DNA from: Pseudomonas yamanorum
GTDB taxonomy: Bacteria; Pseudomonadota; Gammaproteobacteria; Pseudomonadales; Pseudomonadaceae
Assembly (NCBI RefSeq): GCF_900105735.1
Contig: NZ_LT629793.1
Span: forward strand, 682,001 to 746,000
Direction: 5' to 3'
Length of the DNA: 64,000 bases
In this document: piece by piece, positions 1 to 64,000 of the stretch
Numbering within the stretch: position 1 is the stretch's first letter
Layout: each line of letters begins with the position of its first letter
Translations under genes and position numbers: made by a program
The notes under the pieces: generated by a model
Seen by the model: only the letters and a program-made list of their open reading frames with translations
What the model was told of the DNA's origin: nothing
Databases searched by the model: none

Positions 1-54
1 GCCAGCGTCTGACGATAATCGCCGCGCTCTCCCACACTCACGCAAGGAAACGCC

Positions 55-600
55 GTGAAAAAGCTTCTACTGTTGACCCCATTGCTCGCGCTGCTGTTGC
101 AAGGCTGCGGCGTCACCATGACGCAATACGAGCCGAACTTCGACAACGTCCAGGTCCTCAAGCGCGCAGCGCCGCTGCAACCCGTCAGCAATGCCCAGGT
201 GACGGCTGCGTCGGGCGAAGGCTCGTTGTCCGTACGTGCCAACCCGATCCGCTCGCCCAGTGGCAGCATCCCGGCGCATATCCAGGCTGCGATCACCCAA
301 GAACTGCAACTCGCAGGCCTGCTGAACCCGCAAGCGGAACGTCATCTGCAAGTGCTGGTGGTGAAGAATTCGCTGTCGGCAGGCATGGGCTCCGGCAACG
401 GCACGCTGGCCGCGCGGTTTACCCTGCTCAAGGGCAATGACGTGGTGTACGACGCGACCAAGGAAGTGAATCACACCTGGTCCAGTTCGTTCTTCGGGTT
501 CATTGCGATCCCGAATGCCGCCAACGCCTACAACCCGATGGTGCGGGATTTGCTCAAGTCGTTGTACAGCGACCCGCTGTTCATCAAGGCGCTTAAGTAA
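55..600 (+). CDS. Putative outer-membrane lipoprotein of unknown function
   Basis: 181 residues with a type II signal peptide: positively charged MKK, a leucine-rich core and a lipobox LLQGC placing the lipidated cysteine at residue 18. The rest is soluble, with no motif I can tie to a function. It starts at a GTG eight bases after AAGGAA. A strong hairpin follows, and the next gene, another lipoprotein of similar size, runs convergently. The two share the general layout of small Pseudomonas lipoproteins (short linker, alpha/beta domain with a hydrophobic patch near residues 155-165) but are not obviously paralogous. Function unknown. Confidence 0.75.
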   Translation: MKKLLLLTPLLALLLQGCGVTMTQYEPNFDNVQVLKRAAPLQPVSNAQVTAASGEGSLSVRANPIRSPSGSIPAHIQAAITQELQLAGLLNPQAERHLQVLVVKNSLSAGMGSGNGTLAARFTLLKGNDVVYDATKEVNHTWSSSFFGFIAIPNAANAYNPMVRDLLKSLYSDPLFIKALK

Positions 601-607
601 GGCCCAG

Positions 608-639
608 GCTGCGAGGGCGGGTCGCCCTACCCTCGCAGC
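608..639. terminator. Hairpin between convergent lipoprotein genes
   Basis: Perfect 10-bp inverted repeat GCTGCGAGGG / CCCTCGCAGC around a 12-base loop. It lies between two convergent genes. There is no long T-tract on either side, so termination is inferred from position and stem strength. Confidence 0.5.
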
Positions 640-662
640 TGTTTCAAACCTTCAGTTACGTG

Positions 663-1301
663 TCACGCCCGTAGCACGCCGGCATCCAGTGCCGAGTACT
701 TCAGGTTGTTGCCGTCGACCATTTGCTTGAGCAAGGCATTGACCTGGCGGGTGAAGGTATCGGTCACCGCCTCTTTCGGCGTGTTGGCCATCAACGGGAT
801 AAACCAGATGCCCATCCAGGTATTGATCGAGTCGTGGTTGGTGCCGGTGCTCAGCGCCTGGCCTTGCGGGTCCACCGACTCCAGCTTCATGGTGTATTGA
901 TCAGTCCCCAGCGCCGGGATGATGGTGAAGGTAAAGCCGCTGATAAAGGCCATTGCCAGTTGGCCGCCACCCGGTGGATGGTTGTAGACCTTCAGGCGCA
1001 GGCTGTAATCGCCGGGCTGTTTCTGGAACTCATCCAGGGTCACACGACCAAACAGGCCGGAGTCGGTCAGGACTTTCTGCAGCTGTGGCTTGAGCATGTC
1101 CCGCGCTTGTGGGAATTCCGTAGCGGCGGCGTTTGTCGGCTCGCCCTGGTAGAACTTGAAGTCTACGTAGACGTTCGGTTTGTTGGCGTAGCTGGCCTTC
1201 GATGGCAGCGTGACAGGTGCGACTTCGTCCTTCGTGAAGCTGGCGCAGCCGCCCATCGACAACGTGATCAGGGCCAACCCCAGCATTTTTCCAATGTGCA
1301 T
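663..1301 (-). CDS. Putative lipoprotein of unknown function
   Basis: 212 residues with a lipoprotein signal peptide ending in lipobox SMGGC, lipidated cysteine at residue 19. The start ATG is preceded by AAGGAAG at good distance. The mature part contains a glycine-rich hydrophobic stretch around residues 120-135 (AMAFISGFTFTIIPALG) that could be membrane-associated, followed by a soluble C-terminus. I recognise no catalytic motif. It is convergent with the preceding lipoprotein gene and separated from the SMR gene by about 115 bases, so it is probably transcribed alone. Confidence 0.75.
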   Translation of the reverse strand: MHIGKMLGLALITLSMGGCASFTKDEVAPVTLPSKASYANKPNVYVDFKFYQGEPTNAAATEFPQARDMLKPQLQKVLTDSGLFGRVTLDEFQKQPGDYSLRLKVYNHPPGGGQLAMAFISGFTFTIIPALGTDQYTMKLESVDPQGQALSTGTNHDSINTWMGIWFIPLMANTPKEAVTDTFTRQVNALLKQMVDGNNLKYSALDAGVLRA

Positions 1302-1418
1302 TACGACTTCCTTAGTGAATGGAGCGTCTCCATGGCCGGAGTTGCTGGGGGCGGATGATAAAGAGTGAGCAACAATGTTAAAAGGCCATCTCCGAGAAAT
1401 ACCCGCTCGCAGGCAGCA

Positions 1419-1739
1419 CTAGTTGGCGGAGACCAGTTTCAGGCCGATCACGCCGGCCAGGATCAGTACGATGCACAGCACTCGTAACGGTGCGGTGGAA
1501 TCGCCCAGCAACACCATGCCGAGGATCGCGGTGCCCGCTGCGCCGATTCCGGTCCACACTGCGTAGGCGCTGCCCACCGGCAGCGTGCGCAACGCCGTCG
1601 ACAGCAGGATGACGCTGGAGACGCCGGTCACGACGGTGAGCAATCCGGGGGTGAATCGGGTGAAGCCATCCGAAGCCTTCATCGCGAACGCGAAAGCGAT
1701 TTCAAGAATGCCGGCCAAGCCGAGCAGTAGCCATGCCAT
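1419..1739 (-). CDS. sugE: SMR-family efflux protein, SugE/Gdx-like
   Basis: 106 residues, the usual size for a small multidrug resistance subunit with four transmembrane helices. The family glutamate lies in the first helix (GILEIAFAF), and the loop and helix 3 carry the SMR signature LPVGSAYAVWTGIGAAG, very close to E. coli SugE/Gdx. SugE-type proteins export guanidinium or quaternary ammonium cations as dual-topology dimers in the inner membrane. I chose the internal ATG (MAWLLL) because GAGGG lies about ten bases upstream; the longer frame adds 17 residues unlike the family. The aromatic residue typical of Gdx helix 1 (VWA) is replaced here (AFA), so the substrate may differ. Confidence 0.85.
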   Translation of the reverse strand: MAWLLLGLAGILEIAFAFAMKASDGFTRFTPGLLTVVTGVSSVILLSTALRTLPVGSAYAVWTGIGAAGTAILGMVLLGDSTAPLRVLCIVLILAGVIGLKLVSAN

Positions 1740-1807
1740 GGGGTGAACCCTCAGGAAATACAGTGAGTGTGTGGCGAGGGAACCCGCCACAACGAATCCG
1801 CGTTGGC

Positions 1808-2254
1808 TTATGCCTTGGCGGCCGCCGCCGGCGTGGTGCGGAAGGTGATGCCCAGGCGGTTGAAGGCATTCATCAGTGCGATGCCGTAGGTGAGATCGGC
1901 CAGTTCCTTGTCACTGAACTCGCCGGTCGCTGCCGCGTAGTCAGCGTCCGAAACATCACTGGCGGTCACTGCTTCAGCAAAGGCCAGTGCCACGCGCTCA
2001 CGCTGGGTGAAGACCGCGCCAGCGTCATGCCATACGGGCACCAGCACCAGCTTGCCCACGGCCAGGCCTTGCTTGAGCAAGTCCCGCGAGTGCATATCGA
2101 TGCAAAAGGCGCAGCCGTTGATTTGCGAAACCCGCAGGTAGACCAGGTCGATCAGTTCCTTGGACAGGCCGCTGTTCTGCAGGTAGACGTAAACCCCGCC
2201 GAACGCCTTGTAACCTTCAGGGGAAGCTTTGGAGTAGTCGAGACGCGTTGTCAT
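1808..2254 (-). CDS. AhpD-like / carboxymuconolactone decarboxylase family protein
   Basis: 148 residues carrying the AhpD-type motif NGCAFCIDMH, with the redox CxxC pair and the downstream histidine of the alkylhydroperoxidase core. Such proteins are small all-helical oligomers that reduce peroxides or act as thiol-dependent antioxidant partners in the cytoplasm. The start MTTRLDY was chosen because AGGAC precedes it, and the upstream extension is not family-like. It is divergent from the azoreductase across about 195 bases holding a strong inverted repeat, and about 70 bases upstream of the SMR gene on the same strand, so the two may be co-transcribed. Substrate not predictable. Confidence 0.85.
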   Translation of the reverse strand: MTTRLDYSKASPEGYKAFGGVYVYLQNSGLSKELIDLVYLRVSQINGCAFCIDMHSRDLLKQGLAVGKLVLVPVWHDAGAVFTQRERVALAFAEAVTASDVSDADYAAATGEFSDKELADLTYGIALMNAFNRLGITFRTTPAAAAKA

Positions 2255-2320
2255 GGTGAAGTCCTGTAGCGGTTGGATGAAGCCGCCATCTTGCGACGCC
2301 ATGGCCTACCCCAAAAGATC

Positions 2321-2348
2321 CATGATCTGGCTTGAACACCAGACCATG
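2321..2348. promoter_or_regulatory. Putative operator between divergent AhpD-like and azoR genes
   Basis: Inverted repeat CATGATCTGG, 8-base spacer, CCAGACCATG: 10-bp arms with one mismatch. It sits in the intergenic region shared by two divergent redox genes, with the MocR regulator gene just downstream of azoR. That it binds a dimeric regulator is inference. Confidence 0.4.
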
Positions 2349-2449
2349 AATGCGCGGACATGGCCTACTCTGAATCTTGATTCTTGGCTCTTTGGCCTGG
2401 GTCATGAGGTTCGTAGACTGAAGGCCATCCATCCAGGAAGCAGCGCACC

Positions 2450-3052
2450 ATGAATATCCTCCATGTCAGTGCCAGCCCTCGCGGGCCAGCGTCAGAAAGC
2501 AACGCCCTCTCCCTCAAGATCATTGAATGCCTGCGCCAGCGGAACCCGGCCGCCGAGGTGATCCAGCGCGGCATCGCCGGGAACGCCCTGGCACCGTTGG
2601 ACGAGCCTTATGCGACGTCCCAGCAGTCCCTCATGGATGTCTCGTCCGAAGGTTCGATGGCCCAGTCCGAGCGGCTTGTGCGGGAATTGGAGATGGCCGA
2701 CATTGTGGTGATCGCCACCCCCATGCATAACTACTCGGTACCCGCAGCCCTCAAGCTATGGCTTGATCATATTGCGCGGGTACGCCGCACCTTCGATATC
2801 TCGGCCCAGGGCAAGATCGGCCTGTTGCAGGACCGCCCGGTGTTTGTCGCCATCGCCTCGGGCGGACGGTTTTCCGGGGAGCGTGCGCATCAGCCGGATT
2901 TCCTGACGCCGTACCTGAAAACCCTACTCGGCATGATCGGCCTGCATGACGTGACCTTCTTCACCGTTGAAGGCACCGCTTCACGCCCGGAGGCACTGGC
3001 CCAGACGCGCCGCCAGACCGACCAGGCGCTGCACGACTATTTCGCCACCTGA
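2450..3052 (+). CDS. azoR: FMN-dependent NADH:quinone oxidoreductase / azoreductase
   Basis: 200 residues with the flavodoxin-like AzoR fold. The N-terminal phosphate-binding segment is LHVSASPRGPASES, the flavin-contacting loop is TPMHNYSVPAALKLWLDH, and the substrate loop carries ASGGRFSGE. AzoR enzymes are cytoplasmic homodimers that reduce quinones and azo compounds by two-electron transfer from NAD(P)H. The start has AGGAAG ten bases upstream. The MocR regulator begins 17 bases after the stop, so the two are very likely one transcript. The divergent AhpD-like gene suggests a shared role in electrophile or oxidative stress. Confidence 0.9.
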   Translation: MNILHVSASPRGPASESNALSLKIIECLRQRNPAAEVIQRGIAGNALAPLDEPYATSQQSLMDVSSEGSMAQSERLVRELEMADIVVIATPMHNYSVPAALKLWLDHIARVRRTFDISAQGKIGLLQDRPVFVAIASGGRFSGERAHQPDFLTPYLKTLLGMIGLHDVTFFTVEGTASRPEALAQTRRQTDQALHDYFAT

Positions 3053-3069
3053 ACAGGACCCGCCGCCGG

Positions 3070-4482
3070 ATGAGCACCTCGATCAAGGCCTTTTCACCGC
3101 TGGACGCCGGCGCTGCCGAGCCGATTTACCGGCAACTTTACTGGCGCTTCCGCAGCGCGATTGCCGAAGGTTTGCTCAAACCGGGGGAACGCATACCCGC
3201 AGCCCGGGCCCTGGCCAAGGAACTTGGGCTGGCCAGAGGCACCATCGACACAACGTACTCGCTGCTGGCGGCCGAAGGTTATATCCAGGCCCGTGGCCAG
3301 GCCGGCACCGTGGTGGCGGAAGGGATCAAGTCCAGCCTGCCGGAACGCCCCATGACGGCCAGCGACCACAATGCCGTCCGGCACAAGGCCGCCGTGTTGC
3401 CGTTTCAAATGGGCCTGCCGGCGCTGGATGCGTTCCCGCGCAAGATCTGGTCGAAAATCGCCGCCCGTTGCGTGCGGGCCACCCAGGTCGCCGACATGGC
3501 CAACCCCTGCGTGTTCGGCCTGCACTCGCTGCGCACGGCGATTGCCAGCTACTTGCAGGTTGCCCGGGGTATTCACTGCTCGCCGGCACAAGTCTTCGTC
3601 ACCTCGGGCTACCGCAACACGCTGGGGCTGATCGCCCACGCACTGCTGGAACCGGGCGATCGGGTGCTGGTGGAGGACCCGGGCTACCTGTTCACCCGGC
3701 CATTGCTGGATTACCTGAATATCAAGGCCATACCGGTACCCGTGGATCAGGACGGCATGCAGGTGTCCCGAGCCGTGCAACAGGGCAAAGGCGCCCGCGC
3801 CGTGGTGGTCACGCCGGCCCATCAAAGCCCGCTGTGTGTCTCGCTGTCCTTGCCCAGGCGCCTGGAACTGCTGGATTGGGCGAGCCGCCAGCAGGCCTGG
3901 ATCGTCGAGGACGACTATGACGGCGAATACCGTTACGTCAGCCGCCCACTGCCGGCCCTCAAGAGTCTGGACCGCGTCGGCCGGGTGCTCTATGCCGGGA
4001 CTTTCAGCAAAGTGTTGTTTCCCGGCATCCGCCTCGCATATCTGGTGGTGCCTGCGGCTCAAGTGGCACGCTTCGAACACGTCAGCCAGACCTTCCTCGG
4101 TGGTTGCCCGGAACTGACCCCGGCGATCGTCGCGACGTTTATGGCCGAAGGGCATTTTGCGCGGCATATCCAACGCATGCGCAAACTCTACGGCGAGCGT
4201 CGGGAAGCCACGGCCAGGGGCCTGCGCAAAGCGCTGGGCGAGCGTATTTCGATTGATGCCCAACCGGGCGGGATGCATTTGATCCTGCGACTCAACGCGC
4301 ACCAGTCCGACCGCCTGTGCGTGGAGCGACTGGCACAGGCCGGCATTTATGCCGAAGCCTTGAGCGACTGGAATATTCAGGGCCAGACCGGCCCCGGCCT
4401 GCTGCTGGGCTTTGCCAATATCGAATCGGAGACCGTCGCCGAGGTCCTTGGAAAACGCATCCTGGATGCACTCATGGCCTGA
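3070..4482 (+). CDS. MocR-type GntR/aminotransferase-fold transcriptional regulator
   Basis: 470 residues. The N-terminal 80 or so form a GntR winged helix (PIYRQLYWRFRSAI, then GERIPAARALAKELGLARGT), joined to a fold-type I aminotransferase domain. The PLP-binding lysine is residue 314 in YAGTFSKVLFPGIRLAY, and the cofactor aspartate is in VEDDYDGEYRY. MocR regulators bind PLP as an external or internal aldimine and often control vitamin B6, GABA or stress genes. It lies 17 bases downstream of azoR, so azoR, the LOG gene or the divergent AhpD-like gene are the obvious targets. The target assignment is inference. Confidence 0.9.
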   Translation: MSTSIKAFSPLDAGAAEPIYRQLYWRFRSAIAEGLLKPGERIPAARALAKELGLARGTIDTTYSLLAAEGYIQARGQAGTVVAEGIKSSLPERPMTASDHNAVRHKAAVLPFQMGLPALDAFPRKIWSKIAARCVRATQVADMANPCVFGLHSLRTAIASYLQVARGIHCSPAQVFVTSGYRNTLGLIAHALLEPGDRVLVEDPGYLFTRPLLDYLNIKAIPVPVDQDGMQVSRAVQQGKGARAVVVTPAHQSPLCVSLSLPRRLELLDWASRQQAWIVEDDYDGEYRYVSRPLPALKSLDRVGRVLYAGTFSKVLFPGIRLAYLVVPAAQVARFEHVSQTFLGGCPELTPAIVATFMAEGHFARHIQRMRKLYGERREATARGLRKALGERISIDAQPGGMHLILRLNAHQSDRLCVERLAQAGIYAEALSDWNIQGQTGPGLLLGFANIESETVAEVLGKRILDALMA

Positions 4483-4565
4483 TCCGCAAGCCGGTTCTTG
4501 GCTCTTTCGCCCTCAAGACGGGGCCGCCATGCTGGACGGCTTGTACTCACCAGCCTGGAATCTCC

Positions 4566-5159
4566 ATGCCCACTCCCCTGCGCAGCCTTGCGGTTTTCTG
4601 CGGTACCAATTTCGGCTTCAACCCGCAGTACGCGGAAGGCGCCCAGGCCCTGGGCCGGGAAATCGCCCGGCGCGGCATTCGCCTGGTCTACGGCGGCACC
4701 CACAAAGGCTTGATGGGCGTGATGGCGGATGCGGTGTTGGCGGAAGGTGGCGAGGTCGTCGGCATCATCACCCGGCTGCTGCATGAGCGCGGCCACTCCC
4801 ACGCCGGGCTCACCCATCATGAAGTGACCCACGACATGCGCAGCCGCAAGACACGTATGAGCGACTGCGCCGACGCGTTCATTGCCTTGCCCGGCGGGCT
4901 GGGAACACTGGAAGAATTGTTTGAAGCAGCCACGCTGACCCAGGTAGGCGAACACCAAAAGGGCGTGGCGTGCCTGAATACGGAGGGGTTCTTCAACCCG
5001 GTGCGCGCCCTGTTGGATCACACCGTGAAGGAAGGCTTCATGAAGGTCGAGCACAGCCAGATGCTGATCTTCAACGAAGACCCCGGCGCCCTGATTGATG
5101 CCCTGGAGCAGTGGCAGGCGCCGGTGGTTTCCAAACTGATTGGGCCGATGGCGAACTAA
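4566..5159 (+). CDS. LOG-family protein (cytokinin riboside 5'-monophosphate phosphoribohydrolase-like)
   Basis: 197 residues with the complete LOG signature: nucleotide-binding GGTHKGLMG, the RKTRM segment, and PGGLGTLEE with the catalytic glutamate. This family, long mis-annotated as lysine decarboxylase, hydrolyses nucleoside 5'-monophosphates to free base and ribose 5-phosphate. It acts in the cytoplasm, usually as a dimer. The start ATG (MPTPLRSL) was selected from a longer frame because the family begins at this point (SLAVFCGTNFG). It follows the MocR gene by about 80 bases and ends at a strong terminator. The physiological substrate in Pseudomonas is not established from sequence. Confidence 0.88.
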   Translation: MPTPLRSLAVFCGTNFGFNPQYAEGAQALGREIARRGIRLVYGGTHKGLMGVMADAVLAEGGEVVGIITRLLHERGHSHAGLTHHEVTHDMRSRKTRMSDCADAFIALPGGLGTLEELFEAATLTQVGEHQKGVACLNTEGFFNPVRALLDHTVKEGFMKVEHSQMLIFNEDPGALIDALEQWQAPVVSKLIGPMAN

Positions 5160-5168
5160 CTGTTTTTG

Positions 5169-5212
5169 GCCTTGGCGATGCTGCTCCCGAATCCTTTCGC
5201 CAAGGCTTTTTT
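5169..5212 (+). terminator. Rho-independent terminator of the azoR-mocR-LOG region
   Basis: Nine-base-pair stem GCCTTGGCG / CGCCAAGGC followed by TTTTTT. It sits immediately before the stop codon of the convergent receptor gene. Confidence 0.8.
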
Positions 5213-5214
5213 AT

Positions 5215-7704
5215 TTACCACTGATACGTCGCGCTGGCCTGCACGGTGCGCTGTGAGCCATACCAGCACCACGAGTAGGAATAGCAGGACGCGACGTACT
5301 CTTTATTCGCCAGATTGGTGGCGTTCACCGCCAGGCGCAGGTTGTCACCCTGGCGATTGATGTGCGGGATGTCGTAGTGCACCGCTGCATCGAACAAGGT
5401 GTAGCCCGGTACCTTCAAGGTGTTGGCGGTATCGCCCCATGACGAACCGACATACCGCGCACCAGCCCCCACGCCGAAGCCCTTCAGCGTGCCGTCGTGC
5501 AGGGTGTAATCCGCCCAGGCCGATGCGGTATGACGCGGTACGGCATAGGTGGTAGTGCCCTCGGCAGCCACGGCCGGGCCGACGCCGATGTCACTGATGG
5601 GCGCATAGCGCACGGTGTTGTTGGACTTGCTGATGCGGTTATCCAGGTAGGCATAGGCCGCCGTGATATCCAGGTTGTCGTTCAGGCTGGCCTTGCCTTC
5701 GAGTTCAAACCCTCGGGATTGCACTTCACCGTCCTGGATCTGGCAGCGCGAGCCGTTGCACAGGTGGGAAGCGTCCGGGTCCAGTGTCGGCACGTTGGTC
5801 TGGCGCAGGTCGAAGATGGCCGCCGTGATGAAGCTGTTGCTGCCCGGCGGCTGGTACTTGATGCCGATTTCGGTCTGCTTGCCTTCAGTCGGTTGGAACG
5901 TTGAGCCGCCATAGCCCGTGCCGGATTGCGGCTGGAAGGATTCCGAGTAGCTGACATACGGCGCCAAGCCATTATCGAACAGATAGACCAGGCCCAGGCG
6001 GCCGGTGAAGGCTTTGCTGTCCTGGCTGGATTTGGTCTTCTTCTGGGTCGTCATGGCCAGGGTGCTGTTGTCGGTGCTGGCCCAGTCATAACGCCCGCCC
6101 ATCAACAGCACCCATTTGTCCCACTTCATCTGCTCTTGCAAGTACACGCCGGTTTGCTCGCTGCGCGAGGTGGCGTCGCTGGTGTAGGCCGGTACCGGCA
6201 CGGCCGCGCCGTAGACCGGGTCGAAAATATCCAGCGTAGGCCCTGCCGTGTACACGCCACTGCCCGACTTGGTATCGGTGCTGGTGTTCTGGTAGTCGGC
6301 GCCCATCAGCACGGTGTGCTGCAGCGGGCCGGTGTCGAATTTGGCCTGCAACTGGTTGTCGAGGGCATAGGCGTCGATGTTCACGTCGCTGGCGATGGTC
6401 GAGCGGCGGATGGTGCGGTAATCGCTCTCCAGGTAGTTGCTGTAGAGGCTGCGGTATTGCCCTTCGCTGCGCAGATAGCGGGCATTCTGACGCACGGTCC
6501 AGACATCGTTGAAGTGATGCTCGAAGGCGTAGCCGATGGAGTAATACTCGCGGTCACTCTTCTCGAAGCTTTTCTCGCCGTCGTAGAAATCCACGTCGAT
6601 CTTGCGCCCGGTTGGGCTGTGCATCACCGAGCCCCAAGCCGGCATTGAACCGTAGGACGCGCCTTTGGGATCCTTCTGGAAATGCCCAAGCAAGGTCAGC
6701 GACGTGTTGTCGTCCGGGCGCCAGGTGAAGGCGGTGGACAGGGATTGGCGACGGGTTTCAGTGTGGTCGATCTGGCCGTCGGCATCGTCAAAAAGGCCGG
6801 CGACACGGTAGGAATACACGCCTTGATCGTCCAGCGGGCCGCTCAAGTCAAAGGTGGTGCGCTTCTTGTTGAAGGTGCCGTACTCGACGCCGACTTCATG
6901 GAACGGCGTATCCAGCGGGCGCTTGCTGACCATGTTGATCACGCCGCTGGGGGTGCCCTGCCCGTACAGCACCGACGCCGGCCCACGCAGCACTTCGACG
7001 CGCTCCAGGTCGAAGGCGTCTTTTTGCGGCAAGGCATCCCGGCTCGAGGGCATGCGCAGGCCATCGAGGTAGGTCGCCGGGGCGAAGCCACGGATGGTCA
7101 ACTGGTCGAGGCGTGACGCGGTGGAGCCTCGGGTTTCCGGGATCACGGCGGCGCTGTAGCGCAGGATCTGGTTAAGGCTCTCGGCGTTCTGCGCGCGCAT
7201 CTGGTCTTTGGTGACCACGGAGATCGACTGTGGGGTTTCGATCAGCGCGGTGTCGGTCTTGGTGCCCGACAGGCTGCGGGTGGCCACGTAACCCGACACC
7301 GGGCCGGTGGGGTTTTCCGACTGATACGCACCGCTGATGGTGGTGGCCTGCAACTCCATGGCGCCGTCGGTGTGCGGGATGGCTTCGAGGCGGTAGCGGT
7401 CGTCGGCAATCTTCAGGGCTTGCAAGCCGCTGCCAGCCAACAATTGGGCCAGGGCGGCGTCGGTGCTGTGCTGCCCGTTCAGGCCATTGCTGCGTTTGCC
7501 CCGAGTCAGGCTCGGATCAAAGGCCAATACCAGGCCCGCCTGTTCGGCGAGGCTGTTGAGGGCCTGGCTCAGGTCACCGGCCGGAATGTAAAACGCGGCG
7601 CTTTCAGCCGCGAAGGACGCTTGAACGGTCAGCAGGGGTACGGCGGCAAAAGCCATCGCCACTGAAAGGGCCAGTGGCTGTAAGGGACGAGCAAGGCGCG
7701 ACAT
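5215..7704 (-). CDS. TonB-dependent ferric-siderophore receptor with signalling domain (FhuA/FoxA-like)
   Basis: 829 residues. A Sec signal peptide (about 1-32) is followed by a secretin/TonB short N-terminal domain (about 36-108, FYIPAGDLSQALNSLAEQAG), the mark of a receptor that signals to an anti-sigma factor. The plug follows (IETPQSISVVT, then RGPASVLYGQGTPSGVINM), then a beta-barrel ending in a C-terminal tryptophan. The barrel end resembles FhuA/FoxA hydroxamate receptors, including the paired cysteines in VASCYSYSWCWYGSQRT. It takes up an iron-siderophore complex across the outer membrane using TonB energy. It is the last gene of the sigma/anti-sigma/receptor set, 89 bases after the anti-sigma gene. 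The exact siderophore, probably a hydroxamate, is inference. Confidence 0.92.
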   Translation of the reverse strand: MSRLARPLQPLALSVAMAFAAVPLLTVQASFAAESAAFYIPAGDLSQALNSLAEQAGLVLAFDPSLTRGKRSNGLNGQHSTDAALAQLLAGSGLQALKIADDRYRLEAIPHTDGAMELQATTISGAYQSENPTGPVSGYVATRSLSGTKTDTALIETPQSISVVTKDQMRAQNAESLNQILRYSAAVIPETRGSTASRLDQLTIRGFAPATYLDGLRMPSSRDALPQKDAFDLERVEVLRGPASVLYGQGTPSGVINMVSKRPLDTPFHEVGVEYGTFNKKRTTFDLSGPLDDQGVYSYRVAGLFDDADGQIDHTETRRQSLSTAFTWRPDDNTSLTLLGHFQKDPKGASYGSMPAWGSVMHSPTGRKIDVDFYDGEKSFEKSDREYYSIGYAFEHHFNDVWTVRQNARYLRSEGQYRSLYSNYLESDYRTIRRSTIASDVNIDAYALDNQLQAKFDTGPLQHTVLMGADYQNTSTDTKSGSGVYTAGPTLDIFDPVYGAAVPVPAYTSDATSRSEQTGVYLQEQMKWDKWVLLMGGRYDWASTDNSTLAMTTQKKTKSSQDSKAFTGRLGLVYLFDNGLAPYVSYSESFQPQSGTGYGGSTFQPTEGKQTEIGIKYQPPGSNSFITAAIFDLRQTNVPTLDPDASHLCNGSRCQIQDGEVQSRGFELEGKASLNDNLDITAAYAYLDNRISKSNNTVRYAPISDIGVGPAVAAEGTTTYAVPRHTASAWADYTLHDGTLKGFGVGAGARYVGSSWGDTANTLKVPGYTLFDAAVHYDIPHINRQGDNLRLAVNATNLANKEYVASCYSYSWCWYGSQRTVQASATYQW

Positions 7705-7793
7705 GAGAAGTCCTGGGAAATGGGGGTTCTATTAGTCATGACGGCCATGTCGGAAAATCGGGTATGAATGAGAGCAGTTTTTATTCAGACTTT

Positions 7794-8738
7794 TTACCGA
7801 GGCTTGATCACCACCACCAAATCGGTGAAGTACTCCACCTTGATCGGCAGGTTATCCGCCAGTGAAGCCAGGGCCGCGCGGGTGTCGTCGAGCTTGAATA
7901 CTCCCGACACGCGCATCCCTTGCAGTGCCTGCGGATCAAAGCGCACCAGCCCGTGGCGGTAACCAGCGAGGGTTTGCAGCACCTCGCTCAGGGGTTGGTC
8001 GTCGACCTTGAGCAGGCCACGGGTCCAGGCGTCCGGGTCGGCATTGCCGATGGGTTGCGGGTCGCTGGCGTGTCCGTCCTTGAGTGTGGACTTCTGCCCT
8101 GCCGGCACTTTCACGTCGCCTGCACTGTTGCCTTTGACGGCCACGGTGGACTCGATCACGGTGACTACGGTCGAGCCGTTCTCGGCCTTGCGCACCAGGA
8201 ACCGCGTGCCCAACGCCGTGGCCGTGCCCTGGTCGGTATGCACCACGAACGGCCGTTGCGCGTCCTTGGCCACCTCGACCCACATCTCGCCCTGCAACAG
8301 TTCGATCACCCGTTGGTGGCCGTCGAACTTCACGTCCAGGGCAGAGTTGCTGTTGAGCTGCACCTGGCTGCCGTCGGTCAGTGCCACCTGACGCCGTTCG
8401 CCAACGCTGGTGCGTTGGTCGGCCATCCATACCGGCAGCCGCTCAATCCCGGCCCAACCGCACAGCAATACACCCAACAGCGCAACGGCCTGGGTACCAC
8501 GGGCGGCAAACCTTGGTTTTTGCGGGGCAAACGCGCGGTTCAGGGCAAGGCGCGCCGGAGCGGCGGGCAATGCGTCGAGGCTGCCCCATAGGCTGCGCAT
8601 CCGTTCGATTGCGACAGCATGCCGTGGGTCGGCCTGGCACCAAGCATCGAATGCGGCACGGTCGGCTTCAGTCACGTGATCGTCGTGCAACAACGTCAGC
8701 CAACGGGCGGCTTCACTGATGATCTGCTCGGAACTCAC
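7794..8738 (-). CDS. FecR-family anti-sigma factor / sigma regulator
   Basis: 314 residues in the usual FecR layout. An N-terminal cytoplasmic domain (about 1-80, with ARWLTLLHDDHVTEADRAAFDAW) is followed by one transmembrane segment near residues 80-96 and a periplasmic FecR domain (VALTDGSQVQLNSNSALDV) reaching a C-terminal STN-like region. It passes the occupancy signal from the receptor's N-terminal domain to the cognate sigma factor. Its GTG start overlaps the stop of the sigma gene in a GTGA arrangement, indicating translational coupling and equal expression with the sigma factor. Confidence 0.92.
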   Translation of the reverse strand: MSSEQIISEAARWLTLLHDDHVTEADRAAFDAWCQADPRHAVAIERMRSLWGSLDALPAAPARLALNRAFAPQKPRFAARGTQAVALLGVLLCGWAGIERLPVWMADQRTSVGERRQVALTDGSQVQLNSNSALDVKFDGHQRVIELLQGEMWVEVAKDAQRPFVVHTDQGTATALGTRFLVRKAENGSTVVTVIESTVAVKGNSAGDVKVPAGQKSTLKDGHASDPQPIGNADPDAWTRGLLKVDDQPLSEVLQTLAGYRHGLVRFDPQALQGMRVSGVFKLDDTRAALASLADNLPIKVEYFTDLVVVIKPR

Positions 8739-9280
8739 GACAGCGGGTCCGCCCCGTGCAGGGTGTGATAGCAGTGCACCAGCGCGCTGGAGATGTAGTT
8801 CTTCACGGTGCTGGGTGACACCTGAAGTTGTGCGGCGATTTCGCTGTAGGTCAGCCCGTCGAGGCGGCTGAGCAGAAAGGCTTCGCGGGCCTTGGCGGGC
8901 AAGCCGGTGAGCATGTCGGCGATTCGTTCCAGGGCCTGGAGTGCCACATGAATTGCCGCCGGATCCGGCATACCGGCGTCCTCGCTCTGAATCGCCAGGG
9001 CTTCCATGTAGGCCTTCTCGATCCGCCGCCGACGCGCGCCATCAATCATCAAGCGCCCCGCCGTCGTTGCCAGGAAAGCCCGGGGTTCCTTGATGGTGTG
9101 GGGTTCGGCCAGCAGCAGGATGCGGATAAACGCGTCGTGGGCCAGGTCGGCGGCATGTTGTGAGCAGCCGAGTTTCTTGCGCAGCCAACCGTGCAACCAG
9201 GAATGGTGGTCGCTGTAGAGGGCGGTGAGGGTCTGCTGGCGACGGGCTGTATCAGCCTTGGCTACAGGAAAGTCATGCAT
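8735..9280 (-). CDS. ECF sigma factor, FecI/FpvI-like
   Basis: About 181 residues. Region 2 is visible as LYSDHHSWLHGWLRKKLGCSQHAADLAHDAFIRIL and region 4 as LDGLTYSEIAAQLQVSPSTVKNYI, a helix-turn-helix that reads the -35 element. The iron-starvation ECF group directs RNA polymerase to a cognate receptor promoter when released by its FecR partner. The ATG at MHDFPV was preferred over the in-frame TTG seven codons earlier. I could not find a convincing Fur box in the 230 bases upstream, although this class is normally Fur-repressed, so regulation is unproven from sequence. Confidence 0.9.
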   Translation of the reverse strand: MHDFPVAKADTARRQQTLTALYSDHHSWLHGWLRKKLGCSQHAADLAHDAFIRILLLAEPHTIKEPRAFLATTAGRLMIDGARRRRIEKAYMEALAIQSEDAGMPDPAAIHVALQALERIADMLTGLPAKAREAFLLSRLDGLTYSEIAAQLQVSPSTVKNYISSALVHCYHTLHGADPLS

Positions 9281-9537
9281 GCGCAAAAATTTCTCAAACA
9301 AGAAAGATTACCAATTGCGCAAACGATGACAGTAAAACGGAGGGGGAGCAAGGGGCTCGCCGATCGAAGCCGTCACGGTGATGGGTGGTTAACGGGATGC
9401 AGGTAGAGGGCAACTACCTTTTAACTGAAGTATTAACACTGCACTTAGTTAGAAACAGCAAAAGTCGACAGGCACTTGCGTACCTGCCAACTTAATGGAC
9501 GCATGACAATTAATGACGAACGTCTAAAGTGCGACGG

Positions 9538-10383
9538 TTACTTGCAGCCAATCCTCTGCGGAAGTTGCCCTTGCTTCGACTTAAGTGCAGTTTGTACCGC
9601 TTGGGGCAACTCATTCCAGAATGTCAGCCCGGAACGCTGTTCAATCTGTTCGACCGTCGCGCGGTAATCACAGAAGTTCGCACCCTTAGGAGTTTCCTGA
9701 TTCATGATGAACGAGGCATAAAGACCGTCTTGCGGCGACTTGCCCACGGAAACAATCTTCCAGTAGCCGCTGGGAATCGTGTGGACCTTGTTGGTCCCCG
9801 GCAAGGTGCCGATAAATTTCTCATACAGCGGGCCAGTCATCACATACACCTCATCCACCGCCGCGTCCTGGCTCAGGTTGCGCTCCTGATCCTCCAGGCG
9901 TGCCCAAGGGCCCTGGTTCAAATCGGACTTTTGCGGGGTGATGTTGGACAGGTAATTGAGGGTCTGCCAATCGGAGACGCCCGCCATCGACGCCAGGTTC
10001 GCCTGGTGTCCACGGTCGACCTTGAGCGCCACGTTGGCACCGTTATAGTCAACAGGGTCAAGGGTTTCACCCGCCGGAATCGCCGGGTCCGTCTGCCAGT
10101 TACGCGGGCGCCCGCTGGCCGGTGTGGACTTGGTGATCCGGTAAGCCACCCAGTTGGCGAACTTGGTCGACGCATTGTTATTGAGGCTGTAGGCCTGGCG
10201 ATTCAACGTCAGCGGCCCACCGCCCGAAGGGCAGCCCTGGGAACAATTATCGACGGTGACGGCCTGTTCGAGCGGCGCCTGGACGGCGCGCTCCGGTGCC
10301 TGTGAAGGCGGGGTGCTGATACAGCCCGCCATCAGCGGCACCCACAACAACGCGACGTATTTGAACAATGCTTTCCTTTGCAT
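9538..10383 (-). CDS. Predicted lipoprotein DNA/RNA non-specific endonuclease (NUC family)
   Basis: 281 residues with a lipobox LMAGC (cysteine 21), so it should be exported and membrane-anchored. The beta-beta-alpha-metal nuclease core is present: DRGHQANLAS (general-base histidine 126) and the metal-binding asparagine region SNITPQKSDLNQGPWARLED (Asn147, Asn156). These match the DRGH...N...NQxxWxxLE pattern of Serratia-type nucleases. Cysteines at 47, 51 and the C-terminus may form disulfides. Plausible roles are nucleic-acid scavenging outside the cytoplasm or damage to a competitor; no immunity gene is adjacent. GGAG lies just upstream of the start. It is monocistronic, with a 420-base intergenic region upstream. 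Confidence 0.85.
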   Translation of the reverse strand: MQRKALFKYVALLWVPLMAGCISTPPSQAPERAVQAPLEQAVTVDNCSQGCPSGGGPLTLNRQAYSLNNNASTKFANWVAYRITKSTPASGRPRNWQTDPAIPAGETLDPVDYNGANVALKVDRGHQANLASMAGVSDWQTLNYLSNITPQKSDLNQGPWARLEDQERNLSQDAAVDEVYVMTGPLYEKFIGTLPGTNKVHTIPSGYWKIVSVGKSPQDGLYASFIMNQETPKGANFCDYRATVEQIEQRSGLTFWNELPQAVQTALKSKQGQLPQRIGCK

Positions 10384-10698
10384 GGTAATACTCCATTTAC
10401 AGCAGATTAATTAAGTTTAAGGCGATAAAACAGGCGCAACGGGTCCCGACAGCGCAAAAGCCACTTCGTGATGAGATGACTACGCTATCAAGTTGATTGC
10501 TGACAGTTGGATAACTGTATTTGCGCGTAACGCGACATTCCATGTGCGTACACACTTAATTACCCACGCCAGTGGCGCAAGCAACTAACTGCTCATGAAA
10601 AATCATCTTTCGGTTGAGCAGGCTTTATCTTATACACGTAATTGTTACAAAAAAACCAGCGTTAAAATCAAAAAAATCAGCCCGTAAACCCGATCCAA
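10384..10698. other. Intergenic region, no gene seen
   Basis: AT-rich stretch upstream of the nuclease gene holding its promoter region. No open frame with coding character, tRNA or recognisable small RNA was found. A run of A and T around 10620-10680 separates it from the REPIN-like element. Confidence 0.5.
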
Positions 10699-10787
10699 TG
10701 TGAGAGCCGGGCTTGCCCGCGATGCACGCGACTCGGTGTTTCAGTTACACCGAGGTGATGCTATCGCAGGCAAGCCAGCTCCCACAG
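10699..10787. repeat. REPIN-like element (inverted REP pair)
   Basis: Two REP-type sequences face each other: the left end has TGTGAGAGCCGGGCTTGCC and the right end GGCAAGCCAGCTCCCACA, about 89 bp overall. A palindrome CTCGGTGT / ACACCGAG lies in the centre. It sits just beyond the stop codon of the second TonB receptor. It is the most divergent of the four copies in this window. Confidence 0.75.
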
Positions 10788-10806
10788 TTGATCTTTGCTT
10801 GGCTGA

Positions 10807-12954
10807 TTAACGCCAGCTCCAGGAAACCCCGGTGTACACGCCCATGCCATCTCCCGGCGTGGACCGCGCTACGTCCAGCCCCTTGTCGTCATAACCCGGC
10901 GTGACCGTATTGGCGTAGCGCTGGTTGGTCAGGTTGCGCAGGTCGACCCAGGCTTGCCAGTCGTGCATCGGCGCGTCATACCCGACCGTCGCGCCGAGCA
11001 GCGTGTAGGCCGCCGCGTAGTAGGAATTGGCGTAGTCCACCGCCACCCGCGACGAATGCTCGCCGTTGAGGCTGGTGTAGAAACCGCTGGGATGGCTGTA
11101 GCGCAATTGCGCCTGGTAGTAGTGCTTGGGGATGCCGGGCAAGGTGTTGTCGCCGAAGCGGTCGTCGTTGCGGTAGTGGAAGTCGCTGTAGGTGTAGGCC
11201 TGGCGCAGGGCTAACTGGCCGGTGCGGCCGCCGTCCCACAGCGGGCTGATCAGGCTCAGTTCCACGCCTTGGTGCACCGTGGGGCTGGCGTTGGATTCGG
11301 CGATGATTGCAGAGGTGGTGGAGGTCGCGGCTTGGGTTTCGACGCTGAGCAGTTCGTGGCGCACCTCGGAACGGTACAGCGCCAGGTCCCATTGGCCGAA
11401 CCATTCTTCACCGCGGCCGCCGATTTCCAGGGTGGTTGCAGTCTGGTTTTTCAGCTTGACGCCTTCGCGTTGCAACCCACTCGCCGGGCCGCTGTTGGCC
11501 GGGAAATACTTGTTGGAACCCCAGATCATCGACCATGCATGGGGCGGCTCAACCGAGCGGCTCAGGTTGCCATACACCTGCAGTTGCGGGCTGAAGTCAT
11601 AACGCAAGCCAACCCGTGGCGCGTAATCCCAATCGTGCTGGCTGACCGGTGTGTGGGTTTCCGGATAGCTGACTTCGGTTTCACGGCGGGTGTAGATCGC
11701 CGCCAACCCGGTGGTCAGCCAAAGGTCCGGCACCAACTCCAGGTCGTTGCCGATATGCAGCACGGTGTCGGAACCCAGGTAGCTGTAATCGCGGGTCTTG
11801 GTGCCGGGTGCATAAATGGCGGTATTGCCGGTCGGGATCCGCACGAATTCCGAGCCGCCGTTGTTAGGCATCGCCTGAGTCGTGCGCAAACCGATAGTGG
11901 TCTTGCTGTCGCGCCCGAACAACGTGTCCTGGCGGATGTAGTTCAGAGTGCCGCTGACGTCGGTGTAGGCGACCTTGAGACGGTTGGTGCCTTCACGCAG
12001 GTCCATCGGATAGTCGTGATACGCCAGCCCGACCTCGACCCGGGCGCTGTCGTCCAGGCGCAGGGTGGTTTTGTTGGCGATCCAGGTCGAGCCCGGTTGC
12101 AGGCGCTTGGAGTCGCGCGTCACGTTGAGGGCGGCGGCGGCGCGTGGGTCGTGGCTGATCTGGTCGCGGGTCAGCTTGCCGGGGGAGTCGTTGTCGGTTT
12201 CGCGGTAGCGGAAGTAGAAGCGGGTTTCCAGGTCGGGGTTGAAGCGGTAGCCAAAGTTGGCCGCCATGCCCTTGCCGCTGCCGGCGCTGTGGTTCTGGAA
12301 ACCGTCGTAGTGCGAATCGGTGAGGCTGATGTAGTAGTCGGCATCCCCCAGCACCTGCCCCGAACTGATTTCCCGTTGGGCGTAGCCATGGCTGCCGGCT
12401 TCGTAGCGCACTTGCAGCTTGGGGGCGTCGTAGCCGGTGTGGGTGACGTAGTTGACCGCACCGCCCAGGGCCAATGCGCCCTGGTCAAAACCATTGGCGC
12501 CGCGCAGCACTTCAACGCGGCTGAGCCACAACGGGTCCTTGAGTTCGTAGGGCGTGCCGCCCGGGCCGGTCAGCGGCAGGCCGTCGAAGGTTTCGTACAG
12601 GCCGGACGCGTGGGCGCCGGGGCCCCGGTTGATGCCCGAACCACGAATGGAAAGCTTCACCCCTTCGTTGTTCGCGGCCTTGGCGTACACGCCTGCCTGG
12701 TACTTGAACACGTCCTCGTTGGTGCTCACCCGCCCCTGGTCGACGCTGCCCATGTCGATGTAGTTGGTGGCGCCGGGAACGCTCTTGAGCTGGACCTGGG
12801 CCAGTTCATCGGCGCTGAGTTCAGCGCTGCTGACTTCGACGGGAGCCAGTTGCAGCGTGTCGTCGGCCTGGGTGACAGGGCTGAAGCTCAGGGCGGCGCC
12901 AAAGCCCAGCAAGGGCCAGGCTTTTCGTGCGGGGAACGGAAACGCGGGGGGCAT
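10807..12954 (-). CDS. TonB-dependent receptor, substrate unknown
   Basis: About 715 residues from the start MPPAFPF. The longer frame adds 59 residues of non-family sequence, and AAGGA lies upstream of the chosen ATG. A signal peptide ends near PVTQAD. The TonB-box/plug region contains VSTNEDVFKYQAGVYAK, SIRGSGINRGPGAHASGLY and VEVLRGANGFDQGALALGG, followed by a long beta-barrel ending in WSWR. There is no secretin/TonB N-terminal domain, so it does not signal through a FecR protein. Divergent from a small ORF and an XRE-cupin regulator that probably controls it. Iron complexes, other metals or cofactors are all possible ligands. Confidence 0.88.
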   Translation of the reverse strand: MPPAFPFPARKAWPLLGFGAALSFSPVTQADDTLQLAPVEVSSAELSADELAQVQLKSVPGATNYIDMGSVDQGRVSTNEDVFKYQAGVYAKAANNEGVKLSIRGSGINRGPGAHASGLYETFDGLPLTGPGGTPYELKDPLWLSRVEVLRGANGFDQGALALGGAVNYVTHTGYDAPKLQVRYEAGSHGYAQREISSGQVLGDADYYISLTDSHYDGFQNHSAGSGKGMAANFGYRFNPDLETRFYFRYRETDNDSPGKLTRDQISHDPRAAAALNVTRDSKRLQPGSTWIANKTTLRLDDSARVEVGLAYHDYPMDLREGTNRLKVAYTDVSGTLNYIRQDTLFGRDSKTTIGLRTTQAMPNNGGSEFVRIPTGNTAIYAPGTKTRDYSYLGSDTVLHIGNDLELVPDLWLTTGLAAIYTRRETEVSYPETHTPVSQHDWDYAPRVGLRYDFSPQLQVYGNLSRSVEPPHAWSMIWGSNKYFPANSGPASGLQREGVKLKNQTATTLEIGGRGEEWFGQWDLALYRSEVRHELLSVETQAATSTTSAIIAESNASPTVHQGVELSLISPLWDGGRTGQLALRQAYTYSDFHYRNDDRFGDNTLPGIPKHYYQAQLRYSHPSGFYTSLNGEHSSRVAVDYANSYYAAAYTLLGATVGYDAPMHDWQAWVDLRNLTNQRYANTVTPGYDDKGLDVARSTPGDGMGVYTGVSWSWR

Positions 12955-13171
12955 GGGGGGTAAATCCTTGGAATTCGTTTTTGCGACGGGCTCGGTCCGG
13001 CACAAGGTCTGTGGTGGGAAGCCTGTGAAGCCCGGCGGGTCACCACTGATGGACGTACAGGCCCCAATCGGCGTTAAGTCCGAAATCGAATTACCAAATG
13101 CAAACTCAGTATTTATGGAAATAAGCGCCACGGATTACTGTAGGGCCATTGAGTCCCCAGAGATTTACGTC

Positions 13172-13330
13172 ATGCAAACATCCGCCACCGTCATCGATTT
13201 CACCCTCCACCGCAAACGCCGCCAGGCTCGCGCAGCGGCTGAACTGATGTGGGCGATGTACGCGGCACGGGCCGGGGTCGCGGTGTTTACCGCACACGTC
13301 ACCACCTCCAGCGATACCCGCCGGGCGTGA
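13172..13330 (+). CDS. Small basic protein upstream of XRE regulator
   Basis: 52 residues beginning MQTSATVIDF, with an arginine-rich segment (HRKRRQARAA) followed by a helical alanine-rich stretch (AAELMWAMYAARAGVAVF). It is the 3' part of a longer frame; the upstream part has no coding character and overlaps the receptor's leader region. The XRE gene starts four bases after its stop, and that gene's GAGG ribosome binding site lies across the stop, suggesting translational coupling. Function unknown. It could be a genuine small protein or a leader ORF. Confidence 0.5.
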   Translation: MQTSATVIDFTLHRKRRQARAAAELMWAMYAARAGVAVFTAHVTTSSDTRRA

Positions 13331-13334
13331 GGCA

Positions 13335-13973
13335 ATGAATTTCCTGCACGCGCTTCCCGAAGTGCCCGACCTCCCCTCCAAACCCAAAGACTGCAACAGC
13401 GGCGACGATGACGCCATCGGCCAGTGCGTCGCGCAGAACCTGCAACGCCTGCGCAGTAAACGCTACCTGTCGCTGGACGCCCTGGCGCGCAATTGCGGCG
13501 TGAGCCGGGCGATGCTGGCGCAGATTGAATCCGGGCGCAGCGTGCCGTCGATCAAAGTGCTGTGCAAGATTGCCAAAGGCTTGAAAGTCTCGGTGGCCGC
13601 CTTCCTGGAAAACCGTGCGTTCGAAGGGGTTGAACTGCTGCCGGCACAACAGAGCAAACGCTTGGTGAGTGCCGACGGCAGTTTCATCAGCCGTGCGCTG
13701 TTTCCCTACGATATGGCACGCCAGTCGGAGTTCTACGAGATACGCCTGAAGGCACTCGGCGAAGAAGTTTCTGAAGGTCACGGGCCGGGGATTCAAGAAA
13801 ATCTGGTTGTGGCCCAGGGCGTGCTGGAAGTCAGCGTCAACGACGAACGCTACCTGCTGTCCACCGGTGATTCGATCCTGTTCTACGCCGACCAGCCCCA
13901 CCGCTATCGAAACCCGGCGGACAGTGAGGCGGTGGCGTTCCTGGTAATCACCTACCCGGAACGCCTGGACTGA
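13335..13973 (+). CDS. XRE-family transcriptional regulator with cupin domain
   Basis: 212 residues. A helix-turn-helix of the XRE/SinR type spans about 33-95 (LARNCGVSRAMLAQIESGRSVPSIKVLCKIAKGL). A C-terminal cupin small-barrel domain spans about 130-205, with the conserved end GDSILFYADQPHRYRNP. In this architecture the cupin senses a small ligand and alters DNA binding. It is coupled to the upstream 52-codon ORF and divergent from the TonB receptor, so that receptor is the likely target. The gene ends at a strong bidirectional hairpin. Confidence 0.88.
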   Translation: MNFLHALPEVPDLPSKPKDCNSGDDDAIGQCVAQNLQRLRSKRYLSLDALARNCGVSRAMLAQIESGRSVPSIKVLCKIAKGLKVSVAAFLENRAFEGVELLPAQQSKRLVSADGSFISRALFPYDMARQSEFYEIRLKALGEEVSEGHGPGIQENLVVAQGVLEVSVNDERYLLSTGDSILFYADQPHRYRNPADSEAVAFLVITYPERLD

Positions 13974-13975
13974 AA

Positions 13976-14008
13976 CGCAAAAAGCCCCGGCACTCGCCGG
14001 GGCTTTCT
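13976..14008. terminator. Bidirectional terminator between XRE gene and Met-rich gene
   Basis: Ten-base-pair stem AAAGCCCCGG / CCGGGGCTTT around CACTCG. On the minus strand the stem runs straight into a TTTTT tract, which suits the Met-rich gene. On the plus strand the tail is CTGGTTTC. Confidence 0.8.
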
Positions 14009-14026
14009 GGTTTCACGCCAAACGAA

Positions 14027-14539
14027 TCAGCAGGTGCAGCACATCATCGGCATGCCGTTGCAGCTCATCATCATCGGCATGGCGCAGTCGCTCATCATCT
14101 TCATCATCAGCATGCAGCAGTTGTTCATCATGTCCATGCTCATGCCTGGCATCGGCATCATGGTGCAGGTCATGCAGTCGGCTTCCATCTTGCATTCCAT
14201 GACGCACTTCATCATCGGCATAGGCATGCCCATCGGCATCATCATCGGCATGTTCAGGGTGGACATGCTGTTCATCATCGCCATGCCGTCCTGCGACATG
14301 CACATCATCGACATGTTGGCGCACTGCATCATCATCGGCATGCCGCAGTTCATCATCATCGCCATCATTTCGGCGTTGTTCTTGAACATCGCCATGTCCA
14401 TACCGGCGGCCGGCTTCATGGTGCACATCATGGCCTCGTCGGTCATCGTGCAGGTCATGGTGGCCATCATCATCGGCATACCCATCATCGGCATCATTGG
14501 CATCGCGTTGTTCATTGGCATCTGCATGGCGTTCATCAT
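14027..14539 (-). CDS. Extremely methionine-rich, cysteine-containing protein
   Basis: 170 residues, of which I count 70 methionines (about 41%) and 16 cysteines; no His, Trp, Tyr, Arg or Ile is present. Methionines cluster as MPMMM (four copies) and related runs, and cysteines fall as CC, CxxxC and a terminal CCTC. No signal peptide or transmembrane segment is evident, so it is probably cytoplasmic. A start at MMNAMQMP is supported by GGAG about eight bases upstream; the longer frame adds 36 unrelated residues. Dense soft sulfur ligands suggest binding of Cu(I) or another thiophilic metal, or a sacrificial oxidant sink; this is inference. The opposite-strand open frame over the same bases is a shadow of CAT repeats. 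Confidence 0.7.
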   Translation of the reverse strand: MMNAMQMPMNNAMPMMPMMGMPMMMATMTCTMTDEAMMCTMKPAAGMDMAMFKNNAEMMAMMMNCGMPMMMQCANMSMMCMSQDGMAMMNSMSTLNMPMMMPMGMPMPMMKCVMECKMEADCMTCTMMPMPGMSMDMMNNCCMLMMKMMSDCAMPMMMSCNGMPMMCCTC

Positions 14540-14653
14540 GTTCGAAACTCCGTAATCGACAGGAAATGAGTAAGTTCTGGGGCCGATTCTAGAGATGCGA
14601 CGCAACGGCGCAAGGCTTTGGCCCAGCAGCAGAAATAGACGCTGCATGGGGGT

Positions 14654-14747
14654 TTATCGGAGCGAGACAGCCGATAATTCCGTGATGACAGCGTTAATGA
14701 AGCGATCACGCCGACCCGCTCTGTTATCAGGGCCGAACCGGCGTGAT
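14654..14747. promoter_or_regulatory. Two inverted repeats upstream of the Met-rich gene
   Basis: TTATCGG / CCGATAA with a 10-base spacer (14654-14677) and ATCACGCCG / CGGCGTGAT with a 25-base loop (14705-14747). Both are perfect. They lie between the Met-rich gene's 5' end and the monooxygenase's 3' end. Either may be an operator; the second may instead terminate the monooxygenase transcript. Confidence 0.35.
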
Positions 14748-14817
14748 GGATATGCGATTGGGGAATGGGCTCCAATCAGAAGGAAATAAACGATCTAACC
14801 ACGCTGAAAATACCCGC

Positions 14818-16146
14818 TCATTCGGCGAAGAAGCGGTTCGCCGGACGCGGCAGTCCGAGGTTTTCCCGCAGGGTAGAGCCTTCGTACTCCCGCCGGAAAA
14901 TCCCGCGTCCCTGTAACTCGGGCACCACCTTGGCGACAAAATCATCAAGCCCGCCGGGCAGCCACGGGAACATGATGTTGAAGCCATCGCTGCCCTCTTC
15001 TTCCAGCCACTGCTGCATCTCATCGGCAATGCTGCGGGCCGTGCCGACAAACGACAAGCCCGCATACCCGCCAAGGCGTTGGGCCAATTGGCGCACCGTC
15101 AACTGCTCGCGGTCAGCCAGCGCCAGTACTCGTTCGCGGGAGCTTTGGCTGGCGTTGGTTTGGGGAATCGCCGGGAGGTATTGGTCGGGATCAAACTTGG
15201 TCGCGTCGGTACCCAGCGCTATCGACAGCGAGGCAATCGCGCTTTCGTAATGCACCAGGCTGTCGAGGTGCGCACGAATCCGCCGCGCGTCTTCCCGCGT
15301 ATCGCCGACCACCACAAACGCCCCGGGCAGAATCTTCAGGTGGTCGGGATGCCGCCCCACCGCCAGCATCCGGCGCTTGATATCCCCATAGAACTTGCGC
15401 CCTTCTTCCAGGGTGCCCGGCGCGACAAAAATCACCTCGGCGGTTTCCGCCGCCAATTGCCGGCCTGGCTCCGAGGCACCGGCCTGCACGATCACCGGCC
15501 AGCCCTGCACTGGCCGCGCAATGTGCAGCGGGCCGCGCACGTTGAGGTAGCGACCGTGATGGTTGAGGGTGTGCAGTTTGTCCGGGTCGAAGTACACGCC
15601 GCTGTCGGCATCGCGGATGAAGGCATCATCGGCCCAACTGTCCCAGAGCCCGGTCACCACATCGTAGAACTCCCGCGCACGGGCGTAACGCTCGTCGTGA
15701 GCGTAGGCCTGTTCCAGGCCGAAATTCTGCGCGGCATCCGGGTTGGCGGTGGTGACGATATTCCAACCCGCGCGACCATTGCTCAAGTGATCCAGGGACG
15801 CAAAGCGACGGGCAATGTGGAACGGTTCGTCGTAGGTGGTCGAGGCCGTGGCCACCAGGCCGATGTGCTCGGTGGCCTGGCTGAGGGCCGACAACAAGGT
15901 GAACGGTTCGAATGACGTGGCGGTGTGGCTGCGCTTCAACGCGTCGATGGGCATGTTGAGCAAGGCCAGGTGGTCGGCCATGAAGAAGGCATCGAAACGT
16001 GCCTTCTCCAGGGTTTGGGCAAAAGCCTTGAGGTGCGTGAAATTGAAATTGGCGTCACGGTAAGCGCCGGGATAGCGCCAGGCGCCGGTGTGGATGCTGA
16101 CCGGGCGCATGAACGCGCCCAGTTTCAGTTGGCGTGGAGTGGTCAT
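14818..16146 (-). CDS. FMN-dependent monooxygenase, NtaA/DszA/SnaA family
   Basis: 442 residues of the bacterial luciferase-like (LLM) class, nitrilotriacetate-monooxygenase subgroup. Diagnostic segments are GAFMRPVSIHTGAWRYP at the start, SNGRAGWNIVTTANPDAAQ, ARPVQGWPVIVQAGASEPGR and the C-terminal DGFNIMFPWLPGGLDDF. Members use FMNH2 from a separate reductase and oxygen to attack organosulfur or aminopolycarboxylate compounds. No flavin reductase gene is adjacent. AGGGG precedes the start. It follows the MarR gene by 74 bases on the same strand, so it is probably in that regulator's operon. Substrate unknown. Confidence 0.9.
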   Translation of the reverse strand: MTTPRQLKLGAFMRPVSIHTGAWRYPGAYRDANFNFTHLKAFAQTLEKARFDAFFMADHLALLNMPIDALKRSHTATSFEPFTLLSALSQATEHIGLVATASTTYDEPFHIARRFASLDHLSNGRAGWNIVTTANPDAAQNFGLEQAYAHDERYARAREFYDVVTGLWDSWADDAFIRDADSGVYFDPDKLHTLNHHGRYLNVRGPLHIARPVQGWPVIVQAGASEPGRQLAAETAEVIFVAPGTLEEGRKFYGDIKRRMLAVGRHPDHLKILPGAFVVVGDTREDARRIRAHLDSLVHYESAIASLSIALGTDATKFDPDQYLPAIPQTNASQSSRERVLALADREQLTVRQLAQRLGGYAGLSFVGTARSIADEMQQWLEEEGSDGFNIMFPWLPGGLDDFVAKVVPELQGRGIFRREYEGSTLRENLGLPRPANRFFAE

Positions 16147-16220
16147 GGAAAGCCCCTGATCGAGAGGGGCTCAGCATCGGATGCGCGAACGGCGTCTGTC
16201 TAATAACGAAAGGATCTGGC

Positions 16221-16745
16221 TTATGCCTGCGCGGACTGGCTGTTGTAGTCCGCCAAAAACGCGTCGGAGGCGATATGGTCTGCCATGCCGCGCAACTGCG
16301 CGGCCGAATCATGCCCCAGCACCTCCTCCACCCGGTTGTTGGCAGACGCCCAGAACACCAGCGCCTCATTGAACAGCGCTTCGCCCTTGGGCGTGAGCAC
16401 ACAGCGTTTGGTGCGCTTGTCCAGGGCGTCCGGACGTAGCTCGACGATCCCGTCGCGCACCAGCGGCTTCATGGCGTGGGTCAGCGCCGACATCAGGATC
16501 GCCAGGCGTCCGGCCAGCTCCTGCAACGTCGGCCCCGCCTGCTCGTCAACCGCAGACAGCCGGGTGATTTCACCCAGCAAGCCGACCTGTGTGGCCTTCA
16601 GGCCAATCGGTGCCAGTGCTTCGTCATACAGTTGGCCCAGTCGCCTGGCGGCACGGCGCAGTGCGTTGTTGGTGCACGCCACATCGCCGAGCAGACTCAA
16701 AAGGTCGGCGCGAGCATCAGGCTTGTCAGTCTTCTCAATGGGCAT
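16221..16745 (-). CDS. MarR-family transcriptional regulator
   Basis: 174 residues with a winged helix of the MarR type: helix-turn-helix around TLQELAGRLAILMSALTHAMKPLVRDGIVELRP and wing DKRTKRCVLTPKGEALF. The start MPIEKTDK was chosen because GGAGGAG stands eight bases upstream, inside the over-extended frame. It is divergent from a short-chain dehydrogenase across about 120 bases containing three TTGAG-NN-CTCAA palindromes. It should therefore repress both itself (with the following monooxygenase) and the dehydrogenase until an effector, perhaps an aromatic or electrophilic compound, is bound. Confidence 0.9.
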   Translation of the reverse strand: MPIEKTDKPDARADLLSLLGDVACTNNALRRAARRLGQLYDEALAPIGLKATQVGLLGEITRLSAVDEQAGPTLQELAGRLAILMSALTHAMKPLVRDGIVELRPDALDKRTKRCVLTPKGEALFNEALVFWASANNRVEEVLGHDSAAQLRGMADHIASDAFLADYNSQSAQA

Positions 16746-16773
16746 TTTCAGCTCCTCCATGCCCCTAGAATGA

Positions 16774-16785
16774 TTGAGTACTAAA
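16774..16785. promoter_or_regulatory. MarR-type operator copy 1
   Basis: TTGAGTACTAAA, one arm imperfect relative to the TTGAG-NN-CTCAA palindrome. It lies immediately upstream of the -35 box of the dehydrogenase promoter. Confidence 0.5.
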
Positions 16786-16788
16786 CCA

Positions 16789-16817
16789 TTGACAAGGACA
16801 AACGCCAAGCCTATAAC
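16789..16817 (+). promoter_or_regulatory. Sigma-70 promoter of the short-chain dehydrogenase gene
   Basis: TTGACA at 16789-16794 and TATAAC at 16812-16817 with a 17-base spacer, almost consensus. It is bracketed by palindromic operator copies, so the strong promoter is probably held off by the divergent MarR protein. Confidence 0.7.
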
Positions 16818-16829
16818 TTGAGCCCTCAA
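16818..16829. promoter_or_regulatory. MarR-type operator copy 2
   Basis: TTGAGCCCTCAA, a perfect TTGAG/CTCAA palindrome with a 2-base centre. It abuts the -10 box and covers the expected transcription start, a typical repression position. Confidence 0.55.
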
Positions 16830-16838
16830 CAATATTGG

Positions 16839-16850
16839 TTGAGTACTCAT
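16839..16850. promoter_or_regulatory. MarR-type operator copy 3
   Basis: TTGAGTACTCAT, one base from a perfect palindrome. Its centre is 21 bases (two helical turns) from copy 2. Confidence 0.55.
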
Positions 16851-16865
16851 CTATTGGAGCCGTTC

Positions 16866-17666
16866 ATGTCGACCCCCGCTTCCACAAAAATTGCCCTCAT
16901 CACTGGCGCGTCTTCCGGTATTGGCGCTGTGTATGCCGACCGATTGGCGGCTCGCGGCTACGATTTGATCCTGGTCGCCCGTCGTGAAGACCGCCTCAAA
17001 GCCCTGGCGGCGAAGATCACACAAGCCCACGGGCGCCAGGTCAAGACCCTCGGCGCCGACCTGGTTAACCCCGCCGACCTCGCCCGTGTCGAAAGCCTGC
17101 TCGCCAGCAACCCGGCAATCCACGTGCTGGTGAATAACGCCGGCCTGGCCCGCCTGCACCCGCTGGCTCAATCCTCGGTCGAAGATTCCACGACCCAGAT
17201 CGCCCTGAACATCACCGCCCTCACCCGCCTGACCCACGCGGCGCTGCCGGGCATGCTCGTGCGCAATGAAGGCTTGATCATCAACGTGGCGTCGGTGTTG
17301 GGCGTGCACTCGCTGCCGGTCAGCTCGGTGTACAGCGGCACCAAGAGCTATGTCCTGGCATTCAGCCGTGGCCTGCAAGCGGAACTGGCGGAAACCGGGG
17401 TGAAGGTGCAGATTGTGTTGCCGGGGTCTACCGCTACCGAGATCTGGGACGCCTCGGGCATTCCGCTTTCGGCACTGCAACAGGAGTCGGTCATGACCAC
17501 AGAAAACCTGGTGGACGCGGCACTGGCCGGGCTGGATCAGGGCGAGACGATCACCTGGCCATCGGTGGCCGATGGTTCGTTGTGGGATACCTATGACGCG
17601 GCGCGTGGTGCGTTGTTTGCGGCAACGCAGACGGGTAAGCCGGCGCCCCGGTATGGGATTGTCTGA
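16866..17666 (+). CDS. Short-chain dehydrogenase/reductase (classical SDR)
   Basis: 266 residues with a Rossmann fold. The cofactor motif TGASSGIG is near residue 15, NNAG appears in LVNNAGLARL, and the catalytic serine (NVASVLG...SSVYSGTKSYV) comes with the YxxxK pair YSGTKSY. An arginine-rich segment after beta-2 (VARREDRLKAL) suggests NADP(H). The chosen ATG (MSTPASTK) has TTGGAG nearby; the longer frame would start inside the operator region. It is transcribed from a strong sigma-70 promoter flanked by palindromes and divergent from MarR. The substrate, probably a carbonyl or alcohol linked to the neighbouring monooxygenase, is unknown. Confidence 0.9.
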   Translation: MSTPASTKIALITGASSGIGAVYADRLAARGYDLILVARREDRLKALAAKITQAHGRQVKTLGADLVNPADLARVESLLASNPAIHVLVNNAGLARLHPLAQSSVEDSTTQIALNITALTRLTHAALPGMLVRNEGLIINVASVLGVHSLPVSSVYSGTKSYVLAFSRGLQAELAETGVKVQIVLPGSTATEIWDASGIPLSALQQESVMTTENLVDAALAGLDQGETITWPSVADGSLWDTYDAARGALFAATQTGKPAPRYGIV

Positions 17667-17680
17667 GGCGCCCGTTGGTT

Positions 17681-17956
17681 TTATTGAATACCGATGGAAA
17701 AACGCCGCACAGTCTGCTCCTCGCGGGGCAGGCTGATGTCGCCTTCGTAGGTGCACTCGCGGCCGGTGCAGCTGTTTTCCACGGTCACGGGCGCAACGCT
17801 TTTGACCGGGAAACGCGGCTTCGGCTCAGCCTGCGGCGTGAGGGGGACAGCGCTGAGGATCGGTGCCTCGTAGGTCAGGTCCAGGTTGAATGCGTGGGCC
17901 GGGGTGGCCAGAACGGCGAGCAGTGCGCTCGCCATGACAGTCCTTGTAAACAACAT
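17681..17956 (-). CDS. Small secreted protein of unknown function
   Basis: 91 residues from MLFTRTV. A signal peptide (about 1-22, ending PAHA) precedes a short mature region rich in proline and threonine with two cysteines (NSCTGRECTYEGD) that could form a disulfide. GGAAAG lies upstream of this start, while the longer frame adds 12 residues without a binding site. It is convergent with the SDR gene (14 bases apart). No family recognised; likely periplasmic. Confidence 0.65.
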   Translation of the reverse strand: MLFTRTVMASALLAVLATPAHAFNLDLTYEAPILSAVPLTPQAEPKPRFPVKSVAPVTVENSCTGRECTYEGDISLPREEQTVRRFSIGIQ

Positions 17957-18021
17957 CGAAATCTTTCCGGGCAGCAAAAAATGAAGGGCCAATGATAAAC
18001 CCTAGAGCCACCGGGTTGAAA

Positions 18022-18327
18022 TCAGCGTACCTGGACCGCCGGTTCCAGCACCAATACGTTGGAGGGGCCCGCACGGAATGTCGGGTTGTGCTTGGCGGCT
18101 TCCAGCATGTGAGGAGCTGCATGGTGATCCTTCAGCGCCGCCTTTGAAGCCCACGTCTCGATCAACACGAAACTGTCGCTGTTGCCCTCAACCGGATGCA
18201 GGTCGTACTGGATGCAACCCGCCTCAGCCCGCACCAGCGGCGCCAGTCTGGCAAACGCGGCCAACTGGTCCGCCCCCCGCCCAGGCTGGGTATTAATGAT
18301 GACGACAAGCCGCACTTCATCGGACAT
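18022..18327 (-). CDS. Antibiotic biosynthesis monooxygenase (ABM) domain protein
   Basis: 101 residues, a single ferredoxin-like ABM/YgiN domain. It begins VRLVVIINTQPGRGADQLAAF and contains EAGCIQYDLHPVEGNSDSFVLIETWASKAALKDHH, the usual pattern of this dimeric family. Members oxidise quinol-like compounds or degrade haem, and many have no known substrate. The start MSDEVRLV was chosen over MRFMSDEV on family length. It is divergent from the amidase gene. Confidence 0.82.
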   Translation of the reverse strand: MSDEVRLVVIINTQPGRGADQLAAFARLAPLVRAEAGCIQYDLHPVEGNSDSFVLIETWASKAALKDHHAAPHMLEAAKHNPTFRAGPSNVLVLEPAVQVR

Positions 18328-18429
18328 AAACCGCACCGTTATCGATAAGGAAATTGAGGGACCACAGTAAGGGATGCCATTCTCTGGCGCTATGAAAAAT
18401 CTATCAGTAAGCTACTTTCACTGAATGGA

Positions 18430-20196
18430 TTGAGTCAGCACTCAACCCCCTCCCCCTTTTCTGCACCCGGCGATAACCACGTGATCGAAGTAACCGAAGT
18501 TTCCATTGCCCAACTGCGCGCTGCGCTCGAGTCCGGCCAGACCACGGCAGTTGAGTTGGTAGAGGCCTACCTCGCCAGGATCGACGCCTACGACGCGCCC
18601 AACACCGCCACTGCCCTCAACGCCGTGGTGGTGCGCAACCCTCAAGCACTGGAGGAAGCGCGCGCTTGCGATGCACGTCGGGCCAGCGGCAAAACCCTGG
18701 GCCCGCTCGACGGCATTCCCTATACAGCCAAAGACAGCTACCTGGTCAAAGGCCTCACCGCCGCCTCCGGCAGCCCGGCTTTCGCGAACCTGATTGCCTA
18801 CCGCGACGCGTTCACCATTGAGCGGCTACGCGCCACCGGCGCCATTTGCCTGGGCAAGACCAACATGCCGCCCATGGCCAATGGTGGTATGCAGCGCGGT
18901 GTATATGGCCGGGCCGAGAGCCCGTATAACGCCGACTACCTGACCGCACCGTTCGCGTCGGGCTCCTCCAACGGCGCCGGCACGGCCACTGCGGCGAGCT
19001 TCGCGGCATTTGGCCTGGCGGAAGAGACCTGGTCCAGCGGGCGCGGCCCGGCCTCCAACAATGGCCTGTGTGCCTACACCCCGTCCCGTGGCGTGATCTC
19101 GGTACGCGGCAACTGGCCGCTGACTCCGACCATGGACGTGGTCGTGCCTTACGCCCGGACCATGGCCGACCTGCTTGAAGTGCTCGACGTCGTGGTCGCA
19201 GAAGACCCCGACACGCGCGGCGACCTGTGGCGGATGCAACCCTGGGTGCCGATCCCGAGCGTCGCCTCGGTACGCCCGCAGTCCTACGCAGACCTGGCCG
19301 CGACCGGCGATGCACTCGCCGGCAAACGCTTCGGCGTGCCACGCATGTACATCAACGCCGACCCTGAGGCAGGCACCAGCAACGAGCCGGGAATCGGCGG
19401 CCCTACTGGCCAGCAAATCAAAACCCGCGCCTCGGTGATTGACCTCTGGGAAGCCGCGCGCAAGGCACTCGAAGCGGCCGGTGCAGAAGTGGTCGAGGTG
19501 GATTTCCCGCTGGTTTCCAATTGCGAAGGCGATCGCCCGGGCGCACCGAAAGTGTTTACCCGAGGCCTGGTGTCGAAAGAATTCCTCCACGACGAATTGT
19601 GGGAACTGTCGGCCTGGGCGTTCGATGATTTCCTGCGCGCCAACAACGACCCTGCGTTGAACCGCCTGGCCGATGTCGACGGCCCGAACATCTTCCCCCA
19701 CGACCCCGGCACCCTGCCCAACCGCGAAGACGACCTGGCCGCCGGCATGGACGAATACGTGCGCATGGCCGAGCGCGGTATCACGCCGTGGGACAAGATC
19801 AGCACCGTGCCCGATGGCCTACGCGGCCTGGAACAAACTCGGCGCATCGACCTTGAAGACTGGATGGATAAGCTGGGGCTGGATGCGGTGATTTTTCCGA
19901 CCGTCGCCGACGTAGGCCCGGCGGATGCGGATGTGAATCCCGCGTCGGCGGATATCGCGTGGAGCAACGGTGTATGGGTGGCCAACGGTAACCTCGCCAT
20001 CCGCCATTTGGGCGTGCCGACAGTGACGGTGCCCATGGGTATCATGGCGGACATCGGCATGCCGGTGGGGCTGACCTTTGCCGGACGGGCTTATGACGAC
20101 TCGGCGTTGCTGCGATTGGCGTCGGCGTATGAGTCGACAGGGAGCAAGCGTCTGGTACCGCCGCGTACGCCGGTGTTGGTGGTTCGTCAGGCCTGA
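18430..20196 (+). CDS. Amidase-signature family protein
   Basis: Up to 588 residues. The amidase-signature fold is clear from DGIPYTAKDSYLVKGL (catalytic Lys101), GKTNMPPMANGG and the serine-rich loop ASGSSNGAGTATAASFAA followed by WSSGRGPASNN. The loop departs from the common GSSGGS and GTDTGGSIR forms, so the subfamily is unusual, though Lys and both serine positions can be placed. Family enzymes hydrolyse amides or transamidate. The first possible start is a TTG; a GTG at 18481 is the alternative, and neither has a strong binding site. A TTGAGT-CAGC-ACTCAA inverted repeat covers the TTG. Its last 10 bases overlap the convergent next gene. Confidence 0.85.
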   Translation: MSQHSTPSPFSAPGDNHVIEVTEVSIAQLRAALESGQTTAVELVEAYLARIDAYDAPNTATALNAVVVRNPQALEEARACDARRASGKTLGPLDGIPYTAKDSYLVKGLTAASGSPAFANLIAYRDAFTIERLRATGAICLGKTNMPPMANGGMQRGVYGRAESPYNADYLTAPFASGSSNGAGTATAASFAAFGLAEETWSSGRGPASNNGLCAYTPSRGVISVRGNWPLTPTMDVVVPYARTMADLLEVLDVVVAEDPDTRGDLWRMQPWVPIPSVASVRPQSYADLAATGDALAGKRFGVPRMYINADPEAGTSNEPGIGGPTGQQIKTRASVIDLWEAARKALEAAGAEVVEVDFPLVSNCEGDRPGAPKVFTRGLVSKEFLHDELWELSAWAFDDFLRANNDPALNRLADVDGPNIFPHDPGTLPNREDDLAAGMDEYVRMAERGITPWDKISTVPDGLRGLEQTRRIDLEDWMDKLGLDAVIFPTVADVGPADADVNPASADIAWSNGVWVANGNLAIRHLGVPTVTVPMGIMADIGMPVGLTFAGRAYDDSALLRLASAYESTGSKRLVPPRTPVLVVRQA

Positions 20197-20462
20197 TCGG
20201 TTTCGCTGCTGATTTTGCGCATCAACCGATCGGCTTCCGACCCGGGTTCAAATCGAAAGCCGTTCATCTCATCGAGGAGCAGGCAGTCGCTGATGGCCTC
20301 CCACAGCTGCGCCTGGGTCGGCTTGTTGCGCAGCAGAATGTACGAGAGCAAAAGTCGCTCGATGGGAACGCCTCGATTGGAGGCGGTTTCAATGATTGCC
20401 AGCAGGATAAAGCGCAGTCGAACTTCCCGCTCCGTGGGCCATACCGTTTTTCGCTTACCCAA
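20187..20462 (-). CDS. Hypothetical protein, 91 residues
   Basis: A charged small protein with basic N-terminus (MGKRKTVWPTEREVRLRF), a central hydrophobic helix and an acidic C-terminus. It has no signal peptide and no recognised motif. The end overlaps the amidase gene antisense by 10 bases. Coding character looks reasonable (leucine-rich helix, FEPGSEADRLMRK ending). Function unknown. Confidence 0.5.
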   Translation of the reverse strand: MGKRKTVWPTEREVRLRFILLAIIETASNRGVPIERLLLSYILLRNKPTQAQLWEAISDCLLLDEMNGFRFEPGSEADRLMRKISSETDQA

Positions 20463-20601
20463 TGCCGGGCCTCAGTGTCAGGAAAAACGTGAGGCTATGG
20501 CCGCGGGGGGTGGTGTTTCAAGCACTGCATGGGGAGAAAGCCCTGCTCCTACGGAAAACAGGGAAAGGGCTTACGAAATCCCCCCAGCGATCAACAGCCT
20601 T

Positions 20602-22752
20602 TTACCCGCGCTTACCCATCAACGGATCACTGATACTGTGCGCCCCCGTCTCGATGCGCCCCGCCACGCGCCGTACCCAACCATGCTCATCACGTAGTTT
20701 GAAGTCATACCAGCCCCCATTCGGCTGGCAGGAAAACGTCCGTTGCACGGTACTGCCGCCCGCAATCTCCAGCAGCCAAGGCCCCTGTTTGGTGTAAGGG
20801 CAGCGCTCGATGGTCACCGAGGCAGCACGCTTGCCAGGGTTGGCCAGAGTCAGCAGCAAGGTGTCGCCATGACACGCCAGGGATAACTCCGGCTCGCGAC
20901 GCTGCAGGTGCCCTTTGAACGACCGGTGGAACCCATTCGGCCCCAACAGCCAGAGCTTGTAGGCCCCCGCGACTTGCCAGGTGTCACTGAGGTGTTTGCC
21001 CGCTTCTACCGTGTAGCGGCGCGGTACCTCGTCCAGGTGCAAGCGATCGTAGACGTGGAAGACCGCGCCTTGTTCGCCATTGTTGAAGAAGTCCAGGCTC
21101 ACTGAGCTGGCGCGACGATCAACCGAGCTTTCGACGTTCAACTGGTACGGCAGCGCCCGGGATGGCCGCGCCATTCGCGCCTGGAACGGTGCCTGTTGCT
21201 GGCCCACGGTTGGCAGGGCGACTTGGGGCAGTTGCTCTTGGCGTTGGCGCAGGGAGTCTGCGGCCTGGCGACTGATGGTGTGCAGCGGCGGCAGGGTCTC
21301 GGTGTTGGGGTTGACGAAGTTGAAGGCTGAGGTGAGGTCACCGCAGACGGCGCGGCGCCAGGCGCTGATATTGGGTTCGCGTACGTGGAAGCGCTTTTCC
21401 AGAAATTGCAGCACGGAGGTGTGATCAAACGCCTGGGAGTTGACCCAACCACCACGGCTCCACGGCGACAGCACCAGCATCGGTACCCGCGGGCCGGGCC
21501 CGTACACGCCGCCGTCGGGCGCGGGTTGCTGGCTAGAACCGGGGGGCGCCGGGTGGGTAAAGATCTCGCTGTCGAACTTTACCGTGGACTTGCCGGCAAA
21601 GCTGCCGTCCAGGCGCTTGGATGGGGCTGATGGCGACGGCACGTGGTCGAAGAAACCATCGTTTTCATCGTAGTTGACCAGCAGTACCGTCTTGCTCCAA
21701 ACGTCCGGATTGGCGGTCAACGCCTTGAGGATTTCCTGGGTGAACCAGCCACCCTGCACCGGGCTGGAAGGCCCTGGGTGTTCGGAGTAATCGGCCGGGG
21801 CCACCAGCCAGCTGACCTGGGGCAGACGCCCGTCGTTCACGTCCTTACGAAAGCCCTGGATGATCGCCTCAAGGTCGCTGCCGCTGACCGCCGGCAGGGT
21901 GTTGCCATTGCCTTTGTACAACGGCACCCGGGCATTCAGTTGGTCGCTGTAGGGCACGAAGTCTTTAAAGTCTTTCGGTGGCACTGCAGGGTTGCCGGCC
22001 GCGACGCTGGCCGCACGAAACTGACGAAACCCGGCCAAGGGGTTGTCGCCAAAGTTATCCGGCAAGTACTGGTAAACCTTCCAGCTCACGCCCGCTTCTT
22101 CCAGGCGCTCAGGATAGGTTTTCCAGGTGTAGCCCACGCTCACGGCACCGGGGCCGTCCCATTCGTTGACCACCGCCGCCACATTCGCGCCGGTGGGGCC
22201 GTTGGTGCCGGTCCAGTGGAACAGCCGATTGGGATTGGTGCCGGCGTGCACCGAACAATGGTAGGCATCGCACACGGTAAAGGTGTTGGCCAGGGCAAAC
22301 TGGAACGGCACTTCCTGCTCGCGGTAGTAGCCCATCGAGGTGGGCGTCTTGTACGTCGGCCAGGCATTCATCCGGCCACTGGCCCACGCGGCGTGCTCAT
22401 CGATCCAGGAATGGGGCGTGCCGCTGACCCGCTGTGCGTTGCCACGGGAACTGTCCAGGTGATAGGGCAAAATCCGCCGCCCAACGCCCTGCTGCTCCCA
22501 CACCCGGTGCCCGCCCGGCAGCGGAATGGTGAAGCGGTCGCTGAACCCGCGCACGCCGGGCAAGGTGCCGAAGTAGTGATCGAATGAGCGGTTTTCCTGC
22601 ATCAGGATCACCACATGTTCGACGTCCATGAGGGTGCCGGTGCGGTTGTTGGCGGGGATCGCCAGGGCCTGGCGAATGGAGTCGGGCAACAGGGTGTAGG
22701 CGGATCCGATGGCAGCTGCCTGCAGCAGCTTTCTGCGTGTAAGAGTCGGCAT
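20602..22752 (-). CDS. Phosphocholine-specific phospholipase C, Tat-exported
   Basis: About 716 residues. A twin-arginine signal (TRRKLLQAAAIGSAY) directs folded export. The catalytic phosphoesterase domain follows, with HVVILMQENRSFDHYFGTL at the metal site, plus NYDENDGFFDHV and VPMLVLSPWSRGGWV. Two C-terminal beta domains of the PlcH/PlcN type span roughly 520-700. This family cleaves phosphatidylcholine or sphingomyelin, releasing phosphocholine for use as carbon, nitrogen and phosphate. The ATG of MPTLTRRK was taken instead of an upstream TTG because Tat signals start this close to the arginine pair. It is monocistronic. Whether it is haemolytic cannot be told from sequence. Confidence 0.92.
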   Translation of the reverse strand: MPTLTRRKLLQAAAIGSAYTLLPDSIRQALAIPANNRTGTLMDVEHVVILMQENRSFDHYFGTLPGVRGFSDRFTIPLPGGHRVWEQQGVGRRILPYHLDSSRGNAQRVSGTPHSWIDEHAAWASGRMNAWPTYKTPTSMGYYREQEVPFQFALANTFTVCDAYHCSVHAGTNPNRLFHWTGTNGPTGANVAAVVNEWDGPGAVSVGYTWKTYPERLEEAGVSWKVYQYLPDNFGDNPLAGFRQFRAASVAAGNPAVPPKDFKDFVPYSDQLNARVPLYKGNGNTLPAVSGSDLEAIIQGFRKDVNDGRLPQVSWLVAPADYSEHPGPSSPVQGGWFTQEILKALTANPDVWSKTVLLVNYDENDGFFDHVPSPSAPSKRLDGSFAGKSTVKFDSEIFTHPAPPGSSQQPAPDGGVYGPGPRVPMLVLSPWSRGGWVNSQAFDHTSVLQFLEKRFHVREPNISAWRRAVCGDLTSAFNFVNPNTETLPPLHTISRQAADSLRQRQEQLPQVALPTVGQQQAPFQARMARPSRALPYQLNVESSVDRRASSVSLDFFNNGEQGAVFHVYDRLHLDEVPRRYTVEAGKHLSDTWQVAGAYKLWLLGPNGFHRSFKGHLQRREPELSLACHGDTLLLTLANPGKRAASVTIERCPYTKQGPWLLEIAGGSTVQRTFSCQPNGGWYDFKLRDEHGWVRRVAGRIETGAHSISDPLMGKRG

Positions 22753-22806
22753 AAGACGATTCAATCCCTTGAGGTTCTGGAGCGAGGCTCAGGACAAAAT
22801 AGGGAC

Positions 22807-24018
22807 TCAAGGCGACAAAGAAATGACATCGTTCGAATCGCGTTCGAGCTGCCCCACCTGATACTCCCTCGGCGTACACCCGAACTCGCGCTTGAATACC
22901 GTGTGCAGGTACTGCGCCGATTTGAACCCGCAGTCGTAGGCAATATCAGCAATCCCCGCCCCGGTATTTTCCAGGCTCGCCACCGCCGCCGCGAGTTTGA
23001 AGCGCAGGATTTCGTCGTGGACGCTGCGGTTCAGTTCGCTGCGAAAATGCGCTTCCAGGGACGACCGCGACACACCGACGTAGTTGGCGACCTGGGCGGT
23101 CTTGATGCCCTGGCAGGCGTACTGGCGAATGAAGTGCAGCGCCTGCATCACGTAGGGATGGCCGAGGGGTTGATGCAGGCTTGAGGTCTGCACGTTGACT
23201 GCCTCCGGCGGCACCAGGATCTGGCTGCCGGCCGAGGGCATGCCGTGCAACATCTGGTGCAGCAAGCGCGCGGCAGTGCGGCCCATTTTTTCGGTGCCCT
23301 GGATCACCGAGCTCAGTGGTACGCGGGTCAGGGTGCGGGTCAGCGGGTCATTGTCGATGCCGATCAGTGCCACTTGCTCCGGCACCGGGATGCCGGCGGT
23401 GAGGCAGGCTTGCAGCAACTGCCGGGCACGGGCGTCGCTGACTGCAATGATGCCGATGGGCTTGGGCAGGCTGTGCAACCAGGCGATCTGCTGTTCCACC
23501 GCCGAGTCCCACAGCGGTGCGCTGGTGCCCAGCCCGCGATACACCTCCACGGGCAAGCCATCGCGCTCCAGCAACCGGCGGAAGGCTTTTTCGCGCTCCT
23601 GGGCCCAGCGGTTGATATCGGCCTCCGGCAAGCTGAAACAGGCGAAACGCGTCAACCCGGCTTCGATCAGGTGTTCATACGCCAGCTTGATCAGGGCGAA
23701 ATTGTCGGTGGCCACGTACGGAATATGCCGTGGGTAAGCCCGCTCATCTTCGTAGGAGCCGCCCACCGCCACCACCGGCACATGCACACCCGCCAACGCG
23801 GGGCCCATCGCCGGGTCGTCGAAGTCGGCAATGATCCCGTCGCCATGCCAGCGCTCGATGCCCTTGAGCCGGCAGACGAAGTCCTCCTCCAGAAACAAAT
23901 CCCACGATACCCGCGTGCTGCTCAAGTAGTTGCCGATCCCGGTGATGATGCCGCGATCGTAGATCTTGTTGCCGTTGAACAGCAGGGCAATCCGGTGCAC
24001 AGGCGGGACGGTTTTCAC
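22807..24018 (-). CDS. xylR: XylR, AraC-type xylose regulator
   Basis: About 403 residues. The N-terminal two thirds are a periplasmic-binding-protein-like ligand domain ([39 protein letters not shown]), and the C-terminal third is an AraC helix-turn-helix pair ([47 protein letters not shown]). It binds D-xylose and activates the divergent xylA. The GTG start ([10 protein letters not shown]) has GGAG at ideal spacing; the longer TTG-initiated frame has none. A short AAAATC / GATTTT inverted repeat lies in the xylR-xylA intergenic region. Confidence 0.9.
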
Positions 24019-24153
24019 AGGAACGGCTCCATGGGAGGTGTCGATCAACTATGCGCCCAAACCTACTCAAAATCGAACCCGGCTCTGGTGATTTTCATAA
24101 TCGGTTGGCCGAGGGCCGTTGCTAGTATCGAGGCAAGGTTAACGTGCACTCAT

Positions 24154-24164
24154 AACAACAAGGA
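24154..24164 (+). promoter_or_regulatory. Hfq/Crc-type A-rich motif at the xylA ribosome binding site
   Basis: AACAACAAGGA: the AANAANAA pattern bound by Hfq with Crc in Pseudomonas, fused to the Shine-Dalgarno bases seven bases before the xylA ATG. It predicts translational catabolite repression. Confidence 0.6.
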
Positions 24165-24171
24165 TCTGGCG

Positions 24172-25488
24172 ATGCCCTACTTTCCCGCTGTCGATAAAAT
24201 CCTTTACGAAGGCCCGCAAAGCGACTCTCCCCTGGCCTTCCGGCACTACGATGCAAACAAGCTGATCCTCGGCAAACCGATGCGTGAGCACCTGCGGATG
24301 GCCGCGTGTTATTGGCACAATTTCGTCTGGCCGGGCAGTGACATGTTCGGTTCCGGCACCTTCCAGCGGCCCTGGCAGCAACCGGGAGAAGCCATGCAAG
24401 TGGCACGCGGCAAAGCCGACGCAGCGTTCGAGTTTTTCTCCAAGCTGGGCATCGACTACTACAGCTTCCACGACACCGACGTCGCCCCCGAAGGCGCAAG
24501 CCTGGCGGAGTACCGCAACCACTTCGCGCAGATGGTCGACGAACTCGAACGCCATCAGGAAGAGACCGGCATCCAGCTGCTGTGGGGCACGGCCAACTGC
24601 TTCAGCAACCCGCGCTTTGCCGCTGGTGCCGCGAGCAATCCCAACCCCGAGGTGTTTGCCTATGCGGCGGCCCAGGTGTTCAGCGCGATGAACGCCACCC
24701 ACCGTCTCAAAGGTTCCAGCTATGTGCTGTGGGGCGGCCGCGAAGGCTACGAGACCCTGCTCAATACCGACCTCAAGCGCGAGCGCGAGCAACTCGGGCG
24801 CTTTATGCGCATGGTGGTCGAGCACAAATACAAGATCGGCTTCACCGGCGAGCTGTTTATCGAGCCCAAGCCACAGGAGCCCACCAAGCACCAATACGAC
24901 TACGACAGCGCCACCGTGTTTGGCTTCCTGCATCAGTTCGGCCTGGAGAAAGAGATCAAGGTCAACATCGAGGCCAACCACGCCACCCTCGCCGGCCACA
25001 GCTTCCACCATGAAATCGCCACCGCCGCATCCCTGGGAATTTTCGGCAGCATCGACGCCAACCGCGGCGACCCCCAGAACGGCTGGGACACCGACCAGTT
25101 CCCAAACAGCGTCGAGGAACTGACCCTGGTCACCTACGAGGTACTCAAGGCCGGTGGTTTCAAAGGTGGCGGCTACAACTTCGACTCCAAGGTGCGTCGC
25201 CAAAGCCTCGATGAAGTGGACCTGTTCCATGGCCACGTGGCCGCGATGGACGTGCTGGCGCTGTCCCTGGAACGTGCAGCCGCCATGGTGCAGAACGATG
25301 CCCTCGAGCAGTTCAAGGCCCAGCGTTATGCCGGCTGGGATCAATCCTTCGGACGCGCCGTACTCGGCGGTGACTTCAGCCTGGAATCGCTGGCCGAGCA
25401 TGCCTTCAGCCACCAACTCAACCCTCAAGCGGTAAGCGGCCGCCAGGAGATGCTCGAAGGCGTGGTGAATCGCTTTATCTATCCATGA
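24172..25488 (+). CDS. xylA: D-xylose isomerase
   Basis: 438 residues, full length for the class II xylose isomerase of proteobacteria. The catalytic base histidine and metal aspartate lie in [13 protein letters not shown], with [33 protein letters not shown] and [12 protein letters not shown] as the other active-site segments. It converts D-xylose to D-xylulose in the cytoplasm using two divalent metals. The start MPYFPAVDK follows the A-rich binding site; the longer open frame upstream runs through xylR antisense and is not real. It leads the xylAFGH set. Confidence 0.96.
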
Positions 25489-25519
25489 CCGCTACGCTCC
25501 AGGTCCAGAAGTGCGTCTA

Positions 25520-25534
25520 AACAACAATAAAAGG
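25520..25534 (+). promoter_or_regulatory. Hfq/Crc-type A-rich motif at the xylF ribosome binding site
   Basis: AACAACAATAAAAGG, again AANAANAA immediately before the Shine-Dalgarno AGGGAC of xylF. It matches the site at xylA and suggests joint repression when preferred carbon sources are available. Confidence 0.6.
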
Positions 25535-25545
25535 GACTCACCATC

Positions 25546-26547
25546 ATGAAACACTTGAAAACCGTCTTGATCACCAGCGTTCTGGCACTGCTTTCCAATT
25601 CGGTCATGGCCGACGCGGCCCATCCGAAAATCGGCTTTTCCATCGACGACCTGCGCCTTGAGCGCTGGGCCCGCGACCGTGATTACTTCACCGCCGCCGC
25701 CGAGCAACTGGGCGCCAAGGTCTATGTGCAATCGGCGGACGCCAACGAACAGCGGCAGATCTCGCAGATTGAAAACCTGATCTCCCGAGGCGTCGACGTG
25801 ATTGTGATCGTGCCGTTCAACGCCACGGTGCTGAATAACGTGGTGGCCGAAGCCAAGAAAGCCGGGGTGAAAGTGCTGTCCTATGACCGGCTGATTTTAA
25901 ATGCCGATATCGACGCCTACATCTCCTTCGATAACGAAAAGGTCGGCGAGATGCAGGCCCAGGGCGTGTTGAACGCGCAGCCTAAAGGCAATTACTTCCT
26001 GCTGGGCGGTGCGCCTACCGACAACAACGCGAAGATCCTGCGCCAGGGCCAGATGAAGGTGCTGCAGCCCTCGATCGACAAGGGCGACATCAAGATTGTC
26101 GGCCAGCAATGGGTCAAGGAATGGAACCCCACCGAAGCCCTGAGCATTGTCGAAAACGCCCTGACCGCCAACAACAATAAAATCGACGGCATCGTCGCCT
26201 CCAATGACGCCACCGCGGGCGGCGCGATCCAGGCCCTGGCGGCACAAAAACTCGCGGGCAAGGTGCCGGTCTCGGGGCAAGACGCCGACCTCGCCGCGAT
26301 CAAGCGCGTGATCGCCGGCACCCAGACCATGACCGTCTACAAGCCCCTGAAGCTGCTGGCGTCCGAGGCGGCAAAGCTCTCGGTGCAACTGGTACGCGAC
26401 GAGAAACCGGCCTACAACTCGCAGTACGACAACGGCAGCAAACAGGTGTCGAGCATCCTGCTCAAGCCGACCGCATTGACCAAAGACAACGTCAACGTTC
26501 TGGAAGAAGACGGGTTCTACACCAAAGCGCAAATCGCCGGGCAGTAA
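25546..26547 (+). CDS. xylF: D-xylose ABC transporter, periplasmic binding protein
   Basis: 333 residues. A Sec signal peptide ends near VMADA, followed by a type I periplasmic binding protein fold: KIGFSIDDLRLERWARDRDYF, ISRGVDVIVIVPFNATVL, YDRLILNADIDAYISFDN and GIVASNDATAGGAIQALAAQ. It delivers D-xylose to XylGH at the inner membrane. It follows xylA by 57 bases and is separated from xylG by a hairpin, the usual way to keep the binding protein in excess over the membrane parts. Confidence 0.95.
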   Translation: MKHLKTVLITSVLALLSNSVMADAAHPKIGFSIDDLRLERWARDRDYFTAAAEQLGAKVYVQSADANEQRQISQIENLISRGVDVIVIVPFNATVLNNVVAEAKKAGVKVLSYDRLILNADIDAYISFDNEKVGEMQAQGVLNAQPKGNYFLLGGAPTDNNAKILRQGQMKVLQPSIDKGDIKIVGQQWVKEWNPTEALSIVENALTANNNKIDGIVASNDATAGGAIQALAAQKLAGKVPVSGQDADLAAIKRVIAGTQTMTVYKPLKLLASEAAKLSVQLVRDEKPAYNSQYDNGSKQVSSILLKPTALTKDNVNVLEEDGFYTKAQIAGQ

Positions 26548-26561
26548 GCGTACGGCTCACT

Positions 26562-26593
26562 GCAGGGGTGGCTTGAGGCCGCTCCTGCCTTTT
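26562..26593 (+). terminator. Intra-operon hairpin between xylF and xylG
   Basis: An 11-bp stem with wobble pairs (GCAGGGGTGGC / GCCGCTCCTGC) around TTGAG, followed by TTTT. A leaky terminator or mRNA-stabilising stem would raise xylF over xylGH. Confidence 0.6.
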
Positions 26594-26615
26594 CGCTGTG
26601 GAATGAGTGCCCGCC

Positions 26616-28175
26616 ATGTCCGATTACTTGCTGGAAATGAACAACATCGTCAAAACCTTCGGTGGCGTCAAAGCCCTGAATGGCATCGACATCAAGGTAA
26701 AGCCCGGGGAGTGCGTGGGGTTGTGCGGCGAGAACGGCGCCGGCAAATCGACCCTGATGAAGGTGTTGTCGGCGGTGTACCCCCATGGCACCTGGGACGG
26801 TGAAATCATCTGGGACGGCCAGCCGCTGCGCGCCCATTCCATCGCCGAAACCGAAGCCTGCGGCATCGTGATCATCCACCAGGAACTGACCCTGGTACCC
26901 GACCTCTCGGTGGCCGAAAACATCTTCATGGGCCACGAGCTGACACTGCCTGGCGGGCGCATGAACTACCCCGCCATGATGCACCGCGCCGAAGGCCTGA
27001 TGCGCGAGCTGAAAGTGCCGGACATCAACGTCGCCCTGCCGGTTTCTCAGTACGGCGGCGGCTACCAGCAACTGGTGGAAATCGCCAAAGCCCTGAACAA
27101 GCAGGCGCGCCTGCTGATCCTCGACGAACCCTCCTCGGCGCTGACCCGCTCGGAAATCGAGGTGCTGCTGGACATCATCCGTGGGCTCAAGGCCAAGGGT
27201 GTCGCCTGCGTGTACATCTCCCACAAGCTCGATGAGGTCTCGGCCATCTGCGACACCATCGCGGTGATCCGCGACGGCAAGCACATCGCGACCACGGCCA
27301 TGGCCGACATGGACGTGTCGCGCATCATCACGCAGATGGTGGGCCGTGAGATGAGCAACCTCTACCCCACCGAACCCCACGCCGTCGGCGAGGTGCTGTT
27401 CGAGGCGCGCCACATCACCTGCTACGACGTCGACAACCCGAGCCGCAAACGCGTGGACGATGTCTCGTTCAGCCTGCGCCGTGGCGAAATCCTCGGTATC
27501 GCCGGGCTGGTGGGCGCGGGCCGTACGGAGCTGGTGTCGGCGCTGTTCGGCAGTTACCCCGGGCGCTACGAAGGCGAGGTGTGGCTGGACGGCAAACCCA
27601 TCGATACGCGCACGCCGCTGAAGTCGATACGCGCCGGGCTGTGCATGGTTCCGGAAGACCGCAAACGCCAAGGCATCGTGCCGGACCTGGGCGTTGGGCA
27701 AAACATCACCCTGGCGGTGCTCGACAGTTTCTCGCACCTGACGCGCATCGATGCCGAGGCGGAACTGGGCAGCGTAGAGCAGGAAATCAAACGCATGCAC
27801 CTGAAGACAGCGAACCCGTTCCTGCCGATCACCAGCCTTTCCGGTGGCAACCAGCAGAAAGCCGTCCTGGCCAAGATGCTCCTGGCCAAACCCCGGGTGC
27901 TGATCCTCGACGAACCGACCCGTGGCGTGGACGTGGGCGCCAAATATGAGATCTATAAATTGATGGGCGCACTGGCGGCCGAAGGCGTGTCGATCATCAT
28001 GGTGTCGTCGGAGCTGGCCGAGGTGCTGGGGGTGTCCGACCGGGTGTTGGTGATCGGCGAAGGCCAACTGCGCGGGGACTTCATCAACCAGGGCCTGACC
28101 CAGGAACAGGTACTCGCCGCCGCCCTCAGCCAACCGAACGGGCATGACAATAATAATGATCGGAAGTCCGCGTAA
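26616..28175 (+). CDS. xylG: D-xylose ABC transporter, ATP-binding protein
   Basis: 519 residues made of two ABC domains. Domain 1 has Walker [10 protein letters not shown], the signature-like [15 protein letters not shown] and Walker [14 protein letters not shown]. Domain 2 has the degenerate GLVGAGRTE Walker A usual in sugar importers, with [15 protein letters not shown] and [13 protein letters not shown]. The chosen start is [10 protein letters not shown]. Its stop codon directly abuts the xylH ATG, showing tight coupling. It energises xylose import at the cytoplasmic face. Confidence 0.95.
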
Positions 28176-29312
28176 ATGAACCAGGTCAAACAGCTCTTCA
28201 CCCGCTACAAAATGCTCGCCCTGTTGATCGCCGTGGTGCTGATCTGGGTGTTTTTCAGCTGGCAGACCGAAGGCGGTTTCCTGACCCCGCGCAACCTGTC
28301 GAACCTGCTGCGGCAGATGTCCATCACCGGCATTCTGGCGTGCGGCATGGTGCTGGTGATCATCAGCGGCGAGATCGACCTGTCGGTGGGCTCGATGCTC
28401 GGTTTGCTCGGCGGCGTCGCGGCGATCCTGGATGTGGTTTATCACATTCCGCTGCCGCTGAACCTGGCCATTGTCGCCCTCTGCGGCTTGTTGATTGGCC
28501 TGGGCAACGGCTACATGACCGCGTACCTGCGCATCCCCTCCTTCATCGTCGGCCTGGGCGGCATGCTCGCGTTTCGCGGGGTGCTGCTGGGCATTACCGG
28601 AGGTACCACGATTGCGCCGGTGTCGGCGGAGCTGGTGTACATCGGGCAGGGCTACCTGCCGACGGTGGTGGGTGTGATCCTCGGCGTGTTGCTGTTCGGG
28701 CTGACGGTATTCCTGACCTGGCGCCAACGCCACAACCGCGCCCTGCACGGCTTGGCACTGCCGTCGATGCTGCGGGACAGCGTGCGCGTGGTGTTGATCG
28801 GCTTCGTGCTGGCCGGCTTCGTCTACACCCTCAACAGCTACGACGGCATTCCCGTGCCGGTGCTGCTGCTTTTGGTGCTGCTGGGGGTGTTCAGCTACGT
28901 CACCAGCCAGACCGTTTTTGGCCGGCGCATCTACTCGGTGGGCAGCAACATGGAAGCCACGCGCCTGTCGGGGATCAACGTGCAGGCGGTCAAGCTGTGG
29001 ATCTTCGGGATCATGGGCGTGATGTGCGCCCTCGCCGGGCTGGTCAACACCGCGCGCCTGGCGGCCGGTTCACCCTCGGCGGGCAACATGGGCGAACTGG
29101 ATGCCATCGCGGCGTGCTTTATTGGCGGCACCTCGATGCGAGGCGGTTCGGGCACGGTGTACGGCGCCCTGCTCGGTGCGCTGGTGATCAGCAGCCTGGA
29201 CAACGGCATGTCGATGCTGGATGTGGACAGCTACTGGCAGATGATCGTCAAGGGCAGCATCCTGGTGCTGGCGGTGTGGGTGGACGTGAGTACGCGGACG
29301 GGACGGCGCTGA
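28176..29312 (+). CDS. xylH: D-xylose ABC transporter, permease
   Basis: 378 residues, strongly hydrophobic, with about ten predicted membrane segments and the sugar-permease sequence GEIDLSVGSMLGLLGG near residue 67. A C-terminal segment GAIAACFIGGTSMRGGSGTVYG-like (actual DAIAACFIGGTSMRGGSG) is typical of XylH/RbsC. It forms the inner-membrane channel with XylG. It is last in the operon. No xylulokinase gene follows, so phosphorylation of xylulose must depend on a gene outside the window. Confidence 0.95.
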   Translation: MNQVKQLFTRYKMLALLIAVVLIWVFFSWQTEGGFLTPRNLSNLLRQMSITGILACGMVLVIISGEIDLSVGSMLGLLGGVAAILDVVYHIPLPLNLAIVALCGLLIGLGNGYMTAYLRIPSFIVGLGGMLAFRGVLLGITGGTTIAPVSAELVYIGQGYLPTVVGVILGVLLFGLTVFLTWRQRHNRALHGLALPSMLRDSVRVVLIGFVLAGFVYTLNSYDGIPVPVLLLLVLLGVFSYVTSQTVFGRRIYSVGSNMEATRLSGINVQAVKLWIFGIMGVMCALAGLVNTARLAAGSPSAGNMGELDAIAACFIGGTSMRGGSGTVYGALLGALVISSLDNGMSMLDVDSYWQMIVKGSILVLAVWVDVSTRTGRR

Positions 29313-29325
29313 GGGCGCCAGCCGG

Positions 29326-30075
29326 TTACTGCACCGGCAGGAAATTCATCAGCAGCAGGCTTTGCGCATAGTTGAGACCGATGCGTCGGTAGCGTTCGTC
29401 GAGCATCTGGGTCAACAGGTCGAGGCGCGCGACGATCTTGCCGAATTCGACGGCGAAACTGAGGTTGCTACCCGCCTCCGAGATCTCATTGGAGAACAGC
29501 AACAGCGAGCCATTGGCATCCTGGCGCTGACTGAGCAGCCAGGTGGCCTTCTCGATATTGCGCGCGGCATTGCTGACGAACTGAGGGTTGATCGAGTCCG
29601 TTATATAAAACTCGGTGCGCCCGCCGTGTGCCGTCACCAGCATGCTGCCGATCGCGTAGATGAAGGCGCCCACCCGGTCGCCGCGGAACTCCGGGCTCAG
29701 GGAGTAGCTCAACGCCGCCAGGTCGCGACGATCCCCCAGGGCGGGCAGCGGTTGGCGAAGTTCGATGGCCTGGCGGATTTGCCGGGCGGCGGTTACAGCG
29801 TCTGCGTAACCCGATTGACGCCACTGGTTAGGGTTGCGCAGGTAGAGCTTGCTCATCAGCAAATACAGGCTTTGCAGGTTGTCGCGCATGCTCAGGGTGG
29901 CCATGCGATCGACGCTGGTCTGGAAGAACTCGTCGGGCTTGCCGTTGCTGAACTGCTGGGCAATATCGCGCCCCTGCTGCTGGCTGCAACCGCTGGCGCA
30001 AAGCATCAAAACCGCAGCCAGCCACAGCGGCTGACGCATCCATCGGGTGATAAAAACAGGTAACGTGCGATCCAT
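29326..30075 (-). CDS. Putative lipoprotein of unknown function
   Basis: 249 residues with a signal peptide ending in lipobox CASGC (cysteine 30). The mature protein is helical, polar and lacks recognised motifs; segments such as DNLQSLYLLMSKLYLRNPNQWR and FVSNAARNIEKATWLLSQ suggest a helical repeat bundle. I chose the ATG at MDRTLPVF; a GTG two codons earlier is possible. It is convergent with xylH, 13 bases away, without an obvious terminator between. Function unknown. Confidence 0.7.
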   Translation of the reverse strand: MDRTLPVFITRWMRQPLWLAAVLMLCASGCSQQQGRDIAQQFSNGKPDEFFQTSVDRMATLSMRDNLQSLYLLMSKLYLRNPNQWRQSGYADAVTAARQIRQAIELRQPLPALGDRRDLAALSYSLSPEFRGDRVGAFIYAIGSMLVTAHGGRTEFYITDSINPQFVSNAARNIEKATWLLSQRQDANGSLLLFSNEISEAGSNLSFAVEFGKIVARLDLLTQMLDERYRRIGLNYAQSLLLMNFLPVQ

Positions 30076-30265
30076 CGGCACCAGGTCTGGGTCTTCTGTC
30101 CACGCCGGAAATTAGTGTGGTCGGGACAGAGATAGATCGGAAGAATGGGAAAAAGTGCGGCACGGGCCGCAAACGAATAATTTTTCGAGGCATGCATCCA
30201 CTTTGGTCCTTGGTACGTAGATTCAATACCCTCAACCGGGGGAACAAGAACCAAGGAGATACATC

Positions 30266-30826
30266 ATGCACGCCATCTACAAAAAAATTGCTGCCGTCGC
30301 CTGCTTCACGATCCTCTCCATCACAACCACCCTCAGCGTTGCCGCCGACACCGTGATGGTGGGCGGCGCGGCGATGTATCCGACGAAAACCATCGTCGAA
30401 AATGCCGTCAACTCAAAGGATCACACCACTCTGGTAGCGGCGGTCAAGGCAGCCGGACTGGTTGATACCCTTAACAGCAAAGGCCCGTTCACCGTATTCG
30501 CACCGACCAACGAAGCCTTCGCCAAGCTCCCCGCAGGCACCGTGGATACGCTGGTGAAACCTGAGCACAAAGCCGACCTGACGAAAATCCTGACCTATCA
30601 CGTGGTGCCTGGCACCCATACCTCTGCGCAACTGATGGCCGACGCCAAGAAGAACGGCGGCATGGTGATGTTGAAAACCGTGCAGGGTGAGTCGCTGACG
30701 ATCAAGCTGCACGACGGCAAGCTGTGGGTGGTGGATGCCAAGAGTGGCAAGGCCAGCATCAGCATTGCGGATGTGATGCAGTCCAACGGCGTGATTCATG
30801 TGGTTGATTCGGTGCTGATGCCGTAA
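30266..30826 (+). CDS. Fasciclin (FAS1) domain exported protein
   Basis: 186 residues: a Sec signal peptide (about 1-27, ending SVAADT) and one FAS1 domain (about 45-185). Its two conserved motifs are visible, GPFTVFAPTNEAFAKLP (H1) and HVVPGTHTSAQLM with GVIHVVDSVLMP at the end (H2). FAS1 domains mediate adhesion or surface interactions, and bacterial single-domain versions are usually secreted or periplasmic. AGGAG lies before the ATG. It is monocistronic and ends at a strong hairpin. Confidence 0.9.
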   Translation: MHAIYKKIAAVACFTILSITTTLSVAADTVMVGGAAMYPTKTIVENAVNSKDHTTLVAAVKAAGLVDTLNSKGPFTVFAPTNEAFAKLPAGTVDTLVKPEHKADLTKILTYHVVPGTHTSAQLMADAKKNGGMVMLKTVQGESLTIKLHDGKLWVVDAKSGKASISIADVMQSNGVIHVVDSVLMP

Positions 30827-30844
30827 TCGCCGCTCGACACCGAA

Positions 30845-30871
30845 AAGCCCGGCGCATTGCGCGTCGGGCTT
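30845..30871. terminator. Terminator shared by the fasciclin gene and the convergent small gene
   Basis: Eleven-base-pair stem AAGCCCGGCGC / GCGTCGGGCTT (one wobble) around ATTGC. The flanks are short T/A runs. Confidence 0.7.
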
Positions 30872-30882
30872 GTTCGGATGCG

Positions 30883-31080
30883 TCAGTTGTCGGGGTGTTC
30901 ACTCGCGACAGAATCAGCGGCGTCTACGTCCGACATATCCTCCTCCAGAGGGGCGTCATCGTCCGGTGGTAGAGGCACTTCAGGTTGATCGCGCCGAGGG
31001 TCATGCCCGGTTTCATTGTCTGTACCACGGGTTACGCCCTGTTGGGATACGTTTCCAGGGGCCTTCTCGTCAATTTCCAT
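30883..31080 (-). CDS. Small acidic hypothetical protein
   Basis: 65 residues, rich in Asp, Glu and Pro (EVPLPPDDDAPLEEDMSDVD), probably disordered and cytoplasmic. GGAGAG stands about nine bases before the ATG, which supports expression. It is convergent with the fasciclin gene and shares its terminator. No family recognised. Confidence 0.5.
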   Translation of the reverse strand: MEIDEKAPGNVSQQGVTRGTDNETGHDPRRDQPEVPLPPDDDAPLEEDMSDVDAADSVASEHPDN

Positions 31081-31283
31081 GCTGGCTCTCCGTTCTGGCG
31101 CGCGGGATGTCCGTGCTTGAACATGAGAAACGGTGCGTGGTCGCGAGTGCCGGGGGATAGACGAACGGTGGGGGTAATTTCTGCTTGAAAGGGGACGAAT
31201 GCTCGCTCGTACAGGACTTGAAAGGGTGACGGGTTGCCGGTATTTATGTGCGCCTCAAGCAAGCAAGGAAGGGCTGACTCGCG

Positions 31284-31616
31284 ATGCTCACGCAAACGTC
31301 AATGGCTGCAATGGCGCTGATTTTTATCTGCGCTCCCGTAGCCGCCGATACCTATTCGGATCTCAACACCCCTGACAAATCGGGCTTCATGTGGGGACAG
31401 GTTTATCAGCGCACTAAAACAGCTTGCGGCACCCTGCCCCAGGATCTTGAAGACGACTACGCCAAAGCGATTCGACTCCTTTCAGAGTCCTCTGCGGAGT
31501 TTGGCCCAACCTATCAAGATGGCCTGAAGCCTAGCGTGAAGAAAGACCCTCCAAGGTCCGCCGAGGAACGGAGGATTTGTGTCTCAAAGGTCAGTCAAGT
31601 CTCAGAAACCAGGTAA
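31284..31616 (+). CDS. Small exported hypothetical protein
   Basis: 110 residues with a signal peptide ending APVAADT. The mature part has two cysteines (TACGTLPQDLEDD, RRICVSKV) likely joined in the periplasm, and a helical polar body. AAGGAAGG lies in the leader. No recognised domain. It lies 87 bases upstream of the ArsR gene, on the same strand; the ArsR operator in the gap suggests separate transcription. Confidence 0.55.
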   Translation: MLTQTSMAAMALIFICAPVAADTYSDLNTPDKSGFMWGQVYQRTKTACGTLPQDLEDDYAKAIRLLSESSAEFGPTYQDGLKPSVKKDPPRSAEERRICVSKVSQVSETR

Positions 31617-31674
31617 AGCTCGCCAGGTATTGGTTTACGGCGAAATGGTAGCAATGGCAGAGACGCACATTGAC

Positions 31675-31694
31675 ATATCGGTAATTCTCGATAT
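31675..31694. promoter_or_regulatory. ArsR operator 1 (upstream of arsR-type gene)
   Basis: ATATCG, 8-base centre, CGATAT: perfect 6-bp arms in a 20-bp footprint, ending nine bases before the regulator's ATG. The same ATATC-N10-GATAT layout recurs at 32021-32040. Confidence 0.6.
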
Positions 31695-31703
31695 GATCGC
31701 GCC

Positions 31704-32006
31704 ATGGACTTACTCGAAATATTCAAAGCACTCTCAAACCAGACACGCCTCGAAATCCTGAAAGGTTTGAAAGATCCCGAAAAGAACTTCCCGCCTCAAG
31801 ATGAAGGTGACGTTCACACGGTGGGTGTGTGTGTCAGCAGCATCCAAGAAGGTATCGGACTCTCGCAATCGACGGTGTCCGGTTACCTTGCAACCCTGCA
31901 GCGAGTGGGCCTGGTGGAAGTCCGGCGTATCGGCCAGTGGACCTACTACAAGCGCAATGAAGCAACCATCAGGATGCTTGCCGAGGTTATGGGGAAAGAG
32001 CTGTAA
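31704..32006 (+). CDS. ArsR/SmtB-family transcriptional regulator
   Basis: 100 residues forming one winged helix: LLEIFKALSNQTRLEILKGL, then the recognition helix in IGLSQSTVSGYLATLQRVGLVEVRRIGQWTYYKRN. The metal-binding ELCVCDL motif of true ArsR is absent; only one cysteine (VGVCVSS) is in that region, so the signal is probably not arsenite but perhaps redox or an organic effector. It sits between two matching ATATC-N10-GATAT palindromes, one before itself and one before the oxidoreductase gene 61 bases downstream, indicating autoregulation and control of that gene. Confidence 0.88.
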   Translation: MDLLEIFKALSNQTRLEILKGLKDPEKNFPPQDEGDVHTVGVCVSSIQEGIGLSQSTVSGYLATLQRVGLVEVRRIGQWTYYKRNEATIRMLAEVMGKEL

Positions 32007-32020
32007 ATTTTTGCCCCACA

Positions 32021-32040
32021 ATATCTAGATTTCGCGATAT
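32021..32040. promoter_or_regulatory. ArsR operator 2 (upstream of oxidoreductase gene)
   Basis: ATATCTAGATTTCGCGATAT: same 20-bp spacing and arms as operator 1. It lies 27 bases before the GTG start of the MDR-family oxidoreductase. Confidence 0.6.
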
Positions 32041-32067
32041 CCCTTTTTATCGAAATAAGGAAATACA

Positions 32068-33060
<993 letters not shown>

Positions 33061-33100
33061 GCTGAACGCACTGAACCACTTCTTTGGAGAGCACGGGTAA

Positions 33101-33355
33101 ATGGCAGAACTGATGGAAATGCTCGACGGCCCAAGGACCGCACAGCAGGAGCTGTTCTACGACCTCGAAGATGCGATGGCTGTTATCGCCTGGTCGGTCA
33201 ATGAGCTGGCCAGTATCGCCGGGGTCGCCAAATCACCCGACGAAGCTGTCGCTCTGATGAAGATGGGCGCCCTGCTCGCTGCTCAGCAGGAAAAGCTCAG
33301 CGGGTACGCGGATGAGGTGAAGGCGGGAAGGATTGTGCGTGGGGAGGATCAATAG
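33101..33355 (+). CDS. Small hypothetical protein, helical
   Basis: 84 residues, predicted almost wholly helical (LFYDLEDAMAVIAWSVNELASIAGVAKSPDEAVALMKM), without signal peptide or cysteine. GGAGAG lies ten bases before the ATG. It follows the oxidoreductase by 40 bases and may be read through from it. I do not recognise a family. A terminator lies about 90 bases downstream. Confidence 0.55.
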   Translation: MAELMEMLDGPRTAQQELFYDLEDAMAVIAWSVNELASIAGVAKSPDEAVALMKMGALLAAQQEKLSGYADEVKAGRIVRGEDQ

Positions 33356-33444
33356 TGGTCAATACGCTACGCCCCCAACATTCTTTCACATCCCTTTCAC
33401 AGTTGAGCGCTTATGGTTACCCCAGCTCCTAAGTGAACACCTTT

Positions 33445-33478
33445 AAGCCCGCACTCCCCATCGCGGGCTTTTCTTTGC
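33445..33478 (+). terminator. Rho-independent terminator
   Basis: AAGCCCGC / GCGGGCTT with a 10-base loop and a T-rich tail. It closes the ArsR-oxidoreductase-small ORF region. Confidence 0.75.
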
Positions 33479-33589
33479 CTGGAATTCAGTAAAAGGGGAT
33501 ATCAAAACCTTCATCCAGTTTCATTTGTTGATGGCCTGGGCTGTCGCCTTAATGCTCCAACACGAACGCGTGCACAGGAGCAAAAAATA

Positions 33590-34918
33590 ATGAAAAAACG
33601 TCAACCGTTACTTCAGCTTAATACCTTGGCCGTGGCGCTGGCATTTGCCTTGCCGGCCATGAGCTATGCCAGCGACCAGTCCGACTCCAAGGGCTTTGTC
33701 GCCGACAGCAGCTTGAATATCCTCAACCGCAACCTGTTCTGGAACCAGAACGGCAACGGTGCCCACACCCGTGACTGGAGCCAGGCGCTGATGGCGACCT
33801 ACAGCTCGGGCTTCACTCAAGGCACCGTTGGCATCGGCATTGATGCGTTTGCCGACTTGGCGTTGCGCATCGACGGGGACACCGATCGTGCCGGTGGCCC
33901 GAACATTCCGTCCGACGCCAATGGCAATCCGGATCACGGCTTCGCGAAGGCTGGTGGTGACGTCAAGTTCCGCATTTCCAATACCACGCTCAAGGTCGGC
34001 GACTTGCAGCCTACATCGCCGGTGTTCGCCACCGCCGATAACTACCTGATGCCCCAGACCGCAACAGGCTTCCAGATCGACAGTCATGAAATCTCCGGCC
34101 TGAACCTGGAGGCCGGCCATTACACCTCCGGCACCGGGACCACCACCACCTCGCGCAGCGGCGACATTCTCGCCAGCTATGCAGGCGTGGCTGCGTCGTC
34201 GGCCAGCTTCGCGGGGGGCAAATACCAGTTCAGCAAGGAATTCACCGCGTCGCTGTACGGGGCGCACCTGGAAGACGTGTGGAATCAGTACTACGTCAAC
34301 TTGAACCTTGTTCATCCACTGACCGATGACCAATCCGTCGCGCTGGACTTCAACCTCTATCGCACACTGGACGACGGCAGCGCCAAGGCCGGGACCATCG
34401 ACACCACCGCAGCCTCGCTGGCGGCTGCCTACACCCTGGGCGCGCAGACGTTCACCCTGGCCGGACAGAAAGTTCATGGTGACGAGCCGTTCGACTATGT
34501 CGGCTTTGGGGAGACCAATGCCGGTGTCGGTGCCGGCCGCTACGGCAACTCGATCAACCTGGCTGACTCGGTGCAATACTCCGACTTCAACGGACCGGGC
34601 GAGCGGTCCTGGCAGATGCGCTATGACCTGGACATGAGCACCTTTGGCGCCCCCGGCCTGAGCTTCATGGCCCGTCATATTCGCGGTGCTGGCATCGACG
34701 GTACGCATACCCCCGGCAATTCGGCCTACACCGGTTTCTATGGTGCCAACGACCAGGAACACGAAACCGACGCCGAAGTGAAATACGTGGTGCAGAGTGG
34801 CCCGGCCAAGAAGCTGTCCTTCCGCCTGCGGGAAGCTTGGCACGATGGTGATGCGTCCACCGGGGGGCATCTGGTGCAGACGCGGCTGATTACCGAGTAT
34901 CCGTTGAATATCTTCTAA
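33590..34918 (+). CDS. OprD-family outer-membrane porin
   Basis: 442 residues, standard OprD length. The signal peptide ends AMSYAS, and the mature start GFVADSSLNILNRNLFWNQNG is the OprD hallmark. Alternating beta-strands follow, with the C-terminal strand TRLITEYPLNIF ending in Phe. OprD porins are 18-stranded monomeric channels for particular carboxylates, amino acids or sugars. AGGAG lies nine bases upstream in an A-rich leader (AGCAAAAAATA) that might also bind Hfq. The substrate cannot be fixed from sequence. Confidence 0.93.
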   Translation: MKKRQPLLQLNTLAVALAFALPAMSYASDQSDSKGFVADSSLNILNRNLFWNQNGNGAHTRDWSQALMATYSSGFTQGTVGIGIDAFADLALRIDGDTDRAGGPNIPSDANGNPDHGFAKAGGDVKFRISNTTLKVGDLQPTSPVFATADNYLMPQTATGFQIDSHEISGLNLEAGHYTSGTGTTTTSRSGDILASYAGVAASSASFAGGKYQFSKEFTASLYGAHLEDVWNQYYVNLNLVHPLTDDQSVALDFNLYRTLDDGSAKAGTIDTTAASLAAAYTLGAQTFTLAGQKVHGDEPFDYVGFGETNAGVGAGRYGNSINLADSVQYSDFNGPGERSWQMRYDLDMSTFGAPGLSFMARHIRGAGIDGTHTPGNSAYTGFYGANDQEHETDAEVKYVVQSGPAKKLSFRLREAWHDGDASTGGHLVQTRLITEYPLNIF

Positions 34919-34927
34919 CGGGCAGGC

Positions 34928-34955
34928 GTGCCCGGTGAATGAATCAACCGGGCAC
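34928..34955 (+). terminator. Hairpin downstream of OprD gene
   Basis: Perfect 9-bp stem GTGCCCGGT / ACCGGGCAC around a 10-base loop, ten bases after the porin stop. It lacks a T-tract, so terminator function is only probable. Confidence 0.45.
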
Positions 34956-34984
34956 TCCGTACGCGGCCTGCGTCCCGAACGCTC

Positions 34985-35188
34985 TTAGTAGGCCGTCGGG
35001 ATGAAAGAAAAGCTGCTGCCATGTTGAGAAATTCTACGGCGAACCAGATTACCCGGTTTCACATCAATTTCTGACTCGATGATTCTTGACGTACCAGAGA
35101 TCGTGTATTTCGAAACGCCAAGGATATGCTTGCCAGGGGTCAACCCAAACCTGGCCACCTCCCCTGGGTGAAACTCGGGCCTCTTCAA
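34985..35188 (-). pseudogene. 5'-truncated remnant of a small lipoprotein/PEGA-like gene
   Basis: 67 codons (FHPGEVARFGLTPGKHILGV then SEIDVKPGNLVRRRISQHG) that read like the C-terminal half of small Pseudomonas lipoproteins, in which a PGKH-type turn and an IDVKPG segment are common. No signal peptide or start region is present: going upstream the frame runs straight into a terminator-like hairpin at 35196. I therefore interpret it as a decayed gene fragment. It might instead be a short real protein. Confidence 0.4.
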
Positions 35189-35195
35189 TCGTAGA

Positions 35196-35218
35196 GCCCG
35201 CCAAGCGCGGGCTTCTTT
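35196..35218 (+). terminator. Terminator-like hairpin
   Basis: GCCCGC / GCGGGC with a 5-base loop and TTCTTTGT tail, reading plus. No plus-strand gene ends nearby, so it is probably a relic of a lost gene. Confidence 0.5.
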
Positions 35219-35230
35219 GTGACATCTTAA

Positions 35231-35686
35231 CTACTGGGGTGCGCTTGGTGATGGTTCTAACGAGGCTTGAGGTAATGCAACAGCCGACAGATTTCCTGTA
35301 GCGTCTTCAGGCAGCGTATACATGGCACCTGTCAGCGGATCTACGATCAGCATGCCGATCAAACCGCCAATCAACAAATTTCCCCAGTACCAGCCGCTAA
35401 CGGTAGATTTCAGAGGAACAGTCGTCTCTGTGTATCCGTCCTTCTGGAAGGTCACTGTATAGCTCTGGCTTTTAAAGTAGCCTCTGCTCGTCTCCAAAAG
35501 CGCCGTGCCTGGAGTGACGCCCTTCAGCAGTACGCTTCCCTTGCTGTCCTTGATGACATAGTTGGCATTTGTCGGCAGGCTGTACAGCCCAACCTTTGGC
35601 TTGCTATCGCTCACGATGCTTGCGCAGCCGCCCAAGACTGTTATTGCTGTAAGCAGCGTGGCGCCCGCCACCTTCCCCATCTTCAT
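35231..35686 (-). CDS. Lipoprotein with PEGA-like domain
   Basis: 151 residues from MKMGKVAG, with lipobox VLGGC (cysteine 21) and GGAGTG before the ATG. The mature protein has a PEGA-type beta domain (SLPTNANYVIKDSKGSVLLKGVTPGTALLE, YTVTFQKDGYTETTVPLK), then a glycine-rich membrane-like segment GNLLIGGLIGMLIVDPLTGAMYTLP. The last segment is typical of a widespread family of small outer-membrane lipoproteins. PEGA domains are thought to mediate surface or peptidoglycan-side interactions. Role unknown. Confidence 0.8.
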   Translation of the reverse strand: MKMGKVAGATLLTAITVLGGCASIVSDSKPKVGLYSLPTNANYVIKDSKGSVLLKGVTPGTALLETSRGYFKSQSYTVTFQKDGYTETTVPLKSTVSGWYWGNLLIGGLIGMLIVDPLTGAMYTLPEDATGNLSAVALPQASLEPSPSAPQ

Positions 35687-35888
35687 ACCATCACTCCGTT
35701 GCGCCTTCATTGGCATGGCTGACGCTCAGCCGGCGCGCATTGTAGCGAAATGATGGCATTTGGACATCTTCAGCAAAAAGAGCTTTACGGAATCTGGTTT
35801 TTTGTGCGACCTACCGAGCCGCTCTGCCCCCAATGGTGGCGGTACGCCACGAATGGTAAAGTGCGGCATCAGCCAGAGAGGGAACCTC

Positions 35889-36302
35889 ATGCTTAAGAAA
35901 CTGCTTGTGGCCTGCGCCGCCTCGCTTCTTCTCACCGGGTGCGTCAAACCCACTCCAGAGCAGCTTGAAAACCCGGACTACGGCCCGTATCCCTTCGAAT
36001 ATGAACGCACGATCAAGGCGTATATGGCGCGGACTCAGCCGGATCCCGACTCAACAAAGTATCAGTTTCTGGGTGACCCTATTCCGATGTGGAACGGAAT
36101 CTTTGGGCTTCGATTCGGGTATGGGATATGTCTCATCATGAATGCAAAGAATATTTACGGTGGCTATTCAGGGCAGGAGCTGTGGTTTTTCATGCTGCGC
36201 GGAGACCAAGTAATGGAGACCAATAGCGCTCGTGTGGGTGGCAACCCAAAAGCATTTGCTCGGCTAAAGTGCGAGAAAGTAGGCTTCAATGTAGGTGGCT
36301 GA
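35889..36302 (+). CDS. Putative lipoprotein, 137 residues
   Basis: Lipobox LLTGC with the lipidated cysteine at residue 18, after MLKKLLVACAAS. The mature domain contains YGPYPFEYERTIKAYMARTQPDPDSTKYQFLGDP and a paired-cysteine region (GYGICLIMNAKNIYGGYSGQ, ARLKCEKVGF). AGAGGGAA precedes the ATG; the longer frame is discarded. No assigned function. It lies within a cluster of small lipoprotein genes. Confidence 0.75.
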   Translation: MLKKLLVACAASLLLTGCVKPTPEQLENPDYGPYPFEYERTIKAYMARTQPDPDSTKYQFLGDPIPMWNGIFGLRFGYGICLIMNAKNIYGGYSGQELWFFMLRGDQVMETNSARVGGNPKAFARLKCEKVGFNVGG

Positions 36303-36341
36303 ACCAGGTCGTCTACAAACGTCCGGTGCGGAGCTGAGTTG

Positions 36342-36646
36342 TCATTTATCTCTTGTCTTCAAGCATAACGAAAACCACCTTTTTTCAAATTCGCTTACTG
36401 CTCTTTTTGGGTTTTCTTCAGTACGGAAAGATGTGCTGTACGCATCTTTAATGATCTGCGCCCCTAGCGCATGAAGACCGAGTTTTCCTGTGGTGACCAC
36501 GGTGATGCGGGATGACGTATTCGCCGTCTTGCTTTGAAATGCGTGAGCTCGTCACTCGGTACTGGTTTCGCATCTCACGCAGACATTGGCGAAGTCGCAC
36601 ACCCCGCCAGCGCAACCAACGCCAGCGCCCCTATGAACGGTTTCAT
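36342..36646 (-). pseudogene. Chimeric pseudogene: lipoprotein 5' end fused to a duplicated 3' end of the neighbouring gene
   Basis: Reading minus from 36646, a good start (AGGAA upstream) gives MKPFIGALALVALAGCATSP, a complete lipoprotein signal, then a stop (36575-36577) after residue 23. After a stop and a frameshift the sequence continues as AFQSKTANTSSRITVV and then TTGKLGLHALG, DAYSTSFRTEE and KRAVSEFEKRWFSLCLK up to a TGA at 36342. The last about 50 codons closely match the end of the intact gene at 37041-37376 (DAYSTSAFRTEEDRKRAVSEFKEKWFSLCVK). It is thus a broken lipoprotein gene joined to a partial copy of its neighbour. Confidence 0.7.
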
Positions 36647-36669
36647 TTCGTTCCTACGCATTGAACACC

Positions 36670-37044
36670 TTAAAGGCAGTTACGCACTGCCGCTTCAATT
36701 GCTGTCCGCCCAACGCCTGGCATCCAAGCGACTCGCTGATAAAAAGCCACGGCACTTCCAGCTGGTGTTTTCTTGATTTCCAGTAGTTCGTCCGTCAGCT
36801 GCATCGCGCCGATCACAAGGCGGTAACCGTTCTCGGTTTCCGACATCGTCGCCTCAGACCTTGCGTCCTGCCATTGAGGGAATACGCACAGGGCATACTT
36901 CTTCGGATCTTTTTTCGTTGTAGCACTGATGGTTGGTGTGTTGGTACGCAGGTCACTCGGTGACACGCACCCCGCCAGCAGAGCTACCAAAGAGTAAAAG
37001 ACCGCAATCAGGCTTAATTTTCGTAATACGATTAGAGCTGTCAT
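36670..37044 (-). CDS. Putative lipoprotein, 124 residues
   Basis: A long signal region ends in lipobox LLAGC (cysteine 26). The mature part has cysteines at ALCVFPQW and at the C-terminus (AAVRNCL), a likely disulfide. ATG overlaps the stop of the upstream gene as ATGA, so the two are translationally coupled and probably act together. No recognised domain. Confidence 0.7.
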   Translation of the reverse strand: MTALIVLRKLSLIAVFYSLVALLAGCVSPSDLRTNTPTISATTKKDPKKYALCVFPQWQDARSEATMSETENGYRLVIGAMQLTDELLEIKKTPAGSAVAFYQRVAWMPGVGRTAIEAAVRNCL

Positions 37045-37376
37045 TTACTTCTTACCTTCACGCATAACGAAAACCACTTTTCTTTAAATTCGCTTACCGC
37101 TCTTTTTCGGTCTTCTTCAGTACGGAATGCCGATGTGCTGTACGCATCCTTGACAATCACTGCCCCTAGCGAAGCAAGATCGGGTTCTCCTCCTGAGATG
37201 ACCTTCATCATCTCGGCCATAGGCATTTCGTCCTGACGACTCTTCATGATTGATCCGGCCATGTCAGAAAGAGTTTTACAGTAGCTGAGAGTCTCATCGG
37301 ATGGCTTCGCCGCCAACGCCACATTGGTAGACAGTGTCAGCACAGCCAATGTCATCCCTGCCATCAAAATCCGCAT
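37041..37376 (-). CDS. Small exported protein of unknown function
   Basis: 111 residues with a Sec signal peptide (about 1-22, VALAAKP). The mature part is helical with paired cysteines at both ends (LSYCKTLSDMAGSIM, WFSLCVKVRSK), giving a likely helical hairpin closed by a disulfide. It is first of a two-gene unit with the following lipoprotein. A degraded copy of its last third lies 700 bases away at 36342-36500, evidence of local duplication. Function unknown. Confidence 0.7.
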   Translation of the reverse strand: MRILMAGMTLAVLTLSTNVALAAKPSDETLSYCKTLSDMAGSIMKSRQDEMPMAEMMKVISGGEPDLASLGAVIVKDAYSTSAFRTEEDRKRAVSEFKEKWFSLCVKVRSK

Positions 37377-37480
37377 GTCGTTCCCTCTTTGGTTTGGCGG
37401 GACTGTAGCATTATGAAACCACTCCAGAACGCCGAAATGCCCGGAATGGGGCCAAGTCTTCGTTCTGATTCCACAAATAC

Positions 37481-37510
37481 AAAAAAGGCGCTACCAAGAG
37501 CGCCTTTTTT
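37481..37510. terminator. Bidirectional terminator after Hsp20 gene
   Basis: Twelve-base-pair stem AAAAAAGGCGCT / AGCGCCTTTTTT around six bases. T-runs occur on both strands. Confidence 0.85.
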
Positions 37511-37522
37511 GCTACCGCTGAC

Positions 37523-37981
37523 TTATTGCAAACTAACCTGACGCAGTTCGGGCTCTTTCACGCTGCCAATCGTGATGCGCTTGGGCTTGGCCTCCTCAGG
37601 AACCACGCGCAGCAAGTCGATGCTTAACAGCCCGTTGTTCATCGAAGCACCGCGCACCTCGATGTGATCTGCCAGCCGGAACGACAACCGAAATGCTCGT
37701 TGCGCGATGCCCTGGTGCAGATAAGTGACTGCTTTCTCGGTTTCGCGCTTGTCGCCCACGACTGTCAAAACGTCCTTCTCGACCTGAATATCCAGATCCG
37801 CTTCAGTAAGCCCGGCGACTGCAATGACAATGCGATATTCGTCATCACCGTGCTTTTCCACATTGTGAGGCGGATAAGTATTCGGAGCCTCGCTGCGAAG
37901 CGCCGACTCAAACAGGTCATTGAAGCGATCGAAGCCCACGGATTGACGGAACAAAGGGGCCAACGAAAGGGTAGTAGCCAT
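37523..37981 (-). CDS. Small heat-shock protein Hsp20/IbpA family
   Basis: 152 residues. The alpha-crystallin domain spans about 35-130: YPPHNVEKHGDDEYRIVIAVAG, then DVLTVVGDKRE, and the conserved region HQGIAQRAFRLSFRLADHIEVRGASMNNGLLSIDL. N-terminal LAPLFRQSVGFDRFNDLFE matches IbpA. These ATP-independent chaperones coat aggregates for later refolding by DnaK/ClpB. AGGAG lies eight bases before ATG. The leader has a sigma-32-like -35 (CTTGAAA) and a GC-rich hairpin, so heat control at both transcription and translation is plausible. Confidence 0.93.
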   Translation of the reverse strand: MATTLSLAPLFRQSVGFDRFNDLFESALRSEAPNTYPPHNVEKHGDDEYRIVIAVAGLTEADLDIQVEKDVLTVVGDKRETEKAVTYLHQGIAQRAFRLSFRLADHIEVRGASMNNGLLSIDLLRVVPEEAKPKRITIGSVKEPELRQVSLQ

Positions 37982-38076
37982 CTCAAAATCTCCTGATTAA
38001 ATCCAAGTGATTAAGTGCGCGACCCGCATTCGGCGTCGCGTGATGAAAACTTATGTTCGCCGGAAAAATTTTCAAG
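37982..38076 (-). promoter_or_regulatory. Putative heat-shock promoter and structured leader of the Hsp20 gene
   Basis: CTTGAAA on the minus strand (38070-38076) matches the sigma-32 -35 box; the -10 (CGAACATAAG at about 38050-38059) is a weak match. The leader holds a GCGAC / GTCGC hairpin and a small AATC-AGGA-GATT stem that places the Shine-Dalgarno bases in a loop, which may act as an RNA thermometer. Confidence 0.35.
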
Positions 38077-38148
38077 AGGGCAGATAAAAAATTTTACATT
38101 TGAGTGCCAGCCGGGAACGGTTGCTGGCCTGTCACTGGATCAAGCGAC

Positions 38149-38400
38149 TCAGCAACCGTTGAAAAGCCGCCAGCCTGGATGACAGCGGCGGATCATACTG
38201 GCTTCCTGTTCGAGGAATTTTGAGGCTCGCACAGCGACGAGATGCGAAAAAATTCGGCCCGAAGCACAAGCCAGTGATGAATCCGATTCTGGCCCGCCCT
38301 CAGGCTGCGATGCGTAGTCAGCCCACCTTTCTCTTGAGTGCTTGCCTGGGTCGGGTTCAGCAAGCGGTGGCTTCTTGGAACTCTCTGGCATGTTCGCCAT
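38149..38400 (-). CDS. Possible small polar protein
   Basis: 83 codons. The first half (PPLAEPDPGKHSRERWADYASQPEGGPESD) looks protein-like, while the second half is less convincing. No clear ribosome binding site stands before either ATG (MANMPESS). It occupies the 500-base gap between Hsp20 and the GNAT gene, in which nothing else is visible. Either a short real gene or a chance frame. Confidence 0.3.
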   Translation of the reverse strand: MANMPESSKKPPLAEPDPGKHSRERWADYASQPEGGPESDSSLACASGRIFSHLVAVRASKFLEQEASMIRRCHPGWRLFNGC

Positions 38401-38494
38401 TACTCGCGGTATGTCTTAAAATATCCGGTTGCTGAAGAACCGCCATGACATATCCATGAAGGGCTTCAATCCTTTACAAATAAGTGTGGTTAAG

Positions 38495-39406
38495 ATGAAC
38501 AAGCCTTTCATTTCGCTGTGCCCTGAAATTACTCGGGCGCACGCGCTAACGTTGGTGGATTGGTTAGAGGATGAACGCATCACCTGCTATCTGAGCGATT
38601 CGCGTCATGTCTCCCGCTCCATTGAGCAAGTCATTGATCGGACTCAGTTGCCGATCCTGACTCATCTATTCAACCGGGGCGGCAGATTCTTTATGGCCTA
38701 TGACCGGCATGACGCCCCGGTGGGCTTTGTCCGTCTCATTAAGACAGGTTCAAATTGCGAGATAGTCCTGGTCATCGGAGACAGCGACAAATGGGGCCGA
38801 AACCTAGGCGCCCGCACGATCCGCGAAGGCATGAAACTGGCCTTCCTCGACATGCGGGCCGAGAAGCTCATCGCCAAGATCCACCCGGACAACTCGCGCT
38901 CGCTGAAAGCCTTTCTGCGCAGCGGCTTTATGCTTGAGAGCGAAACGCCGACATTGAAGTCATTTTCCATGACGGCGGCGCGCTATTTCCAGTTCTTGCG
39001 CGAAGGCGCCGGTGGCGACTCCACCAGGATCTACATCACTGAAATCGACAAGGCCAGGCTCGAGGAACTAATCGCGTTCGAGCAAGGCCCGGCGGTTGTT
39101 GAACTCGAACATGAGCTCGAGCGAGCCATTGTCGTCAAGCCGCAGCAGGTGGCGCGTAATGTCATCACGATGAACTCCAGGGCGTTGCTGCAACTGGACG
39201 ACGAAGAGTTCGAAGTGGCCTTGGTCTACCCTGAAGACGCGGACAGCAACGCAGGAAAGCATTCCGTGTATTCCGACATAGGCGCCGCCATCCTTGGCTA
39301 TAAGGAGGGAGACGCCATCGACTGGCGAATTTCGGATCGGACCCGCCGGATTGAGATCAAGAAAGTGCTTTACCAGCCGGAGGCTGCGGGCGACTTCCAC
39401 CTGTAA
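38495..39406 (+). CDS. GNAT N-acetyltransferase fused to a GreA/Rnk C-terminal domain
   Basis: About 303 residues from MNKPFISL; an ATG 13 codons earlier is possible. The N-terminal half (about 10-170) is a GNAT fold with the acetyl-CoA motif KWGRNLGARTIREGMKLAFLDMRAEKLIAKIHPDN SRSLKAFLRSGF (two parts) characteristic of motifs A/B. The C-terminal half (about 185-300: SRALLQLDDEEFEVALVYPEDAD, YSDIGAAILGYKEGDAIDW) matches the FKBP-like GreA/GreB C-terminal domain found in Rnk, which binds RNA polymerase. The combination suggests acetylation near the transcription machinery, but target and role are unknown. Monocistronic. Confidence 0.85.
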   Translation: MNKPFISLCPEITRAHALTLVDWLEDERITCYLSDSRHVSRSIEQVIDRTQLPILTHLFNRGGRFFMAYDRHDAPVGFVRLIKTGSNCEIVLVIGDSDKWGRNLGARTIREGMKLAFLDMRAEKLIAKIHPDNSRSLKAFLRSGFMLESETPTLKSFSMTAARYFQFLREGAGGDSTRIYITEIDKARLEELIAFEQGPAVVELEHELERAIVVKPQQVARNVITMNSRALLQLDDEEFEVALVYPEDADSNAGKHSVYSDIGAAILGYKEGDAIDWRISDRTRRIEIKKVLYQPEAAGDFHL

Positions 39407-39610
39407 TTGCGCCTTTTCTCAGTAACGAATCACGCCAGCCGGCTTGGGCGCCTGACTTATCCAGCGTGAACTGATAACCGAGACGGTTTATCGGCGCGTG
39501 GGTGAGATCGTGAAACCTACCCGTTGACTCCCACTTTTTGCAGAATTGCGGAAACTGCCTGAAATGATGCGGAAACGATTAGATGTTTCACTGCCAATAT
39601 TCCTGAACCC

Positions 39611-39642
39611 CAAAAACGCAAAAGCCCCGCAATAGCGGGGCT
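39611..39642 (-). terminator. Terminator of tRNA-Ser
   Basis: AGCCCCGC / GCGGGGCT stem with a 4-base loop. On the minus strand it is followed by TTTGCGTTTTT, 14 bases after the tRNA 3' end. Confidence 0.75.
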
Positions 39643-39655
39643 CTTGAGTAAATCT

Positions 39656-39746
39656 TGGCGGGAAACCAGGGATTCGAACCCTGGGAACGCTATTAACGTT
39701 CGCCGGTTTTCAAGACCGGTGCATTCAACCACTCTGCCAATTTCCC
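39656..39746 (-). tRNA. tRNA-Ser (anticodon TGA)
   Basis: 91 bases including an encoded CCA. Acceptor GGGAAAT pairs with GTTTCCC (one wobble). The anticodon stem CCGGT/ACCGG surrounds loop CTTGAAA, giving TGA. A long variable arm (GAACGTTAATAGCGTTC) marks a class II tRNA, and the T arm is CCAGGGTTCGAATCCCTGG. It reads UCA and, through a modified base 34, other UCN codons. It sits before yccA as in other Pseudomonas. Confidence 0.95.
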
Positions 39747-39898
39747 TTGTGCAACACAGGATTAGCGTAGCCCATCCTGTCTCAGCGGGCGCCATAATAC
39801 CCGAATGAAACACACTGTCAAACTCTCGCCATAGCTTGTTACAGAGCGTCTGTTATGATCCTTGCGACTGAATGTTTCAAAACTGAAGGAGTGTCGAC

Positions 39899-40570
39899 AT
39901 GCGCGAACAAAATTACGCAGTGAATGGAAACGCGCAGGCTGAGCAGCTAGAAGTTAGCCGCGTCCTGCGCAATACATACGGCTTGCTCGCTCTCACCCTC
40001 GCTTTCAGCGGCGTGATGGCCTTCGTAGCCCAGCAAATGCGCGTCGGCTACCCGAATATCTTCGTCGTGTTGATCGGCTTCTATGGTCTGTTCTTCCTGA
40101 CCAACAAGCTGCGCGACTCGGCCTGGGGCCTGGTGTCGGCGTTTGCCTTGACCGGTTTCATGGGCTTTATCCTCGGCCCGATCCTTAACCGTTACCTCGG
40201 CATGGCCGGCGGCGCGGAAGTGGTCAGCTCGGCATTTGCCATGACTGCCCTGGTATTTGGCGGCCTGTCGGCTTACGTGCTGATCTCCCGCAAGGACATG
40301 AGCTTCCTGGGTGGTTTCATCACCGCCGGTTTCTTCGTGTTGCTGGCTGCCGTGCTGGCAGGCATGTTCTTCCAGATCAGCGGCCTGCAACTGGCGATCA
40401 GCGCCGGTTTCGTGCTGTTCTCCTCGGCGTGCATCCTGTTCCAGACCAGCGCGATCATCCAGGGTGGCGAGCGTAACTACATCATGGCCACCATCAGCCT
40501 GTATGTATCGATCTACAACCTGTTTATCAGCCTGTTGCAGATCTTCGGCATCATGGGCCGCGACGACTGA
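39899..40570 (+). CDS. yccA: Bax inhibitor-1/YccA family inner-membrane protein
   Basis: 223 residues with seven transmembrane segments in the BI-1/TMBIM pattern. The cytoplasmic N-terminus (about 1-25) is followed by TYGLLALTLAFSGVMAF and ends with MATISLYVSIYNLFISLLQIFG. In E. coli YccA binds the FtsH-HflKC protease and limits its attack on membrane proteins. GGAG lies eight bases before ATG. It is preceded by tRNA-Ser and followed by a strong terminator, so it is monocistronic. Confidence 0.93.
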   Translation: MREQNYAVNGNAQAEQLEVSRVLRNTYGLLALTLAFSGVMAFVAQQMRVGYPNIFVVLIGFYGLFFLTNKLRDSAWGLVSAFALTGFMGFILGPILNRYLGMAGGAEVVSSAFAMTALVFGGLSAYVLISRKDMSFLGGFITAGFFVLLAAVLAGMFFQISGLQLAISAGFVLFSSACILFQTSAIIQGGERNYIMATISLYVSIYNLFISLLQIFGIMGRDD

Positions 40571-40584
40571 TCGCAGCCACATGC

Positions 40585-40610
40585 AAAAAGCCCGCTTCGG
40601 CGGGCTTTTT
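40585..40610 (+). terminator. Terminator after yccA
   Basis: AAAAAGCCCGC-TTCG-GCGGGCTTTTT: a stable tetraloop hairpin with a T-tract. Confidence 0.9.
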
Positions 40611-40659
40611 GTTGTCTGCGGCTTTATCATTGCCACAGGTTTTGCCTTCAGAGTGTTCC

Positions 40660-41052
40660 ATGAAGTTCGCGATTGCGCTTTTTTCCGCCGCCCATGCGCC
40701 CTCCTCGCGCCGTGCCTTGCTGTTCGCCCAGGCAGCGCTGGCGGGCGGGCATGAAATTGTACGGCTGTTTTTTTATCAGGATGGCGTCTACAGCGCATCC
40801 ACCAACATTGTTGCGCCGCAGGATGAGCAGGATATCGCCCGTCAGTGGCGCGAGTTTGTCAGCGAGCATCAGCTTGATGGCGTGGTGTGCATCGCCGCGG
40901 CCCTGCGCCGTGGGGTGCTGAATGCCGAAGAGGCCACCCGCTATCAACGCAGCGCGGTGAACCTGGAGGCGCCTTGGGCGTTATCCGGGCTTGGGCAACT
41001 GCATGACGCCGCCCAGGCCGCTGACCGTTTGATCTGCTTCGGAGGGCCGTGA
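40660..41052 (+). CDS. tusD: Sulfur relay protein TusD/DsrE
   Basis: 130 residues from MKFAIALFSAA. DsrE fold with the active persulfide-carrying cysteine in DGVVCIAAALRRGV. With TusB and TusC it forms a heterohexamer that receives sulfur from TusA and passes it to TusE for 2-thiouridine formation at wobble U34. It is first of the tusDCBE run, with ATG one base from the next gene's start region (tusC begins two bases after its stop). The start was chosen on family length, rejecting 17 extra N-terminal residues. Confidence 0.93.
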   Translation: MKFAIALFSAAHAPSSRRALLFAQAALAGGHEIVRLFFYQDGVYSASTNIVAPQDEQDIARQWREFVSEHQLDGVVCIAAALRRGVLNAEEATRYQRSAVNLEAPWALSGLGQLHDAAQAADRLICFGGP

Positions 41053-41053
41053 C

Positions 41054-41404
41054 ATGTCGAAATCCTTGCTGGTGATCAGCCGACAGGCGCCGTGGTCCGG
41101 CCCCAGTGCCCGCGAAGCGCTGGATATCGTGTTGGCTGGCGGCGCGTTTGATTTGCCGATTGGCCTGTTGTTTCTGGACGACGGCGTGTTTCAACTGGCC
41201 GCAAGCCAGGACGCCAAGGCCGTGCAACAGAAAGACCTCAGCGCCAACCTCCAGGCCCTGGAGTTGTTTGGGGTTGAGGATGTGTTTGCCTGCAGCCATA
41301 GCCTCACCGAGCGTGGCCTGACCGCATCCGGCAACGCGCAGCCGCTGAGCAGCGAACAGATCTCACAGATGATTGACCGTTACGACCAGGTGATTACCCT
41401 CTGA
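41054..41404 (+). CDS. tusC: Sulfur relay protein TusC/DsrF
   Basis: 116 residues with the DsrF pattern KSLLVISRQAPWSGPSAREALD and FLDDGVFQL. It is the structural partner in the TusBCD complex and lacks the catalytic cysteine of TusD. Its stop shares a base with the tusB ATG (TGATG), showing coupling. Confidence 0.92.
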   Translation: MSKSLLVISRQAPWSGPSAREALDIVLAGGAFDLPIGLLFLDDGVFQLAASQDAKAVQQKDLSANLQALELFGVEDVFACSHSLTERGLTASGNAQPLSSEQISQMIDRYDQVITL

Positions 41405-41697
41405 TGTCGACTTTGCATGTGGTCTCCCACTCCCCGTTTACCGATAGCCGGCTGGACAGCTGCCTGCGCCTCTGTGGCGCACAGGATGCAATCCTGCTGT
41501 GTGGCGACGGTGCCTACGCCTTGCAACCCGCCAGCGCACCCTGCCAGGCCCTGCAAGCCAAGGGCGTAAAGGTGTTTGTACTGGCCGAAGACAGACAGGC
41601 GCGCAGTCTCGCCGTGCCTGCCTGGGTCGCCAGCGTCGATTACCCGGCCTTCGTCCAGCTGTCGATCGATTACGACAAGGTCAACACCTGGCTATGA
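41404..41697 (+). CDS. tusB: Sulfur relay protein TusB/DsrH
   Basis: 97 residues. It has the DsrH pattern STLHVVSHSPFTDSRLDSCLRLCGAQDAILLCGDGAYAL. The smallest subunit of TusBCD. Overlaps tusC by one base and tusE by four (ATGA), so the set is translated together. Confidence 0.9.
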   Translation: MSTLHVVSHSPFTDSRLDSCLRLCGAQDAILLCGDGAYALQPASAPCQALQAKGVKVFVLAEDRQARSLAVPAWVASVDYPAFVQLSIDYDKVNTWL

Positions 41698-42029
41698 ACA
41701 CCCTGACCGTAGGCGAACGCACCCTCGAACTGGACAAGGACGGCTACCTCGTCGACTTGAACGCGTGGTCCAGCGACGTGGCCAACGCCCTCGCCACCTC
41801 AGAAGACTTGGCGCTGACCCCGGAACACTGGGAAATCCTCGAACTGCTGCGGGGCTTCTACAGCGAATTCCAGCTATCGCCCGCCACCCGGCCGCTGATC
41901 AAGTACACCGCCTTGAAGCTGGGCCCGGAAAAGGGCAACAGCCTGCACCTCAACCGACTGTTCAAAGGCACTCCCGCCAAACTCGCCGCCAAGCTGGCGG
42001 GCCTGCCCAGGCCGACGAATTGCTTATGA
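41694..42029 (+). CDS. tusE: Sulfur transfer protein TusE/DsrC
   Basis: 111 residues, DsrC fold: LELDKDGYLVDLNAWSSDVANALA, LTPEHWEILELLRGFYSEFQLSPATRPLIKY. The functional cysteine is the penultimate residue (RPTNCL); a second cysteine about ten residues earlier, found in sulfite-reducing organisms, is missing, as expected for the tRNA-thiolation type. It hands sulfur from TusD to MnmA, whose gene is also in this window (62169). Four-base overlaps on both sides. Confidence 0.94.
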   Translation: MNTLTVGERTLELDKDGYLVDLNAWSSDVANALATSEDLALTPEHWEILELLRGFYSEFQLSPATRPLIKYTALKLGPEKGNSLHLNRLFKGTPAKLAAKLAGLPRPTNCL

Positions 42030-43027
42030 CTGATTTTGCCCCGTTGATCACTGAAACCCCTGCCGAGCACCCGTTCGCGCCGTTCGTGCGCATCCTCGGC
42101 AAAGGCAAGCGCGGCGCCCGCAACCTCACCCGCGAGGAAGCCCGGGAAGCCATGGGCATGCTGCTGGACGAGAAGGTCGAAGACACCCAACTCGGCGCCT
42201 TCCTGATGCTGTTGCGGCACAAGGAAGAAAGCCCGGAAGAACTCGCCGGTTTCACCGAAGCCGTGCGCGAACGCTTGAATGCACCGTCACTCAATGTGGA
42301 TGTCGACTGGCCTACCTACGCCGGTAAAAAACGCCACCTGCCGTGGTACCTGCTGGCAGCCAAGTGCCTGGCACAGAACGGCGTGCGCATCTTGATGCAC
42401 GGCGGCGGCGCACATACCGCAGGTCGGCTCTACACCGAGCAATTGCTGGACGGCTTGCAGATTCCGCTGTGCCGGAATTGGCAACAGGTGGAAGCGGCCC
42501 TGGAACAGGGCAACCTGGCGTTTATTCCGCTGGGAGACTGGGCGCCACAGCTGCAGCGCATGATCGACCTGCGCAACACATTGGGCCTGCGTTCGCCGAT
42601 CCACTCCCTGGCGCGCATCCTCAACCCGTTGAGCGCCCGCTGCGGCCTGCAAAGCATCTTCCACCCGGGCTACCAGGGCGTGCACCGCGATGCCAGTGGC
42701 TTGCTCGGTGACAACACCATCGTGGTCAAGGGTGACGGCGGCGAAATCGAGATCAACCCGGACACCATCAGCCACCTGTACGGCACCACCGGCGGCGAAA
42801 GCTGGGATGAAGAGTGGCCTGCCCTCTCCGCTCAGCGCCACGTCAAACCTGCCGCCCTGGAGCCCGAGCACCTCAAGGCGTTATGGCGCGGCGACGTGCA
42901 GGACAGCTACCCGCAACTGGCATTGATCGCCACCATGGCCCTGGCCTTGCGCGGCCTCGGTCACCCGCGGGAGCAAGCGTTTGAACTGGCCCAGCAATAC
43001 TGGAACGCCCGGGACAAATCGATTTAG
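42026..43027 (+). CDS. ybiB: YbiB-type glycosyltransferase-fold (TrpD-like) nucleic-acid-binding protein
   Basis: 333 residues of the nucleoside-phosphorylase/phosphoribosyltransferase class III fold, related to anthranilate phosphoribosyltransferase TrpD. The N-terminal helical domain (LTREEAREAMGMLLDEKVEDTQLGAFLMLLRHKEES) precedes the alpha/beta domain with HGGGAHTAGRLYTEQLLDGL and VVKGDGGEIEINPD. The TrpD active-site motifs are altered. The E. coli homologue YbiB binds nucleic acids and is LexA-controlled. Here its ATG overlaps the tusE stop by four bases, tying it to the sulfur-relay operon. The role in that context is unclear. Confidence 0.88.
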   Translation: MTDFAPLITETPAEHPFAPFVRILGKGKRGARNLTREEAREAMGMLLDEKVEDTQLGAFLMLLRHKEESPEELAGFTEAVRERLNAPSLNVDVDWPTYAGKKRHLPWYLLAAKCLAQNGVRILMHGGGAHTAGRLYTEQLLDGLQIPLCRNWQQVEAALEQGNLAFIPLGDWAPQLQRMIDLRNTLGLRSPIHSLARILNPLSARCGLQSIFHPGYQGVHRDASGLLGDNTIVVKGDGGEIEINPDTISHLYGTTGGESWDEEWPALSAQRHVKPAALEPEHLKALWRGDVQDSYPQLALIATMALALRGLGHPREQAFELAQQYWNARDKSI

Positions 43028-43115
43028 TCGATCATTAACCCCCAGCCTTTGCGCTTTTTGTTCGAACTCAGACCTTTAGACTGCACTCCTACGCTTATTA
43101 GCCAAGGAGTCAGTC

Positions 43116-44111
43116 ATGGGTTTGCTGATCGAAGGACGCTGGCATGACCAGTGGTACGAAAGTAGCGCAGACGGCGCCTTCCAACGGGAGCAGGCGCAAC
43201 GCCGTAACTGGGTGACCGCCGATGGCGAGCCCGGCCCGACCGGTGAAGGCGGTTTCGCGGCTGAAGCCGGTCGCTATCATCTGTACGTCTCCCTGGCCTG
43301 CCCCTGGGCACACCGCACATTGATCCTGCGCAAGCTAAAAGGCCTGGAAAGCCTGATCGATGTGTCCGTGGTCAGCTGGCTAATGCTCGAGAACGGCTGG
43401 ACCTTCGACAAGGCCCACGGCTCCAGCGGCGACAGACTCGACGACTTCACCTACATGCACCAACGCTACACCGCCGACTCCGCCAACTACACCGGGCGCG
43501 TTACCGTCCCGGTGTTGTGGGACAGGAAGCTCAAGCGGATTGTCAGCAATGAATCGGCGGAGATTATTCGCATGTTCAACAGTGCGTTTAATGAACTGAC
43601 CGGCAATCAACTGGACTTCTATCCCGAGGCCCAGCGTTCAACCATCGATGCACTGAACGACCGGATCTATCCCGCCGTGAACAACGGTGTATACCGCGCA
43701 GGTTTTGCCACGTCGCAAAAAGCGTATGAAGCGGCATTTGATGATGTGTTTGCCGAACTGGATCACCTTGAACAGCACTTGGGTAAGCATCGTTACTTGG
43801 CGGGGGAGTACCTGACTGAAGCCGATGTAAGGCTTTTCACCACGGCGATTCGGTTTGATGCGGTGTACTACAGCCACTTCAAATGCAACCTGCGACGGAT
43901 TGCGGATTATCCGAACTTGTCGAACTGGCTAAGGGAGCTGTATCAGTGGCCGGGGATTGCCGAGACGGTGGATTTTGCCCACATCAAGGGGCATTACTAC
44001 GCCAGTCACCGCACGATTAATCCGACGGGGATTGTGCCGAAGGGGCCGTTGCAGACGTTTGAGGCGGAGCATGATCGGGAGCGGTTGAGCGGGAAAGGGA
44101 TTTGGAGTTGA
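43116..44111 (+). CDS. Glutathionyl-hydroquinone reductase (Xi-class GST)
   Basis: 331 residues. The catalytic cysteine is residue 62 in SLACPWAHRTLILRKLKGLE, the diagnostic CPWAHR motif of Xi-class glutathione transferases (YqjG/PcpF). The C-terminal helical domain has YLAGEYLTEADVRLFTTAIRFDAVYYSHFKCN. It reduces glutathionyl-hydroquinones, protecting against quinones. AAGGAG lies eight bases before ATG. Monocistronic, followed by a REPIN-like element. Confidence 0.94.
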   Translation: MGLLIEGRWHDQWYESSADGAFQREQAQRRNWVTADGEPGPTGEGGFAAEAGRYHLYVSLACPWAHRTLILRKLKGLESLIDVSVVSWLMLENGWTFDKAHGSSGDRLDDFTYMHQRYTADSANYTGRVTVPVLWDRKLKRIVSNESAEIIRMFNSAFNELTGNQLDFYPEAQRSTIDALNDRIYPAVNNGVYRAGFATSQKAYEAAFDDVFAELDHLEQHLGKHRYLAGEYLTEADVRLFTTAIRFDAVYYSHFKCNLRRIADYPNLSNWLRELYQWPGIAETVDFAHIKGHYYASHRTINPTGIVPKGPLQTFEAEHDRERLSGKGIWS

Positions 44112-44120
44112 TCCAAGCCC

Positions 44121-44220
44121 TGTAGGAGCAAGCTTGCTCGCGAAGGCCGTCAACGATAACGCGCTCATGCTGAATGAGCGCGGTGACCTTGAGTTTTTCG
44201 CGAGCAAGCTCGCTCCTACA
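44121..44220. repeat. REPIN-like element
   Basis: TGTAGGAGCAAGCTTGCTCG on the left and its inverse CGAGCAAGCTCGCTCCTACA on the right, 100 bp in total. It lies between convergent genes. Confidence 0.8.
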
Positions 44221-44240
44221 GTTGGAATGCGTCGCGCTTG

Positions 44241-45635
44241 TCAGACTTGCGACTGAGCGCCTTCAAACCACTTCAGCTTCTCACGCAACAGCACCACTTC
44301 TCCCACAATCACCAGTGTCGGTGCATGAACTTCATGCTCCGCCACCATGCGTGGCAGGTCAGCCAGTGTGCCGGTAAACACCCGCTGGTTGGACGTGGTG
44401 CCCTGCTGGATCAACGCCGCCGGCGTATCCGCTGAACGGCCATGCTGGATCAGTTGTTCGCAGATGATCGGCAACCCGATCAACCCCATGTAGAAGACCA
44501 GGGTTTGCGACGGCCCTACCAGGTCACTCCATGGCAGGTCCGAAGTCCCGTCCTTCAAGTGCCCGGTAATGAAGCGAACCGACTGCGCATAGTCGCGATG
44601 GGTCAGCGGAATACCGGCATACGCCGCGCAACCACTGGCTGCCGTAATGCCCGGCACCACCTGGAACGGGATGCCATGGGCCGCCAGCTCTTCGATCTCT
44701 TCACCGCCACGACCAAAGATGAACGGGTCGCCACCCTTGAGCCGCAGCACGCGCTTGCCTTGCTTGGCCAGGTCCACCAGCTGCTGGTTGATCTGGTCTT
44801 GCGGCACCGCATGGTCAGCGCGTCGCTTGCCGACGTACACCCGCTCAGCATCTCGGCGGCACAGCTCAAGAATCGCCGGCGCCACCAAACGGTCGTACAG
44901 CACCACATCGGCCTGCTGCATCAAGCGCAACGCGCGGAAGGTCAGCAGGTCCGGATCACCCGGGCCTGCCCCCACCAGGTAGACTTCGCCCGGTGCGTGA
45001 GGCGGCGCGCCGTTGATTTTCTCCACCAGCAAACGCTCGGCTTCATCGCCCTGCCCGGCCAGTTGCCGGTCAGCAATCGGACCTTGAAACACGTCTTCCC
45101 AGAACGCGCGACGCTGCTGCACATCCGGAAACAAACCTTTGACCTGGCTACGAAACCGCGCTGCCAACCCGGCCAATTGACCGTAAGTCGACGGAATCCA
45201 GGTTTCCAGCTTGGCGCGGATCAAGCGTGCCAGCACCGGCGCATCGCCGCCGCTGGACACTGCGATCACCAAAGGTGAACGGTCGACAATCGCCGGGAAG
45301 ATCACGCTGCACAAGGCCGGCGCATCCACCACATTGACCGGTACGCAACGACGCCGGGCATCGCTGGACACTTGCGCGTTCAGCGGCTCGTCGTCGGTCG
45401 CGGCGATGATCAGAGTGCAGCCGTCGAGGTCGGCCTCCTGATAACCGCGCAAAATCAGTTCACCGCCACTGCCCTGCACCAGTTCACGCAACTGGTCTTC
45501 AATCTGGGGAGCAACCACCCGCAACAACGCGCCGGCGTCGGCCAGCAGCCGGGATTTGCGCAAGGCAATCTCCCCGCCACCAACGACCAACACACGACCG
45601 CCGCGCAGGTTATGAAACAGCGGCAGAAATTCCAT
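44241..45635 (-). CDS. cysG: Siroheme synthase (multifunctional)
   Basis: 464 residues with both CysG halves. The N-terminal dehydrogenase/ferrochelatase (about 1-205) has the NAD motif [30 protein letters not shown] and [21 protein letters not shown]. The C-terminal uroporphyrinogen III methyltransferase (about 216-455) has [32 protein letters not shown] and [23 protein letters not shown]. It makes siroheme for sulfite and nitrite reductases. The ATG abuts the serS stop (TAAATG), so it is co-transcribed with the serS gene upstream. Confidence 0.96.
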
Positions 45636-47306
<1,671 letters not shown>

Positions 47307-47307
<1 letters not shown>

Positions 47308-48629
47308 TACTTTCTCCGCTGTTTCGGGCTAAGCCGGTCAAGTTGGGCAAGGTGATTGAGCTTTTCGCCGATCTTCAGTTCCAGGCCGCGGGGCACCGGC
47401 TGGTAGAACGGCTGCGGCGCAAGGTCATCCGGGAAGTAATCTTCGCCAGCCGCATAGGCGTCCGGCTCATCATGGGCGTAACGGTATTCATCGCCATAAC
47501 CCAGCTGCTTCATCAGCTTGGTCGGCGCATTGCGCAGGTGCAGCGGCACTTCCAGGGAACCATGCTCAGCGGCGGCACGCAGGGCGGACTTGAAGCCCAT
47601 GTACACCGCGTTGCTTTTCGGCGCGCAAGCCAGATAGGTGATGGCCTGGGCCACCGCCAACTCGCCTTCCGGGCTGCCCAGGCGCTCCTGCACTTCCCAG
47701 GCGGCCAGGCACAGGCTCAGCGCGCGCGGGTCGGCATTGCCGATGTCTTCACTGGCCATGCGCACCACGCGCCGGGCCAGGTACAGCGGGTCGCAACCGC
47801 CGTCGATCATCCGCGCAAACCAGTACAGCGCGCCGTCGGGGTTTGAGCCGCGCACCGACTTGTGCAACGCGGAAATCTGGTCGTAGAACGCTTCGCCGCC
47901 TTTGTCGAAACGCCGGCGGGTGTCGCCCAGCAGGCTTTGCAGCAAGTCGACACCGATTTCGCTGCCATCCTCGGCCAGGTCGGACGCGTTCTCCAACAGA
48001 TTGAGAAAACGTCGACCATCGCCGTCAGCCGCAGTCAGCAGAATCTTGAAGCCTTCCTCGCTGACACTCAGTTGGCGCTTGCCCAGGCCCTTGTCTTCAG
48101 TCAGCGCGCGCTGCAACAGCTTCTGCATCGCGGCTTCATCGAGGCTCTTGAGCACATAGACACGCGCCCGGGACAGCAAGGCGTTGTTCAGTTCAAAAGA
48201 CGGGTTTTCAGTGGTGGCGCCAATAAAAATCAGCGTGCCGTCTTCGACATACGGCAAGAACGCATCCTGCTGCGACTTGTTGAAGCGATGCACTTCGTCG
48301 ACAAACAGGATGGTGCGCTTGCCGTATTGCCCGGCCTGCTGCTTGGCGACTTCCACCGCCTGGCGGATTTCCTTGACCCCGGCGAGCACCGCCGAAACCG
48401 TCTCGAAGTGAGCATCCGAGACTTTTGCCAGGAGCCGCGCCAGGGTGGTCTTACCCACGCCCGGCGGCCCCCAGAAAATCATCGAGTGCAGCGCACCCTG
48501 CTCCAGGGCTTCGCGCAAAGGCTTGCCGCGAGCGAGCAGGTGTTCCTGCCCGACGTACTCGTCCAGGTTGGTCGAGCGCAGGCGCGCCGCCAGAGGCTGA
48601 GCAATCGGGTCACTTCGAAACAGGTCCAT
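47307..48629 (-). CDS. rarA: Replication-associated recombination protein A (RarA/MgsA AAA ATPase)
   Basis: 440 residues. Starts with [25 protein letters not shown] and has Walker [13 protein letters not shown], Walker [16 protein letters not shown] and sensor [12 protein letters not shown]. The C-terminal half ([28 protein letters not shown]) is the MgsA tetramerisation domain. It acts at stalled replication forks and binds SSB. It lies 27 bases after lolA and overlaps crcB by one base. Confidence 0.96.
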
Positions 48630-48656
48630 GGGCAGCGTTTGAAACCTCTGGGCAGT

Positions 48657-49280
48657 TTATTCCTGGATCACGTCGGCACCCTTCGGGATGTCGAACTTGA
48701 ACTTGGATGCCGGTACCGGCTGGTTGGCCTTGACCCCGGAGAACAGGATATCGGTGCGCTGGCCGACGCTGTCAACCAGGCGCATGTTGTTGATCACGCC
48801 GTTGCCAAACGACAGGGACAGCGTGTCAAAGAGCGTGTCCTTGGATTTCGGCCTAAGGGTGAACTCAATCACGTTACTGGTCTGCTTGGAGGTAATGTCG
48901 AAGCTGTCGTTGATTTTCGACACATCGCCCGACAGCAACAGCGCTGGCGTCTGGTTCAGGCGCGGGTCGAGCTTCTTGATGGTCGCCTGCTCCAGGTCCG
49001 GGTCCCACAGGGTGACTTTTTGGCCGTCCGAGACGATGGTCTGCTCGGCTTTGCCTTCCGTGTGCCAGTAGAACAGCCCTGGGCGCTGCACAGCCATCTC
49101 GCCGGCGGTTTCCTGCAATTGGGTGCCACCGGCATCCAGCGTGAGCTGGGAGAAGCGCGCGGTCAGGGTCTGGGATTTGTCCAACAGGTTCTTCAGGCTG
49201 GCGACGGAAGCCGGGTCAGCATGAGCCGAAACAGCAGTCAGGGCCAATGCAGGCAACAACAGCATGCGGATAAGACGCAT
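48657..49280 (-). CDS. lolA: Outer-membrane lipoprotein carrier protein
   Basis: 207 residues with a signal peptide ending VSAHAD. The LolA fold is recognised from [64 protein letters not shown] and [14 protein letters not shown]. It ferries lipoproteins from LolCDE across the periplasm to LolB, serving the many lipoproteins predicted in this window. It lies between ftsK and rarA. Confidence 0.96.
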
Positions 49281-49337
49281 GGGAGTCCTCTTAGATTCGT
49301 TTGCAAGGCGTGCCGCGTGTTGCCACGCGGCACGTAA

Positions 49338-51746
49338 TCAGTCACGCATCTGCGCTGGCGCAATCACTTCGCGCGAGCCGTTGGTGTTCATCGAGGTGAC
49401 CACGCCGGCCATTTCCATGGCTTCGATCATGCGGGCAGCGCGGTTGTAGCCAATCTTCAGCTTACGCTGTACGGCGGAGATCGAGGCGCGGCGGCTTTCA
49501 AGGACGAACTGCACCGCTTCGTCGTAGAGCGCATCGGTCTCGGCATCATCGTCGCCACCGCTGCTGCCACCGTCGAAGCCGCTGCCGGCCTCTTCGACGC
49601 CCGCAAGGATGTCGTCGTTGTATTCCGGGGCGCCGCGCAGCTTCCAGGCCTCCACCACACGGTGCACTTCATCGTCGGAGACGAAGGCGCCGTGAACGCG
49701 GATCGGCAGACTGGTGCCCGGTGGCATGTAGAGCATGTCACCGTGGCCCAGCAGTTGCTCGGCGCCGCCCTGGTCGATGATGGTACGGGAGTCGATCTTG
49801 CTCGATACCTGGAACGCCATGCGGGTCGGGATGTTGGCCTTGATCAGGCCGGTGATCACGTCCACCGACGGACGCTGGGTCGCCAGGATCAAGTGGATAC
49901 CGGCGGCCCGCGCCTTCTGGGCGATACGGGCGATCAGCTCTTCGACCTTCTTGCCGACGATCATCATCATGTCGGCAAATTCGTCGACTACCACCACGAT
50001 GGTCGGCAGCTTGGTCAACAGCGGCGCTTCGTCGTGAATGCTTTCGCGCTTGTACAGCGGGTCGGTCAGCGGCGTGCCGGCGTCCTGGGCTTCCTTGACC
50101 TTGGCGTTGAAGCCCGACAGGTTACGTACGCCCATCTTCGCCATCAGCTTGTAGCGGCGCTCCATCTCGGCGACGCTCCAGCGCAGGGCGTTGGCGGCGT
50201 CCTTCATGTCGGTCACTACCGGGCACAGCAGGTGCGGAATGCCTTCGTAGATCGACAGCTCGAGCATTTTCGGGTCGATCATGATCAGCTTGGCGTCTTC
50301 CGGGCCAGACTTGAACAGGATCGACAGGATCATCGCGTTCACACCCACCGACTTACCGGAACCGGTGGTACCGGCGACCAGCAAGTGCGGCATTTTAGCC
50401 AGGTCGGTGATCACCGGCTTGCCGCCGATGTCGTGGCCCAGGGCCAATGTCACCGGCGATTTGAAGTTGTCGTATTCCGGGGTCGACAGCACTTCAGAGA
50501 AGCGCACGATCTGCCGGTCTTCGTTGGGAATCTCGATACCGACGGTGGTCTTGCCCGGAATCACTTCCACCACCCGCACGCTGGTCACGGCCAGCGAACG
50601 CGCCAGATCCTTGGCCAGGTTGGAAATGCGGCTGACCTTCACGCCGGCAGCCGGCTGGATTTCGTAGCGGGTAATCACCGGGCCCGGGTGGATCGAATCC
50701 ACCGAGACTTCGACGCCGAATTCCTTGAGCTTGATTTCCAGCAGGTGGCCGACGGCCGCCAGGGATTCAGGGGAATAGTTGAGCTGTTTCTTTTCCGCCG
50801 GGTCGAGAATCGAGATCGGCGGCAAGGTGCCTTCCACGGCGCTGTCGACAAACAACGGCGCCTGTTTCTCTTTCTGCACGCGATGGCTTGGCTCGGGCGC
50901 CTTCGGCGGCGCAGGCGCGATCACCGGCGGTACCTGCTTCTCGCGGTCCGACATGTGTTTGGTCAGCGCCTGCTCGCGTTCGATCAGGCGCTCCTTGACC
51001 TTGGCTTGCTCACGCCGGTCCGGCGTGCTCGGGGCCACCACCTCATTGACGCGGGTATCGACCTCACGCAGTTGCGCAACCATGCGCTTGCGGTCGACCC
51101 GGGCCGACCACCAGCGATTGGCGGCGCCCTGGAACAGTTCGAGCAGGTCGAGGGTGATCTTGCCGGTCACGTCCATGACCTTGAACCACGACAGGTCGGT
51201 AAACACGGTGAGGCCGAACAGGAACAACGCGATAAACATCAGGGTGCTGCCCTGGATGTTCAGGGTCCTGCGGGCCAGGTCGCCGAGGCTTTCGCCCAGT
51301 GCGCCGCCAGCACCGGCCGGCAAGCCGGTAGGTGCGTGGAAATGGATGTGGGCCAGGGCCGCGCCCGACAGCACCAGGAACACCAGGCCGATCAGACGCC
51401 AGGAGAACAGCCAGCCGCTCCACTGCCAAGGTTCATGACGTTGGCGGAAGATCTGCCAGGTCTTGATGGCCAGCAACAACGGGAAGATATAGGCAAAATA
51501 ACCCAGCACCATGAACAGGATATCGGCGCTGTAGGAGCCGGCAGGACCACCGAAGTTCTGCACGTCTTCGATCTTGCTGTTGTGGCTCCAGCCTGGATCG
51601 TCCTTGCCATAGGTGAGCAAGGCCATCATCAGGAACAGGCACAGGGCGCCGATGGCGATCAGTGCACCTTCCTTGAGTCGATAGTGCAGGTGCTGGCGCC
51701 AGGCGGGCACGACTGCGGCTTTAGGTGTTGCGGCGGATTTCTTCAA
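49338..51746 (-). CDS. ftsK: DNA translocase FtsK
   Basis: 802 residues. Four transmembrane helices lie within about residues 20-205, followed by a proline/charge-rich linker of only about 100 residues, short as in other Pseudomonas. The motor domain has Walker [14 protein letters not shown] and Walker [14 protein letters not shown]. The C-terminal gamma winged helix (about 735-800) has [19 protein letters not shown] for KOPS reading. It moves chromosome termini to the septum and activates XerCD. The start is a TTG (KKSAATPKA) with AGGA upstream; no nearer ATG is in frame before the first helix. Confidence 0.95.
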
Positions 51747-52233
51747 AACGGGTCTATTCCTGCGCCTTTAGCGCGTCCATCTGTTGAATGACTGCAAAAT
51801 ACTGCTCAATCCGAGCAGGTAAAAAATGAACGAGTGCCAGTGAAGCTACTTTTAACACTCTGCAACTGATTCATGAAACGGCGATAACGCCTGAATGGCC
51901 GCATTGTACGGGTTTGTGTGCGCTATGCCACGCACTTGGACCTACGTTACATAGCATAGCCAATCTTCGGTTTCATAACGTTCAATTTGAGCATGCATTG
52001 TCTTTGCTGACAAAGGCTTATGAGCTGTTTTTGCCAATCCAGGCTAGCTTGCCGACCGACGTACGCGATTACGACCACGCCCCCGGCATAGAGTTGCAGA
52101 AACACCCGTTCATGCTTATCTGCACCGATCCCATGTTCGGGGTAGCCCCAGAGCGCTTCGTCGACAATAATCACAGCTCTTGCAACGGGCAACATCGCCG
52201 TTACCGCCCTCCCCTTCCGTAAGCCTGGATGCC
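51747..52233. other. Divergent ftsK/aat intergenic region, unresolved
   Basis: About 490 bases. The first 150 should hold the ftsK promoter. Open frames run on both strands (plus 51914-52222; minus 51947 to about 52200), but neither has a good ribosome binding site or recognisable protein features, and base composition is less GC-rich than the neighbours. In P. aeruginosa I recall a thioredoxin reductase gene at this position; it is absent here. May be residue of a lost gene or a long leader. Confidence 0.4.
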
Positions 52234-52914
52234 ATGCTGACCTGGTTACAACGCAACACCCTGACGTTTCCACCGCTGGCAAAGGCCATGCGCGAACCCA
52301 ATGGCCTGCTCGCCGCCGGTGGCGACCTGTCGGCCGACCGCTTGATCCAGGCCTATCGCCACGGCTGCTTTCCGTGGTTCTCGGAGGGCCAGCCCATCCT
52401 GTGGTGGTCGCCCGACCCGCGCACCGTGCTGTTCCCCGACGAGCTGCATGTTTCCCGCAGCCTCGGCAAACTGTTGCGCCAGCAGCGTTACACGGTGACC
52501 TTCGATCAGGATTTCGCCGCCGTCATCCAGGCTTGCGCAGCGCCACGCAGCTATGCCGATGGCACCTGGATCACCGAAGCCATGCAGAGCGCCTACCTGC
52601 AATTGCACCAGCGCGGCTATGCGCACTCGGTGGAGGTCTGGGACGAAGGCGAACTGGTTGGCGGCCTGTACGGCCTGGCGATGGGCCAGTTGTTTTTCGG
52701 CGAGTCCATGTTCAGTCGCGCCGACAACGCCTCGAAATTCGGCTTTGCGACCCTGGTCAGGCAATTGCAGGCATGGGGCTTTGTGCTGATCGACTGCCAG
52801 ATGCCCACCGACCACCTGCACAGCCTCGGCGCCCGCGCCATTCCCCGCAGCGACTTTGCCAACTACCTGCGCGACCATTTGGACCAAACCAGCTCTGCGC
52901 CATGGGTTTCCTAG
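52234..52914 (+). CDS. aat: Leucyl/phenylalanyl-tRNA--protein transferase
   Basis: 226 residues from MLTWLQRN. Conserved segments are [61 protein letters not shown] and [22 protein letters not shown]. It attaches Leu or Phe to proteins with N-terminal Lys/Arg, making N-degrons for ClpS-ClpAP, whose genes are 2 kb away. An 18-residue longer start was rejected. The bpt gene follows 55 bases later. Confidence 0.96.
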
Positions 52915-52969
52915 GCGACTTCCCCGCACCTGGCTTACACTTATTTCAAAGCTTATCCGAGGGTTGATC

Positions 52970-53677
52970 ATGACCGAGCTGGCGCGTTTGAAGTTTTATG
53001 CCACTCAACCCCACTCTTGCAGCTATCTGCCCGATGAGCAGGCCACCACGCTGTTCCTCGACCCCAGCCAGCCGATGGACGTGCATGTGTATGCCGATTT
53101 GTCGGAAATGGGCTTCCGGCGCAGCGGCGACCACCTCTACCGGCCGCACTGCCAGAACTGCAACGCCTGCGTACCGGCGCGTATCCCGGTGGCGCAGTTC
53201 CTGCCGGACCGTAATCAGAAACGCATCCTCAAGCGCAATGCCGACCTGACCGTCACCGCTGCCAAACCGGGCTTCAGTGAAGAATATTTCGACCTCTACC
53301 AACGCTACATCGAACAGCGCCATGCCGACGGCGACATGTTCCCACCCAGTCGCGACCAGTTTTCCACCTTCCTGGTGCGCGACCTGCCCTTCTCGCGTTT
53401 CTACGAGTTCCGCCTTGAAGGGCGCCTGGTCGCCGTAGCCGTCACCGACCTGCTGCCCAATGGCCTGTCGGCGGTCTACACCTTTTATGAGCCCGCCGAA
53501 GAGCGTCGCAGCCTGGGACGCTTTGCGATCCTGTGGCAAATCGGCGAAGCCTTGCGCATGGAATTGGAGGCGGTGTACCTCGGATACTGGATAAAAAACT
53601 GCAAAAAGATGAACTACAAGACCCAATATCGGCCCATTGAGCTGTTAATTAACCAAAGATGGGTCACCTTGAACTAG
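52970..53677 (+). CDS. bpt: Aspartate/glutamate leucyltransferase (Bpt/ATE-type)
   Basis: 235 residues from MTELARLKF. The N-terminal domain has the [18 protein letters not shown] motif and the cysteine cluster [15 protein letters not shown]; the C-terminal GNAT-like domain has [18 protein letters not shown]. It adds Leu to N-terminal Asp/Glu, complementing Aat in the N-degron route. It lies between aat and infA, as in other Pseudomonas. Confidence 0.95.
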
Positions 53678-53777
53678 AACCTCTTGGCTTAAACACCCTT
53701 TTTCGGGCACAATGCACGCCGCTTTTGCCTGGCGCAGTTGCACCGGGCCATTCACTGGATACCGAGGGCTTTACTGC

Positions 53778-53996
53778 ATGTCGAAAGAAGACAGCTTCGA
53801 AATGGAAGGCACTGTCGTCGACACCCTGCCCAACACCATGTTTCGTGTGGAGTTGGAAAATGGGCACGTCGTAACCGCGCATATCTCCGGCAAGATGCGC
53901 AAGAATTACATCCGTATTCTTACCGGTGACAAAGTGCGCGTCGAACTGACGCCCTATGACCTGAGCAAAGGGCGCATCACTTACCGCGCCCGTTAA
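53778..53996 (+). CDS. infA: Translation initiation factor IF-1
   Basis: 72 residues, an S1/OB fold beginning [20 protein letters not shown] and ending [12 protein letters not shown], essentially invariant among gamma-proteobacteria. It binds the 30S A site during initiation. The upstream in-frame extension is rejected. A strong terminator follows. Confidence 0.98.
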
Positions 53997-54011
53997 TCAA
54001 GTCAATACAAG

Positions 54012-54036
54012 ACGCCCGGTTATGCCGGGCGTTTTT
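54012..54036 (+). terminator. Terminator after infA
   Basis: ACGCCCGG / CCGGGCGT stem with a TTTTT tail, 15 bases after the stop. Confidence 0.9.
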
Positions 54037-54071
54037 GTGCGCGCGCGATTTACCTGAAACCAGAAATCCCT

Positions 54072-54161
54072 TGTGGGAGCGGGCTTGCTCGCGAATGCGG
54101 CGTGTCAGTGACTGATTGTGTCGACTGGCACACCGCATTCGCGAGCAAGCCCGCTCCCACA
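54072..54161. repeat. REPIN-like element
   Basis: TGTGGGAGCGGGCTTGCTCG and inverse CGAGCAAGCCCGCTCCCACA flank a 90-bp unit with further pairing GAATGCGG / CCGCATTC inside. It lies between the convergent infA and clpA. Confidence 0.85.
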
Positions 54162-54188
54162 TTTGATCTCCATCGGTTTCAAGACAGC

Positions 54189-54214
54189 AAAAAGGCGCCT
54201 CTCGGCGCCTTTTT
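54189..54214. terminator. Bidirectional terminator after clpA
   Basis: AAAAAGGCGCC-TCTC-GGCGCCTTTTT: a symmetric 11-bp stem with T-tracts on both strands. Confidence 0.88.
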
Positions 54215-54232
54215 GTTTTGTTGCGTCAGCTA

Positions 54233-56503
54233 TCAGGCCATTTCAGCCGTGGTCTCGAAGTCGAAGGTCAGCTCGCCGTCCTTCAGGTCGATATGCACCA
54301 CGCCACCGTGGTCTGCCAGTTCGCCGAACAGGATCTCTTCCGCCAGTGGGCGCTTGATCTTGTCCTGGATCAGGCGAGCCATTGGCCGAGCGCCCATTGC
54401 CGCGTCGTAGCCACCTTCCGCCAGCCAGTTGCGCGCCGCGTCCGTAACCTCCAACTGCACGCGCTTGTCTTCCAACTGCGCCTGAAGCTCGGTGAGGAAC
54501 TTGTCCACCACACTTTTGATGACCTCATGACTGAGGCGACCAAACTGGATAATGGTGTCCAGGCGGTTGCGGAATTCCGGCGTGAAGCTCTTCTTGATCA
54601 CTTCCATGGCGTCGGAAGAGTGATCCTGATGAGTAAAGCCAATGGAAGCCCGCGCGGCCGTTTCGGCACCGGCGTTGGTGGTCATGATCACGATCACGTT
54701 GCGGAAGTCCGCCTTGCGCCCGTTGTTGTCGGTCAGGGTGCCGTGGTCCATCACCTGCAACAGCAGGTTGAAGACTTCCGGGTGCGCCTTCTCGATTTCA
54801 TCGAGCAGCAGAACGCAATGCGGCTGCTTGGTGATCGCCTCGGTCAACAGGCCGCCTTGGTCGAAGCCGACATAGCCCGGAGGCGCACCGATCAGGCGCG
54901 ACACAGTGTGACGCTCCATGTACTCGGACATGTCGAAACGCACCAGCTCAATACCCATGGCCTTGGCCAACTGCCGCGCCGCTTCGGTCTTGCCGACACC
55001 GGTAGGCCCGGCGAACAGGAACGAACCGACCGGTTTGTCCGGCGATTTGAGGCCCGCACGGGACAGCTTGATCGCGGTGGACAGCGAGTCGATGGCCGCA
55101 TCCTGACCAAACACCGTCAGCTTGAGGTCGCGCTCCAGGTTACGCAGCAGCTCCCGGTCGGACGTGTTGACGTGTTTTGGCGGAATCCGCGCGATCTTCG
55201 CCACGATGTCCTCGACCTGAGGCACGTCGATGCGCTTCACACGCTTCTCCACCGGCTGCAGGCGCTGGTAGGCACCCGCCTCGTCGATCACGTCGATGGC
55301 TTTGTCCGGCATGTGCCGGTCATTGATGTAACGCGACGCCAACTCGGCGGCTGCACGCAGCGCTTCATCGGTGTACTCGATACCGTGGTGTGCTTCGAAA
55401 CGCCCCTTGAGCCCGCGCAGGATGCCGATGGTGTCTTCAACCGAAGGCTCGGACACGTCGACTTTCTGGAAGCGGCGCGCCAGGGCGCGATCTTTCTCGA
55501 AGATCCCGCGGAATTCCTGGAACGTGGTCGAGCCGATGCAACGGATATCGCCCGAAGACAGCAGCGGCTTGAGCAGGTTCGAAGCGTCCATCACGCCACC
55601 GGAAGCTGCACCGGCACCGATGATGGTATGGATTTCGTCAATGAACAGGATCGCCTGCGGGCGTTTTTTCAGCTCGCCGAGCAACGCCTTGAAGCGCTTC
55701 TCGAAGTCGCCACGGTACTTGGTCCCGGCGAGTAACGCGCCCAGGTCAAGGGAGTAGACGACGCTGTTGGCCAGCAGGTCTGGCACCTGGTTATCAACAA
55801 TGCGCTTGGCCAGGCCTTCGGCAATCGCGGTTTTACCCACGCCCGCCTCACCCACCAACAGCGGGTTGTTTTTGCGACGACGCGCCAGGATCTGCGCCAC
55901 GCGCTCAACTTCCAGCTCACGCCCTACCAGCGGATCGATCCGCCCCTGGCGCGCCAGTTCGTTGAGGTTGCTGGCATAAGCATCCAGCGGGTTGCTCGAA
56001 GAAGAAGACTCACCGCCCTCGTCATCCTGCATATCCTGCTCACCTTCTGAGTGATCGCCATGCCCCGGCACTTTGGAAATGCCATGGGCGATGTAGTTGA
56101 CGACATCAATACGGGCAACGCTTTGCTGCTTGAGCAGGAATACGGCCTGGCTTTCCTGCTCGCTGAAGATCGCCACGAGCACGTTGGCCCCTGTGACTTC
56201 GCGCTTGCCGGAGCTCTGTACGTGGAAAACGGCACGCTGCAGTACCCGCTGGAAGCCCAGGGTTGGCTGGGTCTCGCGGTCCTCGTCATGAACGGGGATC
56301 AACGGCGTGGTGGAGTCGATAAACTCCTGCAGGTCATGCTTGAGTTTGTCGAGATTGGCACCACACGCACGCAGTACGGTGGCGGCAGCTTCGTTATCCA
56401 AAAGTGCCAACAGCAGGTGCTCGACGGTCATGAATTCATGACGCTTCGAACGGGCCTCCTTGAAGGCAAGATTGAGGGTGACTTCGAGCTCGCGGTTTAA
56501 CAT
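54233..56503 (-). CDS. clpA: ATP-dependent Clp protease ATP-binding subunit ClpA
   Basis: 756 residues. The N-domain (about 1-145) binds ClpS. Two AAA modules follow: D1 with [15 protein letters not shown] and D2 with [16 protein letters not shown]. It lacks the ClpB middle domain. An acidic serine-rich linker ([12 protein letters not shown]) lies between the N-domain and D1. It unfolds substrates for ClpP, including N-degron proteins supplied through ClpS. GAGGTGA precedes the ATG. clpS lies 29 bases upstream on the same strand, so the pair is an operon. Confidence 0.97.
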
Positions 56504-56532
56504 AGCTTCACCTCATACCCAAGTGGTCGGAG

Positions 56533-56901
56533 TTAACCGTCCTTCTCGATTTCACAGAGTAGCGGATGCTGGCTTTCCCTGGCGTACTGGTTGACCTGCA
56601 TGGCCTTTGTCTCGGCGATGTCGCGGGTAAACACTCCACATACTGCCCGTCCTTCTGTGTGAACGGCCAGCATTACCTTGGTCGCCAACTCGCGGTTCAG
56701 GTTAAAAAACACCTCGAGCACTTCGACGACGAAATCCATCGGTGTGTAGTCATCATTAAACAAAACCACCTTGTACATCGGCGGCGCCTGTAAAGCAGGC
56801 TTGGCCTCCTGAACAGCAATGCCTGCAGAACCGTCGTCGTCTTCTTGATGATCCGGGCGATCCTGATTGAATGTTAGTCGAATCTGGCTGATTGCATGCA
56901 T
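56533..56901 (-). CDS. clpS: ClpA adaptor protein ClpS
   Basis: 122 residues with a flexible N-terminal tail (about 1-38) and the ClpS core: [25 protein letters not shown], then [20 protein letters not shown]. It recognises Leu, Phe, Trp and Tyr N-termini and loads them on ClpA. It is upstream of clpA on the minus strand and divergent from cspD. aat and bpt nearby supply the substrates, making a compact N-degron module. Confidence 0.96.
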
Positions 56902-57125
56902 GGAAAGAAAGGTTCGTCAGTGGTTCAAATACAGTGGTGGGGGCGACCTGTCAGATTTTCAACTCTGACCGACTGGTCGCCTTGACTATCGGCAAATCAG
57001 TGTTACAACCAATAGAACCCACAGTGGGTAAAAAAGGTCCGCGCAGTCAACCTTATTTATTCGGGTTAGGACGGATAAACTGGATGATACTCCAGTGATG
57101 GAGTCTGGTGCAGAGGGATATGGGC

Positions 57126-57386
57126 ATGGCGAGCGGTAAGGTCAAGTGGTTCAACAATGCCAAGGGTTACGGCTTCATCAACGAAGACGGCAAGACTGAC
57201 GACCTATTTGCGCATTACTCCGCTATCCAAATGGATGGCTACAAGACACTGAAGGCAGGGCAATCGGTTTCCTTCGATATCATTCAGGGACCCAAAGGCT
57301 TGCATGCGGTGAATATCGGCGCTCCAGTCAGCGCCAGCACAACTATAGAAGACGTCGCTCAAAAATCACAAAAACAGCCGGCCTGA
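57126..57386 (+). CDS. cspD: Cold-shock domain protein CspD
   Basis: 86 residues. The cold-shock domain (about 1-67) has RNP1 KGYGFIN and RNP2 [10 protein letters not shown] short C-terminal tail follows, as in CspD. CspD inhibits replication in stationary phase in E. coli. The start MASGKVKW was chosen over two ATGs upstream on family grounds, with AGAGGG in the leader. It is divergent from clpS. Confidence 0.94.
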
Positions 57387-57408
57387 TCAGCCGCTGAGCA
57401 AACGCTCA

Positions 57409-57437
57409 AAAAAAACCGGCCATCAACAGGCCGGTTT
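57409..57437. terminator. Terminator between cspD and icd
   Basis: AAAAACCGGCC / GGCCGGTTTTTT stem-loop with T-runs on both strands, shared by the convergent genes. Confidence 0.85.
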
Positions 57438-57457
57438 TTTTATGCCTGCTTATAGGC

Positions 57458-58714
57458 CTACATATGCGAAATCAGCGCATCCCCGAACGCTGATGACGAC
57501 AGCAACTTGGCGCCGTCCATCAAGCGATGGAAGTCATAGGTCACCGTCTTGGCCGAAATTGCGCCATTGGTGCCCTTGATGATCAGGTCGGCCGCTTCGG
57601 TCCAACCCATGTGACGCAGCATCATTTCCGCCGACAGGATCAGCGAACCCGGGTTGACCTGGTCCTTGCCGGCATACTTCGGCGCGGTACCGTGGGTGGC
57701 TTCGAACATGGCCACGGTATCGGACAGGTTGGCGCCCGGCGCAATACCGATACCGCCCACTTCCGCCGCCAGGGCGTCGGACAGGTAGTCACCGTTAAGG
57801 TTAAGCGTAGCGATCACATCATATTCCGCCGGGCGCAGCAGGATCTGCTGGAGCATGGCGTCGGCAATGGCGTCCTTGACCACCACATTCTTGCCGGTGC
57901 GCGGGTTCTTGAATTGCATCCACGGCCCGCCATCCAGCAGGGTCGCGCCGAATTCTTCAGCCGCCACTTCGTAGGCCCATTCCTTGAAGGCACCTTCGGT
58001 GAACTTCATGATGTTGCCTTTGTGCACGATGGTCAGCGAGTCGCGATCGTTATCCACGACATACTGCAAGGCCTTGCGCGCCAGGCGCTTGGTGCCTTCC
58101 AGGGACACCGGCTTGATGCCGATCCCGCAGTTCTGGTCGAAACGGATCTTGGTAACGCCCATCTCTTCTTTCAGGAACTTGATGACCTTGATCGCTTCCG
58201 GGGAGCCGGCCTTCCACTCGATACCGGCGTAAATGTCCTCGGAGTTCTCGCGGAAGATGGTCATGTCCACATCGCCGGGCTTCTTGACCGGGCTTGGCAC
58301 GCCTTCGAACCAGCGCACCGGGCGCAGACACACATAAAGGTCGAGCTGTTGGCGCAGGGCCACGTTCAGCGAACGGATGCCGCCACCGACCGGGGTGGTC
58401 AGCGGGCCCTTGATGGAAACCACGTAGTCCTTGACCGCATCCAGGGTTTCCTGGGGCAGCCAGGTGTCCTGGTCGTAAACCTGAGTGGCCTTTTCGCCGG
58501 CATAAACCTCCATCCAGGAGATCTTGCGCTTGCCGCCATAAGCCTTGTTAACAGCTGCATCGACAACCTTGATCATCACCGGGCTGATGTCGACGCCAAT
58601 ACCGTCACCCTCAATAAAAGGAATGATCGGGTTGTCAGGAACATTGAGAGAATGGTCTGCATTGACGGTGATTTTGTCGCCGACTGCCGGAACCTGAATC
58701 TTCTTGTATCCCAT
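57458..58714 (-). CDS. icd: NADP-dependent isocitrate dehydrogenase, dimeric type
   Basis: 418 residues from MGYKKIQVP, with GGAG seven bases upstream. The phosphorylatable substrate-site serine lies in [18 protein letters not shown], and [29 protein letters not shown] and the coenzyme loop [17 protein letters not shown] are present. It converts isocitrate to 2-oxoglutarate in the TCA cycle and is the type switched by AceK phosphorylation at the glyoxylate branch. It is divergent from the unrelated monomeric idh. Confidence 0.97.
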
Positions 58715-61434
<2,720 letters not shown>

Positions 61435-61453
61435 GGTTGTAAGGATGCAAAGA

Positions 61454-61476
61454 AGCCCCGGCCCTGTGCCGGGGTT
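61454..61476 (+). terminator. Terminator after idh
   Basis: AGCCCCGGC / GCCGGGGTT stem with a 5-base loop and a short T-rich tail. Confidence 0.75.
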
Positions 61477-61521
61477 TCTGTTTCTGAACATGGCATTTTT
61501 ATTGAAGAAACCCAATCAAAA

Positions 61522-61610
61522 TGTGGGAGCGGGCTTGCTCGCGAAAGCGGTGGGTCAGTCAATATCTCTTTAACTGACACGCCCAATTCGCGAGCAAGCC
61601 CGCTCCCACA
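61522..61610. repeat. REPIN-like element
   Basis: TGTGGGAGCGGGCTTGCTCG and its inverse frame an 89-bp unit; GTCAGT / ACTGAC also pair inside. End sequences are identical to the copy at 54072. It lies between idh and the nudix gene. Confidence 0.85.
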
Positions 61611-61662
61611 CTGAATGCAATCGCACCTGAACACAGCGTTACACCTTGAATCGAGGCACTTT

Positions 61663-62109
61663 ATGACCTGGCTCCCCCACATCACCGTCGCCACCATCGT
61701 CGAAGACAACGGCCGCTTCCTGATGGTCGAAGAGCTCAAGGGCGGCCGCGCCGTGCTGAACCAGCCCGCCGGCCACCTCGACCCGAACGAAACCCTGACC
61801 GAGGCCGCCGTGCGCGAAACCCTCGAAGAAACCGGCTGGGACGTCGAAGCCACCGGGATTGTCGGGATTTACCTGTACACCGCTCCCAGCAATAGCGTGA
61901 CCTATCAGCGCGTGTGCTTCACCGCCAAGGCCCTGAAACATCACCCGGACTACCCACTGGACGACGGTATCGTGCGCGCTCGCTGGCTGACTCGCGATGA
62001 ATTGATAACTCTGCGCGAAGACTGGCGCAGCGAGCTGATTATCCGCTGTATCGACGATTATCTGGCCGGCCAACGCCACAGCCTCGAATTGATCCGCCCT
62101 TCTCTTTAG
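61663..62109 (+). CDS. NUDIX hydrolase, NudJ-like
   Basis: 148 residues from MTWLPHITVATIVED. A perfect Nudix box is present: GHLDPNETLTEAAVRETLEETGW in two parts (GHLDPNE and REtLEEtGW with correct spacing), coordinating Mg. NudJ-type enzymes hydrolyse nucleoside di/triphosphates and HMP-PP. It lies 59 bases before mnmA in the same direction, as in other Pseudomonas and enterics. The start was chosen on family length. Confidence 0.92.
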   Translation: MTWLPHITVATIVEDNGRFLMVEELKGGRAVLNQPAGHLDPNETLTEAAVRETLEETGWDVEATGIVGIYLYTAPSNSVTYQRVCFTAKALKHHPDYPLDDGIVRARWLTRDELITLREDWRSELIIRCIDDYLAGQRHSLELIRPSL

Positions 62110-62168
62110 CCTTGCAGACGCGAGCCTGCTAGAATCGCGTCCTTTTTAAAGACACCCGTTGAAATCCT

Positions 62169-63293
62169 ATGCGTGATCCAGCCCCTTCTGACACACAAAA
62201 GAAGCGCGTCATCGTCGGCATGTCCGGCGGCGTGGATTCTTCCGTTTCCGCCGTTCTGCTCATGGAGCAGGGTTATGAGGTGGAAGGCCTGTTCATGAAG
62301 AACTGGGAAGAAGACGATGGAACGGAATATTGCACCGCCATGGACGACCTGGCGGATGCCCAGGCCGTCTGTGACAAAATCGGCATCAAGCTGCACACCG
62401 CCAACTTCGCCGCCGAGTACTGGGACAACGTGTTCGAGCACTTCCTGGCCGAATACAAGGCCGGTCGCACGCCGAACCCGGACATCCTGTGTAACCGCGA
62501 GATCAAGTTCAAGGCGTTCCTCGACTACGCGATGATCCTTGGCGCCGACCTGATCGCCACTGGCCACTACGTGCGCCGTCGCGACATCGATGGCCACACC
62601 GAACTGCTCAAGGGCCTGGACGCCAACAAGGACCAGAGCTACTTCCTGCACGCCGTCGGCGGCGAACAGATCGCCAAGACCCTCTTCCCGGTGGGTGAGC
62701 TGGAAAAGCCCGAAGTACGCGCCATTGCCGAGAAACACGGCCTGGCCACCGCCAAGAAGAAGGATTCCACCGGAATCTGCTTTATCGGCGAGCGCCGTTT
62801 CAGCGACTTCCTCAAGCAGTACCTGCCGGCGCAACCGGGCGAGATCAAGACCACCGAAGGCGAAATCATCGGCCGTCACCACGGCTTGATGTACCACACC
62901 ATCGGCCAGCGCCAGGGCCTGGGTATCGGCGGCTTGAAAGACGCCGGCGAAGAGCCGTGGTACGTGCTGGTCAAGGACCTGGAGCACAACGAACTGATCG
63001 TGGGCCAGGGCAATGACCACCCATGGCTGTTCTCCCGCGCCCTGCTCGCTTCGGACATCTATTGGGTCAACCCGGTGGACCTCAGCAGCCCGCGCCGCCT
63101 GACCGCCAAAGTGCGCTATCGCCAGAGCGACCAGCCCTGCACTCTGGAAAAAACCGCCACCGGCTATCGCGCCACCTTCGACGACCCCCAGCGCGCCGTA
63201 ACGCCGGGCCAATCGGTAGTGTTCTACGACGGAGAGATTTGCCTGGGGGGCGGCGTGATCGAAGTTGCCGAACCCTGGAGCAGCCAGGCATGA
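62169..63293 (+). CDS. mnmA: tRNA-specific 2-thiouridylase MnmA
   Basis: 374 residues. The PP-loop [15 protein letters not shown] activates U34 with ATP. Catalytic cysteines are in [15 protein letters not shown] and [10 protein letters not shown]. Sulfur comes from the TusA-TusBCD-TusE relay encoded at 40.6-42.0 kb. It makes s2U34 in tRNA Lys, Glu and Gln. It overlaps hflD by four bases (ATGA). Confidence 0.97.
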
Positions 63294-63913
63294 GCCCGAC
63301 CCAGGAGCAATTGACGGCACTGGGCGGCGTGTTTCTCGCCGCGGTGCTGGTGGACAAGATCGCCAAGACCGGCCAGGTCACTGAGGCGGGCCTGACCTGC
63401 ATGCTCGGCAGCCTGCTGATCCGCGACCCGAAGGACACCCTGGAAGTGTACGGCGGCGACGACCTGGCCCTGCGTGAAGGTTATCGCGCACTGGTCGGCG
63501 CCCTCGAGCGCGACCCGAGCACTTTGCAGCGCGAGCCACTGCGCTACGCCCTGTCGATGCTCGGCCTGGAGCGCCAATTGGCCAAGCGTGATGATTTGCT
63601 GGAAACCATCGGCAAGCGCCTGCCGCAGATTCAGTCCCAAGTCGAACACTTCGGCCCGGCCCACGAAAACGTGATCGCTGCCTGTGGCGCGCTGTACCAG
63701 GACACCCTGAGCACCTTGCGCCAGCGGATCCAGGTGCACGGCGACATGCGCAACCTGCAACAACCGAACAACGCCTCGAAAATCCGTGCCCTGCTGCTGG
63801 CCGGTATTCGTTCGGCGCGGTTGTGGCGCCAGTTGGGCGGTCATCGCTGGCAGTTGGTCATCAGCCGTCGCAAATTGCTGAAAGAGCTTTACCCGTTGAT
63901 GCGCAACGAATAA
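63290..63913 (+). CDS. hflD: High-frequency lysogenization protein HflD homologue
   Basis: 207 residues, all-helical: [40 protein letters not shown], and the C-terminal [40 protein letters not shown]. HflD is a membrane-associated protein that binds phage CII in E. coli; its housekeeping role is unknown. It is translationally coupled to mnmA through the ATGA overlap. A terminator follows. Confidence 0.93.
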
Positions 63914-63952
63914 GTCGCAGCAACCGATTTTTTTATAGCCCCACGCGTAATA

Positions 63953-63987
63953 CGCCGGTCAGTTGGCAACGGACCGGCGGATTTTTT
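63953..63987 (+). terminator. Terminator after hflD
   Basis: CGCCGGTC / GACCGGCG stem with an 11-base loop and ATTTTTT tail, 40 bases after the stop. Confidence 0.8.
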
Positions 63988-64000
63988 CATGTATGATACG

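Follow-up and report, generated by a model that had tools for sequence, protein, structure and literature searches.

A methionine-rich protein of Pseudomonas paired with a SutR-type XRE-cupin regulator: a possible sulfur reserve

What use would a bacterium have for a small protein built largely of methionine and cysteine? This question is raised by a gene within a window of 64,000 nucleotides (the whole stretch of DNA analysed here) from the 7.09 Mb genome of Pseudomonas yamanorum. Its product comprises 170 residues, of which 70 are methionine and 16 cysteine, and a recount agrees with the first-pass annotation on these figures as well as on position; the gene is on the minus strand. Computed from the composition, sulfur accounts for 14.4% of the weight of the protein and the pI is 4.24. 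As had been claimed, histidine, tryptophan, tyrosine, arginine and isoleucine are all absent by direct count, and the motif MPMMM occurs four times, at residues 21, 67, 97 and 154. In the earlier description of methionine runs alternating with cysteine pairs, "pairs" is a loose term for the cysteines, which stand as CC at two places only (141 and 167). The gene lies among the following features, given in window coordinates.

13172..13330, + strand: small ORF, 52 aa, beginning with a "VIDFxxYRxR"-like motif; 4 nt separate it from the start of the regulator (profile match, conserved position)
13335..13973, + strand: XRE-cupin regulator, 212 aa, SutR/1Y9Q type (Pfam, similarity to SutR and 1Y9Q)
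13981..14006, both strands: bidirectional terminator common to both convergent genes (folding energy)
14027..14539, - strand: Met/Cys-rich protein, 170 aa plus stop (sequence, dN/dS)
14033..14218, - strand: domain 2, residues 108-169, same predicted strand/helix order as domain 1 (AlphaFold2, duplication)
14219..14263, - strand: linker resembling the N-terminal segment, residues 93-107 (pLDDT <50; length variable among homologues)
14264..14479, - strand: domain 1, residues 21-92, predicted strand-strand-helix-strand-strand plus helix (AlphaFold2, block mean pLDDT 76-91; duplicated in domain 2)
14480..14539, - strand: Met-Pro N-terminal segment, residues 1-20, low confidence (pLDDT <50; length variable among homologues)
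14548..14553, - strand: ribosome binding site ACGGAG (sequence)
14586..14591, - strand: -10 element TAGAAT (kept in 93 of 94 distinct upstream regions)
14608..14613, - strand: -35 element TTGCGC, with a 16-nt spacer (spacer kept in 93 of 94 distinct upstream regions)
14818..16146, - strand: NtaA/DmoA-type FMN-dependent monooxygenase, directly upstream of the Met-rich gene and outside the conserved module (NCBIfam TIGR03860, E 2.9e-171)

Whether this reading frame is a gene at all has to be settled before its function is discussed, as the sequence is of low complexity and four Rhizobium records with the full module described below annotate the opposite strand as the gene. The 114 loci yield 94 distinct coding sequences, for which the NG86 estimate of dN/dS (4315 usable of 4371 pairs) has a median of 0.22 in the methionine frame and never exceeds 1, whereas the other five frames give 0.71-1.56 in 1200 sampled pairs. 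At codons other than methionine, variation peaks at the third position (0.185 versus 0.078 and 0.102). The homologue search and conservation check that had been proposed recovered relatives in which 13 of the 16 cysteine and 46 of the 70 methionine columns are at least 95% conserved across the 94 sequences, and the 90 near-full-length matches in Pseudomonas genomes are free of in-frame stops. The gene had also been credited with a ribosome binding site and a terminator of its own, and both are borne out: ACGGAG lies 8 nt before the ATG, and the hairpin folds on both strands, at -33.9 and -30.4 kcal/mol, though it is absent from the output of a consensus scan. Upstream, TAGAAT followed at a 16-nt spacing by a -35 of the form TTGC or TTGT is found in 93 of the 94 distinct regions. 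Clear purifying selection in the Met frame alone, intact matches, a conserved promoter, an AlphaFold2 model with confident blocks in two domains, and the fact that the sole large repeat is an internal duplication leave practically no weight for a spurious frame or a repeat artefact. The Met-rich ORF is a real gene, as the first-pass annotation had supposed, and it is under purifying selection.

The methionine share is held at 37-43% across the 94 distinct coding sequences, while the lack of particular residues is no rule of the family, since histidine occurs in 52, isoleucine in 45 and arginine in 16 of the 94. A single-sequence search retrieved 40 homologues and a single-domain profile 329 relatives; among the 120 matches listed of these 329, every named one is called "hypothetical" or "uncharacterized". 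The genera among the matches listed are Devosia, Chelatococcus, Rhizobium, Bradyrhizobium, Tianweitania, Sorangium and Polyangium, and a Pyrinomonadaceae MAG is present as well. Four subfamilies were compared through 33 relatives, and because leucine, isoleucine, valine, phenylalanine, tryptophan and tyrosine together average 3-11% per subfamily while methionine makes up 25-44% (only 25-30% in the type-B relatives), methionine itself seems to be selected. Within Pseudomonas, the gene was found in 94 of 398 genomes, two of the matches being weak; these two (G284 and G412, E about 5e-4) contain in-frame TAG codons and are probably remnants or chance similarities. In a phylum sample, also of 398 genomes, 8 carried the protein family, two of them outside the taxonomic family of Pseudomonas, and genome searches of those two other taxonomic families found the gene in 1 of the 121 genomes of one and in 10 of the 119 of the other. 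Likeness to Bradyrhizobium and Chelatococcus records suggests that the latter genomes are Alphaproteobacteria.

The protein is internally duplicated, its two halves being 51% identical across 61 aa. In the AlphaFold2 model, strands at residues 24-32 and 37-43, a helix at 49-64 and strands at 69-73 and 76-81 are followed by a similar set, and within the predicted domains methionine stands in for almost all leucine, isoleucine and valine. In a single-domain model, with a mean pLDDT of 65, strands and helix follow one another as they do here. When the two-domain model was compared with the PDB and viral structure libraries, nothing was obtained at E <=0.001 and VIA Z was middling. The sequence has no match above cut-off among PDB sequences, a best Pfam score of 12.8 bits against a cut-off of 29.1, and no NCBIfam family up to E 10. 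Extending the search to 21 A1 members gave weak matches to six Pfam families, each in at most two members and with a best E of 0.0089, and five relatives searched against NCBIfam up to E 1 gave one weak match to an ABC model and otherwise nothing. Matches to FHIPEP (Pfam E 0.043), TusA (Pfam E 0.12) and, in two of the 21 members, DUF5948 (best E 0.0091) were disregarded, since they score well under the cut-off. The motif M-x-K-D, which recalls the MXKDX repeat family associated with the MrpX/BcrX oxidant-sink peptides, occurs once in some single-domain relatives. By inspection, a cleavable signal peptide is not apparent, and the charged start of one is missing because the first lysine or arginine is residue 42. 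The protein is probably cytoplasmic. A description of the family was not found in the open-licence literature searched; in PMC11578231, for example, the phrase "methionine-rich protein" is confined to a reference title. The suggestion that this is an undescribed, probably cytoplasmic protein is supported.

A first indication of function comes from the genes that accompany it. Across 80 named loci (79 titled Pseudomonas, the other "gamma proteobacterium L18"), the neighbours vary with the exception of an XRE-cupin regulator, which is usually the next gene and convergent. Random stretches of 16.5 kb (40 in all, from 20 Pseudomonas genomes that carry the family) served as controls: a SutR seed has matches at 79 of the 80 loci versus none of the 40 stretches, and a PuuR seed matches none of either. 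The single SutR miss (L087) is a contig that ends about 245 nt past the Met-rich gene. Counting the regulator at E <=1e-50 in 398 Pseudomonas genomes, 90 have both genes, 4 the Met-rich gene only, 5 the regulator only and 299 neither; the searches for the two genes are taken to cover the same 398 genomes, given the equal number and the handle range. The two genes are convergent within 1 kb in 87 of the 90 pairs, with a median gap of 74 nt, and in the remaining three they are 1290 nt apart (G060), 6.7 kb apart (G170) or on separate contigs (G074). The Met-rich gene without the regulator is represented by a match at a contig end (G227), by the two weak matches with internal stops (G284 and G412) and by G400, where the regulator is absent from the 11.3 kb read. 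The converse group comprises a regulator with an in-frame stop (G204), an assembly of about 1200 contigs (G294), a partial regulator match (G300) and two regulators of 52-54% identity that are perhaps paralogues (G219 and G265). Broken members also occur among the 90 pairs, namely a Met-rich gene in two pieces (G342) and a second regulator with an in-frame stop (G340); G340 retains its Met-rich gene, which G204 does not have. A search at 40 of 65 available loci for an operator common to the promoter of the Met-rich gene and that of the small ORF and regulator yielded best 18-mers no better than those from shuffled or other-locus partners.

Judged by sequence, the regulator is a SutR/1Y9Q-type XRE-cupin protein, a kind already known. 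Two Pfam domains score above cut-off, HTH_3 at E 5.5e-12 and Cupin_2 at E 5.2e-12, and the protein is 33% identical to E. coli SutR over 177 aa (93 bits), compared with 20% and 33 bits for PuuR. In the PDB, 1Y9Q alone matches it at full length (E 6.3e-26, residues 31-210); SutR matches this entry as well (E 8e-37), and PuuR does so in the HTH alone. SutR (YdcN) and 1Y9Q share both architecture and full-length resemblance with the regulator. The cupin pocket of 1Y9Q has D-methionine bound according to PMC7901475, and this ligand may be a guest from crystallisation. The same source describes Pseudomonas XRE-cupin factors as inhibitors of neighbouring genes, six of the seven factors studied regulating at least one adjacent gene (PMC7901475). 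A role of SutR in sulfur utilisation is stated in the title of Yamamoto 2015, as cited in PMC8464067. The 11 kb read around sutR in E. coli K-12 contain no annotated Met-rich gene. The Met-rich gene is a putative target of the window regulator. An Advenella XRE regulator, tied to propionate and DTDP genes (PMC5373536), was not used for comparison.

A third component is the small ORF, which runs together with the regulator convergently toward the Met-rich gene. A profile seeded with seven members has a match ahead of the regulator at all 88 regulator loci, weakly (E 0.001-0.002) at L189, L197, L199 and L200 and in the later part of the frame only at L040 and L057. None of the 67 homologues of the window's small ORF carries a functional name, and the ORF has no Pfam or NCBIfam family. 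Its relatives hold the same position in Pseudomonas, in Rhizobium and in the two other taxonomic families, where the C-terminal half looks hydrophobic. The Met-rich gene, the XRE-cupin regulator and the small ORF form a three-part module.

This module extends beyond Pseudomonas. At the 11 loci of the two other families, the regulator is convergent at nine and 45-49% identical to that of the window. The stretches read at L195 and L196 have no regulator, and MetI/MetQ-like and Tau/Ssu-like genes are found there, the MetI/MetQ-like genes of L195 adjoining the Met-rich gene. Of 37 Rhizobium plasmid records, five were opened, all of them close relatives; four contain the full module, with an overlapping small ORF and a convergent regulator. 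Within the 14 kb read, each of the five carries msuE, taurine-type ABC genes and genes for an LLM oxidoreductase and a gamma-glutamylcyclotransferase, and tau/ssu-type genes are nearby. In four of these records (L210-L213, about 6988-7490), a gene is annotated on the strand opposite the Met-rich ORF, so that the family is hidden by annotation. The fifth, from Rhizobium lentis (L209, 6998-7555), has a Met-rich frame that ends unlike its relatives and no regulator was found in it, as if the module were decaying together. Near a single-domain relative at L167, an ORF resembling a membrane protein of the YeeE/YedE type was observed at 3001-3276 on the - strand; proteins of that type serve thiosulfate uptake.

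The variable neighbours of the module carry a further signal. E. coli Tau, Ssu and MetI/Q sequences were used as sulfur seeds, with the ABC transporters Liv, Pot, Art and Opp as control seeds. The sulfur seeds match at 30 of the 80 loci versus 2 of the 40 random stretches (p 6.6e-5), a test that is confirmatory and not blind because the seeds were picked after the neighbours had suggested sulfur, while the control seeds match at 14 of 80 versus 6 of 40 (p 0.8). Two groups of loci with shared context (26 and 23 members) dominate the 80-locus sample. With loci grouped by shared neighbours into 24 context groups, and a group taken as positive if at least half of its members match, 12 of the 24 are positive for the sulfur seeds (p 4.6e-5) and 4 for the control seeds; 11 have no sulfur-seed match whatever. 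SsuA and SsuC seeds can match related transporters that are unconnected with sulfur. Directly upstream of the Met-rich gene, SsuA/SsuC/SsuD-like genes occur at L085, L088 and L106 and MetI/MetQ-like genes at L092 and L100; only the SsuA, MetI and NtaA/DmoA representatives among the upstream genes pass the NCBI cut-off. Outside Pseudomonas, sulfur seeds match at 5 of the 11 loci (L190, L195, L196, L202 and L203, with L190 and L202 from one genus). A sulfur seed is absent nearby in 50 of the 80 loci and in 6 of the 11 elsewhere, and by inspection 25 of those 50 have TonB-receptor-, FecR- or ECF-sigma-like neighbours. Genes of these kinds (ECF-sigma-, FecR- and TonB-receptor-like) occur in 14, 23 and 24 of the 80 loci, respectively, and by inspection they also lie in the window at 7794-13131, on the other side of the regulator.

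The reading that we consider best, at a probability of roughly 0.45, is that the Met-rich protein serves as a cytoplasmic reserve of methionine and cysteine under a methionine-type repressor. The two-domain protein, with methionine and cysteine in place of nearly all other hydrophobic residues, would itself be the sulfur store. The SutR/1Y9Q-type repressor next door would sense methionine or a related sulfur metabolite; when sulfur is ample, it would let go of the Met-rich gene and surplus methionine and cysteine would be laid down in the protein, and when sulfur is scarce, the protein would be degraded and both amino acids given back. We infer that the regulator represses the Met-rich gene, that its ligand is methionine-like, and that the protein is abundant and turned over. 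Abundance would be a requirement of any such role, and the same requirement has been raised for a synthetic sulfur-sink peptide with 14 methionines and cysteines (PMC5218467). Several points count against a store: cysteine positions fixed more strictly than bulk storage needs, the many loci with no sulfur seed nearby, the negative operator search, the two pairs with a broken member and the lower methionine share of the type-B relatives. As background, sulfur-starved Rhodococcus is described as avoiding Met/Cys-rich proteins (PMC8557817).

Other uses of so much sulfur have to be weighed against a reserve. The protein might be a sacrificial cytoplasmic sink for oxidants such as HOCl or peroxide, re-reduced by MsrA/B and thioredoxin, with the regulator linking it to thiol status. 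Met-rich sinks do exist (BcrX and MrpX; PMC8315932) and antioxidant defences are also induced by sulfur starvation (PMC12581299); yet linkage to Msr genes is missing, with E. coli MsrP seeds matching at 1 of the 80 loci and MsrA, MsrB and MsrQ seeds at none (at the loci of the other families, MsrB matches at 1 of 11 and MsrP and MsrQ at 0 of 11), a cleavable signal peptide is not apparent by inspection, and the partner is of SutR type and not a known oxidant sensor. The oxidant sink offered by the first-pass annotation hence finds no backing in gene context, and we regard it as unlikely. Its other suggestion, a copper or silver store, fares no better. If the protein stored or buffered Cu(I) or another soft metal in the cytoplasm, its cysteines and methionines serving as ligands in folded domains, this would accord with the conservation of both residues within a compact predicted fold, and the periplasmic Met-rich proteins CopA, PcoC and CopC bind copper (PMC10092412). 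Against this, a CopA seed matches at 2 of the 80 loci versus 0 of the 40 random stretches, CusF, CusB and CusA at none of the 80, CusC at 1 of 80 versus 1 of 40, and all copper seeds at 0 of the 11 loci elsewhere; CusR-like regulators are not enriched over the random stretches (6 of 80 versus 8 of 40), and the constant partner is not of a known metal-sensing type. We rate the metal store as unlikelier still. On chemical grounds, the protein may still be capable of metal binding or oxidant scavenging.

Quite improbable, in our judgement, is a role at the level of translation, by which the 70 ATG codons would draw down Met-tRNA or methionine as a sensor or sink, with no later recovery. The constancy of the methionine share (37-43%) and the 1Y9Q-like regulator would fit such a role, but the gene runs into a terminator with a convergent gene beyond it, so that nothing downstream is open to attenuation, and a folded domain with fixed cysteines would be superfluous.

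Several known systems invite comparison. The Met-rich protein resembles MrpX and BcrX as a very Met-rich small protein with a regulator of its own. MrpX is reportedly periplasmic, going by the title of a 2015 study by Melnyk, and BcrX is described as induced by HOCl and linked both to an MsrPQ-like system and to an ECF sigma factor (PMC8315932); the protein described here differs in its many cysteines, its SutR-type regulator, the lack of Msr linkage and the lack of an apparent signal peptide. The Csp copper storage proteins, likewise Cys-rich and cytoplasmic, are four-helix bundles, in contrast to the Met-dominated strand-strand-helix-strand-strand fold predicted by our model. The sulfur-rich storage albumins of seeds are also proteins used as a store of methionine and cysteine, but they are plant proteins, secreted and disulfide-bonded. 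Sulpeptide 1 is a Met/Cys-rich sulfur sink placed with desulfurisation genes (PMC5218467); it is man-made, with 14 methionines and cysteines and a secretion signal by design, whereas the Met-rich protein is natural, conserved and predicted to fold, with 86. IssA is a microbial protein said to store sulfur, in its case inorganic thioferrate with iron (PMC5524996), while here the sulfur would be that of the protein's own methionine and cysteine.

Bacteria are well known to keep reserves of carbon, nitrogen and phosphate; a protein reserve devoted to assimilated Met/Cys sulfur was not found in the open-licence literature searched. In its widest form, which we hold somewhat more tentatively, the proposal is that a folded Met/Cys polymer may constitute a genetically encoded bacterial sulfur reserve, a counterpart of the nitrogen and phosphate reserve polymers, with a methionine-sensing XRE-cupin switch and an undescribed small protein alongside, spread in soil- and plant-associated proteobacteria. 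Were it an oxidant sink instead, the Met-rich protein would be of the MrpX kind, and even as an oxidant or metal sink, hydrophobic positions filled almost wholly with methionine, together with a SutR/1Y9Q-type regulator, would make a surprising design. If the reserve is real, it would account for a family that numbers 329 proteins or more and for which some annotated records place the gene on the wrong strand, and it would be a natural counterpart of the sulfur sink attempted in desulfurisation engineering (PMC5218467).
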